Notes under the pieces: model-generated
The model's input: the letters and a program-made list of their open reading frames with translations, nothing else
Database searches by the model: none
Told to the model about the DNA's origin: nothing
DNA from: Nymphaea colorata
Lineage: Eukaryota > Streptophyta > Magnoliopsida > Nymphaeales > Nymphaeaceae
Direction of reading: 5' to 3'
Length of the DNA stretch: 64,000 nt
NCBI RefSeq assembly: GCF_008831285.2
Contig: NC_045144.1
Coordinates: 6,498,176-6,562,175, forward strand
Translations under genes and position numbers: made by a program
Shown here: positions 1 to 64,000 of the stretch, piece after piece
Numbering within the stretch: position 1 is the stretch's first letter
Layout of the letters: the number at the start of each line of letters is the position of its first letter

Positions 1-1547
1 CCCTACTTGTCTTAGATCCTTTATGGACACAACTAAGAAGATTATCGTTTGGAGCTAACATATCATCTGCCAATTGTATGGCTTCACTCCAGAACTCTTC
101 TCCAGGTGAGAAAATAGAAGTACCTTTGGGACACCCAGATGTTTCATGAGCATTGCTAATGTTACACAAGAAATTGCATATGGGATTGGCATTCATCTCA
201 TTGGTCAGTGATGGTATTCTACTACACCTCCTCAGAATTCCAAAGTCCTCAGTACCTATCATGGTAGGATTTTTGCTAGAGCTACCACCCTGCAGAATAA
301 TTGTAAAAGTTATAATCACTTCATTTCAAAAACAAAGAGTAAATAATCTTGAAGGCTACCTCATGCTCTTTAGGACAACTTGAGCATTGCTTCACAGGCT
401 GCTCATTTGATTGGGAAATTATGTCATTTCCACATCCGGAATCTGTTTCAGAAGTGAAACCACTTGAAGTCTCAATTTGGCATGACTTTTCTTTGTCTGT
501 GATGCATTGTTTCTTCTTATTTGTGCTACTGTTGACAATGAGCAATGAAGGGCTAACATTCCGTTTGGACCTTGCTATTGTATCTTCTGTGAGAGAATAT
601 TGATCCAGTTGCTTTACCGCAGAAGAAATTCCACTGTGACAAATATTCACAAAAAAATGCAAACATGTGAAAATGGAGCATGGACAAGAACCTGCACAGA
701 AGAAATTTTAGGTTGGAAGTCATGAAAGGAGAAGAAAGGCCAAACCTGCAATATACAGACAAAAAATTTGTTGCAAAATGTGTAAGTTCCATGTCCGCCT
801 TGCTAATTTCAGCATTCACCCCTTCACACATGATAACACCAGCTTCTGAAGTCTTCATGTTAGGCGAACACTCCATCACGGAAGCAGATTTTCCAGAAAT
901 AGCTTCTTCACACACTGAAAAGGGAAGAACTCCATTTTGCATTTCTTTGGTGCCTGCAGCCTCTGAATCATGACCCTTAACCAAATTATCGGGGTACAAG
1001 TTTAACTTCTGTGACGAATCTAGATCTTTATCAATTTCCAACTTCAGACTCCTCTTGATGGGATCCAAGTGCTCAGCAGCATCTTGTTGTAGTACAAAAC
1101 TTTCAGCTTGTGAATTCACCAGGTACTTGTCTAGAGTATGCTTCGAGTTCGGAGATGCCACCAATTGAGTATTAGCACTTCTCACACTTTTACCCAACTT
1201 TTCAGGGGCTGATTCAGGTTTGTTTTTCCTAGCAACAAAGAACTACATGTGGCAAGAAAGTAAAAACATTAGCAAGAAATGTATCAGGTACACAGTAACT
1301 AATCATTTTTACACTTTGTTCAAAAATCAAATCATCACAAAGAAGGGCTGTTGTACTCATGACAAAGTTGCTCAGCAGGTCAGCAACAACCAAGCTAGAA
1401 TTGTAGCTACATGAGGCCTGAGCCCAAGCTAACTCTATGACTAAAGCTGCTTTTAACCACATAGTTCAGGACTGAAGCATACCTTGCTAATAATTGATCA
1501 CAAATTTCAGCAAAAGCATGAGGCCCTTTTGTCCTCTGTTGTGTCAT
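1..1547 (-). CDS. Unrecognised plant gene, 3' part beyond the window, four exons
   Basis: I do not recognise the family. Four minus-strand exons join with matching phases: 1547-1483, 1228-746, 633-360 and 289-1 (open to the edge), about 370 codons. The start was chosen at 1547, where the protein begins MTQQRTKGPHAFAEICDQLL and the ATG lies just inside an acceptor-like CAG. Donors are AAG/GTATGC, CAG/GTTTGG and GAG/GTAGCC; acceptors are TGCTAG, CACAG and CTGCAG. The product is hydrophilic and rich in Ser, Glu and Lys, with no signal peptide or membrane segment. Two less polar blocks look conserved: ELTHFATNFLSVYCS near residue 170 and EEFWSEAIQLADDML near residue 345. A nuclear or scaffold role is possible but unsupported. 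The phase agreement over three introns makes a real gene likely. Confidence 0.6.
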
Positions 1548-2194
1548 CTGTGTTAGTACTGAAAATAGGCAATGATACTCATCTGATCATAATAATGTCT
1601 CCATGTCCTTGTAGATGTTGTTAGGGGCATGGTTTATCATTCCACAAAACAGACCCAAGGTTCACATCTACAGCTAAGTTGTAGCATGTTGTCATGCTTA
1701 ACTGGTACAGAGGCGGGCATCATGCTGGGTACTCATGGAAACTCAAGTGGTCTGATAGCTCGCAAATAATTCCATTTTCCTATTGGTTGAACCTAAGGAC
1801 CGCCTGATTTGTAGGATTAGGTTTATTATGTTGAAAATCATATCAAAGCTTAATACAGTTTTCAGATTGGAGGTTAGAAATGCAAATTAAACCTATTGGC
1901 TAACAGTTGAGCAAGGTGGTCTAATTTGTATTTGACCTTGATCTCAGTTTACACCTCTTACCAGACATGCTCATGTGAGTGGAACCGCTAGGCTTGGATT
2001 TAACTTAATTTGTACTTTTGCTATGTGTATGTTAAATTATGTACTCATGCATGTGTATGTGTGCTTTTTGGTGTACATAGTATATTATACAATATACATA
2101 TTTTTTGTTCTTTTATGATTTTCATTTGCACTTCTGTTTCAGTTTCTAATTTAATTTGTTTTTTCTTTTTCTTTTTTTTTTTTGTCTTCTGCAG

Positions 2195-2269
2195 GTTCAA
2201 CCAGTGTTTGGCTGGGAGACTTGGCCGTTAGACAGCTCCAATGTCCAGAGTTCTAGTTGTCAAAGCTAG
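2195..2269 (+). other. Isolated terminal-exon-like segment
   Basis: A long pyrimidine tract ending TTCTGCAG (about 2160-2194) is followed by 24 in-frame codons starting VQPVFGWETWPLDSS and a TAG stop. The combination looks like the last exon of a plus-strand gene. I see no upstream partner exon, so it may be a gene fragment captured by a transposon, or chance. Confidence 0.25.
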
Positions 2270-2570
2270 CTAAGTAGCAAGTTCCTTTTCGTCATATATA
2301 TTTAGGCATTGCCTCCCTTTGCAAGCAATGTTGTTGTAGCATTTTTACAATGTTTTTTGCAATACCTCATGCAAGTGACTTCAACAATGATTTCATATTT
2401 GATAATATTAAAAATCCTTGAGGGGTTTTAAAACTTTGGTGCCCTACCACCAATTCCAATTGTCGGTTTATAGTCATGTTAGGTGCAAAGTGCATGCTGA
2501 GATCAGCTACGAAGCAGGTAGGGATGGGGTTCAACATCCATTGTGGATGTATTTTGAACCCTATCTTGTG

Positions 2571-2847
2571 CTTTCCCATACCATCTTATTTCATGGTCTC
2601 AAAGCTGAGGCTGTGATTCCATGATTGTGTGGTGAGAGTGCTTTTAGGTTTGTGTGAAATTACTTTCTGCTGTGGAATTGTGTTGAGATTCATCTAATGT
2701 TTTCCCATACCATCTTATTTCATGGTCTCAAAGCTGAGGCTGTGATTCCATGATTGTGTGGTGAGAGTGCTTCTAGGTTTGTGTGAACTTACTTTCTGTT
2801 GTGGTGTGGATTTATGTTGAGATTCATCTAATGCTTTCCCATACCAA
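2571..2847. repeat. Tandem duplication, unit about 129-134 bp
   Basis: The segment beginning CTTTCCCATACCATC at 2571 recurs at 2700 with only a few mismatches over about 130 bp. A third partial copy starts at 2834. It contains no coding sequence. Confidence 0.85.
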
Positions 2848-5114
2848 TTGATCTCAGTATATGCATGATATGATACTATAATTTCTTTATTCAAAATATA
2901 TGCTTGTCATTTTAGCTTCATTGGTATAATGCATAAAAGGACAACTTGGATTAATGCATTGTCGGTTCCATGAAATATTAGGGACAAACTTAACCTTCTA
3001 AGATGATTACCATAAGCATTTGATTGTCATGAATAAACATTAAAGCACTTAAGAAGATCATCCAAAAAACTCACTTCATGAAGTTTTTTTGAATTTAAGA
3101 CAGATCTTCTATGCATTTAGTTTTGCCATTTGGTGGGCTCTTCAGAACTACGCTGGAAAGATAGTTGAACTAATTGAGCGATAGAACCCACAATATGGCC
3201 TATTTGCACCTAGGCATGATAAAGGTTGTCTTGTTGGTCAGCAAAGAAGGGGAAAACATAAATAAGGAAATGAGCAAGAAAGTGTTTTGAGACCCCATCA
3301 TAGTCAACGCATTATAAGATAGAACAGAACAAAACATAAAACTGCAGAGATAAACTTTCAATAACATTTTTCGTTTGAGCCTCCCAGGTGTCTCAATTTA
3401 CATGCCTGGGCTGCTGTCGGTGCCTAGACATGCTTTTAACGATTCAAATTTTGAAGGAAACTCTAAGTGAGGAGCCAAGTTGTTGTTGATAGAGGCTCAA
3501 GGAAATAAGGGCACTGAATGTGTGTCTCGCAATTATTGTAGGTGGGACCATGTGCTCTTAGGAGTATGAACAATTCATGGCTTGCTTTGCAAGAGACTAT
3601 TGTTCCATGGGGACTTGAAAATTTTCTTTTGACATAACTCTCTATCAAATAAACTTAGCAAGCAAGCACCATCTGATCATCAAGGTTTGGCATGAGAAGA
3701 TTGAAAAGAGACCTCATTGATACGCATTTGATGTGGATCCTGATCCATCTGATCAGTGACAACTCAAATCACAAATATCTCTCGTACAATTGGATAAATC
3801 AAACATGTCCACATGCCCTGGCACCAAAAAGAACAAAGAGTGGTGGTATCAGATATGAACTGATGGTAATAATTCAAAACAGCAACAAACATCAAAACAA
3901 TTGCATCGAAAAAATGATAGCTTCTTTCTTTTAAGGTTATGCCCTCGCGTGTTAAAATCAATCCATGCAAAACTTTTGCAAGAGACCTACAAGGCAAGAC
4001 ATCTACAGTTCAGTTTTTACCATCCCAAACACAATAATTCGTAAGAAACAATATAGTAACCATGAGAAGGCACAACCAACTAATTTCTGAACTACCGATT
4101 TTGGTCTAATGATTGGTGAACGGCCAAATCCATTTGGAGCTACTTTGGAGACAACTACAGTTTTCTGCTGGAAGAAGCATGGTCTACTAACTTTCTACTA
4201 AATGGCACCTTTCATTCCAAAGGCCATCTTCTGAACAAACGATAGGATAACTTAAAGATGCATAATCATAGACGACTTACAGCCATAAAAGCTTCCCTCT
4301 ACGATGTTCTTAACTCACTGCTAGTTCTCAACCTGTTAACCAACTGCTTAGGGCAGTTACCCATGGAAAATGCCTCGTGGAAATTTGAAAAGACTTATAG
4401 AGTTTCCACTTCTTCAAAATCCCTGTAGTTCAATGTCCTTTCAGAAAATTATTTTTAAATTGCAGGTTCTTGGACTTTTGGTTCTTGCCTTCTAGGTAGC
4501 AATTCTGATTCCAATAAGTTGAGGAGCATAAGGTACAAGGAATTTGGTGATGATCCAAGAATGTCCATCATTATAGTTGCCGACTTTCTAACTTTTTTCC
4601 GATTGGGTTTTTGCAGAGAGAGGACTGCCACAGTTAGACTTGTGTTATTGATTAATCTCTCCGAGCATGCCCTTCTCGTTCGTACCTGACATTTTCCCCC
4701 CGTTTTCTCTTACACAGATATGTCGGCATGGGTACTGACGCATTAAGCATCAGCACGCGTTCTTTCTGAGGTTCTGAAGCTAGAATACCCAATTAAGACA
4801 GAGGCAGTAGGGATGATGATAACGAAGCAAATGAGAGCGAACAACAAGGATGAGACATAAGAAAATCCAGAAGGCCCTTCAAGAACGCCAGGGAGCAATA
4901 AAAATTTACAGATCACAAACTGCTATAGATAAAGAAAAGGTATATGAATCGGAAATGCATTGCTGATAACAACCATTGATTCCGTGGTGCCGGCTAACAA
5001 GAACCAATGGAGTTTACTCAAAGCACTCCAGAAACTGCCGCCGTTTCTCTTTATCCATTTATTATGCCCGTCACTGTGGTCGTTGATCCATGAAGAACAA
5101 GGTCTGTATCTCAC

Positions 5115-5390
5115 CTGCTTGATAACAAATGGCGATGATGTGAACTTCCTTTGCAGACACCGGTGCAGGCGAAATTTCTTGGGGACGCCGATTTCAGGCC
5201 ACGCCCTACGTTTCCTTCCTTCGTACAGGCCTCTATCCTCTCGCTTAGGAGGCGCAAGGAGGGGAATCAAGAATGTATCCTGAAAGCAGAGGAACCGTTG
5301 AAACGCCTTCACTCGTCTAGAATCTCAAGCATCGCCAATAATCTTTCGGACGCGGGAGGGAAAAGGCGGAAGAATTGAGGGGGAGCGACG
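5115..5390 (-). promoter_or_regulatory. Possible leader exon and promoter of the left-edge gene
   Basis: This block is much richer in GC than its surroundings. On the minus strand it ends in a strong donor, ATCAAGCAG/GTGAGA, at 5115. The first coding exon of the left-edge gene begins just after an acceptor-like TTTTCAG, which suggests a 5' UTR intron of about 3.5 kb joining the two. A 129-aa minus-strand frame crosses the donor but matches nothing I know, so I do not call it coding. Confidence 0.3.
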
Positions 5391-5560
5391 AAGCTTAAAT
5401 TTTAAAAAAGGGGCGAGTCTTAAACGTCTGATAGCCCCGGTCGGATATCCGACATCGGATCTGAAACGAGATCGGATATGAGATCCGAAGGACTAAACCA
5501 GATGTGGGTAGTTTCATCATTGGTGTCTATCATATAGTCCCGGAGCCACGTTGTGGTTGC

Positions 5561-5578
5561 TGTGGGCAATTGCCCACA
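5561..5578. repeat. Perfect 18-bp palindrome in a dispersed family
   Basis: TGTGGGCAATTGCCCACA is its own reverse complement. Near-identical motifs occur at 40676-40693, 40815-40832 and 62013-62030. In three of the four copies CCAG follows directly, and all are embedded in similar flanks, so this is part of a transposon-derived repeat. Confidence 0.75.
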
Positions 5579-6259
5579 CCAGACTGCAAAAATTTGATTT
5601 ATTTACACATACATATTTTTTTAGTTTTTACATTTTTACACATGAATGCCCTTAAAGTTTGAAATTTGTAATAACAATGCCCTATATTTGTTTTAGGGGC
5701 TATAATTGATGTTTCCAAGGTTTATGCAATAGGTTTCATATCCAAAATATAATTGGTTAGCTAGGTTTCCAAATTCCATGCAAGTATGTTGATATCTTTT
5801 GTTTGTAGTTTACTTTCTCGAATTTTTATTTGCTAACCATCTTGTTGTACTTTGCAGGTTGTGTAGCATTATTATGTTATTGTTCTTTAAGTTAGTAATG
5901 GTGTGGTTTGGTTTTGTTTGATAGTTAGTACAATGTTGCTTCATGTTGTATTTTTTACCAGGTAGTGGACGGTTTAGGGTGTTCCCTCTATTCAAACTGT
6001 TGATTAGAAACTTGATAAGTTTCATAGAATTAATAATATGTTTTACTATAACTTTAGTGTGTTAATTGAGCATGTGCTATTCATCCCTAGTTATTGTTAG
6101 GATACTTAGGCTTTTAGGTAATTCTTGTGTTTTAGATCATGTAAGAGATAAATTAACCTGGTCCTTTAAGTGGCTTAAGTTGGGTTTTGAGTTTTATTGA
6201 AAAAATATGCATATAATACGCCAGAACATAGTCAATAAGCCAAAACATAGTCAACGGCA

Positions 6260-6490
6260 TAATACTCATACAAGACACATTTTTTTTTTAAAACGCCAAA
6301 AAATAAAAAACATGAAAAAGCACATATTATACACATTTTTTCATATTTTTTATGATTTTTTATTTTTTATAATTGTCAAGATTTATTAAATGTTTTATAT
6401 TTGTTTAAAAATTTGTCAAGATTTTCTCGTTTTATTCCTGATATATACAACTTTACCGTATTATACCTGAGAAATTTATTATCATATAAT
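6260..6490 (+). repeat. Copy of AT-rich dispersed repeat (TATACC-GAGA family)
   Basis: Long T-runs and CATTTTTTCATATTTTT-like stretches end in TTTACCGTATTATACCTGAG (6456-6475). The same architecture and terminal motif appear at 45720-46095 and 49430-49810 in RIK introns. It has no coding capacity, and its class is unknown. Confidence 0.45.
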
Positions 6491-8044
6491 ACATGTACAA
6501 GTTTTTTGTGAAAATAATAAAGTGATTAGTTTGTTTGTCTATTTTTCATCCCTTTGTTCAACCAAGACCTGTCACAATGTAGAAGCGGGATTAAAAATTT
6601 GTACTTAACCTAGACTTTGAAAACTCCAATGCTAACACAAAGAGCGTTACCATCAAAATGCTTCTATGATAGTGTCTTTTTTCACATCTAAACTTTTCAA
6701 CAACCAACTTGTTTACAACACTAAAACGAGTTTTCGAAATTACTATAGAAATTATATTGTCCAGCTATCATACCAATTACAACCATTTTATAATAAATTA
6801 TGTTTAGAAAATTTGGTATGTCTATCTCTGCAACTAAGCTCTCAAGTGATGCCTTACCACTTAGCCATATTCCATAAGGACAGTCCTAGGGAGAGAGGAA
6901 ATAGAGAAATAAGACTTAACGAACCCTAACACTCAGGTGGCAACAAGAAAGGTACTTGCAAACACTTTAAATTCACCTAATTTTTCATAAAACTTTGAAG
7001 ATACAGCCTTAAATTAGGGTTTAGAGTTTAGGGTAGTGAATCCTAAACACCAAATTCAAGTTGCAGAGCATAAACAACTAAATTGCACCTCCTAAAACTT
7101 TAAGGACCCTTTTGACGGGCAGGAAATCCACTGTTCACCAAGAAAAAAAAAATCAAAATTTTCAAAAATTTTCCTTCCCATCAAACTAGGGAAGAAAAAT
7201 GTAACGGTTGCCATCGTTTCTGGAAATATGTTTTCGGAAATTTCTTTCCACCCAGAGGGGTGAAAAAAATTTTTCAGAAATAAAAAAAATGATCGTTGGG
7301 CTTCTCTTCACAGCAACGCCTCAGCCTCCTATTCAAGGAAATTTTCTTCTCACTCATCACACACACATGAAAATGAGAATCGAAAATATTTTTCTCATTC
7401 CTTTTTTTCAAGAAATATATTTCAAATTCCAGATTTCCAAACCATCAAACGGTAAGTGGTAAGTGAAACAATTATCTTCTAAATAGTGATAACTATTTAG
7501 TCATTAGACAGGCCATTAATTTTCAAATGAATCATTCACTGTCCTCATCTTTCGATTTACATTATTTGCAACTTATCAACTTTGCAAAATAGTTAGTTCT
7601 TTGTAAGCAAATTTTCTAAACACGAGAAACGAGATTGCTCTACATCGAGGTGATTTTTTTGCAACTTTTTATTTATTTGAGTTTTTTGTGGTATATTGGC
7701 TTTTGCTATGTAAGGTTTCTTCTAACAATCCTATCAATCACAATTTTGTGGATACATTTATTTTATCTACTTGGGAGATATCCAATAATTATTTGCAATC
7801 CGATTACCTATTTTTCTCTTAATACACTATATTTGGGATAAATAAAAATTAAGCGTTGAGGATCTTTGTTCCACAACAACTATGTGAGAATGTAATGACA
7901 ACAATGAACAAAAGGGCGGATGGGTCACATTGAGGCCTTAAGTGCACCCTAATTAGTTAATGTCACGACATTCGACATTTTTTTCTACTAGTCCCAAATG
8001 CCTTTTTGTACCATCATTTTAACAAAACCATGAGTTCAAATTAG

Positions 8045-8370
8045 GGGTGAACAACGAGTCGAGCCGACTCGTAAACTAGTTTGAGTCAAGTCATTTGTTT
8101 AACGAGTCGTACTTGAGTTCATAAGTCGACTCGTTCAAAAAATAAAGTTGAGTTCGACCTCAATGTGTAACTACCGAATCGAGCTCAAGCCTTAATCAAG
8201 TCGATATTTTCAAACGAGTTTACGAGTTTGTCGAGCTTTAATTGAGCTCGAGCTCGAGCTCAACACTCAACGTTGAATATCAATTCTATACAAATAAGCT
8301 TGTTGAGCCTTATTCAAACAGTCGAAGCTGCTTTCGTCAACCTCGAGGTCACTAAACTCGAGCTCCACTC
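8045..8370. repeat. GAGCTCG/GAGTCGAG-rich dispersed repeat
   Basis: The segment is dense in CGAGTC, GAGCTC and CTCGAG words, e.g. GAGCTCGAGCTCGAGCTC near 8244. A related stretch lies at about 39058-39215 and ends with the same CTCCACTCAGCT string found near 8363. It is non-coding and transposon-derived by inference. Confidence 0.6.
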
Positions 8371-8782
8371 AGCTGGTGTTTAAAAAAATTTTAATATCGT
8401 TTTTCAAATTATTTAAACATTTGTTTTCCTAGAATTTATAAAAGAAAAATGCATCGTAACGCGTTTTCCTTGTTATGTCGCAGCCTAACACCAGATGCTG
8501 TGTTCCCGCGGCTAAACCAGATAGACATTTTTGCCCCTTACAAGCGATCTTTTCCCGCTTTGGTTTTTGCCCTTGTATGAGACTTCCATTTCAGCAGTAA
8601 CAATATTTTTGTCTTCCGGACCTAACACCCGGTCCTTTTGTTGGGGACCACAGTGGATAAACTGCTCCAACAATTAGACGCTTTTCTGAAAAAGTAACGA
8701 GCTACGACCCGTTTATATGAATAATATAGATTTTATTGGGGCATTTAAGTAAATTAGGACTGCCCTTACGGAGAAAAAGAAT

Positions 8783-8788
8783 CACGTG
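8783..8788. promoter_or_regulatory. G-box CACGTG upstream of JAZ
   Basis: CACGTG lies 187 bp before the JAZ start codon. G-boxes bound by MYC2-type bHLH factors are typical of JAZ promoters and form the known negative feedback loop. Further CACGTG copies occur in JAZ introns (11554-11559, 13642-13647) and downstream (16620-16625). Function is inferred from family knowledge. Confidence 0.55.
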
Positions 8789-8876
8789 CGCAAGAAAAAC
8801 GTGTTGCTCGTGATGGATTTGAATGAAGCAGAAGCCTCCTTCACACGCTTACTAAACACGAGTTTCAGAGAGAGGA

Positions 8877-8880
<4 letters not shown>

Positions 8881-8910
<30 letters not shown>
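8881..8910. repeat. (GA)n tract in JAZ 5' leader
   Basis: A nearly pure GA microsatellite within the inferred 5' UTR. It lies between an upstream in-frame ATG (8813) and the main start (8975). Confidence 0.9.
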
Positions 8911-8974
8911 GTGGGGAGAAGAAGAACTCTGCAATTTCCGAGCGGAAGATCTTGGTTTTGTGTTGCGACGGAGC

Positions 8975-11900
8975 ATGCCGACGGCGTCGGAATTTATGGA
9001 CTCCGGGAAGTTTTGCGGTCGCGATGGGGAGGGGAAGGCCGGAGAGCGGTCCAGCTTCGCGTGGACGTGCAGTCGCCTGAGCCAGTACATCAGAGAGAAC
9101 GGGGGTTTCGGGGACCTGAGTCTCGGCCTCAGCTTCAGCACCGATATCGCTGCTGGTATTTTTATCATCTCACTCTCCGAATTCATCCGAGTTTATTCCT
9201 TTTTCTTCATTTTCTTTTGCTTTTTCTTCTGGTGGCGAAAAGGTACTTCTTGTTTCGTCTCGTTTTGCCTGAGTTTCTTCCGTTCGTGTGCTTTTTCCCG
9301 TGGAATTTCGCTTCTTCGAGCTACGGTGTCGATGTAGTTATGGGAATGTTCGTGATGATCCGTATCCGTTTCGGTAGAAGTTTCCTTCTCCTGAGGGTTT
9401 GGTTGGGGGCAATCGAGGGAGATACCTGATTCTTGATTGAATTCGAGAGATTTTGTTGCGCTTCAATTCTTTTTCTCGACAAGTTCTTTATGATGTATCT
9501 GCGCTTTTGTCTTCGATTTCGGATCGAATGTGCTTCCGTCTGGAAGCCCCATCTCCACGAGATTCTTTTCCTTCCTCCCTCCTTCACCTCTCTGTGTCTC
9601 GGGCCCGTGATTTGTTTCCTTAGGCATTAGCTTTCTTGATACTTCTTGATGTTTTCCGTGATTTTTACGGTCTTTGCAGGGGAATCTTGCCCGGAATCGC
9701 CTTTATGATTCTACTAGTCATTGATCTGAAAGGTTTTCCTACAAAACAAAAAGATTCTTGCGATATTTCTTCTTTCTGTTTTCCACAACGAGTCTGGCCG
9801 GCATGTGTATTTTCCGGGGGCGTAACTTTAAGCTCGTTCCCGTGGGCTTTGGGTATATCTCTGGCGGAGCGAAGCTTTGCGGCGATTCACCCTCCCGGAG
9901 GACTCTTTTTCGAGCCCAATCCAAGGAATGGATGTGCCGGGACTCCGTAGTCTTCCGATCTCCCCAATTCCCCCGTTCCGACCCAAAGTCCGGCTGCTCT
10001 TTTTGTCCATCGTCAGCACAAAAGATCGGGAAGGATTTTCCTTTTTTCTGCTTTCGTTTTCGGGATCGAAATTGCGTTCAACACGATCCAGTCCGTCTCG
10101 TCGGTGGGTGGAGTTCAGATAAACGCGACCGGACAGTCGGTAATGGAGAGGGTGGTTGGGGATTTCGCTACACTGTCAGATCTAGTTCGGCAAACTGGGC
10201 AGGTTCATCTCTACTGCGGTTAGTAGAGAAGGGACTGGGGATTCTCTGCCTTCCTGTGTTGAAGGTGTTGGCTTGATTCACCAACGAATGGGGGGAATTT
10301 GTCTGGTTCTTACTCTATTTCCTTTTTGGCGGCTCCCTCCCTCTATACCCCTCTTCATCACCTCTTCATCAGGATCTCAGATCCATAAATTTAAGTTCAC
10401 TTCCATTCAACCTTAAATCCACTGTTCTTTTACATGTACATCTTTTAATGCATCATGGAATCTTGCATCCAAGAATCTTAGATCTGAAGTTATCAACGGT
10501 TCAGAAAATGAGCAATTTTACAAAATTTTTGGAAAGAAACTATATTTTGCTTCTCAATTAAATTGTCTTACAGCAACATGCATTTCGTCTGGTTTGTAAC
10601 TTTGTAGATGAAAAAAAAAAACCGAAAAAGTGCGATCATTTTTTTAACAATGGTAGTAATATATAATATGATTATCCTGATAATAAATAATAAATAAGTA
10701 ATGTTTGGAAAGTCCGGCTTGCAGTATAAATGGCGTAGGAGACGGAAGATGTTTGGTGGGCAGTTGTTCTTGCCCACTGTTCTTAGAGATGTTAACGGAT
10801 TTAATTCTGATCATATATGTTTTTAATCATATCCACTTTTTTTAGATGTTTATACATTCAATTCAAATACGAATAAAAAAAGTTATATCTGAACATGAAT
10901 CCAAAATTTGACTTTACAATCTGAATTCTATTTTTATATTTATATCTGAATATGAATTTTGAGCCAGATTTTGCTAATTTTTAAAATGAAATAGCATTAG
11001 ATATAAGATATTTGTTTAAAAATGAATTAGATTTGAATCTGATCATATATCTATGTATATCTGTATTCGATTTCGAATCCGATCCAATGTCACTTATTAA
11101 ATTTAAATTCAATCTGATTTCTTAATCTGATATATATATATATATATTTTTCATATTCATTTTTTGAGATCGAATTAGATGAATATTCAATTTAAATTGG
11201 ATATATTAACATCCTGGTCAACGTGCAGCTACCTTTATTATCTATCTAACAAATAATGAACATAAGAGAAATCTAAAATAGTTGTAATGAAATAAAAATG
11301 TACATGATTAAAAAAAAAAACTTTTTAGATATGAAATACTTGTGACTAGGTCCGGCTGGATCTAGCAGGTCCACTCGTTTTTGGTTAGACGCAGGAAAAT
11401 GTTCCGACTCTCTAAACCGTTTCCTCGCTGTACTCCGGAATTGATGCGCATGGCAAAATCATTTACGGGCGTTGCTGTCTTTAGTTCTCTGCCAATTAGG
11501 ATTTGATTTTTTGGATAATGAACAAATGAAGGCTTGGGTTCGGTGGTAGAACCCACGTGTTGTTGGTGGGAACAGCGGTTTGTTTGACGGGGAGTCTTAC
11601 TTTTAACACTTCTGGAAGCACGGACTTGTCGGGTTGTAGTGAAATGAGATGTGATGCTGGATTGGTCAGTAAAAGCGCAAATGCGCTCCAACTCTGTAAG
11701 AAAGACCGTAAAACTTCTATAAGATGGCAAAATATATAACAAATTTCATCCACTTATTCATATACTTCGTCCCTTAATTGCAATGGCTAACTTTCAAAGG
11801 ACTGAAAAGTAGACGTGGTTTTATTGTGTTAAAATGGTTGTGCGTATTTTTTCTTTTTAATGTCGTCCCTTCCAAGACTGCAAACCCGGAACGGTTGGAC

Positions 11901-13516
11901 GGCACTGTACTGCCCTGGTCCGACAGTTCGGCGCTGCAGCGAATTAGAGGTTGTCTCGTTGCCGTTGTGTTAGACGCGCGGAACGGGGAACAGCAAGTTG
12001 CACACATTAAATCTGGTCGTGAGGGCCATGTTCTTATACCAATACCATAAAAGAAGAGGTAACCAGCTAGGGCGGATACAGTTCTCAATGACCAACGGAC
12101 CACCTAGTGTACGGATAGCGGATGACATGGGAAAGGAGGGGCCTTCGATGCTCCTCCGGTTCAAGTAACAGTGTCCTGAGCTTCTCTCTCTCTCGCTCTC
12201 TTCGCAACACCGTTCGTGATTCGTGGAAATGCGTCAACTGTGCACCGACCAAAAGCGTCCTTTGTCCTTCACGGCCTCGTGGCGTCCCCATCTCAAAGGA
12301 CGAATTAGTGATGCTCTTTCTCTTTTTTATTGAAAACGCAGATGAGTTTCCTGTCCTCAGCACTTCGTCTTTTTACCTTTTGCAATTGTTGCAGTCATGC
12401 CAGAGACAGCTGGACTCTGCCCTGCAGCTGTCTTAACTCAGGGAGTGACTACGGAGACGGAGCAGCAGGCCGCGGATGAAGCGGAGGGCAACTCGCTTGC
12501 GCTCTTCCCTCAGCACACTGGCTTCGGTGGTATCTCCGCCGCCGAGAAGAGTCTCGGCCGCAACTCAGCAGGGTAATCATCTCTCTCTCTCTCTCTCTCT
12601 CTCCCTCTCTCTCTCTCTCTCGCGTCGACGCCACCGGCTCCGGACTGACAATCGGTGGGTGGTAGACACCCATACTTCTGATCCGAGTACCTGTTCTGGA
12701 TCCGATCCAGACACCTGAACTGGTTTGGTAACCCAGCAAATCCATGCTCCTATCCGCAACACATACAACGGTAATCCGAGCGAGACCAGGTAAACGAATT
12801 TGGCCGGAGTTGTTCTAAAGAAGGCCTGAACCGACCCATTCAGCAATTAAGAGACGGTTAGATCATAGATGACTCGAAAGGGGGTCGTTTCCTTGTAATT
12901 TGGATCGATCATCGCGGAGATCGACCGTAACCTGGGGGTCGCTTCCTTGTAATTTTGCTCGATCATCGCAGGAATCGGCCGTAACCTGGGGGTCGTTTCC
13001 TTGTAATTTGGATCGATCATCGCAGGGATCGACCGTAAACCTGTGGGTCGTCGATATATCTGTTGTATTGCCCTTCTGGAAATCTAAATGGGATCAAAAA
13101 GGGGTTCTGATGGCAGCTGCATTTCGAACGAAAAAATTGGCAGGCTAGCGGGGAAGGATGGAGGAGGAGGGACGGCACAGATGACGATATTCTATGGCGG
13201 TAAGATGGTGGTATACGACAACGTGCCAGCAGAGAAGGCCGAGGCCGTCATGCATTACATTGGCAACGGTAACGCCCCAAAGCTGCAGCTTGCCACCAAG
13301 ACGAGTGCTTGTGGTACGCCCTGTTTCTTCGCTTCTTCTAAGTCGTTGTTTTCTCTTTAGCGTTCAATTTGATGCGTTACGGTGGACGTCTTTGTTGAAG
13401 TTTACAAAATGCGCAACCTGGTAAACGTCAGCTCATTTGATGGTTTTGTTTTGTTTCAGACCTTCCTCTCGCAAGAAAGGCCTCGCTTCAACGATTTCTC
13501 GAGAAGAGAAAGGACA

Positions 13517-13558
<42 letters not shown>

Positions 13559-15409
13559 GTTTGACCGTCTGGTGGGAGGAATATAAACTTCTGGGTCTGG
13601 ATCTAGACCTCCAGACCGTTGCCTTGTAAGAATATGTGTTTCACGTGGCTCGCTTGGAGCTGTGCCGGCTTGGGTGGAGGCAGGACGAGGGGGTTTCAAG
13701 AATCCAATTTTCATGTGCACTACGTAGCCCTCTCGCAAACTTCATAAATAGCATTTTGAATTTTTTTGGAACTTACTTTGCTTATAATTTTGAAAAGCGA
13801 TCACTTTTTTAATTTTGTTTTAGTACAGACTACACTTCCTAAAAAAAAAAAAATTCCCAAACGAAAGTTTGAATAAATTTCTCTCTAACTTGAAGAAATC
13901 TTTTTTCTAAGTTAAATCATATTTAATTTTTTTCACGCCTATCAAGTTTTAATATGCCACTTCCAAAGGTAAAAATAGAGGTAGAAGACAATACTGAAAA
14001 GAATTACAACCGAGTTTTGCCGCAGCTCATGTTAATGGACTTCACTTCCAGCCATTATTTGACAGTTTCTGTGAACAGTCCGACGCTTGCTAGAATAATT
14101 AGAAAATATTGTCCCTCCCAAGCAAAGTTCGGCTGGGAAATGGAAAATGCCCAAGTGTCGCCGCCGAAGCGTCCGGTCTGTGGGCGATCGTTGCCACACT
14201 GTCTTGGTTCCGACTGCCTAAGCATTTGGCTCGCTAAGCGACGCATCATTGAGTGGGAAGCGAGTCCGGACTCTGGATGAGGACTCCTAGTAACGAATGC
14301 GGCGTTGCTTCTTCATACAAAAGGGGGACGCTTTTTATGCCGATAGCATGTGTCCACGAGGTTTCATCAAGTGCTGGTGGGTCCCTGCACATGACGTGTT
14401 CATAGAAGGGAACTCCTGAACCACTCGGGCCGGCCGCCACTATCAACGTGTAGCTGAGCCACACTATGCTTGGCCACTTTCAGTTATAACTTTTGTTCAA
14501 CTGCTACAATATCAAAGATCTATGTTCTTTCGAAAAGTTTTTCACACGAGTAATACTTACTGTAATACCCATATAAGAGCACGAGATGGCTTTTCAGGAA
14601 GATACTGTTTTAAGTTTGTCGATATTCTAAAATTTTATACTAACTTAAAATCTTATACTATTTGAAGATTTTGTCTCACCAGTAGCTGCAATAATGTTGG
14701 GACCTATCACGCCTTATCAGTCTTCTACTGGTCTACGTTTCCTTTTTTTTTTTCCTCTCTCGAGAGTTTAAGATGAAGTTATCCTCATGTGAGCAAAAGC
14801 TCTTTGATATTTCGGAAGCCCAAGCTGTTGCAGAATCCATTAAGATTGAGCAAAGCAATTGCTGACCAGCGGCCTTTAAAAAGATGACCTGGAAACTGGA
14901 AGTTGGTTTTGCTCAACCTGAGCAAGTGTTGTATCTTCCCAAAGTTATGAGGAGATGGCGTGGGCGATGGCACAAGATTTCTGTCATGTGGTGTTCTTTA
15001 GTGAATCTAGTAGCTGTGCATTATTAGGCACGATTGTTTAGTTGACGACAGATTTACAGGAGTTTAACAGGATTGTTTGCAATTGTAGAAGATGTTGCTG
15101 TTTTTGGTTTTCTTGTGCAACTCTTTGTTTGTTCAAATGCCTTAACTCTTCTGCCTCAGGCTTAGAGCAAAGTCTCCCTACGAGATGAGCAACTCTTCGT
15201 CAGCATCTCTCACAAAGGAGGAGCTTCAACATAACAAGGACACATCAGGCCTGTCGGAATCTGCTTTCCCCGTTTGTCTGGGGCTCTCACAGGCTTCTGA
15301 GTTATTCTCCGGCAAGTCATGGCCTGGGAGGAGCCCAAACGCACAGGGATTCAAGCCCTATGGGCTGCATTTGCTACCACTTGATCCTCCAGGCCCGACC
15401 ATCTCTTGA
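8975..15409 (+). CDS. JAZ: JAZ/TIFY jasmonate-signalling repressor, five exons
   Basis: JAZ proteins repress MYC-type factors in the nucleus; jasmonoyl-isoleucine makes COI1 bind the Jas degron and destroy them. Exons are 8975-9155, 12395-12572, 13117-13313, 13460-13517 and 15160-15409, all phase-compatible, giving 287 aa. Residues 33-52 carry SRLSQYIRENGG followed by GDLSLGL (an LxLxL, EAR-like motif). LFPQ lies at 97-100, TIFYGGK near 143-149 (the NINJA-binding domain), and the Jas motif DLPLARKASLQRFLEKRKDR at 186-205. AKSPY follows in the last exon, so the conserved Jas intron separates the degron from PY. The exon 3 acceptor could instead be at 13144, also in phase. The first ATG by homology is 8975; an in-frame ATG at 8813 would add 54 residues. 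It most resembles the JAZ1/JAZ2 type. Identity is near certain. Confidence 0.95.
9156..12394 (+). other. JAZ intron 1, no confident gene
   Basis: A 3.2-kb intron. The first 1.1 kb is GC-rich and has open but unrecognisable frames. Positions 10800-11210 hold a patch rich in GAATC/GATTC/ATATCT words with a short (TA)n at about 11130. An inverted GTGGGCA/TGCCCAC pair lies near 10757-10777. Nothing here resembles a conserved domain. Confidence 0.6.
12580..12621. repeat. (CT)n tract directly after JAZ exon 2 donor
   Basis: The donor GG/GTAATC at 12573 is followed within 7 nt by about 40 nt of CT repeat, interrupted by one CCC. Confidence 0.9.
12880..13050. repeat. 54-bp minisatellite in JAZ intron 2
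   Basis: Three copies of a unit beginning GGGGGTCGTTTCCTTGTAA start at 12880, 12934 and 12988, with a few substitutions, followed by a partial fourth at about 13043. The unit contains GATCGATCATCGC. The array ends about 65 bp before the TIFY exon. 54 is a multiple of three, and one frame stays open across it. Confidence 0.9.
13521..13554. repeat. (TC)n tract at the Jas-intron donor
   Basis: The donor GACAG/GTT at 13517/13518 runs straight into 17 uninterrupted TC units. Read in the JAZ frame the tract encodes alternating Leu and Ser. Confidence 0.95.
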
Positions 15410-18400
15410 CTGTGGCCCGGTCTTGAATATACTTCACTTAATTTGCCTGCTACACCCGAGTCGCAATGCCTGTGCTGGACGATCTAGTGATCCTGACTCT
15501 GAAATATGATTGTTTATGTTTAAATGTGGTAACTATTTTTGTGATATGACTGGACTTATGTTGACCGGTTAATTAAGTTATATGTTCGAGAAGATGAACT
15601 TTTATGTATATGCTACTCCTTTACATGAAAACAGTAGTTTCCATCATACTTGGCGGCCTATCTGAATAAATTGATCGCAAAATCGTTATGCTAATTATTA
15701 GGGTAGTTAGTATTTCATCAACATTTTCATGGGATACACTATTGCACATTCAATCTGTTTCTTTATCCCCTTCCCCCTCCCCCTACATCTCTTTCAACTG
15801 CTATAGTCGCAGTAGATTGGGTTGGTGGTTCCGTGTACCCATCGGGGAATGAAGGAGGGAAGCTCTTCAACTCCCTGCTTCCTGAGAGCTAGAATTTGAT
15901 GCCTCGTGGATTGCTTGAAGACATGTTGGCACCAATACATCTAGAGGCCAAGGAGTGGATATATTACAGGCTACTCCTGAGCGTAGAGACATGTGCAAGG
16001 CGGACAATTTTCTTCGTAGTTTTAGAAAGGTTTAGTCCCGGGTTATGTGTGCGTGTGTGTGTTAATAACTAACATCATGGGAATGAAGTTTAAGCTTTAT
16101 TTTTCCAATCAGATGAGCAAAAAGTTGCAGATTTATTCCCAACTAATTCGGTGTCCAACTTTTTGTGAAAAGAAAGGTGGTGCCAAATGGGTCTCCTAAA
16201 CTTTTTTTAGTTTATTACGATGATTAAGGCTACTGTCAGATATTTCAAAAATCTTTCTTTATTTATGACAAAAACAAGTAAAAAAAATCAGGATTGAAAA
16301 TGTCGACAAAAAAAATATCTCACATTTTTTTGCGGGATTTTTGGTGATTATTAGTTTCTCATTTATTTTATTTGTCTCTAACTTTAAGGATTTTTTTTTT
16401 ATTTTTAAAAAATCTGCCAAGATGTTTTCCAAATTTTTCTAAAAAAAAAAACAATTTCATTGTAAAATAACTGAAAAAAGGCTTGCCGATATATTGTTCC
16501 AAGTTATTTTTGACAATAATTAAGGTATAGTATAGTAGAAGGTGGCCCATATACCCATCAAGAAAAGCACATGTAATTGAAATCGTGACAAACCTAAACA
16601 GCTCATTGACAAAACACGCCACGTGCCGACCACTCTTTTACAACCTAAAATTTTTGGAAGATGCTTGTGGGCTCGGAGATTTTTCGAAGCCTTGTTCTTC
16701 TAAAAGCGGAATTGAATCACTTTGAGCCACAAAATAAAGTCGAACTAAGTCACGCTCATGTGCTGCCCAGATAATGCAATAAGATAGAACTGCAAAAGCC
16801 TTGAATCATGCTGGGACCTGTGAACAGGACAAAACATGGATCATATCTTTCCTCAAGTTGCGTGTGCGATGTTCTATGCTCAATAGACAATCCACAAGAG
16901 TTGGATTTCCGTGTCCCCTCCTTAATAAAGATGATTAAGCTTCCTTGTCAGCTAGAGGTTGTGCAAAGAACCTTCTTAACCAGAGAGCATGTGTGAGCCT
17001 AAGTATTCTATTACATGCATTTGATTCTTACCGAAACTCTACACGTTGGATGAGTCTTAAAGCCTAAGGATCAAGAGCGGTTCGTTCACATACCTTAGGG
17101 GCCGCTTGGCACCCATAACAAATTGTTTTTATGCAGTGATTCTGCCTCAAAATTTGGGGCAGATTCATGGAACTTGCCCCACATTTTAGACAGTTACTCT
17201 TACACTGGCTTTAGACCCTTGGTCCAACATATCCCAACCCATCTGCTAGTAGTTTCAGTTTGTGCTCAAAAAAGTTAGGAACCATGACAAATAATCAATC
17301 AACAATCCTTTTATAAGTCGTCCAAGATTCTTTACATTCTTAGATATGAAACTAAACTTTTAGGGTATTATTATTTACCCTCCTTAAGACACATGTACTT
17401 GTATGTATGGAACCCTAAGTTCAGTGTTGAACCAATTCTGACACCACTGTAATGATCTGATTTATTTTCACAATGAACCTGTGGTCCAGAGGTCGTTATG
17501 ATAGGAGCCGAGCAAGCTTTTGAGAAAGAAAAGAAGCCTTAAACTACTTACCTGCGAATGTCATTTGTCCTAGAGAAGTATTGTGAGTTTGATGGAGCTA
17601 CCAGTCATTTATGACAAAAAGAAAATTCAATATGAAGTTTCAGACGGCTGTTAGTCTATTTTAGACTCAAGAAATTGATAAATACTAATCACAGTACAAG
17701 AAAAAAAAACCTATATCGTGGTGTAGACACTATTCCATGTAGACGATTTCTTCGGTCGCCAAGGATGCTAATATAAATATCTATTCTAGTGATATAACTC
17801 GTGCATATAAACCATTATTATTGTGGAGAAAAAGTCACCTATAGATCTTTTACTAGTGAATCAAGCCACCACTATAGTTTGAACTTCAAGGCCCCTCAAG
17901 AGCCTAGGCAAAAGAGGGGAAAAAAGGAAATTACATGGGCCGCTCATATCAGTTCTGAGCTGGTGACTCTACTGCCCCTCAACCAAAAAATTCTGGCTCC
18001 ACCACTGGCCAAGATGGAAACAAAAGGGACACTTCAATTGTAATATATGGAGAATGAATGTCATGTCGTTCATAATAGCCAAAGAGCCTAGTGAATGTTT
18101 ATCGAACTTTTGGACACCCTCCATTTCTTGGTTCCCTTCTAGTGGATGCTTCTCTAATTATTTCTTCAACATGATTTCCTGCATTATTATTTATTTTTCT
18201 TCTCATGACATTTTGTCATAATGCCTAACTATTTGATAAACTAGTCTATGTTGTCTTCTTCAAGCTACATTGTCCTTTTCACTAATGCAAGTGGACTCTC
18301 CAATGCAATTGATGGATTTGTCTACCGTGGAACTTGTTGACTATTTACTGAAACTCTACCTGGCATGATATTTATTGGCAAGAGATGTCATATAATATGC

Positions 18401-18768
18401 GTTGAGTGAAAAAGCACAAGAAATGTGTTGTGATGGGTTGAGAGCATTTATTAGGATCCATTTATTTTGATTCATGGGTAATATGGGAAAAGATAGTTTA
18501 AAAACCATGCTATATTTTGTAGTAATACCACAACCGTGTAAAAATTGAGCTAATAATTTTTTTTTTATGGTTTACACTATACAGATGATATAAATGTACT
18601 ATTTCTCAATTGTCAAGGTGAAGTTGTTTCAACAGCTTTGCAACAATCAGCAATTTCAATTGTAAAAATCAATACTTTGATGCATAAAAATGAAAAGCTA
18701 AAAGTGTACCAATTAGAACAATGATTGCAGGTTCGTTTATCTAAGTAGAGTTGTGGCTAATGTGAAAA
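15410..18768. other. Intergenic spacer between convergent JAZ and RUS3
   Basis: It holds JAZ 3' UTR sequence, then AT-rich DNA. A G-box is present at 16620. Positions 17690-17890 resemble a decayed CACTA-type non-autonomous element. A patch ending CTGGCTCCACCACTGG (about 17992-18007) belongs to the same family as 62090-62200. No gene is seen. Confidence 0.55.
17690..17890 (+). mobile_element. Possible decayed CACTA-type non-autonomous element
   Basis: A CACAGTACAAGAAAAAAAAA start near 17691 resembles the plant CACTA/En-Spm terminal consensus CACTACAAGAAA. CCACCACTATAG occurs near 17866, another word common in such elements. No complete element end or target duplication was identified. Confidence 0.25.
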
Positions 18769-19217
18769 TCAGCTACTCTTCTCAGTGGTGGGATTGCACT
18801 CCCAGCTTGCTCTATAGACAACTGCAGGGGCAAGAAGCCGCTCAGTGTTCCATCCTGAAGCCTGTAACTGCAAGCAAATGCATAAGACCATTGAACTTTC
18901 AGGGAAGAAAAAACTGTCAAGAGGTGGAAGCAGATGCCCTATGAATCCAAATGCAAATTACAGTTCTTCTCTAGACAGCGTGAAATAAAATAATTTGTTA
19001 TGTATAAATGCTAATGACAAACCTTGGACATAAAGATGGAATAATTCTTGTCAACCCAAAGATTGCTCTCCGCTTGGGCATGCCTACCAATACTAAGAAG
19101 GTGTGCCACCACAAGTGCATGGATATATGATTGCAAAACATCAGCAGCAGTCGAATCCTTGTGTATAATCACACAGATTATTCCATTCTGCTCCAGCAGC
19201 AAGTACTTTGCTGAAAA

Positions 19218-19277
<60 letters not shown>

Positions 19278-22200
19278 CAGTTGTTAGATGTACTTTGCTG
19301 AAAAAACAAACAGTTGTTACATCAAGTTACCAATAAGTTAAAGGAAGAGGCAAATGAATGTAACATGAATATGTAAAGCAACTTAGTTGGCAGAAAACTC
19401 CACATGCAACTTATTTTACTATGTAAAAGGTCCAACTCTTCAGTTACATGCAAATGCTAGCTCAGAGACAACAACCTTTCCCATGACGTGAACTTGGTGA
19501 TCTCGCTAACTCCAGCCTGTTGAGTGATGAAGTCAGTGACAACATTACCAAGAACTTGAGATGGACATTCAAGGAAGAGTTAAGACCAACATTTCTGAAT
19601 GCTTCAAGGTTGAAACCCTCACGCCCAGGTGGATTTTTCTGCATGGAAGTTCAGCTGTCTTTGATTTCCACAAGCAGATCCATGACGGGATAACATGCTC
19701 CATCACTGAAACCTGCTGGGGAGACAAAACTGACCAATAATCCAACAGAAATAAATCCAGATATTAGATGAATGAAAAGAAGCTAACAAAAACCTCAGTA
19801 ATTCAGCCATGTAAAATTTCGCAAGCTAGGTTACCAAAACCTATTGGACACAAGTCAATCGAGACCCTAAAGGACTAGTAGGGAATAGGTGGTTCAAGTC
19901 TGCCCAAGTCAGCATGCAGGTGTGTGGATTGGAACAGTGCACATCTACATTTAGGCAGGGATTTGTCAGATGACCAATGACTAAGTCAACTATTTGACTA
20001 GTTGGATCAACTAGTTGCAGGTTTAACAACAGAAGTCGGCTGATAGCCAACTCAGCTAACTAGTAAGACTAGTCGATAGACTAGCAGGATTGTGGAAACG
20101 ACAGTCACAAGTGAATAACAAGCTTACTTAAATAATTGGACTCAAAGGCAAGATACAACTTCCATGCTTTTTTCTTTTCATTTCTAAATGATATTGAAAC
20201 TGTGAGAAAAATAAATAAAATGAGTTTCACCTTGACCAGTTTCCATGAAATATTTCAGTAATATTGAGCTCCTTTCATCATTTAATGTAGTCAGTGAAAG
20301 GGAGCAAACTGCTTTGTAATTGGCTGTATCCAACAATGAAGTTAAACAATAAGTTTACAGATCATTAAAACCAAAAAACACAGCCGAACTAATGCCCAGC
20401 ATTATACACAAACAAAAATAATCAAAATAGTCGTTGATTCTAATATATGAGAATAACTATGAGGAGAAGCCACACATGTGCTAGGGTCTCTCAATTTAGA
20501 ATCCACTATCAACAATCTCTAAGAAAAATAAAGGCAACAAACTACTCATAATTGGCTGTATCCAACGGTACCAATAAGTCTACAAATCATCTAGACCCGA
20601 AAGCACAGGTAATGTACGGAATCATAGACATACAAAATAACCAAAGCAGTCAACTCTAATGTATGAGAATAACCACTAACAAAAGGCGAGCATGCACTAA
20701 AGATGCTTAAAATCGATCAATTTCCATAAAATCCCTAAGATAAATAAAGCTCATGGCATTGATAAAACAAAACTTCAAGCGATTATGACACTAGCTAAAA
20801 GGACAAATAATAGAAAAAGGAATAGAAGAACAGAAACCAAACAGTATTCATGCGTGATCTGACTAACAACATGCAGCAGGAAGAATTTGGACAGACCAGC
20901 TATGAAATCTGTGTAAATTGGATCACTCTAACATACTAAAGCATACCTTCATTGATGTCCTAACAGATAATATCAAGATTTCCTAGATAATCTGTACTTT
21001 TTAAACTATTCAATTTCCAAAAGGGCTGGAGACTTGATGAGCCAAAGAAGCCACAATTGTTTCCTGATTTTTATTTGAGAATTGTATAATCAGCATATAG
21101 AAATTCAGTTTCACCACAGAAAAGGAAAGTTGTATGATTTGATTCTAGACACTCATACATAAAAACTTTGAGGTCATGTGGAGACACTCTTATAGAAGGC
21201 AATACACATGGAAGTCTATTCACCCTTTGCACAATAAAACCAACGATCTGCATGCCAAAACCTAGTCCAACTAAATATTTCTCTTCATGGGTACTTCAGT
21301 ATTCAATGCAAGCAATACCTCTGTACCTTTACATGATTAATGTAATCCCTGTCTGGTGTTAATATTAAATGCCAAATGTCAAGAGAATACAAGTTTGTAA
21401 TAACAAATTTCTGTTCCACTTAGCAATAATGATTTCACATTAAAATCCAAATGCAAAATTTAATTGAAAGCATAAAAATTTCAACAGTGCCGATTATAGT
21501 TTCAACTTTCAAGAAGTGTTACCTAGGATAAAGGAAATATCTTACCATATAGATGAAACATAGTGAGAGTGAGAAATGAAAACCAGATGGCAACAGGATG
21601 CCCTATAGTAGCATGAGCAAGAAGCATTCCCAACACCATTCCCACCATAGTTGCCACAGTCTCTTGACTTCCCTCCTGCCCATATTCTGATGTAAGGTAC
21701 AGCTGACAGTGAAGACAAAAATTTCCAAAAGGATCCTAAAACTATAGGATACCTTCGCAGAAATGTCTGCAGCATTGTTCTCTAAAGAAAAATGTTGCGT
21801 TAAAGCAGCTCGGGTAGCTCCACTTGCAACTCCAGCTATGTTGGATAGATCGATGGAGGGAAATAATAAAATTCAAAGTTAAATCTGATGGAGCTCTGCG
21901 ACACATATGAACGATAATGTAGAAAACTTAAATAGAAAAATGTACCCTTTATTTCTTAAAGCATGATCAGCATGACATGGAGATCATCATTTAACAGACC
22001 AAGACAATGTGGGCAATGCTGATAAAAGGAATGTCTATCTAATCTAATACTTCCCTATTCCTAATATCTATCTTCCTGTTACATTTTACAATTCAAATTC
22101 ATAGTGAAGCAGATAGTAGCAGTCTTGACAAATATTGTTAATATAATCATGAAATTACATCAAGGAAAATGATAGGCATAACTCCATTAGCCATTTCTAA

Positions 22201-22614
22201 AATACCAAATCTATTCTAGTTGAGCAACCTACGGAAGTCCTCTAATTACTTCTGCCAAAGATATTCAAATATCTTTTAAGTAGCCTATTCTTTTGCATCC
22301 ATCATGGAATTCTTTCTTTGTTAGTCATTGATTCCTTAGTCAAAATAGTGAGTTTTCGTGACATGAGGTTGTCTGTAACTGCAACAACCATGATATTAGG
22401 TGCATGACCATCTTAGTCATCAAGTTTTTTTTCCTGAAATCAGCTTAGACAGACAGAGTGAGAAGCGTGTCACTCTGAATGTTGTTGATGAAGGGGTTTC
22501 ATTTTTCTAGTATTTTAGGAGAATGCTCCACCTACTTATTCGGGTTAATGATTTGGTGCAGGAAAAGCTGTGCTGATCTTGAGTTTCCAGTTATACATAC
22601 ACAATACAGTACAG

Positions 22615-22651
<37 letters not shown>

Positions 22652-25600
22652 CGTCAAGGGCCATAGCTGGTTCATTTACCCACCTAACCTTGTTAATGGG
22701 CCATTAACAGACCAGGTGGGCAGGATTGTCACCCACCACATTGACAAGCTCTAACAAAGATGGTGAACTGGAGTGTGGCCATGTAGCATGAAGAGCATAT
22801 AAAAATATCTGAAGCAAAAAGGCTATTTCTCGTCAAATAATTCTGGCTCAAAGTTGAGTCTCAGCAAACATGACATATTGCACGGAGTTTCATTGGAGCA
22901 AGACCTTCATTATCTATGATAGAATTTCACACAGCAAAAATAGGTTCCTGCCAATTTCAAATCAACAAAAATATGAAGAGCTTACTAAAAGATCTGGATA
23001 TGCTCCCCAAGCAAACAATCACCACAAATGCTGAGGGGAAAATTGGAGAAATCAGGTCCATCAGCATTCCTGCAACAACATTTGAATTGTTTCTTTTAGT
23101 CTACATGGATAATTAGAAAAATGAGGAACAGTAGCCAAATGCTGACAACCACATTACATCAAGAAGGGGATTCTCTGAGGGAATCATCCAGCTTTAAATA
23201 GTAAAAGCTTAAAAGTAAATAAGATTTTTAAATGTTGATAATAAATGTCCAGAGCCAAGGCAGCAATATCTCTAACATTATTTTAAAAAAAAAAACTAGT
23301 GAAGGCAAGCAATTAATACGATTATTACATGGTATAAAAGATTGACAAAAAAATCATCTTGAAGGGAAATAATTGTCCATCATTCAGCCATGTCAAAAAT
23401 TGAAATAGCATCTCTCATGCAAAGAAAATGCAAAAGAAGTGTGCAAGAGAAATACCAAGATCATTCATAAAGTCAGCAGCCAAGCGCCATGTTTTGGCAT
23501 TGGCATCAAGTTTTGAACCCTGAAGTTAATAATGTACAGAAAACATAATCAGTAACACTGAGGGTGGAAACAATCACAATAAATTAAATATACAGGAATA
23601 TTTTTTTAATTAGGGAAATACACAGCATCAATGGACATGTAATGAAATATGTTAGAATATGTTGCTGTGGGAACCGGATCCATTCCTGGACCCGGTTCTA
23701 TGGGGCGCGGGTACCGAGGCGGGCTCGGTACCCTAGGCGGCTTCTCCTCTCTCCCTCTTTATATTGTCACTTGTGTTTAGTGTTGAATTAAGTGAAATAT
23801 AATTTTCTCTCTCCTAGGGTTGCGGTGTGCCCCTAGGTCAGAGCCTCCCCGTGGTTTTTCACCTCTTTCTGAGGTTTTCCACGTAGATTGTGTGTTCGTT
23901 CTCCACTCTCTCTCTGTGTGGTTCGTGTTTCTACATGGTATCAGAGCCAGCGGAGTTGGAGAAGCGTTTTTTCCAAGGATCGTCAAGTTTTTTCGTCGCC
24001 CGACGCCGTTGAAGTTCCGGCGCCGCTGCTGCCCGTGTGACGTCGCCCTGCTTTGCCGCCGCTGTCCTTTGTTCCGCCGCCGCCGTCCTCTGTTCCGGCG
24101 TCGCTGCTGCCCTTGTGACGTCGCCCTGCTCTGCCGCCGCCGTCCTCTGTTCCGCCGCCGCCGTCCTCTGTTCCGCCGCCCTCTGTTACGCCTCCGCCGC
24201 CCTCTGTTACGCCTCCGCCGTCCTCTGTTCCGCCGCCCTCTATTACGCCTCCGTTCGTCCCGTTCTTTGTTTCTGCCACCGTGGGTGGCCTCTGTGTTGC
24301 GCCGTCGCCTGCTTTACGTTGCCTCTGCCTCATTCCAGCCGCCGTCGCCGCTGCCTCCTTCCCGCTGCTGTGCCTCTTGTTGCTGTGTGCTAGTTTGTGA
24401 TGGCAGAAGCGATGGGGACTCAAAAAGATGCCGTTCTTGACACGGGCAGCGCCTCCAAGACTGAGAACGTGCCGCTCCAGGTCACCTCCATCCGTCTGAC
24501 CAAGGACAATTACCTATCTTGGTCTGCCGCTCTCGAGATTGGGATTACTAGCCGTGGGCGTCTCTCTTACATCACTGGCGACAAACCTGCGCCCATTAAA
24601 TCTGATCCTCAATGGGCGACGTGGGCGTTGGAGGACAGCCAAGTGAAGGTGTGGATTATCAGCTCCGTGTCATCCGATATTCAGCCCCTCATTCTGCGGA
24701 AGCCGACCTCTTTTGATATGTGGACTGTGCTTGCAAAGATGTATGGTCGCAAGAAGAGACATTTGCGCACCTATCAGATTAAACGCAGTATTTACTCTCT
24801 GACACAGGGTGATTTGTCTGTTGCTGCCTTCTATGCTGCCCTGAAGACCAAGTGGGAGGAGTTAGATTATCATGTGACTGATGAGTGGACATGCGGTTCA
24901 GATCATTCCCTCTACTGGGAAAAGGAATGGATGGACCGTACGTTTCTGTTTCTGGGAGGCCTGCGGGATGAATTTGAGTCTATTCGTAGCCAGATTCTTA
25001 ATGGTGATGAGATTCCGGGGATAGAGGAAGTATATGCTCGTGTTGAGTCTGAAGAACAACGTCGCCAGGTGATGCATCTTGACACCGGTCATGGCCCTTC
25101 TGCCTTTGTCAGCCGTGCCTCAGGGACTGGGCAGCGTCCTGCCCGACATTGCACTCATTGCCACAAGTTGGGGCATTCGGTGGATTTCTGTTGGGATCTT
25201 CATCCCGAGAAGAGACTGGTCAGAGGTCGTCCTCCCTCTGGCAAGCGTAGCCCTTCTGTGTCTGATTCCAGTCAGAGCAATTCTTCTAGTGGTGCAAAGT
25301 CCAAGTTGTCCCCTGCTCAACTCAAGGAGCTACAGGCGTACATCAGCCGTCTATCTACTACCCCTGAGGAGTCCTCCACGTCTGAAGGGGCTCAGCTAGC
25401 CCAAGCTCTCGTTGCCTCGACTGATCAAGGTAACCCTTCTCTTGGTGATTGGATTGTTGATAGTGGAGCCACTCACCACATGACAGGGGACTCTAAACTC
25501 TTTCAAGAATATCAACTTTCTTCTGGCAAGCAACGCGTGTCTATGGCAGATGGGTCTTCTATCTCTGTGGCTGGGAAAGGGAGCTTGTCCCTGTTGAACA

Positions 25601-28600
25601 AATACCGTCTTCACAATGCCCTGCATGTTCCCAATATTCCTGTCAACTTACTCTCTGTCAGCAGTATTACTAGAGAATTAAACTGTAATCTGATTTTCTC
25701 TGCTGATCATTGTTCCCTGCAGGACTTGGTGACGGGGAAGAAGATTGGGATTGGTTCGGTTACTGATGGGCTCTACAGGCTGCCGGTACAAGTTGCTTCA
25801 GCATTGATTTCTGCCACGAGTGGTCACTTGTCTGGTGTGAACGATAGATCTACTGTTCTGCGATGGCACGAGCGTCTTGGACATCTACCCTTCCAGTTAA
25901 TAAAGAAGTTGTTTCCTCATTTGTTTGCTTCTGTCTCAATTGACTCCTTCGCTTGTGAAGTGTGTCAATTGGCTAAACATGTCAGGGCTTCGTACCCTAT
26001 TTCTTTGAATAAAACCACTCATCCGTTTGCCTTAGTTCATTCCGATGTTTGGGGTCCTTCTGGAGTACCCACGTGTGGTGGTTGTCACTATTTTTTGACG
26101 CTTATTGATGATTACTCTAGATGTACGTTCGTGTACTTGTTGCGAGAACGTAGTGAGGTTCCAGCAGTTGTGAAAAACTTTGTTGCCTTTGTTGAGACTC
26201 AATTCCATACTACTGTTCAAGCTTTCCGTACGGATAATGCAAGAGAATATGTCTCCCAATCCCTTGATGAATTCTTGAAAGGCAAGGGTATTGTTCATGA
26301 AACCTCTTGTAGTTATACCCCTCCTCAAAATGGTATAGCTGAACGTAAAAATCGTCATCTATTGAATGTTACCCGGGCCATTATGTTCCAACGTCATGTC
26401 CCGAAGCGGTATTGGGGTGATGCACTTCTCACTAGTGCACATCTCATTAACCGTATGCCTACTAGGGTGTTGGATGGTCAGTCTCCTTATTCTACCCTGT
26501 GGCCCACTCAGAATCCGTGGCCTCTTACTCCTCGTGTCTTTGGGTGCAGTTGTTTTGTGCATAATCATAGCCCTACTCTCAAAAAACTTGATCCCCGGTC
26601 TATTAAAGGAGTTTTCCTGGGGTACTCTTCCACTCAGAAGGGGTATAAATGTGTGGATCCCACTACTTCCAAAGTGTATGTTTCGAGGGATGTCACATTT
26701 CATGAACATGAGTCGTATTTTTCGGTGAATCCTCTTCAGGGGGAGTGTCTTGGGAACAAAGGGGAAGCGTATTCCTCTAATCAGCTAATTCAGTTTATGG
26801 AGTTTTTGGATTACAAGGTTAGTCCCAGTGTGATTGACACGGTCACGGTCAGTAATGAGAAGGGCAGCCATATGGAAGGGGTCACGGTGGATGCTCAGCC
26901 CATTGTTGCCCGGGATCACTTGTTTGGCCAGGTTTATGTCAGAAAGGAGAAAGCTACAGTGGAAGATGTTGGTGATGAGGATAGAACCAATCCCAATCCT
27001 GTGATCTCCCCGGATGACCCAAGTCCATCGAATGAAGAGCTCCCCATTGCTGTGCGCAAAGGCACCAGGTCATGTACTTCTCACCCTATTCAGAGATTTG
27101 TTTCTTATGCTAAGCTCAGTACAAATTACAAATGTTTTATCACAACCTTATCCAAAGTTGTTATTCCCAGGTCGGTGGATGATGCTAAGGATGATCCCAA
27201 GTGGTTAAATGCTATGACAGAGGAGATGGGTGCGTTAGCTAAGAACAAAACATGGGAAGTTGTTGATATTCCTAAGGGGACACACCTAGTTGGCTCTAAG
27301 TGGGTTTACAACGTGAAGTACAAACCTGATGGCACTGTAGATCGATATAAAGCTCGTTTGGTTGCAAAGGGGTTCAGTCAGAAGTATGGAATCGACTATC
27401 TTGAGACCTTTGCCCCTGTTGCAAAGTTGAAGACCGTGAGGGTTATTCTTGCTCTTGCTGTGCACAGGAAGTGGCGCATGGACCAGCTTGATGTTAAAAA
27501 TGCGTTCTTGAACGGCCATCTGGAGGAAGAAGTCTATATGAGCATGCCTCCCGGGTATGTTCAAGAGGGAAAATGTTGTCACCTCAAGAAAGCTTTGTAT
27601 GGCTTGAAGCAGTCGCCTAGAGCTTGGTTTGAGAGACTAAGGATCGTTATGAAGTCTACTGGGTACAAGCAAGGAAATGGAGATCATACCCTATTCATAA
27701 AGCAGAGAGGTGGTCTGGTGAGTCTTCTCCTTGTCTACGTTGATGATATGATTGTCACTGGCAGTGACGAAGAAGAAAACAGAAAGATGAAGGAGAGATT
27801 ATCTAAGGAATTCGACCTCAAGGATCTGGGTAAGCTGAGATACTTTCTGGGGATAGAGATTGCTCGATCAGAGACAGGGCTGGTTATGAATCAAAGGAAG
27901 TACACTCTTGACTTACTAAAGGAGACAGGCAAACTTGGTTGTAGGCCCTATCTTACTCCTATAGAGTCGGGAACTAAGATAAGTATCAAGACGGGCACTA
28001 TTCTGGATGAGGAAGGAAAAGGGCGATATCAGAGGCTAGTAGGTAAGCTTATCTATCTTACTCTAACTCGCCCTGATATCACGTATGCGGTAAATGTGCT
28101 AAGTCAATTTATGCATGCTCCCACGGATTGTCACTGGAAGAGTGCAGAAAGAGTGTTGGGATATCTAAAGAATGACCCAGGAAAAGGACTGTTGTATACT
28201 CGACAGGACAAACTTACCATTGAGGGCTACTCAGATGCAGATTGGGCAGGTTGCACTGACACAAGGAGGTCTACTACAGGGTATTGTATCTTTCTTGGAG
28301 GTAACCTAGTTGTTTGGAGAAGTAAGAGGCAAGAAGTATGTTCGAGGTCTAGTGCGGAGGCTGAGTACAGGGCTGTTGCAATGGGGGTTACAGAGATGCT
28401 GTGGCTGAAGATTCTTTTGACTGATATTGGTGTGGAATTGGGAGATAAAATGAAGATGTACTGTGACAACAAGTCTGCGATTAATCTTGCCAATAATCCA
28501 GTTCTACATGACAGGACCAAACATGTGGAGATTGATCGTCATTTTATCCGGGAACGCATTGACTCAAAGGAGCTGATTCTGCCATATATGAAGTCTGAAG

Positions 28601-31600
28601 ATCAAGTTGCAGACGTCCTAACTAAAGGGCTTTGTACTTCTTCATTCGAAAAGAATGTTAGCAAGCTTGGCATGTTTGACATGTATGCCAAGCTTGAGGG
28701 GGAGTGTTAGAATATGTTGCTGTGGGAACCGGATCCATTCCTGGACCCGGTTCTATGGGGCGCGGGTACCGAGGCGGGCTCGGTACCCTAGGCGGCTTCT
28801 CCTCTCTCCCTCTTTATATTGTCACTTGTGTTTAGTGTTGAATTAAGTGAAATATAATTTTCTCTCTCCTAGGGTTGCGGTGTGCCCCTAGGTCAGAGCC
28901 TCCCCGTGGTTTTTCACCTCTTTCTGAGGTTTTCCACGTAGATTGTGTGTTCGTTCTCCACTCTCTCTCTGTGTGGTTCGTGTTTCTACAAAATATATTG
29001 AAGACAATGGAATACAGTGAAAGACAGCATCTAGTTCTCTTTGAAACAAGGAAAATGACCATCACATGAACTCAGACTTTCATCTGAACTTCTGTGCCAA
29101 GCAAGGGATTCCAAATGCAGAGACTAAGGAGGATTCTGAGGAAGCAAAGTCTAGCAGAGGTGAGCAACAATTCTTATTGGTGACACTTTCACAGATGAAT
29201 ATAAAGCAGAGCAATTAGGGTGTATGGTACTTGGACTCTGGGGCAGTAACCCATGTCAGAGACTCAGAGATGATGTTAATGAGCTCTCAAACTTTCATTT
29301 TTATTCTGATAAAGGCAGTATTGTGACTGGAGCTCTCAGGCTATTGTATTTTTATTGGAGGATATCCAAGTATCATGGAGGAATAGAAATGTTGCTAAGT
29401 CAAATACTTAAAACAAACCATCAATCTATGGCTGCTGGCACAGCTAAATTCAGATGGATTAGACACTTGTTGAGCGAGCTAGGAGAATCTAGCTCAAGAT
29501 CGCCATTGTTGTACAATAACAGTTATCACAGTCACACGAAACATTGAGATAGATCAACACTTTATCAGGTAAATGCAAAGAGATTGGGTCGTAATATATT
29601 ACAACTAAGAATCAAGTGACTGATCTATTCGCTGAATGGCTTACAAAGCACTGTATTTGGTATTTAAAGAGCAAGTTGTCCATACTTCCAAACCATATAC
29701 CACTTGATGGATGCTAATAAGACACATTGGATGTGGATCTAGCCAAGATCGGAACATGATGTACATTGGGCAGATATCTGTGGATATACTTGTAATTTAT
29801 TCTTGTACTTAAGGATATTTTTAGCATGTGTTTATCTTGTAACAAATAGTATACTTAAATAAAATTAGGTCAATCATAGCCCTGTCTCTCTCTTTGCCTC
29901 CTCAGTGTTTCTTGAGGACATAGACAGGGGCAGCTATACTTCTCAATCTAGCAGTTCAAGTGATAAAAAAGACTATCTGAGGCTGTTAAGCTTTATTTTT
30001 AGGAGAAATGTTCATTTGAACCAATTCCTGACCCATAAGAGAACGTCATGCTTTCACTTTCTTACATGGAGAAGGCATATTACAACAAGTCGATAACTGT
30101 CAAATGAAGGCCTACATCACCATTGCTCAAAAGCCAACTACGTGAGAAGCTTTTGCAAGAAGACAGACTCTGACACGAGGCTTGTACTTCAGAGTTGTCA
30201 GGGAAGTTGCGCCACACATCAGGAAATTTAGAAATTTGACTCTTTCTTTTGGGATTAGAAGCAAAAGATTGACATATTAGAAATGTATCATACATAGGAT
30301 ATTACCTTAATTAATTGTGTTTTGTTTGGTGCAGTTTATGAGTGCAACTAGATATCTCTGCAATCTTGTATTCCTCAGCTTTCACCCATAGCATTTGATC
30401 CACAAATGCATAGACAGTAAATCTTCCCCATATCCTCTCCAAGTTATTGCTTTACCGATCGAAGGAACTTCTCCATATGGTATCCTCATGGTACAACTAA
30501 GGGTCAACTTACCATAATCAGACTGACTAGTGTAACCGTACTTGATTAGTAGTCGCATAAAAGCAAATACTAATAAAATTATAAATCACATTGAATAAAT
30601 CTGATAAATGGCATCTTAAAATCCAGTCTTGCGACCTGACAATATCGTTTTACTTTTTATATAGTACAATATATCACCCATTATAATTTTTTGCAGAAAT
30701 TCCTAATTTCATGAATTTTCTACTTTCATCAGAACAAAGATTTTTATGTTGCCACAACATAGATTCATTCATACATTCATTTAATGGGGCCAATAGACAT
30801 GGTTTACTACATGCATTTTACAACCTTGGTACAACCATGTTTACTTCATTCAAGTAAGATTAAAACACCCCTAATGGATTGGCATAACAGGCCTCAATAA
30901 TAGTATCTTTACACAGATGCACATGCTTGCACCAAATACAGATATGGTGTAAAACATTATAAGAGGATTCTTGATGCAGTAGAGAATGCTGTAGGGACAT
31001 CATCACACAACCATGCAACACACTCAAAAGTACAGCTATTACCTGAAAAAAAGTGAACAAGATTCCTCCAAGCATGCCAGTGAAATCCCTCAGGAACCAC
31101 TGTACTTGTCAACAGACTAGCATTGTTATCACAAATAGATGAAGATAAAATCTGGTAGAAATTGAGGAACTATTATGCGTAGTTATTTAAGGAAATTTAA
31201 CAGGATGAGTACTTGCTGCACTAATAGGATAATAACTTAACGAAAGATACACAATATGTTCAATAGATCAAGTAATCCATGCTGCAGAGAGGCAATTAGC
31301 CAATTACAGTTCCCAATAAATACATTTAAAAATCATAAATCCAATGTTTCAAACAGCTTCTGAAATGAATGAATTGCTTTTAACAAGTAAAAAATATAGA
31401 AACCGTGCTGCACAACAGTTACATCTGACAGTTAAAAAAGATAACTCTGTCAAGTATCATGACTTGCTTATACCTTAACTCATCTACAATTTGTAACTTT
31501 ACCATGACAACAAGGAATAAAACTAGAGGATATAAAATGTTGTTCCAGCAAACACTGTGGTATCCTATAGAAGTATTAAAGTCATCTTCCATATGGTTGC

Positions 31601-33635
31601 CGCTTTGAAACTCTAGCATTTGTATACACAATAAATCCAACGATAAACAGCAGATGAAAAATCATGAATACAACAGAAGAGAGATCTTATCACCTGAAAT
31701 GTAGCACCAAGGACAGTGGCCTTTTTCTCACCAACTCCAATAGCACTTAGCAATGCCTAATGGAAATCCGTGAATTAGAAAACTATCAAAAATAAAACAA
31801 GAACTGAATATACAGTAGAAAACAGCAGTTACTTGGGTGGACAGCATGCATCTTATATAGGTGGAAAGACCCTGGACAATAGCAGAAAAAGAATTGATTA
31901 AAAGCTCACAAATGCCAAAAAAGATATAACCCTTATTTCAAAATTTAAAAACAGTTTATGGTTGTCACCTTTATTCACTTGTTGCCTATTACCTGCAAAG
32001 TGTCCCAAACTTGGAAAGGGACATAATCAGGAGTAACACTGCCTGGAAAACCCTGAAATACCCATCATAGAAACTCAGTGCAGTATATTTATATATAAGC
32101 AAAACAAGCCAAAGACAAAGGACATGCTTACTACCTGCTTAACCGACATTGTAGGCTCTAATGGTTCACACTTGCAGGTTTACATGCATACCGACACACA
32201 TGCACACATAAATACATAGATCTTCACTGTCATAATTACTAGTCTAAATCAAGGTTGTAGTATCACTATCATCAACTAGACCTTATGCCATGCATACAGG
32301 ATCAGCAGTAGAAGTCCCATAGTCCTGTTTCTCCATGGTCTTGGTAATCCCAACACATCATCTCTATCCAAACTTGTTCTTACATCGACTAGGTTAGTAT
32401 TCATGAAAAAAACCAATGGCCAGGTGATGTTAGTGACCTCAATCCACCTGTATATATACGGCCAGGTGCCATTGTCTGTTTGTCACTTGCTCATTTCCCA
32501 AAACATTTTATCTGTCATACATAGGGTTTATCTTCCCATAATCCAACATAAACACTTAGCAGACTGATAGTTTTATTAGAAGTTTCCATCTCAAATGAAA
32601 CTGATTAGTGATATCTTCATCAGCAACTGCAGATATTAGCACCTTATAACAGTGATTGTTATTCTGGCACAAAGTAGCGGCAAAAAGGAAGTGACCTGGG
32701 GATCTTCAACATGACCCAAGACCGAACAAGCAAAAAGAAATCAATACGATTTCCTGCAGAAAAGAAAAAAGGAAACCAATTTGACGACTCATCTGGAAGG
32801 CTACTTGTGAAATATCAAAGAGATCAGAAGAATTTTCTTTAAGAAGTTTGCAAAGGCTAGGAACCATGTTAGCAACAATCTGTTCGTCTTCACCATTTCA
32901 GTTGGGAAAGATTAGTATTAGAAGCAAATACAACTATACAAACACAAGGATATGGAAATCACATCCAGCTACAAGTTATGGTTTCGTACAATAGAAATAG
33001 AGCTTTTGTTATTTGCTCGTTAAGGGAAAAAAGACGATGGTGGTAGTAGTAGTATAGTAGTAGTAGAAGAAGAAGAAGAAGAGAAATAAGTAAAACAAGA
33101 AATAGTATGGGAAGACCATAAAATCCTGAATCTACCATCAAACGTACGGGATAAACCAAAAGATTCCGATTTTTTACCATTAAGCAAATGAATTACGGAA
33201 AATACGAGAAGAAATTTCCATTCTATTCACGTTAAGGAAAAAAGTGAACGTTTAATTTGAGAAAAGAAGCCTTAGCAATTCAAGAAAAAATTAAGGGAAA
33301 GAACCAGAGGGAAAAGCTTGGTCTTTACCTCGGGAACGAATGCCTGACCGATCCTCCACCTCGCCTCGCTGAACCGATCGGCGTTCCTGCATCCGACACG
33401 CAATGTAACTCAAGTGCTTCAGGGATGAATTATCAAGGAAAACATCACGACGAAATTAGCAGGAAAACAAAAAGGAAGAAGAAGAATCGTAAAGAAGAGT
33501 TAAAGAAAAGGGTGAGGCATGAGAGTCGGAAGCTCGCCTGCGAAGAGAGAAGGAAGATGACCTCGCGCTTAAAGTGGCAGTCCTGGTGAAGCTCCTTGAT
33601 GAGCCAGTCCACTCGATCATGGAGATCTCCGCCAT
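18769..33635 (-). CDS. RUS3: ROOT UVB SENSITIVE 3-type DUF647 protein, 15 exons, possible frame break
   Basis: RUS (DUF647) proteins include RUS1/RUS2, which act in root UV-B and vitamin B6 responses; RUS3 itself is poorly characterised. Exons (minus): 33635-33562, 33386-33329, 32052-31993, 31871-31833, 31756-31694, 31099-31043, 23519-23456, 23069-22986, 21835-21753, 21675-21546, 20323-20231, 19729-19587, 19516-19476 (uncertain), 19210-19023, 18867-18769. Landmarks in order: MIEWTGSSRSFTRTATLSA, RFSEARWRIGQAFVPE, SVTPDYVPFQVWDTLQ, WFLRDFTGMLGGILFTF, GVASGATRAALTQHF, ERSSILLKYFMETGQ, HKDSTAADVLQSYIHAL and SGWNTERLL. These follow the RUS3 order end to end, about 425 aa. All junctions are in phase except around the 41-nt exon at 19516-19476, which leaves a one-base mismatch. 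Intron 6 (7.5 kb) holds a copia element. Identity is strong; integrity near the C-terminus is uncertain. Confidence 0.9.
19203..19319. repeat. Duplicated splice-acceptor segment containing a (TA)n expansion
   Basis: GTACTTTGCTGAAAAA occurs at 19203-19217 (the real exon 14 acceptor, reverse strand) and again at 19290-19305. ACAGTTGTTA follows each copy. Between them lies about 55 nt of (TA)n. The simplest reading is a local duplication whose A-rich centre expanded into a TA microsatellite. Confidence 0.8.
20300..20750. repeat. Tandem duplication of RUS3 exon 11 acceptor region
   Basis: TTGGCTGTATCCAAC at 20320 recurs at 20552, and the following 200 bp align with many substitutions (shared blocks ATATGAGAATAAC/GTATGAGAATAAC, AAATAAAG). 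The second copy duplicates the 3' splice site and the first codons of exon 11, but reads into TAG after three codons. Confidence 0.75.
22615..22651. repeat. (CA)n-(TA)n microsatellite in RUS3 intron
   Basis: Eleven CA units followed by about seven TA units. Confidence 0.85.
23650..23935 (+). repeat. 5' LTR
   Basis: TGTTAGAATATGTTGCTG...TTTCTACA, 286 bp. A TATA-like TTTATATTG lies at about 23758, and U5-like pyrimidine-rich sequence follows. I saw no difference from the 3' LTR. Confidence 0.95.
23936..23947 (+). promoter_or_regulatory. Primer-binding site, initiator tRNA-Met type
   Basis: TGGTATCAGAGC directly abuts the 5' LTR. It matches the standard plant LTR-element binding site complementary to the 3' end of initiator tRNA-Met. 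Confidence 0.95.
24000..24270 (+). repeat. GC-rich degenerate tandem repeats in the copia leader
   Basis: Between primer-binding site and gag lies an array of short units built from CCGCCGCCGTCCTCTGTTCC and CTGTTACGCCTCCG variants, arranged in blocks. The long Arg/Leu/Pro-rich frames across it have no domain and are by-products of the repeat. Confidence 0.8.
24400..28710 (+). CDS. Copia gag-pol polyprotein, intact (1436 aa)
   Basis: A single frame with no stop or shift. The ATG at 24400 is preferred over the GTG just before it. Domains by approximate residue: gag with LTKDNYLSW near 35; zinc knuckle CTHCHKLGHSVDFC near 248; aspartic protease WIVDSGATHHMTG near 353; pre-integrase and HHCC region near 490-530; integrase core with catalytic D, D and E in HSDVWG (547), RTDNARE (612) and NGIAERK (650); reverse transcriptase from KTWEVVD near 950, with YVDD near 1114; RNase H with SDADWAG near 1278, SSAEAEYR near 1319 and YCDNKSA near 1355. 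The stop codon lies six bases inside the 3' LTR. All catalytic motifs appear intact, consistent with a recently active autonomous element. Confidence 0.97.
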   Translation: MAEAMGTQKDAVLDTGSASKTENVPLQVTSIRLTKDNYLSWSAALEIGITSRGRLSYITGDKPAPIKSDPQWATWALEDSQVKVWIISSVSSDIQPLILRKPTSFDMWTVLAKMYGRKKRHLRTYQIKRSIYSLTQGDLSVAAFYAALKTKWEELDYHVTDEWTCGSDHSLYWEKEWMDRTFLFLGGLRDEFESIRSQILNGDEIPGIEEVYARVESEEQRRQVMHLDTGHGPSAFVSRASGTGQRPARHCTHCHKLGHSVDFCWDLHPEKRLVRGRPPSGKRSPSVSDSSQSNSSSGAKSKLSPAQLKELQAYISRLSTTPEESSTSEGAQLAQALVASTDQGNPSLGDWIVDSGATHHMTGDSKLFQEYQLSSGKQRVSMADGSSISVAGKGSLSLLNKYRLHNALHVPNIPVNLLSVSSITRELNCNLIFSADHCSLQDLVTGKKIGIGSVTDGLYRLPVQVASALISATSGHLSGVNDRSTVLRWHERLGHLPFQLIKKLFPHLFASVSIDSFACEVCQLAKHVRASYPISLNKTTHPFALVHSDVWGPSGVPTCGGCHYFLTLIDDYSRCTFVYLLRERSEVPAVVKNFVAFVETQFHTTVQAFRTDNAREYVSQSLDEFLKGKGIVHETSCSYTPPQNGIAERKNRHLLNVTRAIMFQRHVPKRYWGDALLTSAHLINRMPTRVLDGQSPYSTLWPTQNPWPLTPRVFGCSCFVHNHSPTLKKLDPRSIKGVFLGYSSTQKGYKCVDPTTSKVYVSRDVTFHEHESYFSVNPLQGECLGNKGEAYSSNQLIQFMEFLDYKVSPSVIDTVTVSNEKGSHMEGVTVDAQPIVARDHLFGQVYVRKEKATVEDVGDEDRTNPNPVISPDDPSPSNEELPIAVRKGTRSCTSHPIQRFVSYAKLSTNYKCFITTLSKVVIPRSVDDAKDDPKWLNAMTEEMGALAKNKTWEVVDIPKGTHLVGSKWVYNVKYKPDGTVDRYKARLVAKGFSQKYGIDYLETFAPVAKLKTVRVILALAVHRKWRMDQLDVKNAFLNGHLEEEVYMSMPPGYVQEGKCCHLKKALYGLKQSPRAWFERLRIVMKSTGYKQGNGDHTLFIKQRGGLVSLLLVYVDDMIVTGSDEEENRKMKERLSKEFDLKDLGKLRYFLGIEIARSETGLVMNQRKYTLDLLKETGKLGCRPYLTPIESGTKISIKTGTILDEEGKGRYQRLVGKLIYLTLTRPDITYAVNVLSQFMHAPTDCHWKSAERVLGYLKNDPGKGLLYTRQDKLTIEGYSDADWAGCTDTRRSTTGYCIFLGGNLVVWRSKRQEVCSRSSAEAEYRAVAMGVTEMLWLKILLTDIGVELGDKMKMYCDNKSAINLANNPVLHDRTKHVEIDRHFIRERIDSKELILPYMKSEDQVADVLTKGLCTSSFEKNVSKLGMFDMYAKLEGEC
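28696..28704 (+). promoter_or_regulatory. Polypurine tract of the copia element
   Basis: GAGGGGGAG immediately precedes the 3' LTR, the expected plus-strand priming site. It overlaps the last codons of the polyprotein. Confidence 0.9.
28705..28990 (+). repeat. 3' LTR
   Basis: 286 bp, apparently identical to 23650-23935. It is followed by the AAATA target duplication. Confidence 0.95.
29100..29760 (+). pseudogene. Decayed, internally deleted older copia relic
   Basis: Translation fragments in shifting frames match copia polyprotein. WYLDSGAVTHV, the protease motif, is at about 29228. FRWIRHLLSEL from the RNase H region is near 29450. TKHIEIDQHFIR is near 29535, and DLFAEWLTK near 29620. Integrase and reverse transcriptase are missing between them, so the copy is internally deleted as well as frameshifted. 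It lies in the same RUS3 intron and orientation as the young element, but is a different, much older insertion. Confidence 0.75.
29761..31042. other. Rest of RUS3 intron 6, no gene
   Basis: AT-rich intronic sequence. It may include the tail and LTR remnant of the older copia relic up to about 29900. No conserved reading frame is visible. Confidence 0.5.
32053..33328. other. RUS3 intron 2, no gene
   Basis: AT-rich intron of 1.28 kb between the second and third coding exons. It carries a GTA/GAA trinucleotide stretch at about 33037-33082. No conserved reading frame is visible. Confidence 0.5.
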
Positions 33636-33994
33636 GTTCGACCGCTCGCCGCCGCCGTCGTGGCGATGCAATTTCCGGCGTTTATTCCAGTCAAATTAAC
33701 GTCATGGCGAAGATAACGCAATTTTAACGCGTTTGAATTGGTTACACCAGGGTCAACACGCCCATCTCGACTTGGCTCTGCCCGCGCGACACCAACGGCC
33801 AAGATTAAAACTGATCCGAACAGCTCCCTGGGGCCCTCTATCAGGGAATTGGTTTCCGTTTGAAAGAGGATCGCGAACATGTGTCTGAGATGGAGGCATT
33901 CTCTTGGTTCTGCGTGTTGTGAGAGAGGGAGAGAGAGCTGCCCATCCTCGTCTATTTTCAACTTCCCTGGAGCCTAGCAGGCTTACCAGTGAGC
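33636..33994. promoter_or_regulatory. 359-bp head-to-head promoter between RUS3 and CRR7
   Basis: The start codons of RUS3 (minus, 33635) and CRR7 (plus, 33995) are only 359 bp apart, so both 5' UTRs and promoters must share this interval. It is moderately GC-rich and contains a GAGAGAGGGAGAGAGAG tract at 33920-33936. No clear TATA box was assigned to either side. Confidence 0.6.
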
Positions 33995-34038
33995 ATGGAA
34001 AAATGCTTAATCAGCCACGGGTTTCACCCTCCTTGTGA

Positions 34039-34069
<31 letters not shown>

Positions 34070-36417
34070 ACTTTGTGGCGGTTCTTGTTATGAGCGATGC
34101 TTTACTGTAAGAACTTTGTCGATATTGTCTGAAGATGCTACGACCAAGCATGACGAAGCTCGAAAAGAAGCAATTAATGTGAAACTAAAAACCAAGCTCT
34201 TCATCTCAAGCACACTGTCATTTTGATGACTTTGAGAGACTCATTTGAATTAGTTCACACCATGTACGGTCAATCTCTGTAGGTTGGTAGTCGCATTATC
34301 ATTCAAGCAAATTGATGAAATGAATTTTTCTGCTATAGATATCCTGTTGCTTCGTTCATAACTTCATATGGCCCCTGTAAGAGCAAAGGAGAAATGATTG
34401 CTTCGACCTCCTGTTTTGGTACGAACGCATTATTTCTGCCTTTATTGATCATGTTATCCACTTATCTCCCTGTCTATGTTGATCGACTGACCCCTGTTAT
34501 ATCAATTTTCTTTTGGGATGCCTGTTAATTGGTTGTGGCGCTGAGTGTGATAGTAAAATGAGCATGCCACCTGATATTCTCTTCGTGTAAATATTTTAGG
34601 GCTGTGAGTATTGCTGTAATTTTGTGCTTGGTACATTCTTTTTGTACCCATAATGTTTTTAACGAATTATTCAAGTATTGAGGCACTCTGTTGAACTTTT
34701 AGGCATGCCATCTTCAAAGAGACTATCTCAAATTCCGTTTCTAATATCAAAGCAAGGACATGGTGTTGGTAATGGTGGTTTCTCTTTCTCCAGATCGCCT
34801 AAATTTGCGGGGCATGAAAATCATGCATTAAAGGTGCTTTTTTTTCCTATGTTTAACGTTCACAGCATCTTGATTACTACCTTTCTTTTTCCTTTCCTGA
34901 GACGTGCAAGGAATGCCTTCTCTGCACTGTAAGTAACCTGCCAGTGTTATATGCTGAGAGGTCCCCAGGAAGTCAGCGAAATTGTTTATGCTAATTGCAT
35001 GGCTAATGTGATAAGAAGAATTGTAGTTTGTAGATATTTTTTGAGGGCAAGCCAACATTCGGTATATGAATATGTAGAAGCAAGCATCCGATTTCCATTC
35101 TTTTGGTTATAATTCATTATAAGATGCGTGTGTTCATGTACCTTTTCTTTACCCTGTTTGCTTCTCTGTTTGAGCAATCCTGACAGGAGAATTCCATCTG
35201 GTTACCATTGAATGTATTATGTTCAATATACGAGCCTTTACTACCCGGTTGTATCCAAGCATGCCTGAACTTGAACTTGATTCTAAGTTTACCAACTCCA
35301 ATGTCAAGTTTGCTCTTTCAGAGAAAGAAATTCATGTTCGCACCAAAATGTGAGGCTTAATAGCTAGGTGGGATCACATGATGTATTGTTGCGAACCAGC
35401 AATGACAATGATACATTAGGTCAACTGTCCATGAAGAGCTTTTGAACTCCTTAGGTCGCTCGAGAAAAGCTTTCTTGGGTTTCTTTAAATTAACTAACTA
35501 TTTCTTATTTTCCATCACAAGGATTATTAATGCGTCAAATCTAAATATTTTCATCCATATTATATGAAAAACTCTAGGTAAAGGAGGAAGACTAGGTATA
35601 TGTTTCATGTGCTATGACAACCAACATAATGTTTATTTCATAAATCAAGATATATGGTGGTGAAAGCTTTTTCTGATACTTTTTAATGAAATATTCACTA
35701 GCGATTCTTTGGACATTTTTCATGCTATATATATGTGTGTGTGTATGAAACTGTGTTGCAAAAAGCCTTTGCTGCTGTCCACACTCCACAGTGACATGTG
35801 CTGCAACTGCCATGGTTTGGGAAGTGTTTGACAATTTCCAGCTGCTGCAATGGTTTCCTTGATGTCCCTTGGAAGTCAGAGCTCTGCTTCTTCCCTACTG
35901 ACCAACCAGCTGGACCCTTCCTAGGAACAGTACTGTCTGTTTTCTCTTCACTGTTGATCACTAAGCACCATTCAATGCACACAATTGATCAGCTGTGAGC
36001 TATCAAATACAAACTGAATATTGTCAATAAGCTGAGCATTCTACCTGTTCAGAATTTTCTGGTTGTGCAGCTTTCTGAAGCCATTCTACTTTTTTATTAC
36101 TTGGCACTGTTTCTGATTCTTACACAAGTTAAATGGCATAACAGAATTTTGCAGTGAGAAGAAGAAGGGCATATTCCCAAACAGACACGTATGTCTTGAT
36201 GGAACCAGGAAAGGGAGAGGTGTTTGTTTCAGAGGAAGAGCTTAAAAGCAGGTTAAAGTTTTGGTTAGAAAATTGGCCCGGTGGGACCCTGCCACCTGAC
36301 CTTTCCAAGTTCAAGACAATTGAAGATGCTGTTTCCCACCTTGTCAAGTCAGTTTGTGAACTTGAGATTGATGGCGAAGTTGGCTCAGTTCAGTGGTATG
36401 AAGTTAGATTAGAGTGA
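33995..36417 (+). CDS. CRR7: CRR7-type chloroplast NDH assembly factor, four exons
   Basis: CHLORORESPIRATORY REDUCTION 7 is a stromal protein needed to assemble subcomplex A of the chloroplast NADH dehydrogenase-like complex. Exons 33995-34034, 34703-34833, 35322-35349 (28 nt) and 36155-36417 join in phase to give 153 aa, close to my recollection of about 156 aa for Arabidopsis. The last exon carries the conserved body: [18 protein letters not shown], then [38 protein letters not shown] and VQWYEVRLE before the stop. Residues 1 to about 65, from the first three exons, are Ser/Lys/Arg-rich and acid-poor, as expected for a transit peptide. The C-terminal exon is certain; the micro-exon is inferred from TTTCAG/ and /GTGAGG signals and perfect phase. 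RUS3 starts 359 bp upstream on the other strand. Confidence 0.88.
34043..34069. repeat. (TC)n tract after CRR7 exon 1 donor
   Basis: The donor T/GTGAGTCTG (34035) is followed directly by about 13 TC units. Confidence 0.9.
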
Positions 36418-38089
36418 ACAGAACACTACTAGACTTGCTGAAACTTCCTTTTGGATTTGTAAGTGTTGTTTCTGCCCGTTTCCTCTGTATTCTGTTATCA
36501 AATTCGATTCCTAGTTCCAACATACTGGATACATTTATTATCCATAGTTGTAATTCCAGGTTGCTTTGAAGATAGCGAAGTTTGTGTATCATGGAAATGT
36601 TGTTCACTGCAACCTTGTAAATAAGGTGACACTGTTGTACATTGAACTTCAAAAATAGAATTCTGATGGGCCAAAAATTCTGGCCATGGCTTCATATTTC
36701 ATCCAGTCAAAATTATCAAGTCTAGGTCAGAAATAGATGTTCATCAAGGAATGTGTTATTGATTACATGTGGAAATGATGGAAAATGAATTTTCCACGTA
36801 GTTGTGGAGACATGGTACAATCAATCTATGGGAAGATTGATATGGGATCTAGAGTGACACAAGTCACAACATTTTCATTGGACAAACGAGCATAGAATAA
36901 AATTTGAAATGAGAATGAGCAGTCCATTTCTGTCATAGTCGCAAGCGAAGGTAATAATTTTCAAAATATTCTGATATAGTCACTCAAAATATTGTCCGAT
37001 GACTTCAGAATGTTGTTAAGAACAAATTTATTGAAACGTTATCTCAATAATATCTCGAGATAGACTAGACGTTTTTCTTAAGACTTTCAAAAAGTCTTAT
37101 TTTCATCCTCATGCATGTGTTTGTTTTTGTTTTCCTTGTTGGTTCTTTAGAAGCATTTTACTTCTTTCCTTTATTTTGCAAGAAAATATACTAGAAAACA
37201 TATGATCGTATAAGTTTTGCTGGGGTCTTGTGTGTTTTCATTTTTCCAATTTTTGAAATATTATGATAACTTTTGAACTAATTAACAGAAGAAAGTTTTG
37301 TCGAAAGTGTTGCTGAGTATTTGCCTCTTCAGTTGTAAGTCAATATCTGGGAGTTCAATGCTGCCATAGCTGGATGTTGTCGGATGGCTAAAATTTAAAA
37401 AATTGTCATTGAAAACAGTCACTAAATTTGTATTACCATAATTTATAGTGCAGCAACAATTTATAGTGGTTTTAATGGTAATTTATGGACTTTTTAGCAT
37501 TCAATTTTTAGACGACAACTATCTAGCACCGGAAGCAGTGGCTTTTCCAACATAATCTCTTTTAGTGCATCTACATAGAAGCAGTTTATTGCCCACTATT
37601 GAGTGGCAGCGAAACATGGAAGCCGACCTCCCATATGCAAGGACACATGTAAAATGCACGCAGGTTTAAAAGCATTATGACCACTAAATAAATATGAAAC
37701 CATGGGTTCGATCGTCTCCACATCCTCTTATCCGTTGCAAACTGTTTAATGTAAAATCCCTTTAGTTCTCTTTGTCCAAGGTGGTAAGCTCGACCCTGTT
37801 TGCTTAGACCAAATGTTCAGAAAAATGAAAAACTGGATACTGTAATTGAAAATTTTGGCTGTCATTAATTTTAATGTTTGGGTGAAAAAAGTTTTCATGA
37901 AAACTATGTTTAAAAAAGAAAAAAGAAAGGAGTGCGAAGTTTTTTCAGAAATTGGACAAAAAATGGGCTTGAAAAGTCTAGAAACAAAGGGGGAAGGTGC
38001 TAGGATCTCAGTTTGCTCTCTACTGTGTCTTCCTCTTGTGTCTCTCTTCCCTTTAGCTCTTTGTCTAGGATCCCAATTATGTTACATGG

Positions 38090-38184
38090 GTACGTGTGGT
38101 ATGGCCAAATACCTGTATCTATGACAACATAAGTACGCGTGGTATGGCCAAATACCTGTATTTACGACAACATAAGTACGCGTG
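38090..38184. repeat. 43-bp tandem repeat, about 2.2 copies
   Basis: GTACGTGTGGTATGGCCAAA at 38090 recurs at 38133, with a partial copy at 38176. The two full copies differ at few positions. Confidence 0.9.
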
Positions 38185-39057
38185 TAAGATGACTTCATTT
38201 TAAAACATAAAAATCCATCTTTTTAAATTAAAATTTTGCTTTAATTTTGATTTTTTCCTTTTTTTATTTCCTGCCTACCTAGATTTTATATTTTTTCTCC
38301 CCCTTTTCTTTAATTTTGATAACTTTTGTGGATTATTATATGTATAATGTATATATTTATATATGTGCCCTGTCCTCTCTACCTATAATGTTCAAAACTA
38401 GTGTATTTATACCCGCACCGTACCACACCAATACCCCCACCCATGTGACAAAAGCCAAGCCGCCACTAGAACTCTACTCACTCATGGAAGATGACAACTA
38501 ATTGACCAAAGAACACGGGGAATCCAAATTCCTTAGGTTCATTCAAACAGATGAAAAACAAAACCGGACTTTTGAGAAGCTAGGAAGTTAAAAACTATAA
38601 TGTTTAGTGACGCTGCAACTGATGGCACCAGTAGTCGAGTTTTCATCTAGGTCGGGTTTTCATCATACTCTTTTGAAACCTTAATTTAGTGTTGAAATTT
38701 GAGTGAACTTTGGTCTAGTTATATAGGGCAGCCCCCACGAGATCCGGGCCATCAATTGAAAATTTGTTAATTATATATTTACATTTAGTGTCTCATAAAA
38801 AATAAATCTGTCTATTGCCGTTATCTCTCCCTCTTTCTCTCTCAATCTGAAACCCTGAAAAACCCTTGCTCAAGGGTTTGCAAACTAAAAATCTTCAACC
38901 GAGGGTTTCAGTTGAAGATTTTTTTTTTTTTTAAGATATTTCTAAAATGAGATTCTTCATCTTCCCCACATTCGGCTTCTTGCCTCCACTACCATCTTTC
39001 TCCGTAGCAGCCTACTGCCTCGACAGCCATCTTCCTCCATAGCAGCAATAAAAGCAT

Positions 39058-39215
39058 CTCGAGCACCAAAACGATCTAAACGAGTCGAGCTCAAACACCG
39101 ACGAGGTTGATAGAGTTGAACTCAAGCTAGTATTGTGAAACTTGACTTGAGCAAAGTTAATCAGAATAAGAATCGAGCCAAGCTCGAGTTGGCTGAACCC
39201 GGGCTCCACTCAGCT
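39058..39215. repeat. GAGCTCG/CTCGAG-rich dispersed repeat copy
   Basis: CGAGTCGAGCTCAAAC, AGCTCGAGTTGGCTGAAC and GCTCCACTCAGCTCATG words match the style of the copy at 8045-8370. Confidence 0.55.
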
Positions 39216-40625
39216 CATGTACAGTCTTAGGTGAGAGTCATGATATTCATCGCGATGGCCTTCAAAACCATTTTCTTCCAAAAAAATATGACCCTCACAT
39301 ATGATCCTGATGATTACCTATTTTCTGTTGTTTACAATTTGAAAATTGAAGAAGATTTAACAAACTCCCTTTTTTCGTATAACCTCGAAATAAACAAATG
39401 AATCACACCTTCCCATAGCCAACTATAGCTGAAGAATGAATATCAGAAGAATCATATTTTTTTTTTTTTAAAAAGAAAGAAACCTCAGTTCAGATCTCTG
39501 GATACTAATAGTTGATCTAACAATATATATGAATTAATCCCACGACACTCAAGGAATTTTTAAACCACAAAGTGCAATCTGCATGAATCCTCATAACAGC
39601 TCTTACAAGTCTCAATCTGCTTATGGCACAACACATGCATATTCAGCTAAGCACTTGCGCTAGTTTTTGACGAAACATGCAAACGTCGTTGTGCATACTA
39701 CACATACACACCCCTCGATAATGGAAGCCCAACTATTAGTACCACAACAAAGAATCATGTCTTTTTGCTTTTGGATAGCATCATTTTTCTTACTTAGAGA
39801 TGCAACAATGAAGTCATGAGAACACAAAGACGAAATGGTTTTAAAGGCTTACAATGACATTCTCAATTTTGTTGGAGCCAATGTATATGCAAATTTGCAT
39901 GTAGTTATGCTTTTGTATAGAGATATTTTTCAATCTTTTATAAGAATCTTGAGAAGTCTGTGGGCAATTATAGAAAATGGTTTCACTTCATTTCCATACA
40001 TGTTGGTCCTGGTGGACAATTAATGCCTAACTGCTCCCAAAGAGAGAGAGAGAGAGAGAGGGAGGGAGGGACATATTCTGGCATATTTTAGTTATTTAGT
40101 TATTTCATTTGGTGCTCATTGATCATTTTTAAGGGGTATTTTTTTTCTTTTTAAATTAGTACACCTAGTATGAAATCTTTGGCTTCCCCATGTGTCCAGA
40201 TCAAGAGGGTGATGAACAAAACAAATCAACCATAGTTGTATGAACTTAGTGTTTGACTTGCCTTCTTATTTTCTAAAGATTTGAACTGGATGAGTATTTC
40301 ATCCAACCATCCAAGAAAAGAGCTAAAACTTTCACCAAACCCCTTGTCCCTTAAAAATACAGCCTACCGTAGTTGCTTTGCTGAGCTTTAACTTGCGCGT
40401 TAGTAGCATCCCTTTTACGACAATAAAAGAGTTGGTGCCCTGATGATCCGAAACGTACACCGGCTGCCTACCAGTCCCCACTCCGGCTGTTGCACCAGCC
40501 CCTTGGGGAATTATTTTCTAAAGATTTCATTAGTACCCGCATTAGTGCGGTAGATCATCTTGGTTATAGGTAAGCTTGCCAAGCCAATTCCTAGTAGACG
40601 TTGAGGAATATGGTTGTCTTTTCAT

Positions 40626-40865
40626 ATTAAATAATGAATGACCATAAGGCATCTCTGTAGAAATAAGCACATCTATGTGGGCTGTTGCCCACACCAGCCC
40701 TTATATGTGCCTCCTCCACTGCCTGCACTCTCAATTCATCACAAACTTTTAAGAGAGAGTCCATTATTAAATAATGAATGGCCATAAGGTGTCACAGTAG
40801 AAATAAGTAAGTCTATGTGGGCTGTTGCCCACACCAGCCCTTATATATGCCTCCACCACTGCCTG
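40626..40865. repeat. 140-bp tandem duplication carrying TGTGGGC palindromes
   Basis: ATAATGAATG plus CCATAAGG at 40631 recurs at 40771. Each copy contains TGTGGGCTGTTGCCCACA followed by CCAGCCCTTATAT and ends in CACTGCCTGCA. Confidence 0.85.
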
Positions 40866-41362
40866 CATTTTTTTTTATTTAATGCATTTTTTTTTACTTA
40901 ATGCTCTTAGACCGGTGTGCCATCAATTTTTCTTGTACATGTATGATAATTTCCTGTCAATTAAAAGTCAGCCTCTCCCTCAACAGATCAAACATATATT
41001 CATGCCGTTCGCATGCTTTAATCTTGAGCTTAATTATGATTTTAATCCCCACGATAATCAGAGAAAATATTACATAAAATTATAAATCCGATTAAGCAAA
41101 CACAAACCAATATTAATATTTTTTCTAAATTTGCGATAACAAATGCATGACTTTTGACGGTGCAAACAAAATTATGTTAATTTTTTTTTACTTAATACCG
41201 TTGGAATAGGTCCTCCCACAAATTGGAGGGGTTTATTTACGCAGCGAGCCATTGCCTATCTATTTATTGCTGTTACAAAAGAAAATAAATAAAAGTTACA
41301 GGATTTTTACAGTTTTAACTTTTAACCGTGTGTTCTTGGAAAAGAAATACATAACAAAAAGA

Positions 41363-41368
41363 AAAAAG
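41363..41368 (-). terminator. Pol III terminator of tRNA-Asn
   Basis: The minus strand reads CCTTTTTTC four nucleotides after the tRNA 3' end, a T-run sufficient for RNA polymerase III termination. Confidence 0.8.
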
Positions 41369-41372
41369 GACA

Positions 41373-41396
41373 CGCTAGAAGGAGGGCTTGAACCTC

Positions 41397-41429
<33 letters not shown>

Positions 41430-41446
41430 AACTGAGCTATTCCAGC
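41373..41446 (-). tRNA. tRNA-Asn (anticodon GTT)
   Basis: 74 nt on the minus strand, beginning GCTGGAATAGCTCAGTTGG. The acceptor stem GCTGGAA pairs with TTCTAGC (one G-U), and the discriminator base is G. The anticodon loop CTGTTAA gives anticodon GTT, for asparagine. The internal A box (TAGCTCAGTTGG) and B box (GGTTCAAGCCC) are intact. There is no intron. CCA is not encoded, as expected for a nuclear gene. It lies 208 bp upstream of the RIK start codon on the opposite strand. Confidence 0.97.
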
Positions 41447-41654
41447 TTGATAGTTTCTTTGTACTTTTAATACAATAAATATTATTTCTTGAATTCTCCG
41501 CACATTAACAAAACGCCGCAGAGAGGGAGAGGGATGGAGAATGGAGTCGTAGAGGGGAAGGGTAGAGAGAGAATTTGAGGGAGAGAGAAAGGTGTCGTGG
41601 TCGTGGAAATCCTTCAGCTCTACCACCGCTTCGCCGTCTGCGCGCCCCACAGCC

Positions 41655-44600
41655 ATGACGGAGGAGCAGAGCATCCCTAAGCCGCCCGAAGAGTCCTCTT
41701 CATCCTCTAACGCCAGCAGGCAGAGGTAATCATCATATATGCTTTCCTACACGCCGCCGTTCCCCTTCTCTTGTTTACCGTTGTTGTTCAATTTGATTGT
41801 GCGCTACCAAAAGTTAGAAGAAAAAGAACCCTAATTATCCTTGTCCTGTTATTCCTTTCTGCTGTCTGATGTCGAACATTCCCTTCGTTTCATCGGCGTC
41901 TCGTTGCATATCATATGCGCAGTTCGCTGTTCACTTGGTTGCCTGTTGGGCAACAGGAGGAGTTGGGCGCGATTGATTACCTTCCAAGCAGGGTGTTCTC
42001 TCTCTCCCTCTGTGTGTGTGTGTGCGTGCGTGTCAGTTTGTCTGTCTGTCTGTCTCTTTCTTTCCCCCGGGGGAATTGGGGTTGAGGACGATCAATCTAA
42101 GTAGCAAAACCAAAGAGGAAGATGCTTCGTCCTGTAACTACAAGGGGAATCATCTTATGTTTCGATCATGAGCGATGACTCATGACATGGTTGCTTCAAT
42201 GGTAACAACTAACAACCATTGAGACGGTGGCTATCTGTACCCGCTACGTGGACAGAGGAATTTTTTCTCTTAATATTGTTTGAGGTTGACCCATTTGATT
42301 CATATCCGTTCCTCCCCCATATCAATTAGTATACCGTAACCTCCCAAAAATGGAAGAATTGCCATACATCCTGCAGACTTCCGAGTTTGTAAGACATAGT
42401 TCTTGTTTCTTCACCTATTGTGGAATAAGGACCGAAACACATTATGTGCTGGAAGTATGTCAAATTTTTTCCTACTTCTGTCTGACTAGACATGCATATT
42501 TTATGTTGCTTGTTTCTTTAAGCCTGCTACTTTCCTGTCTCTGATGCCTTGAATTCAGATTTCAAACTTAGCTAAAACTATCCAGTTGAATTATGGGAGC
42601 AAGGGTGAAAAATGTCCACTAGAGTCTATTGCAATCTGCTGATTGCTTGTTGCTTTTATTTTACAATATGGATTGATGTTGTGGTTGATATATACTTCTG
42701 ACGTAAACCAAGCAAAGGTTGTTGAAATTTGTTCGTTATTGTTGCTGGTATCTTGTAATATGCATTTGTATTGAGTCTGATATATCCTTGTTAATATGAA
42801 GTTATGAGTTAAGCAACCTAAATAATCTTTTCACAATAAAGCAAATAAGCGCTCCATAAACTGAAGAAATATCATGCCATTTGTAACTTCATGCGATTTT
42901 CAATAACAATAACAACACAGTTGTATGTTTGTGTCTAAGCTATTTGTCTTTGTGAGTTTCCATGTAGCCAACTTTATGCATGATAGGTGTTCTTGGTTAG
43001 CCTTTAGAATGCTTTTGATCAAGAAATTCTTTAGTTTTGTATCTAGATGAGAGTGTGCTTGTTTAAGCCAATGATTGAAAGTTGAAACCTGAAGAATTAC
43101 AATTGTGGTTTCTCAGTGTTTGTTCCTTGCTTATGATGATTGGTCACTGTCATAGCTTCATAATAGTCATTTAAAACCTCATCCTGAAGTTTTTTTTATG
43201 TTGTTGTTGTTGGTATTGTTGTAGTGAGATATCAAAAGAATTTGTGAAGACTAAAAGTTTAGGAATGATGCACCAAGTATGCATGCCCTTAGTGTGCTGT
43301 TAGTATTATGCTTTTGCCATTTTGGTACATTAGCCTCTTAATTTCATCTTGAACTCACCTTGGTAATTCCTTTATTCTTCTTTTTCTTTAAAATACTTTC
43401 TTTCTTTATGTGTATATTATGTTTTCTTTTTTAAATTGTGTAAATAGGAGAAAGAGAAAATGGGATCAACCTGCTGAGTCAATAATTTCAGCTGGATTAC
43501 ATATGCCAAGTGTTTTTCCACCCAGTAGCATCGCTGTTGCTGCTGGACCCACCATTCCAGTTGTTGCTTCACCTTCCATTGCTCTTCCAACGGTTTTGCT
43601 TCCTACAAATTCCACATCTATACCACAAGTTTATCAAGCACCTCTTGCATATCAGAATGCTGCTTCAGTAGTGCACAAGCTGAACCAAGTAAGCGGAGTT
43701 TGTCTACATCATACATACGTCTGTTCTTAAACTATATTTGGGATATGGATATCAGAGGATTTAGTTTGGTGTTGGAGTTTGCTATCTTAGTTGGACTTTA
43801 TAACTAGATTCATATTTTCTTTGGCTTGAGGATTTGAAAGTAAAAAATTAAGGCATGACAATAAGGTTATCCAAGTGCCAAAATCCACTTACTCAGATTC
43901 CTCTTTGAAGTGGAGGTTGTTCTCCTGATCTCCTAATTTAGGAGGAAGCATTGACCTTGTCCAACATCTGTGTGATCTTTTAATACTTGACCTTCAATGA
44001 AATGTAAATTGTCTCTATTTTTTTATATAAGTTGGACATTTAATGGATTGGATAATAATTGCTTTTGAAATTTATGTTAACGACTTTTTCAGACAAAACA
44101 GGATGTCTGGAAACACAGGCAATACTAAACAGAATCCTGTAAAGGAATGGCATGTTCTTCCAGACACTGACGAAATAACAAATTTATGAAAAGCTAATTC
44201 CTTTGAAGTATGTGCAAATCCTGTGGCTATATCGATCAGGTTTGTGGCTGACATAAGAAGAAACAAGTCTCTTTTTGGAAACGACAATCAAAGAGCGGTT
44301 TAAAATGAACAAAGTTCATAAAAATAACCCTAGTACTGCATGGCTGTTTTCATTATCCTCCCTTCTACTAGATAAGTGCTCTTCCCTTCTCCTCCTCACT
44401 CCTCTGCTTTTTTTTTCTCTGTTTGTATTTTTTTGTTTTCCGTTTTTTATTTAAGGTGAGCTTCGCATCCAATCAGCACTATTGCATGCAGAACCCATGT
44501 TGCATTGATGCAGGTGCGGTGTCCAAATTGCTGAGTCTGTGTGACATGGATTTCTTGTTTCTTGGGTGCTCAAATGAGGAGAGCTGGACATGCAAACTTT

Positions 44601-47600
44601 TCTGTCCGCTAGTTTTCTTATTTTTGAGCATTATCACAAATATTATCTTTTTTTTTTGAAAAATGTATTTTAAAGATGGGAAAACTAACAAATTAGGAAA
44701 GAGAAAAAACATGATATTTTGATAAAATTTGTCAAAAATGAAAGTATTGCATTGTTATTACATTTTTTCCCATTGTGATTTGTTTAATGCATACATATTT
44801 AGGTTTCTCTTAACCTATGTGACATGGATGTAGTTATGGGTGCAGATAAGTCCAAAGCATTTTCAAAAGACCTTGGGTGTGGACTACTTATGTGTATATG
44901 TATAACAAATTAAATTAACAATATTATTTTAAATTTTTAAACAAGAAAGATACGAAGCAATCTATCTAACACAGACTTGCCATGCGGACGCTGGTGTGTC
45001 ATCAGACATGGTCTATGCCCATCCAGTGTGGTCAACTGCACCACACCAGTTTTGTCCAAAAGACAATGCATGCTGAACTTGCATCTCCGTGTGTAAGATG
45101 CAGCAAACTGAGATGAAAGCTAAGATTGTCCTCGTGTCAGTTTAAAAGTATATGTACTAAATGCTGTTTTTTAAGCTATTTCTTTCTCTCTCTCTCTCTC
45201 TCTCGTGTTCCCCCTCTATGTAACTCTCTCGCTTTTCATTTCTCCTTCATTTTCCCCTCTTTTGAACTCTCTTGTTCCCCCTCTCTAACTCCCTCTTTCT
45301 CTCTCATTCTTCTCCAATCTTTTAAAAGCTGTCTTTCTCTCTACCCTTTCGTTTCTCCTCTATCAGAAACTCCCCATCTTGTTTTTCCCCTCTTTTAGAA
45401 ACTCTCTCTTGCTCCCCCCTTAGGGATGATGAACTCATCTCCCCAGCCCTAAACTAGCAATAGTTTTTGGACGTTTGACTAAGGTAACCCCAAGGAAAAA
45501 GTCTATTTGTAACAATAGTACATGACTAAGAAGTTGAAAGAGAACAAAATCTAAAAAAGGTCAAAAGAGAAGAAATTATAAACATAAGGCTATGGAAAGC
45601 TATATCTAACAACTGACTATATATGTAACAAGACTCAAAAGGGATTAGGTTAGTGGACGATTCTGTAACACTGTAACTCTGATCCCTCTGGCTTTGAGTT
45701 TTCTTATATACCATAGTCACGAAAAACACGTTTTTTCCGAAAAAATTGCGATGAATTAAATTGACGTTTAAAACTTAAAACAATGCATTTTTTTGAAAAA
45801 AATGTAAAAGAAAAAACGTGTTTTTAATGCATTTTTTCTCATTTTTTCATTTTTTTCATTTTTTAATGCCAAACAGTTTTTTTTTCATTTTCTATTTTTT
45901 ATTTGTTGCTAATCTCCTTATCTTTTGATGTTTTGTCATTAGTTTCTCACTTATTTTATTTTCCCCCCATTTTTAGTTTTTTTTTAAAGTTTTTTAAAAT
46001 TTATCGTATTTTTTTCGTTTTTTCCCCATTTTTTCAAGCTCACCTTATAATACCCGAGAAAATCTCACCGTTGAAAACTTCCAAATATTATTTGTGACTA
46101 TGTTGCATTACATACATAGTCTACATATGTAATACAAAATTGTCCACTGACTCTATTCCCTATGCAGTCTGTTATGTAACTTTTCATAGCCTTATTGCTG
46201 CACCCACACCCAGATTTTTTTTTGAAAACTGCTGTGCCGGCATAGACACCCAGTATCTATGTGACGCAGCAAGCAATACATTCATGAATCAAAGTTCATA
46301 TTCATAAATTGACAATCATAGTAATATACATACCAAAGTTAACACAAATTGTTTCAATTTAAACCTACAAAAGACAGAAATGAGTGAGCCGACTTTTGGA
46401 TGACTTTAGAGTTTAGTCATGGATACATAGACCACACCTAACATGTTCTTGACCCTGTTCACTTCAAGCCTAGAGCTGCACTTTTATCCAGCCATGTCAA
46501 CAACCCAATGTGGTACCGTCTTAGCCTCTTAGATGAGTGCTTGTTACATAGCTTTTAACATTTTAATAGCTATTTGAGTTTTATTAATGCTTTTTGTTAG
46601 AAAACTGTTAGACAAATAAAAAATTAAAATGTCATTACTTATATATTATTTATTATACTTTTTATATTTTGAATTCCCAACATTTTCTCTTCAGAAAAGA
46701 ACAACCTGATTAGCACCCAACAAAATTTTGCAGATGTCCTGATAATATTTGTGATGATTAGATACCACTTGAAAGAAAAGGAAACTCCTAGTTTTTAAGT
46801 TGAGTTGTTTTAGGCCCAGTCTATAGTGATGAAAAAAAGGAGATAAGCGACACAGACTCTTTCAAAAGATTGCAGTGCCCAAGTCATCTTAGGTGCAGCA
46901 ACAAATAAATTACATGTTAATTGTTAAGGAATGCCTCCTACTTTTTCTCTATAACAGGAGGATTTCATTTTCTATGGGCCATAACTTGTTATGTCTTACT
47001 CATGCTAACTGCCAACTAAAAAAATGAATGGTGTTTACAACTTTACAAAGCAAAGGTTGGCATAATGCCATTAGTGTGTTTGGTTTGCTTCAAAAGATCT
47101 TGAAACCTTTAGATTTTTCAAAATTTCTTGCTTTATATATATATTGTTTGTGGGGGTTTCAAACATAAATTTTATTATATGGTAGGTTTAAAATTTGAAA
47201 AAAGTTTAAACTGCATTTAAAAAATCTCATGTTACTTTGAATTGCAAATATAGTGATAATTTTTTGTTTAACTTGTTATTGGTGTTTTTATTGTGGTATT
47301 ATGAAAATATTGCTAATATTGTGACATTAATAGAAGCCATAGTGTCACAAATGTGGACAATATTTGAGAAGATCACATTTTTTTGTCAAAATAGCATAAC
47401 TTTCTATAAAAGGGAAAATCTACAGACGTTCCTTGTGATAACATGTCAAGTTATCACGATATTTTCCTCGTTTTTATAAAAGAACATTTTTTTTTTTACT
47501 TTAGTGTATGTTTCCATTTTCTGATTGATTCTAAAGTTTTAAAAGCTGTTTTGAATTTTTAACAGTATATTAGTCAAAAACTTAGTACACGACTATTAGT

Positions 47601-49055
47601 TTTGTTTTTCTTTATTTTTATGTGTTTTAAATGTTTTGAATTCTGACTTCTGAGATTCTCTGGCATAGAAGATACCTGAGAAGAAGCTTGCTAATAGACA
47701 CCCGAGAACTGTATTGGTGACAATGGGTCAAAACTGTTGGTCATTATTGGCTTCCATTGGACGTTTGAAGGTGGTTCTCTTGCTAGCACATGATCTTCCT
47801 AAAAATAGAGTCTACTTTTTTGGTCTTTATTCCAATGTTCCTTATTTAGTTGGGTTATTTTTTTAGTTCAGTTTTTGTCAGGTATTGCATACGAACTACC
47901 TTTTTGCGTATATATGCAGCCTCTGTTCAAATTCATTGCATTATTGCATATGTTACATTGGTGTTGGTGACAATTGATAATCCCATTTCTGTTGATGATT
48001 TTTTTCCTCTCCTTTATCTGAAAGCTATTGATAAGTTTATCTTACACAGGAGGCAACAGCAAAAGTAGTGAGTTTGCAGCCAAAAATTCAAGATGAACTG
48101 ATTGCTCGAGAAATTGTGATAAATGATGCTGAATCTACCATACGATATAAACTCACAAAGCGGCAGACTCAAGAAGAGGTGAAATATTGATTTGCATTAG
48201 TATAGGTGTATTTCATTGTGTTAGCTTTGTAATCTGAGACTTATTATTGTCTTTTATGGAATAAAACTCTTCTTTTTTTCTTTTGCAGATCCAGAAATGC
48301 ACTGGTGCTGTGGTTATAACTAGGTGGTGGTTGGTTAGAAGCATGTGATGTTTTTAAAGAAGTCCAATTTCTTTGATTTTTTTACTCACTTACCTGCAAG
48401 TTTATGAATTTACCTTGAAGGGGAAAATATCGTCCTCCAAATGCAGTACAGGATAATGAAAAGCCATTGTATCTTCACATTTCTGCTGGTGCTCATGTGA
48501 GTATTGCTGCAGCAAATCTCAATAAAGTAGTTAAAATGTCCCTTCTTAAGCTTGGCCTCTTAGTAGCCAGTTCACTTTGAGGTTTTTTATTCAAATATTG
48601 AATTAGTGGGTTTTGTTTGTCATGCAATGTATATGTATGTGCCTTTCAGTTGATTTTTACTGCAATCTCGCACCCAAAACTTCTCTGTTACGACCTGACC
48701 CTAAAGAGCTGGTCTAATAAGTGGGCCAGCTTGGCTCTGAAAATTGTTGGGCCTTGGGGTAGATTTTTCATGAGGCCTGGCCCTATGACCTGGGTACTTA
48801 AACACTTAGCAGGACTGATGCCCTCTTTTTTTCCATTAGCCAAAAATATCACGATATTAATGAAAAAATGAAAAATGTGAAGACAATGCGAGAAATTGAA
48901 AATATTGCAAAAAAATATTCTTTTGCGTTTTTATCATGATTTTATGGCATTTATTTTATTTGTTTAGTCACATGCTGAAATGAGGGCAATCTCTTCGTTT
49001 TCTTTTAAAACTTTAATCTGGTTTCTCTTGGCCTTTAACCTGACCATCAGAGAGG

Positions 49056-49100
<45 letters not shown>

Positions 49101-52100
49101 CCACAGAGAGAGAGAGAGAAAGAGAGATATTACCACAGAGAGAGAGACAGAGAGAGATGATGATGATGATGTGGAGAGCTGCGAGGTGAGGACTGAGGAA
49201 GAGAGTGAAAAAGTTATGGTTCTCACTCTTTGAAAGTCTACGAAATTTCTTTAGCTTTACTTGTACTTATGTTACAAAAACAGGCTCAAACTTTTGAAAC
49301 TTACAAACCATGCATAAATAACTTTTATTTATTTAAACTTTTTTACAAGAGGCCATATAAAAATTAGCCATATAAAATAGCCACAAGTGTGTAGTAAAAT
49401 CATTGTCACAGAAATATGTTTTTTTTTTAAAAAAAAAAGTGATAAAAAATTAGCCATATAAAATAAAAAAACACAGTTTTTTTATGAAAAAAAGTTAGAA
49501 TGAAAAGAAAGAGAAAACAACGTGTCTTTTTCGCGTTTTTTTTCACATTTTTATTCTTTTTATTCATTTTTGTGTTTTTTAAATTCCAAACTATTTCTTT
49601 TTTCATTTTCTAATTTTTATTTGTTGCAAATCTACTTGTTTTTTGATCATTGTGTTATTAGTTTCTCACTCATTTTATTTTTTCCTCATTTTTAATTTTT
49701 TGTTGTAAAATTTACCATATTTCCCTTTTTTTTCAAGCTTGCTGTATTATACCCGAGACAAACCTTGCTGTTTAAAACCTAAGAAAGTTTTTTGTGACTA
49801 TGAGTAAAATACTAAAAAGTAAAAACAATATAACAGATGCGGAAAAAGACAGAAAAAACTGAAAAGCAGAAGCATCATTTCAAAAAAAAAAAAGAAAAGA
49901 AAAAGGACAAAAATGACCTCAACGCAGTTTGGCCGCATGAGATTCGCGTTGACAAACATCATTCGATGTTGTGTTGGAGTCGCACCTGCACCTGAATCAT
50001 GTCATCTTGGGTGTTTTTGCTGTTTTGGTGAATAGATGTGATAGCAGGGGATCTTCCTTGAGAATTTGGGTAACTTCAGCTTTGGAGGTTAGAGAGGATT
50101 GGTGGTAAAGCCTCCATTACTTCCCCCCTGCCTTAAAAGGGTGACATATTCGTGGTTTATAAGGTCTCCACTCTTGGAATTTCACCAAGAGCTCCCATTA
50201 GGGTTCAAGACACCCTGCCCATCAGGATCCAACATACCATGGTTTTGATTTACTCTTGGTGATAATCCATAGCCACTAATGGGAATCTGGAGCCCAGAAA
50301 TAGCATGTGCATTTTGCACCGGACTGGTTACAAACTGTTGTTCATTTTATTCTTTAGCCATTTGGATTTTTCCTCCATCCCTGCAATCGATCATCAAGGT
50401 CTCCTTGCCTTTATTTTTCTTCCATGGCTCTAGCATTGTCTTCGACAATATTGTGATTATTTCCCTATGATCGCTTGGGTTAGCATGGCGCTGATACTAG
50501 TCTTGAGGATCCTAATCAGAAATACAGTTCTTGATAAATCTGGAATTCAAGAAAGTAAGAGGAACTAGGAAAAGAAGGAGAAGAAGAAGGCCAAAATGAG
50601 AGAGAACTGGTCATTTTATTCATTGCATGCCTTCAATAATGTAAAAATTTTTGTAAGACTCTAAGAGTGTTCAGAGAATGGATTATCAGGAACTTGGACC
50701 CATGACCCATGTTTTAGTGTACATAGGTGGTGGTTTGATCCAATCCAGTTTCCTGTCTGCCCTTCATCTGCTACAAGATTATATATCAAGACATTGTGCG
50801 CTGTTACCTTTAGATGTAGAGGATCTGATTGCTAATTACTTAGAGCCTGCCTTACGTGGACGCACCATTTTGGGTGCGCCACCCATGTTGATGCTGCATG
50901 GGATCAACTACGGGTGCAGGTGGTGCTTTTTGGCCATGTCAATGTTCACCAAAATAAGAAGAAAAAGGAGGAAGAGGAGGAGAAAGGAGGAAGTTCTAAT
51001 AAATTGAAATGCTTTTGCATCTCATGTGAAAAGTTACTGGCACATTTGTACTATGTCTTTCTCATTTTCATAAACAGATATCAAACTTCAGAATATGCAC
51101 ACTTTGTATTTGTAGGTTTTGAAAATAAAATGACACTTTATTTCTATTTCAGGTTGTACAAATTTTAGGAGGCCCAGCTCGTTTATTCTTCTCTCTATCA
51201 AGCTGTAATTCAGTTAGGTTAATATTCTTGAACCCTAATTGTTTGTTGACATTGTCTTCCCTAGCTACACGACACAGCAGAAAGAATTAAAGCCGTTGAC
51301 TCTGCGGCTGCAATGGTTGAAGAGATCATGAGACAAGGTCAACATGGACATCCTGCATTGGCTCCCTTCCTCCCAATAGCAAGTACCACAAGCCAGGTAG
51401 GTTTCTCCATTCTGTCTGCAGAACCCAGCCTGTTGTGTCTGAGAGCAGCTGTAGTGTCTATAAGGTCTCTTTTTCTCTTCTTGTGATGATAATCCAGGCA
51501 ACCCAACCTCTATCTGCTTCCTTGTTCCTGGGATTTGAAGCGGATCCATCATTAAACATTGCTGCACGGATCCGTGGCCCAAATGTAAGCATTGCTTTTC
51601 CTTTTGGCTTCCAATCATGAGCATTTAGTGGCAAACCTATCTTCAAACTTTTGGTTGTTATGTCTAGATTATGTGTTGCTTTTGGTTTTTAACTAAACAT
51701 ACATTACATATTTGATATTTTTTATTTATTTTTGTTTGAAGTTAAATTGTCCTTAGTAAAATTTTGATTTTAGGATTTCTTTTTAATTGTTAAATCATCT
51801 CGTCAGTTGGCCAGCTGTGGTTCCATGTGATCTCATGTTCCTCTTTTTAGAGGATGTGCCATTAGGAAATAGCTTAGTTTTAGGTTTCTTTGGTGTATTT
51901 GTGTTTTTTGATAAATTTGATGTGAATTTCTTATATCTCAAGTCATTCTCTGACATCTCCATATCATTGGGAGAAATTGTTTTTTGTGCTGGTGGTGGTT
52001 GGGATTGATTTGCAGGACCAATATATAAATCACATTATGAATGAAACAGGAGCATCTGTTGTACTGAAAGGATGTGGTTCTGGCAATGCTGATGATGTCA

Positions 52101-54754
52101 AAGGTGAAGGTATAGCAATTGTTAATTCAAATTAATGTCTTACCTTTCCGTCGAAGAAAAAATAAAGCAGCTAGTTGTTTATGCTCTTTTTGGCTGTATA
52201 CTTAACAGTCTTCCTTTTTTTTTTTCCCATTTTTTTGGGTAGAATTACAGCCTTTACATTTATATCTATCAAGTAATAATTTGAAGAGCCTTGAAGCTGC
52301 TAAACTTTTAGCGGAACACCTTTTGGACACAATCAGCATGGAATGTGGTGCTACAAGGTCAGTGACTTTAGATTTAGGTGAACTGTCGTCTAAATATATT
52401 GGATTTCTTTCTGCCATTTTCACCTTTACTCTTCCATGGTTATCACAAATATTTTAGGTTGACTTACTAATAAAGAAGTTGGTGTCGTCTGGGAAGGCAT
52501 GATATTTCTTTGTTTCTGTCAGATTTTTTTTTTTTTGGGGTTTTGTCAAATGTTCTTTAGTGCCAACAAATTCAATGTTCAGAAGAGATGCTAAACTAGG
52601 TGCTAAAAGTTTCTAAATGATGGGCTCTCCGTAAATCAGTTATGCCTATTACATAAAGACTTACTTTCTTCTATGAATAACTGCAGCTGTTACATGTGAA
52701 GATGGCATTCAAAGCAAATCTGTCAGTAATAATTACTTTATTCAACAGAATTTGATGTTTGTGTTCATTATTTGCCTACAAGATTATTTTACAAATGTAG
52801 TTGGTTTGCCTTTTTTATTGTCGGTATATTTTAAGCGTTTATGATTATTAATTTAACTCTGTCTCACATTTGTTTCCTTGATTAGATACTTGTCTAACGA
52901 CTTTTATTTTACCTTGACTTTGCTGCATTTTGATGTTGTCTTGCTTGGCTATGTATTAGTTTTAAAAATGAAGAGAGAGGCATGCAACCAAAATCTGTGA
53001 AAGATGTAAGGCATGTCATACAGTTCTCTGAAACATGATATAATTGTTACAATCGGGAACCCACCCTCATGGCTTAGCTTTGTAATTTAGTGTCTTCGTG
53101 CATTTTTCTGCTGACTGTAATTTCATGGTTATACCTGTTGCTCAGAGTCCAGACTGCATACTGGAGCAAAAGGCAGAGGGAGCTCTTACCTTTCCTTTAA
53201 GGAAATACTCTTCATGCTCTTCCTAGATAAAGGGTTCAATTTAGTTAAAAGATTACATAGGTTTGAGGCAGAGGCAGGAGCCCATTTCTTTTAAGAATTA
53301 AAAGAAAAAAATTTCATTGAACGGCATGATCTATATGTAGTGAATTCAATTGAATGCATCCTTAGATGACATTGACCTAAATGTGCAAAAGAACATTTTT
53401 GTTATCTTTGAAAAGAAAATCTACAAAGCTACTTTCAACATGTCAAGGTGATCTCTGAATGTCGTACACGCAAGAAAGTTAAGAGCTGTACCAGGCCCGA
53501 GTAATTGACTGTCTGTAACTTAGAGATCATTACTTTCCTTCCACCTTTGTTTATATTGACATGCTCCGCCGACTGCCCTTTCTAAAGAAAAGAATTAGTT
53601 CTTTATGGGGTACTTTTATCAGAAAGTGAGACTGTATGTATTGTTTGCAGAGGGAGTTTATCCAACGGTATATCAAAATGACAAAAGCTTGTTTGTGACG
53701 ATAGTCTAAAGTCCCTTTTGTCCTATGTAACACGGGTACTTCTATTTAAGAGGAGTACCAGCATAGTACCGGTACGACATTGGTACGAGCGTGGGTGCAG
53801 CGTTAGGGACTGCGTTGACCGCACCGTGTATGGTCAATGTACCTGGGGTCAAATTTGTCCATTTTCAGACTCGGTCAACTTTGACCGAGTCTAAAATTGT
53901 CCGTTTTAGATTTTAACGTGTTTTACATTTTAACGCTTTTTACAATTTTCACGTTAAAATTATCGAAACCCTTATGTTTTGTCGAAGATGGTTTTCGTCT
54001 TCACTCTTTACCAAAGTGAAGAACTAAGTCTTCACTCTTTACCAAAGTGAAGAACTAACGATGACAAGTGAACGGCGAACGGTGAACAGCGAGCGGAGAC
54101 GGCAGGCGTGAACGGCGAACAACGACGGTTCTTCACTTCGTCTTCATTTTTTCTTTTTTTGTTTGCTGTTTTCTTCCTTTTTGATCGAGCTCCGTTCTTC
54201 TGTTCTTCCGTTAATGCATAAGACTGTATTGGTTGTTGTTGTATTCAATCTGGTGGCCAAGGAGAGGGACTGCTTGCCGGTATGTTTTGCAGAGGGTTTC
54301 CTCGACCCTCTGCCTTTAGGCGGAGGGTTTGCAGAGGCGGTGGTCAAAAGAAGAGCAAGGAGAAGAGAAGTGGGAAAAATCGGGGGGAGAGAGAGAGGAA
54401 GGGAGAGGGGAAGAACGAGGGTTTCAGTTTCCAAATCGCCCCAATGATTTTACTTTTAATAAAGTTGTGATTCTTATGATATGCAATTGTCACCCTACAA
54501 TTTCACCCGTGTCTCTCTACTTTTCTTCTACTATGATGTTCTTTTGTACTCTTGTCTTTGTGGTTCTTATGATGTTTTGGATTCATTTGTATCTTGAACT
54601 GCTAAGCTTTTCAGTTATCGCCTTATCGGTTATAGTTTTTTGCTTTTTAGATACACTAGTAATATGATAATATCTATAAATTTTGGATCATGATTTATGA
54701 ATATGTTATTCTGTTTGTAATTTTTTGATATATATATGTGTGAATATGTTATTC

Positions 54755-54795
<41 letters not shown>

Positions 54796-57700
54796 TGTGT
54801 GTGTATGTGTGACCGTACCCCTGCACCCAAGTTTTTATCCGTACTGCTACCCGTACCTATACCCATGTGACATAGCTTTTGTCTTTAATGGTGAGAAAAG
54901 TGTTGGGTGTTTTGGTCAGTGAGCACATTGCCATGTAAAGACACAAGACTTGTAACAGTGGCTTATTTATATAAAGAGGGCAATTCAAACAAATCTCGTT
55001 ATTGGCTTAAATGGCTTGGCATGTGCACTATCCAAGAACTAGGGATAACTTTCACAATTATGAAAACAAAATCACTTGAAATGACTACTGGACTTCTGTC
55101 TTGTCCTTTTTTTTTCCAAATAAAGGGTTAATCATTCGCAATTTTCATTGAAAGTTAAAATCTACCTCTGAACTGCCAGTGAGGATAGGAAACACAACTT
55201 GAACTTGATTTAAAAGCATGTGCAGTGCTTGGTAAGGTTGGCTTCACTGACACTCTAAGGCATGTTATATGCCTGATGGTTGAGGACCATGAGGAAAGCT
55301 ATCCTAGAAGTCACGTTCCTTTCATTAGTATGAGTGGATATGCTATCCATACTTTTATTTTTTCAGCTATTTGTTTTTTGGTGCTCACTTAAATATCCGT
55401 ATCAATGTACATGATGGGTGCAATTTTCCTGAGTTTCAGGGTATCTACAAGTAAGGCTTACAATGCAGTTCCACCCCCTCAACAGTTGCTGGTTGGCGTT
55501 CAAACCTCCAGTGCAAATGAAGAAAATAAAACTTCTGACAGGATTGTTTCTGCCTCAGCATGTTCTGCTACCACCTCTACTGCATTATCATCATCTTCTG
55601 TGGTTGCTATTTCTCCTGCTATGGCCGTGGTCTCTACAGTTCATTCCCAGGTGATAGGTCCACCTGGGGTTGTCAATATTGGACAACCACATCTGAATAC
55701 TGCTAATTGTTGTCCACCTTCATTCACTGGAACAAACTACAATGGATATGGAGGAATTTATCCGCAGGCTACACCATTGCAGCAAGTTGCACTTGCATTG
55801 ATACAGCCACCCAATCAAGCGCCTCCAGTGCAAGGTCCTTCATCAGATGCCGGCACGAAAAGCTCAGAACCTGAAAAACCTCAATCTGATAAGCGGTCTC
55901 ACAGGAGGAAGTTTCAGGAGCTACCTACTGAAAGTAAGAGATCTGCAGGATGTCATAAGGTGCGTCTTTCGTGTCTTCTAATGTTGAATCAAGTGAATAG
56001 TTTGGTAGTGAATGCTATTATGCTTCTTGCTTTCTTTGTGTTTCTTCTGCAAAACCACTAGTTGTTGACGATCTAAACGTTTTCTTGCTTATCTGTAGTC
56101 TTTTCCACACTAGGTATTGAGCCTATTGGCTTTGGTGTATTTTGTCAAGTTTAAAACTAAAACTAGAAATTTTAAAGGTTAATACTCTTTCTTTATTCTT
56201 TGAGAAAACGTGTATGACTCCCCCCCCCCCCCCCCCAAGTGAACCACACGTGTAAGTTAAACCTTCCAATTTCATATCTTATACACTCTCCTGGTTTGTT
56301 TACATTTTGTTCATCCCTGTTACCTTTCACAGGTATGTCAAATATGAGGCAGCATTACCATGAGTTTTAGGGGCAAATAGTCATTGACATGTAAAGGCAT
56401 TTGTGTTTTTAGTGCAGTCATCAGGACCATTTTTAGTTTTTTGCTCTTGTTTTGGTCAAGTTGTTAGCAATTGTTCTTGGACGTTTCCCTGTCATTGATG
56501 TAGTTTTCGAATTTTCTCTTTTTTGTATTTTGGTTTGTTCATGAGGTCTATTGATTTTGGTATAAAGAAGCTTTCACTGTCTCCTGAAAAGCAATAAAAG
56601 GGTTCTTCTGCACTTGCGGCAACTCTTTAAATGATCTGACTTGCATCTTATGAGTTTCTTGTGTTCTGCATGATCCAGAATGTCCATTTGCTGATTTTTG
56701 CTGCTAATATTCCAGGTATTTTCTCTCTGACCTTCTATGACGCTGACAGGCTGGTCCGAGATTCTATATTCCACATTCGTTTGCATGTTTCACAGGAATG
56801 CATTTTGCGGAGGTGCCATGCGCTACAGGGTGGCCATTGTAGTTTTTTCCAGGATACTGTTTATGGAATTTGGTCATGCCATTCAAGTCAGTTGAGCTAA
56901 GATTTGACCTTTAGCTGGTCTTAGGTCTTAAGGAAAAATTTCTAAAAAATGATCCTATATTTTTTGGTTTACAGTTTCAAAAGTTGACCTATGAAAGTAT
57001 GTCGTTGCAGGAAAAAAAGGAAATTTTTTTTCTTCCTTAGGGAGGAGTGATGGGTGCATGCAGTGTGGAAACTGTTAAGTGTTTTTGTTCATTTGTGCAG
57101 TCCTAGTGAATTTTTAGGTTCGTAGCTTTTCTATTCAAGGGGAATCAATGCCTGGAAGCTTCATTTGCATGCATGTGTTTGTCTGACTCATCGTGTCAGG
57201 TTCATGTGCAGTTTTAACTTTTAACATCTTGATAATCTTTGAGCTCACTTAATAGATTTAGATGACCAGTTTAGTTTTTTTCCTTTTCCTTTGTGGTATA
57301 AGGCAGATATGAATCTTTCTTCTTCTTTTTCCTTTTTTTTCCCCATCACTTACAACAGGAAACAGAATTTCTTAAGCCAGGTAATTCCTCAGAGTATCAA
57401 AGCTCAAGAAGTCTTCTGAGTATGCCACCACCAAGGAAGTTGCTCCCTCCATTTGCTAATGGAATGCCACCACCCCCTCCAAAATTTCTGCCACCACCCC
57501 CTCCAGAAACACCACCTCCACCCCCAAAGTTCAGTTCACAACCTCCAAAACTTGAAGCTGCACAGCCCACTGATAATAAATTGGATCATGGTCCTACTTC
57601 TGGTAGTGGTTTTCTCAAGTTCAGAATTCGTTGAAGTAGCGTGATTTCTTTAGTTACTAATCCAGCTTCTTTTTTGTTTCAGAAATTCTACTTAAACTTG

Positions 57701-57807
57701 CCGAGTATGGGGATGATGATGATGATGAAGAGGGTGGTAATGAAAAATCTCATGAAAGTGACTCGAGACCTCCATCACTATCAGCCAAACCTTTCTGGGC
57801 TATTTGA
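41655..57807 (+). CDS. RIK: RIK, RS2-interacting KH-domain protein, 12 exons
   Basis: RIK is a nuclear KH-type RNA-binding protein found through its interaction with maize ROUGH SHEATH2 (Arabidopsis AS1) and is related to animal KHDC4/BLOM7. Exons: 41655-41725, 43448-43688, 48050-48178, 48289-48323, 48421-48496, 51265-51396, 51498-51584, 52016-52109, 52243-52357, 55440-55959, 57359-57602, 57683-57807. Every junction is in phase; the product is 622 aa. The basic RRKRKWDQPAES lies near 24-35. Residues 110-228 form the first conserved region (PKIQDELIAREIVINDAEST, then TGAVVITRGKYRPP). The KH core, RIRGPN then QYINHIMNETGA, lies near 252-271. KAYNAVPPPQQLL follows near 332-344, with a low-complexity Ser/Pro middle. 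Residues 525-560 are proline-rich (MPPPPPKFLPPPPP). A GDDDDDEEGG acidic stretch and KPFWAI end the protein. Introns are long and repeat-filled. Confidence 0.93.
41726..43447. other. RIK intron 1
   Basis: No gene is seen. It contains a CT/GT/GTCT microsatellite block at about 41997-42060. Confidence 0.6.
45178..45425. repeat. Homopyrimidine-rich block with (TC)n
   Basis: About 250 nt dominated by C and T, beginning with a (TC)n run at 45181-45204 and continuing as irregular CTCTCTTTCCC-like sequence. The Ser/Leu/Phe-rich frame through it is a composition artefact. Confidence 0.75.
45720..46095 (+). repeat. AT-rich dispersed repeat (TATACCCGAGA family), RIK intron 2
   Basis: Shares with 49430-49810 the words TTTTTATTTGTTGC, ATTAGTTTCTCAC and TTCAAGC, and ends TTATAATACCCGAGA followed by TTTGTGACTATG. 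No coding capacity. Confidence 0.7.
49052..49160. repeat. (GA)n-rich microsatellite block
   Basis: GAGAGAGAGA runs interrupted twice by TTACCACAGAGA, so the block itself is a small higher-order repeat. It ends in (GAT)n. Confidence 0.85.
49430..49810 (+). repeat. AT-rich dispersed repeat (TATACCCGAGA family), RIK intron 5
   Basis: Aligns with 45720-46095 in order: TTTTTATTTGTTGCAAATCT, ATTAGTTTCTCACTCATTTT, TTTTTCAAGCTTGC, TATTATACCCGAGA, TTTTGTGACTATGAG. Same orientation as the intron 2 copy. Confidence 0.7.
49930..50690 (-). mobile_element. LTR-retrotransposon relic, possibly gypsy type
   Basis: On the minus strand a CTAGTATCAGCGCC at about 50500 resembles a degenerate primer-binding site (TGGTATCAGAGCC). 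Upstream of it lies LTR-like sequence with AATAAAATGAC. Downstream, a PKLKLPKFS-like peptide at about 50085 recalls the KLDLPKF start of gypsy gag. The frame is broken and no pol is present. Confidence 0.4.
53867..53892. repeat. Perfect inverted repeat with paired W-box cores
   Basis: AGACTCGGTCAA and TTGACCGAGTCT are exact reverse complements separated by CT. Each arm contains TTGAC, the core of WRKY-binding W-boxes. Confidence 0.9.
53998..54058. repeat. Tandem pair of CTTCACT...AGTGAAG hairpins
   Basis: CTTCACTCTTTACCAAAGTG followed by AAGAACTAA occurs twice in tandem (about 30-bp period). Each unit can fold as CTTCACT/AGTGAAG. Confidence 0.85.
54720..54880 (+). repeat. (TA)n-(GT)n linked dispersed repeat
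   Basis: A TA microsatellite (about 54758-54793) and short GT run are joined to CCGTACCCCTGCACCCAAG and CCATGTGACATAG. The same arrangement occurs at 59680-59870. Confidence 0.75.
55960..57358. other. RIK intron 10
   Basis: 1.4 kb without a visible gene. Contains a 17-base C run (56220-56236). Confidence 0.6.
56220..56236. repeat. Poly-C run of 17
   Basis: Uninterrupted cytosines in RIK intron 10, unusual in this AT-rich DNA. The length could be affected by sequencing error. Confidence 0.9.
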
Positions 57808-59719
57808 GTTTGAGGAAATTTCAGCTACTCAACTGGTGAGAGGAGACCAATTGAACTGCAGGTTATCCTTGCATTTGCTGCAAGATTGTCCCTTGAAGCC
57901 CCCGATATCACTGTCGTGGTAGTATCACACTGCTCATCCCAGGCTACATGAACAGCTGCCTTCGCAAAGCAAGGAGGAGCTTCAAGTTATTGGTTCAAAG
58001 TGGACTAAAATAGGTGTGAGCAGCCGGCCAAGGATGGCGACAATTTTGATGATTGCTGACTTTTCAGGATGACAAATTTTTTATGTATCTCTGAAGATAG
58101 TCATCAAGGAACTTGGTGGAGTTTGTACTCTCTCAGGTTGGAGAACAGCATTGTGTACTTTACAACATTGTCTTTTCCAGTGTATTAGGCGCCATTGCTG
58201 ATGTATCTTAATGGATATTTTTAATAGTGTTTTTTGACCAGTATATATGTTTGAGGATGACCTGATTTCTTGAGGCTCTATCAATTTAAACATGCGTTTC
58301 TTTTCGCCTACAACTAATTTAAGGGTGATATTCTCAGATATACGAATTAGTGTCTTGTTCAAATGCTGGCCTTGGGTTTCAGTTTGTTAAGTGTATTGTC
58401 AGAAATATCCGTTGTGGATATTACGTGGAAAAGTGGGCATATCACATAAGATCTACACGGCATCGCTCTTTGAGGGTGTCATATCTGCAACGTTCACGAA
58501 ACAAATATAGATGGGATATGATAACATGGGGTGTTTGTTAACCTTCGTTTCCAAAGGAGGGTGTCCAAAAGAAATCCATTGGGCAAGTTGATTGACATCT
58601 CTTACAGCCTAGACAGTCCTTTGTCGTTGGTGTGGAAGCAATTTGCTTAGCTTTACATTTTTCCTAATCTTTACAGAAACGAAGATTGTTTTGTTGGTTG
58701 ACTGGGTATACGTGATTCTTAATCCGTCTAATAAGAGATGCTTTTTTAGACATATGATGATCGGAAATTGAAGGTATAAATTATAATATTATGGCTATCC
58801 TTGAATTCATACCAAAAGTTGCAAGAAGCATCTATAGCGGTGATCTGGTCACCGGTACAGACCCATGTTTTGTCGCGACCATGGTACGGCCTCTGCTATA
58901 GACTTTAGCAGTGAATCGATTTTACCCCGGTGTAGACATCTCCTGTAAGTAACTTTAGCAATTGGAGAGCCTAAAAATTTAAGTGGGAATAGACATGCTA
59001 ATCTTTTCATGGATGACACACCCGTCAAAGCATCGTCCTCAGTTTTCATTTGCATTTTGAGATGCCCCGTAAATGATAAACAATAATGTAGGTTGCCTAT
59101 AAAAGCTTTCCCTTTTCATAACTTTTCATAACTTTGGAAGATGACCAAGCCAATGCAAAAGCAACAATGCATGTTGAGAACAATGCACAAGGGTAGCAGC
59201 TTAAATATTTTGATATAGTAAAGTATACTCTCCACAGTTCAGCGGAAACATACTAAAATGACTTCCATTTTACCATGGAAGAAATTTTAAGTTTTTATGT
59301 CCAATATTCCAACAAGCAACAATGTTAAAGCTGAGTGAAGCAAGAGAGAAGAAAAGGGTCCATAAAAGAACAAGATGAATCATGGTGCTTTTTTTCTTGG
59401 GTAGAGTTCATAATTTCATACTCTGAAAACAAACGCCACTTATGTTCAGAGTGCCATTACCTCCCGCGACCTCCAGCAACCTCCGGCGACCTTTCTGCAT
59501 GAACTGTTTTTTCTTTTTTATTGTTCTTCTTAGTAGTATTTTTGTTTTCCTGCATGAAAATTCAACTAATGTTTATATTTGACTGTCTAGAGGCTGCTCG
59601 GTTGTCCATATGTTTAAAGTTTTTCATAGGTTTCTTACAAACACTAACGCAAGATCCATTAATATAGGTTTTCTATATTGTTGATATATATATATTTTGT
59701 TTTGATATATATTTTCTAA

Positions 59720-59779
<60 letters not shown>

Positions 59780-60906
59780 GGCCGTACTCCTGCACGCAAG
59801 TTTTTTGAACATGGTCCATACTCATACCTGCACCAGCACCCGTACCTATGTGACATAGGTGTAGAGGAATAGCTGCCTGACTACCGTTCCCACTTATGAC
59901 CACCTTAAAGAAGCCACTTCCAGCCATAGTTGTGGGGTTCACGGCCTGCTTTGGGGCTTGGATGTCTGCAGCAATACTATTTGCAGTCCAAGTGAGTAGC
60001 AGCTCTGTTTACGCACCAGCTTGCTCGTCTGCAAAATGTAGCGTGATATGTCAGTGAACCCAAGATGTAGCATATCAAGATTCAGGCAGCTAGCGCAAGA
60101 GGTATTTAACATCTCTTTTTCCGTGTTCACCAATTTATGTTGCACACAAAAATGTTCAATGGATCTGGAAGAAAAATCCAAACCTAAAGAATTTAAATTG
60201 CAGCACTTCTTTCAGCTATTTATCAGCATAAGTTTTACGACTGAAAACTACAATGGTATAGAGAATGACAAGATTTTTTCCCCCTTAATGACAACAACTT
60301 ATAAACAGACTGCGACAATGAAACTGAATGTGCTACATATAGGTGTATGAGACTTTTTTATTGTGTGCAAAGCTTCCACTGGAAAAAAATATACAACCAA
60401 TATTGGCACTACATTAGTTGGGACATTCTTTTCCCTTCTCTGCAACCAACTGCAATATTCAATAGGTCCAATTATCTTTCATGGCATTTTAACTGAAGGT
60501 GGAGCAAAAATTTCACCAAAAAAGAAAGCCAGGTGCTAAATACCCAACGTCCGGTACTTAGTTTCGTGTATCCAAACGGGCCCTTAAAAGTACGAAATTA
60601 GCCAGTCATGTCCTTAAGGCAGTTAGGTAAAGTACCAAAAAATCGTTCTACTGTGTATCAAAAGAGTAAAAGCATCAGTTTATAAGTTTAACCGATTTTT
60701 TATTCATGGGATTCATGAGTGCATATTTTTGACGACACTCACGAACAAATCAGTCCCGAGGAGTTGAGCTCTTGAAAGGACTTGAAAACGTTGCACATTT
60801 ATTCTTAAAAATTGCGGCTAAACGGAGCGTTTAAGTGAGAAATTTCCTAAACCGAGGTCGATCTCGGATTGACAGCGTTTGAGAGAGAAAGAGAGAGGGA
60901 GGGAGG
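57808..60906. other. Intergenic spacer between RIK and CMC4
   Basis: RIK 3' UTR, then AT-rich DNA. A CTATAGCGGTG...CCGGTGTAGAC patch at 58830-58940 resembles the one near 17720. A (TA)n-linked repeat lies at 59680-59870. No gene is visible. Confidence 0.55.
59680..59870 (+). repeat. (TA)n-linked dispersed repeat, second copy
   Basis: A TA tract of about 45 nt ending near 59775 leads into CCGTACTCCTGCACGCAAG, then ACCCGTACCTATGTGACATA. The flank matches the copy at 54720-54880. Confidence 0.75.
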
Positions 60907-60998
60907 ATGTGGGGGAAGAAGAAGGATAGGGAACCGTGCAAGAAAGAGGCGTGTGACATCCAATCGTGTCTTACGAAGAACAATTTCATCCCTCAAAG
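60907..60998 (+). CDS. CMC4: CMC4-type twin-Cx9C mitochondrial protein, first coding exon
   Basis: Cmc4/p8-MTCP1 proteins are small twin-Cx9C proteins imported into the mitochondrial intermembrane space by the Mia40 disulfide relay. The ATG at 60907 opens MWGKKKDREPCKKEACDIQS, followed by CLTKNNFIPQR up to the donor CAAAG/GTGAGC. Cys11 and Cys21 form the first Cx9C, with the extra Cys16 typical of this subfamily (human CMC4 has C-x4-C-x4-C at the same place). The exon gives 30 codons plus two bases. The second exon, expected to start with Cys and carry the second Cx9C, was not found before the window ends or the relic at 62.9 kb. A GA-rich leader precedes the start. Confidence 0.8.
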
Positions 60999-62899
60999 GT
61001 GAGCACAGTCTTCCTTTTTCATTTTCCTTCCTAATAGAAATTTTTCAAACCCCGTACCATGCTCTTGAGTATGGTGGATTCTTCTTCTTCTTCTGTCTTA
61101 AAACATGTTCGTGATCGGTGAGGAAAACTGTATAATAGTTTTCATTCGAAACCAAAATTACAGGATCACGGTAATAAATCCATGGAGCTTTTGTTCGAGA
61201 TATTTATTTTCTTGGCTGTTGCCTATCGAATTCTTTGCTTTGTCAGAAATCAGCTCAAGAAATGATCTGTTATATGTTATCTTCATAAGGGCGCACTAAT
61301 TCCGTGCTTCCCCACTCTCTCCAAGATATGATACCATCAGTATGATTATCAGGATGGCTCATCTTGATAGGCGTCCAATACAGATTTGCATGGCAAAGAT
61401 AAACAGTTGATCCAGGGTTGGTGCAAGAAAGACTAGCCCATTGATGAAACCCGTCGGATCATAATCACATCTTTCTTATTGATTAAGAGCAGTTGGAAGC
61501 AGGTTCTATGTTTTCATCTCTCGGCATGTAGCTGATCATCATTTTTATGTAACATTGCTTAACCTTCTGTTCATAGAACCGTCTTGATGGCTAGCCTCAA
61601 TTTGATCCTTGAAAATTTCATAGCCAAATTAGCTGTTATTACTAATTTTATATAGCATATGTCTTCTAGAAGTATGGAACTGGTTCACGCCTAGCGTCCA
61701 ATGGGGCTTGTGAATCAAATTAGTGATGATCAAGCGCAACTGTCGATTGGTCTATAAATGTAAATAGAACCCTTTTACGGGCTCCACATCTTCATTGTTA
61801 ACTTGTTAAAGAATGCTAGATTGCTGAGGGTGATGCTTGGAATTAAGCTTCTGACAGTCTCACTGATATAATAGACCGTACGTAAAACAACCTACCTACT
61901 TCCTACGGATGTAATGGAAGAACCCCCATATTTTTCTGACTATTGAATCTGTTGGACCATACTCTCGTTGTTTACTAACACCCAGTTCACGGGCGAAGCC
62001 ACCTGTGGCATGTGTGGGCATTTGCCCACACAGTTCCACAACTGTTAGTTAGTTTCATATTGGTGGTTTCCAGTCGTTCATTTGTTCATATTGTGTGCCC
62101 CTTAATTATTTGAGTGTGAACCCCTTAGTCATTTTATTACGTCTAGGATTTTTTTTGAATGAGTGCCCCTTGGCAAAAAATGTCTAGCTCCACCCCTGAT
62201 CCTGTTCCATTTTACTTCTGTTTTGCATGAACAATGTCCAGGTAAGTGCACCAATGTTTAGGCCTATGTTGCACAGAGTCCTATTAGGAGTTGCCAATGT
62301 TAGATATCAGTGTTTGGGGACAAGCGACATCCACATATTTTCTTTCTTTTCGACTATAAAACTTAGTTTCCACTAAAATGAACAGCCCCAAGTCAAACCA
62401 GAATAACTAGTGCCCTGTGCATGAGCAGTTAAGTATGTATAGGGGATAGACTTGTGGATGCTACACACTTCAAGAAAGTCTTACAAAAAACGCTCTTAGA
62501 GGCTGAGATTTACCTATGAGGATGAATATACTATCAGAAAAGCAGGTTCCTTTAAGGCTTTAACTGTTACAGAAAAACTGCTACCATCGTAGCCTGCCTT
62601 TAAACATTTCTATCCTTGTAATCTCTCCATACATGTTGTAAGTGGAAGTAATTGGTAACTTAGTAGTGCTTTCATGTTGCCAGATGTAGGAGTTGAATAT
62701 TGGTGATTGTGGAGGAAAATATGTTTGTGTAACTTCCTGTTTTCTGTTTAAGATTACTGAAGATGTTTTTGACATTTTACTAAAATTTGATTTTCAGAAA
62801 AAAAAAACATATAACATTATTATATATGTGTGTGTATACTCTTGTCACACTCGCATCCAAGTTCATTAAAAATGCTCGCATCTACATCAGCACCACACG
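60999..62899. other. CMC4 intron or flank
   Basis: No second CMC4 exon recognised. It includes a dispersed-repeat patch (61985-62205) containing TGTGGGCATTTGCCCACA, GTGCCCCTT words and CTAGCTCCACCCCTG. A short (TA)(GT) tract lies at about 62820-62836. Confidence 0.5.
61985..62205 (+). repeat. Dispersed repeat with TGTGGGC palindrome and GCCCCTT words
   Basis: CACGGGCGAAGCCACCTGTG, TGTGGGCATTTGCCCACACA, GTGTGCCCCTTAATTAT, GAGTGCCCCTTGGCAAAAA and CTAGCTCCACCCCTG follow in order. Parts recur at 5540-5590 and 17965-18010. The last half reads like the non-coding tail of a plant transposon family. Confidence 0.55.
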
Positions 62900-64000
62900 A
62901 GTTTCTTTGAATTGGATGCTTGATAGAACATGATAGGTTCATCCTCCTTATCAAAAGCAGCTTGAAATAATTGAAAGTCCATAGAAAAGTTATTATGAGT
63001 CACCCAACTTTCAATTGGATGGTGGGGATGTCCAGACCCTCTGACATCAAATGCATCTGAGGAGGTGGAAGATGGGATCGTTTCTTAGATAGGAACAACT
63101 TGAGAGATTGTGGTTTCTCTTTGTTAATGAGTGTAAGTGATACCTTTGAAGTTTGGCAAATGTTGATGATGTTCTGATTTCTTCAGTTTGTTACTGCTGC
63201 TGCATGAAATTTGTTGAACAACTCCCGATAAGGAACCACTAGTGATGATGCATGACTTGCATATGATCATAATTCGATTCATCAGAAACATTATTGCATG
63301 ATGTATTAACTATTTACTGATTTGCTCATGGAATCATAGCATCTGTCTTCTTTATACTCGTCCACATAACCCCGCAAAATTACATTTTAATACTTTGTCT
63401 TTAAGTTTGTTTCTGGGACATATTAATGCACACATAACAAACAATTTTAGAAAATATATGTGTTTTTGAAGGTCCTTGACTTGCATAGAAGAGGGAGTGA
63501 ATTTGACCAAATCATGATTCCATCAATAAATTTAGAAACAAAAGCAATGTTTTCTTAATGTCAGGAGCATGGAGAGCATTGGTCAATTTAAAAAAGGAGT
63601 TTGACATGGGAGCAGAAGAATTTTCAATATGAGAAATATGATGGTGATTGCACCTTTAGCTACAATGCTATTTCTACCGAAAAAGGAACAAGCTTAAAGT
63701 GCTTATCAACATCACCAATCGCATGAGTTGCTGCACCTGAATCAATGTATGATGTGAATAATTAATTCTTTAATCCAACTGCTGCCCTTAGCACTGTTAG
63801 GATCTCTCTTGGGTTCTGTCTGAGGTGCTTTTCCCTTATTCTAAGGATTGAACTGACAATTCACTTTGGTATGACCTCATTTATTACACAAAAAGCAGGT
63901 GAAAACAAGCCTTTGACCTTGTGTATATTGTGGTACATTAGGTGTAGTGGAAGCAATCATCACCCTCCTTGTCCCGCTCTTCTTTGTCCTCCTCTTCCAC
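62900..64000 (-). pseudogene. Decayed Ty1-copia relic at the right edge
   Basis: On the minus strand, broken frames match copia gag-protease. A zinc knuckle CFLCNK-stop-GHTKVNCQFNP lies near 63885, with a stop in the knuckle. YIDSGAATHAIGDVDKHF, a protease motif, lies near 63750. Further toward 62940 a QLFQAAFDKEDEP-like segment may be inter-domain sequence. Stops and frameshifts make it non-functional. It probably extends beyond the window. Confidence 0.6.

Follow-up and report, generated by a model that had tools for sequence, protein, structure and literature searches.

Splice variants of the Jas intron in Arabidopsis, such as JAZ10.3, are said to have been described by Chung and Howe in 2009, by Chung et al. 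in 2010 and by Moreno et al. in 2013. Within the Jas motif, the Jas intron separates a core of 20 residues from the X5PY segment, and isoforms without X5PY or without the whole Jas domain are less well recognized by COI1, escape degradation and behave as dominant repressors (PMC7450174; PMC12647438). Orthologues of the JAZ10.3 protein in other plants are made by varied types of splicing (PMC10952736). In Hevea, three JAZ genes have a predicted read-through that stops "immediately or very rapidly." For two JAZ genes of this plant, the spliced form outweighs the unspliced one at least 500-fold, and tapping alters Jas-intron splicing in those two genes (PMC4274682). Since retention is regulated there by tapping, rarity of a retained form does not rule out a role.

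The EAR motif is the other element of relevance here. LSLSL is among the listed EAR motifs of MYB repressors, LDLDL is present in listed EAR proteins, and the EAR motif of JAZ8 is N-terminal, with LELRL at residue 9 (PMC9956375), while a C-terminal EAR motif has been reported to be conserved in the orthologues of AtJAZ5/6 (PMC6829463). The TOPLESS interaction of wheat Q is, in the passage cited, not mediated by its LDLDL (PMC9956375), and an LxLxL word is thus not sufficient. Among the papers listed for Jas introns, JAZ splicing and EAR motifs, no title or abstract opening told of an intron-coded JAZ EAR tail, which does not prove that none has been described. As for simple repeats in plant genes, one study of the (CT)n tract of rice Waxy gives n = 7, 10, 11, 12, 17, 18 and 20 (PMC4070345).

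The window analysed here is a stretch of 64,000 nucleotides from Nymphaea colorata (NC_045144.1, positions 6,498,176 to 6,562,175), and it carries a JAZ gene on the + strand. Our sequence model has four exons, at 12397 to 12572, 13144 to 13313, 13460 to 13517 and 15160 to 15409, which together encode 217 residues. The predicted exon 1 runs from an ATG to the donor GTAATC and is in frame with the TIFY exon; going upstream, the first in-frame stop is met at 12343, and no in-frame ATG intervenes. Exon 2 encodes the TIFY domain (Pfam PF06200 at residues 68 to 97, E 2.7e-16, 59 bits against a cut-off of 27) and gave a match of 62.1 bits in the plant's own genome. Exon 3 holds the core of the Jas motif and encodes DLPLARKASLQRFLEKRKDR, the D of which is common to the preceding exon, and exon 4 supplies the X5PY segment (LRAKSPY) and the C-terminus, its stop codon ending at 15409. 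The PDB peptide 5t0q_B (Protein TIFY 9), which ends in SPY, aligned to exon 4, and the whole product matched PDB chains named Protein TIFY 10A, TIFY 9 and TIFY 7. In the modelled spliced protein, the Jas motif is SLQRFLEKRKDRLRAKSPY, matched by PF09425 at residues 118 to 142 (E 1.4e-13, 50.8 bits against a cut-off of 22.1), and it fits the consensus SLX2FX2KRX2RX5PY (PMC7077819). Both TIFY and Jas are above the Pfam cut-off in the spliced form and the retained form alike. The intron that splits the motif occupies 13518 to 15159 (1,642 nt; donor CAG/GTTTCT, acceptor CTCAG/GCTTAG), and the model places its donor after KRKD plus AG and its acceptor before LRAKSPY, as in a Jas intron. Judged on sequence, the JAZ and Jas-intron reading of the locus appears sound. 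The initial annotation had likewise proposed a JAZ gene in which an intron divides Jas before its PY part, and the Pfam matches to TIFY and Jas agree with this; what it called intron 4 is intron 3 of the four-exon model.

Intron 1 of the gene has repeats of its own: a minisatellite with a 54-bp unit and 3.2 copies at 12880 to 13051, and a second TC tract at 12580 to 12621 that begins 7 nt from the start of the intron. A TC tract is found near the donor in two of the three introns of the gene.

Reading through the Jas intron, the KRKD plus AG at the end of the core exon is joined to GTTTCT and spells R, after which comes a tail that spans 13519 to 13629, with 36 codons (13519 to 13626) in the JAZ frame followed by TAA (13627 to 13629). 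Re-translation returned the same frame, the same count of 36 codons, the same coordinates and the same TAA at 13627 that had been annotated at first. A (TC)17.5 microsatellite of 100% matches adjoins the donor at 13521 to 13555 and is the source of the LS run in the tail. Further on, the codons of LGLDLDLQ, a second EAR-like stretch, lie at 13591 to 13614, most of them within a predicted 8-bp hairpin, GGTCTGGA-8-TCCAGACC, at 13594 to 13617. Altogether, the tail has six overlapping LxLxL words, four in the LS run and two, LGLDL and LDLDL, in the LGLDLDL beyond the TC tract, while a word search of the modelled 217 residues found no LxLxL in the spliced protein. An AATAAA at 13872, 243 nt beyond the stop of the tail, would suit a short transcript terminated in the intron.

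Several other explanations of this stretch were considered and dropped. The donor region (13490 to 13660) folded no better than shuffled sequences (z 0.64, with 150 of 200 shuffles equal or better), which argues against a special RNA fold at the donor, the local hairpin of 8 bp at the GLDLDLQ codons excepted. An origin of the tail in a mobile element is unsupported, as 13556 to 13800 matched itself alone in a genome search that passes over simple repeats and words of very high frequency. Bacterial promoter and terminator patterns were disregarded, as they say nothing about a plant gene. An inverted pair similar to that of the hairpin, GTCTGGATC with one mismatch each, is present in intron 1 at 12693 to 12713.

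The open frame into a 36-residue tail with six LxLxL words that the spliced form does not have could mean that a retained-intron JAZ is made, that its tail works as a genuine EAR domain in direct contact with TOPLESS, and that the protein gains in stability as well as in repressive strength. LSLSL and LDLDL do occur among listed EAR proteins, JAZ8 has its LELRL (PMC9956375), and a conserved C-terminal EAR motif is reported for the AtJAZ5/6 orthologues (PMC6829463). Since LSLSL is listed as an EAR motif in MYB repressors, a translated LS run could bind TOPLESS. However, a TC repeat spells (LS)n in all three frames, and it is because the tract reads L and S alternately in every frame that the LS run and its four LxLxL words are there at all.

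The words beyond the tract are not forced in this way, and we compared them with chance. LxLxL appeared in 2.5% of 20,000 dinucleotide shuffles of 13556 to 13629, in 6.5% of those dinucleotide shuffles that stay open, and in 1.2% of 20,000 mononucleotide shuffles of the same bases. As a second null, each GT in the window, on both strands, was taken as a phase-2 donor and read through (6,751 sites). An immediate stop was met at 18.1% of these sites, a frame open for 36 codons or more at 973 of the 6,751, and among the 623 tails of 30 to 45 residues, LxLxL was present in 41, or in 34 once LS runs had been removed. For one intron fixed beforehand, a post-tract LxLxL is thus mildly unusual. The motif was, though, chosen post hoc, and the LxLxL statistics therefore give little, if still some, reason to see anything special in it.

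The length of the tract proved to be decisive for the second stretch. When tract lengths were simulated from −4 to +4 units (n = 9), LGLDLDL was kept in only three of the nine (−3, 0 and +3); in the remaining six, the tail ended after 13 to 23 residues and the LxLxL beyond the run was lost. The initial annotation had proposed that the length of the TC tract sets the frame of GLDLDLQ, and the nine simulated lengths bear it out. This dependence counts against an EAR domain, as the frame of LDLDL would not survive most changes in tract length.

The other JAZ genes of the same plant offer a further comparison. In the genome searched (407.8 Mb), we found 10 TIFY places, and stretches of 8,001 to 9,001 bases were taken around each. 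Judged by eye, a Jas-like exon was present at eight of the 10 and absent at L014 and L015, and a search of the genome with the Jas profile gave 22 places, of which the eight above the cut-off were the same eight loci. One of these, L016, was left out of the Jas-intron count for want of a GT at the place of the intron, and its motif presumably resembles the CCT type. This leaves seven Jas-exon loci, the window gene included, where the introns of the six paralogues were placed from a GT in the matching codon position and not by their acceptors, a likely acceptor being visible in L011 only (RLASKAPY). At four of the seven (L011, L012, L017 and L018), the read-through tail has 0 residues, because AG/GTAA or AG/GTGA in this phase reads as AGG and a stop; if L010 and L013 are taken to be without an intron, the count of immediate stops is four of five. 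The window gene has a tail of 36 residues instead of an immediate stop because its donor is GTTTCT and not GTAA or GTGA. The read-through of L010 is 31 residues long with no LxLxL, and that of L013 (Jas exon near 4367) has 165 residues, far above the other loci, with one LxLxL word that reads LYLFL. Neither the LS run nor LDLDL was found in the read-through of the other six Jas-exon loci, and among the seven loci, the window gene alone has a TC run of at least five units within 200 nt of the intron's start. Taken together with the post-tract stretch matching only itself, this comparison makes the tail private to the window gene among the paralogues seen.

We therefore part from the initial annotation where it took the EAR-like words for a functional gain, as the repeat dictates the LS run and both LS and LDLDL are absent from the six other loci, where the single LYLFL of L013 stands in 165 residues. 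Nor is its stronger repressor acting through EAR supported, as LxLxL alone is insufficient and wheat Q has an LDLDL that does not mediate TOPLESS interaction, at least in the passage cited (PMC9956375). The TIFY domain is, moreover, intact, so recruitment of TOPLESS through NINJA would not need the tail. With these points set against its leucine-rich words, it is quite unlikely that the tail serves as an EAR domain that binds TOPLESS directly.

The tract could instead matter at the level of RNA. Pyrimidine-binding splicing factors can bind CT tracts, and the tract following the GTTTCT donor might bind them and set how often the Jas intron is removed, with the peptide being incidental. Such a role would fit a tract that begins 3 nt from the donor's start, a donor that matches six of nine consensus bases, compared to seven or eight in the four paralogues with an immediate stop, and the TC tract 7 nt from the donor of intron 1. 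It fits less well with L010 and L013, which also match six of nine and show weaker computed U1 pairing but have no such tract, or with CT tracts being common in the window, where there are seven TC/GA tracts of at least nine units. On balance, we regard this role as unlikely. An unusually weak donor as the sole cause was rejected in view of the weaker computed U1 pairing of the two paralogues.

Two further GT sites in the tail raise the question of whether the normal donor might be replaced. Use of CTG/GTGGGA (13572 to 13573, + strand, +54 nt) or CTT/GTAAGA (13626 to 13627, + strand, +108 nt) would add 18 or 36 residues after the Jas core, ahead of PY, and keep the C-terminus. Both sites are in frame, their offsets of 54 and 108 nt being exact multiples of three, and they leave open frames of 235 or 253 residues. 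Pairing with U1 was computed at −7.3 kcal/mol for the first and −4.3 kcal/mol for the second, against −5.6 kcal/mol for the modelled donor. Against this, the site at 13572 matches only five of nine consensus bases, and that at 13626, with six of nine, has a poor exon side (CTT); two in-frame sites amount to an event of about 1 in 9, and GT sites with at least six matches occur at 3.6 per kb of strand. At that density, the alternative donors are a lead only, and we hold their use to be very improbable. One can go further and imagine the CT tract as a length-tuned switch that weakens splicing to give a stabilised JAZ, with length modulo three toggling the acidic EAR stretch LGLDLDL and creating heritable variation in jasmonate repression, or, in a variant of this idea, with the donors at 13572 and 13626 inserting a leucine-rich stretch into full-length JAZ. 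Such a scheme, too, seems to us very improbable.

The explanation that we favour, and consider probable, is that the locus is an ordinary JAZ gene whose Jas intron has a CT microsatellite at its donor, and that the tail is incidental and not an evolved repression motif. The main transcript would have the Jas intron spliced out and encode a protein whose PY segment and C-terminus are the normal ones. Some transcripts may keep the Jas intron or be cut and polyadenylated within it, and these would give the known PY-less kind of JAZ, with TIFY and the Jas core retained, COI1 recognition lowered and a partial resistance to jasmonate-driven breakdown. Here, the LS run would be what any CT repeat spells, LGLDLDL would be a chance, frame-fragile sequence, and repression by the retained form would still go through TIFY, NINJA and TOPLESS. 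The anatomy of the gene, the frame, the tail, its dependence on tract length and the contrast with the paralogues come from the sequence itself; retention, stability and the NINJA route are all suggested by published work on other plants. What speaks against an incidental tail is that it stays open for 36 codons and that LGLDLDL looks like a good EAR word, EAR motifs being important in this family.

With regard to stability, the alignment of PF09425 in the retained form covers residues 118 to 137, so that positions 1 to 20 of the 26 in the Jas profile are kept, in line with the proposal made at first that a retained form keeps the degron core and loses PY. The alignment of the PDB degron peptide 3ogl spans residues 116 to 136 and lies before the tail save for its last residue or two. 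Some contact with COI1 would thus remain, and stabilisation would be partial. From the isoforms of other plants, we infer that the retained form here would bind COI1 less well and be more stable than the spliced protein.

Elsewhere in the window, a Copia-type retrotransposon at 24394 to 28710 has a stop-to-stop open frame of 1,438 residues with gag, integrase and reverse transcriptase domains, and GC-rich tandem repeats of 21, 57 and 78 bp lie directly upstream of this frame at 24014 to 24253. A tRNA gene is located at 41373 to 41446 on the − strand (Rfam RF00005, 71.7 bits).

The main value of the case is as a warning about LxLxL words that stem from repeats. A CT repeat gives LSLSL in any frame, so searches for LxLxL in retained introns should be controlled for simple repeats. 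The paralogues suggest in addition that a phase-2 donor of the GTAA or GTGA type is a built-in immediate stop for a retained Jas intron, as seen at four of the seven loci, and that departures from it let read-through tails arise. If the tail were made and bound by TOPLESS, a simple repeat would be adjusting how strongly a hormone repressor acts, and the microsatellite itself would have created the functional motif.

Compared with systems already described, the tract resembles the rice Waxy (CT)n as a CT repeat in a plant gene, the Waxy lengths varying irrespective of multiples of three in the study cited, but the Waxy tract is at another locus and in an untranslated exon (PMC4070345). With JAZ8 (PMC9956375) and JAZ5/6 (PMC6829463), this gene would share a JAZ protein able to contact TOPLESS via LxLxL, the contact being only a candidate here; the motifs of JAZ8 and JAZ5/6 are part of the normal protein, in contrast to the words of the window gene, which are intron-coded and partly derived from a repeat. 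As in the Hevea JAZ genes, read-through of the Jas intron reaches an early stop, and there some unspliced transcripts were measured; the three named Hevea genes differ in stopping immediately or very rapidly, and the passages cited describe no EAR-like tail (PMC4274682). The closest likeness in form is to the JAZ10.3 class of Arabidopsis, with an intron at the same position within Jas and a retained form that keeps TIFY and the Jas core and loses X5PY, to which the predicted isoform of the window gene would add 36 residues.
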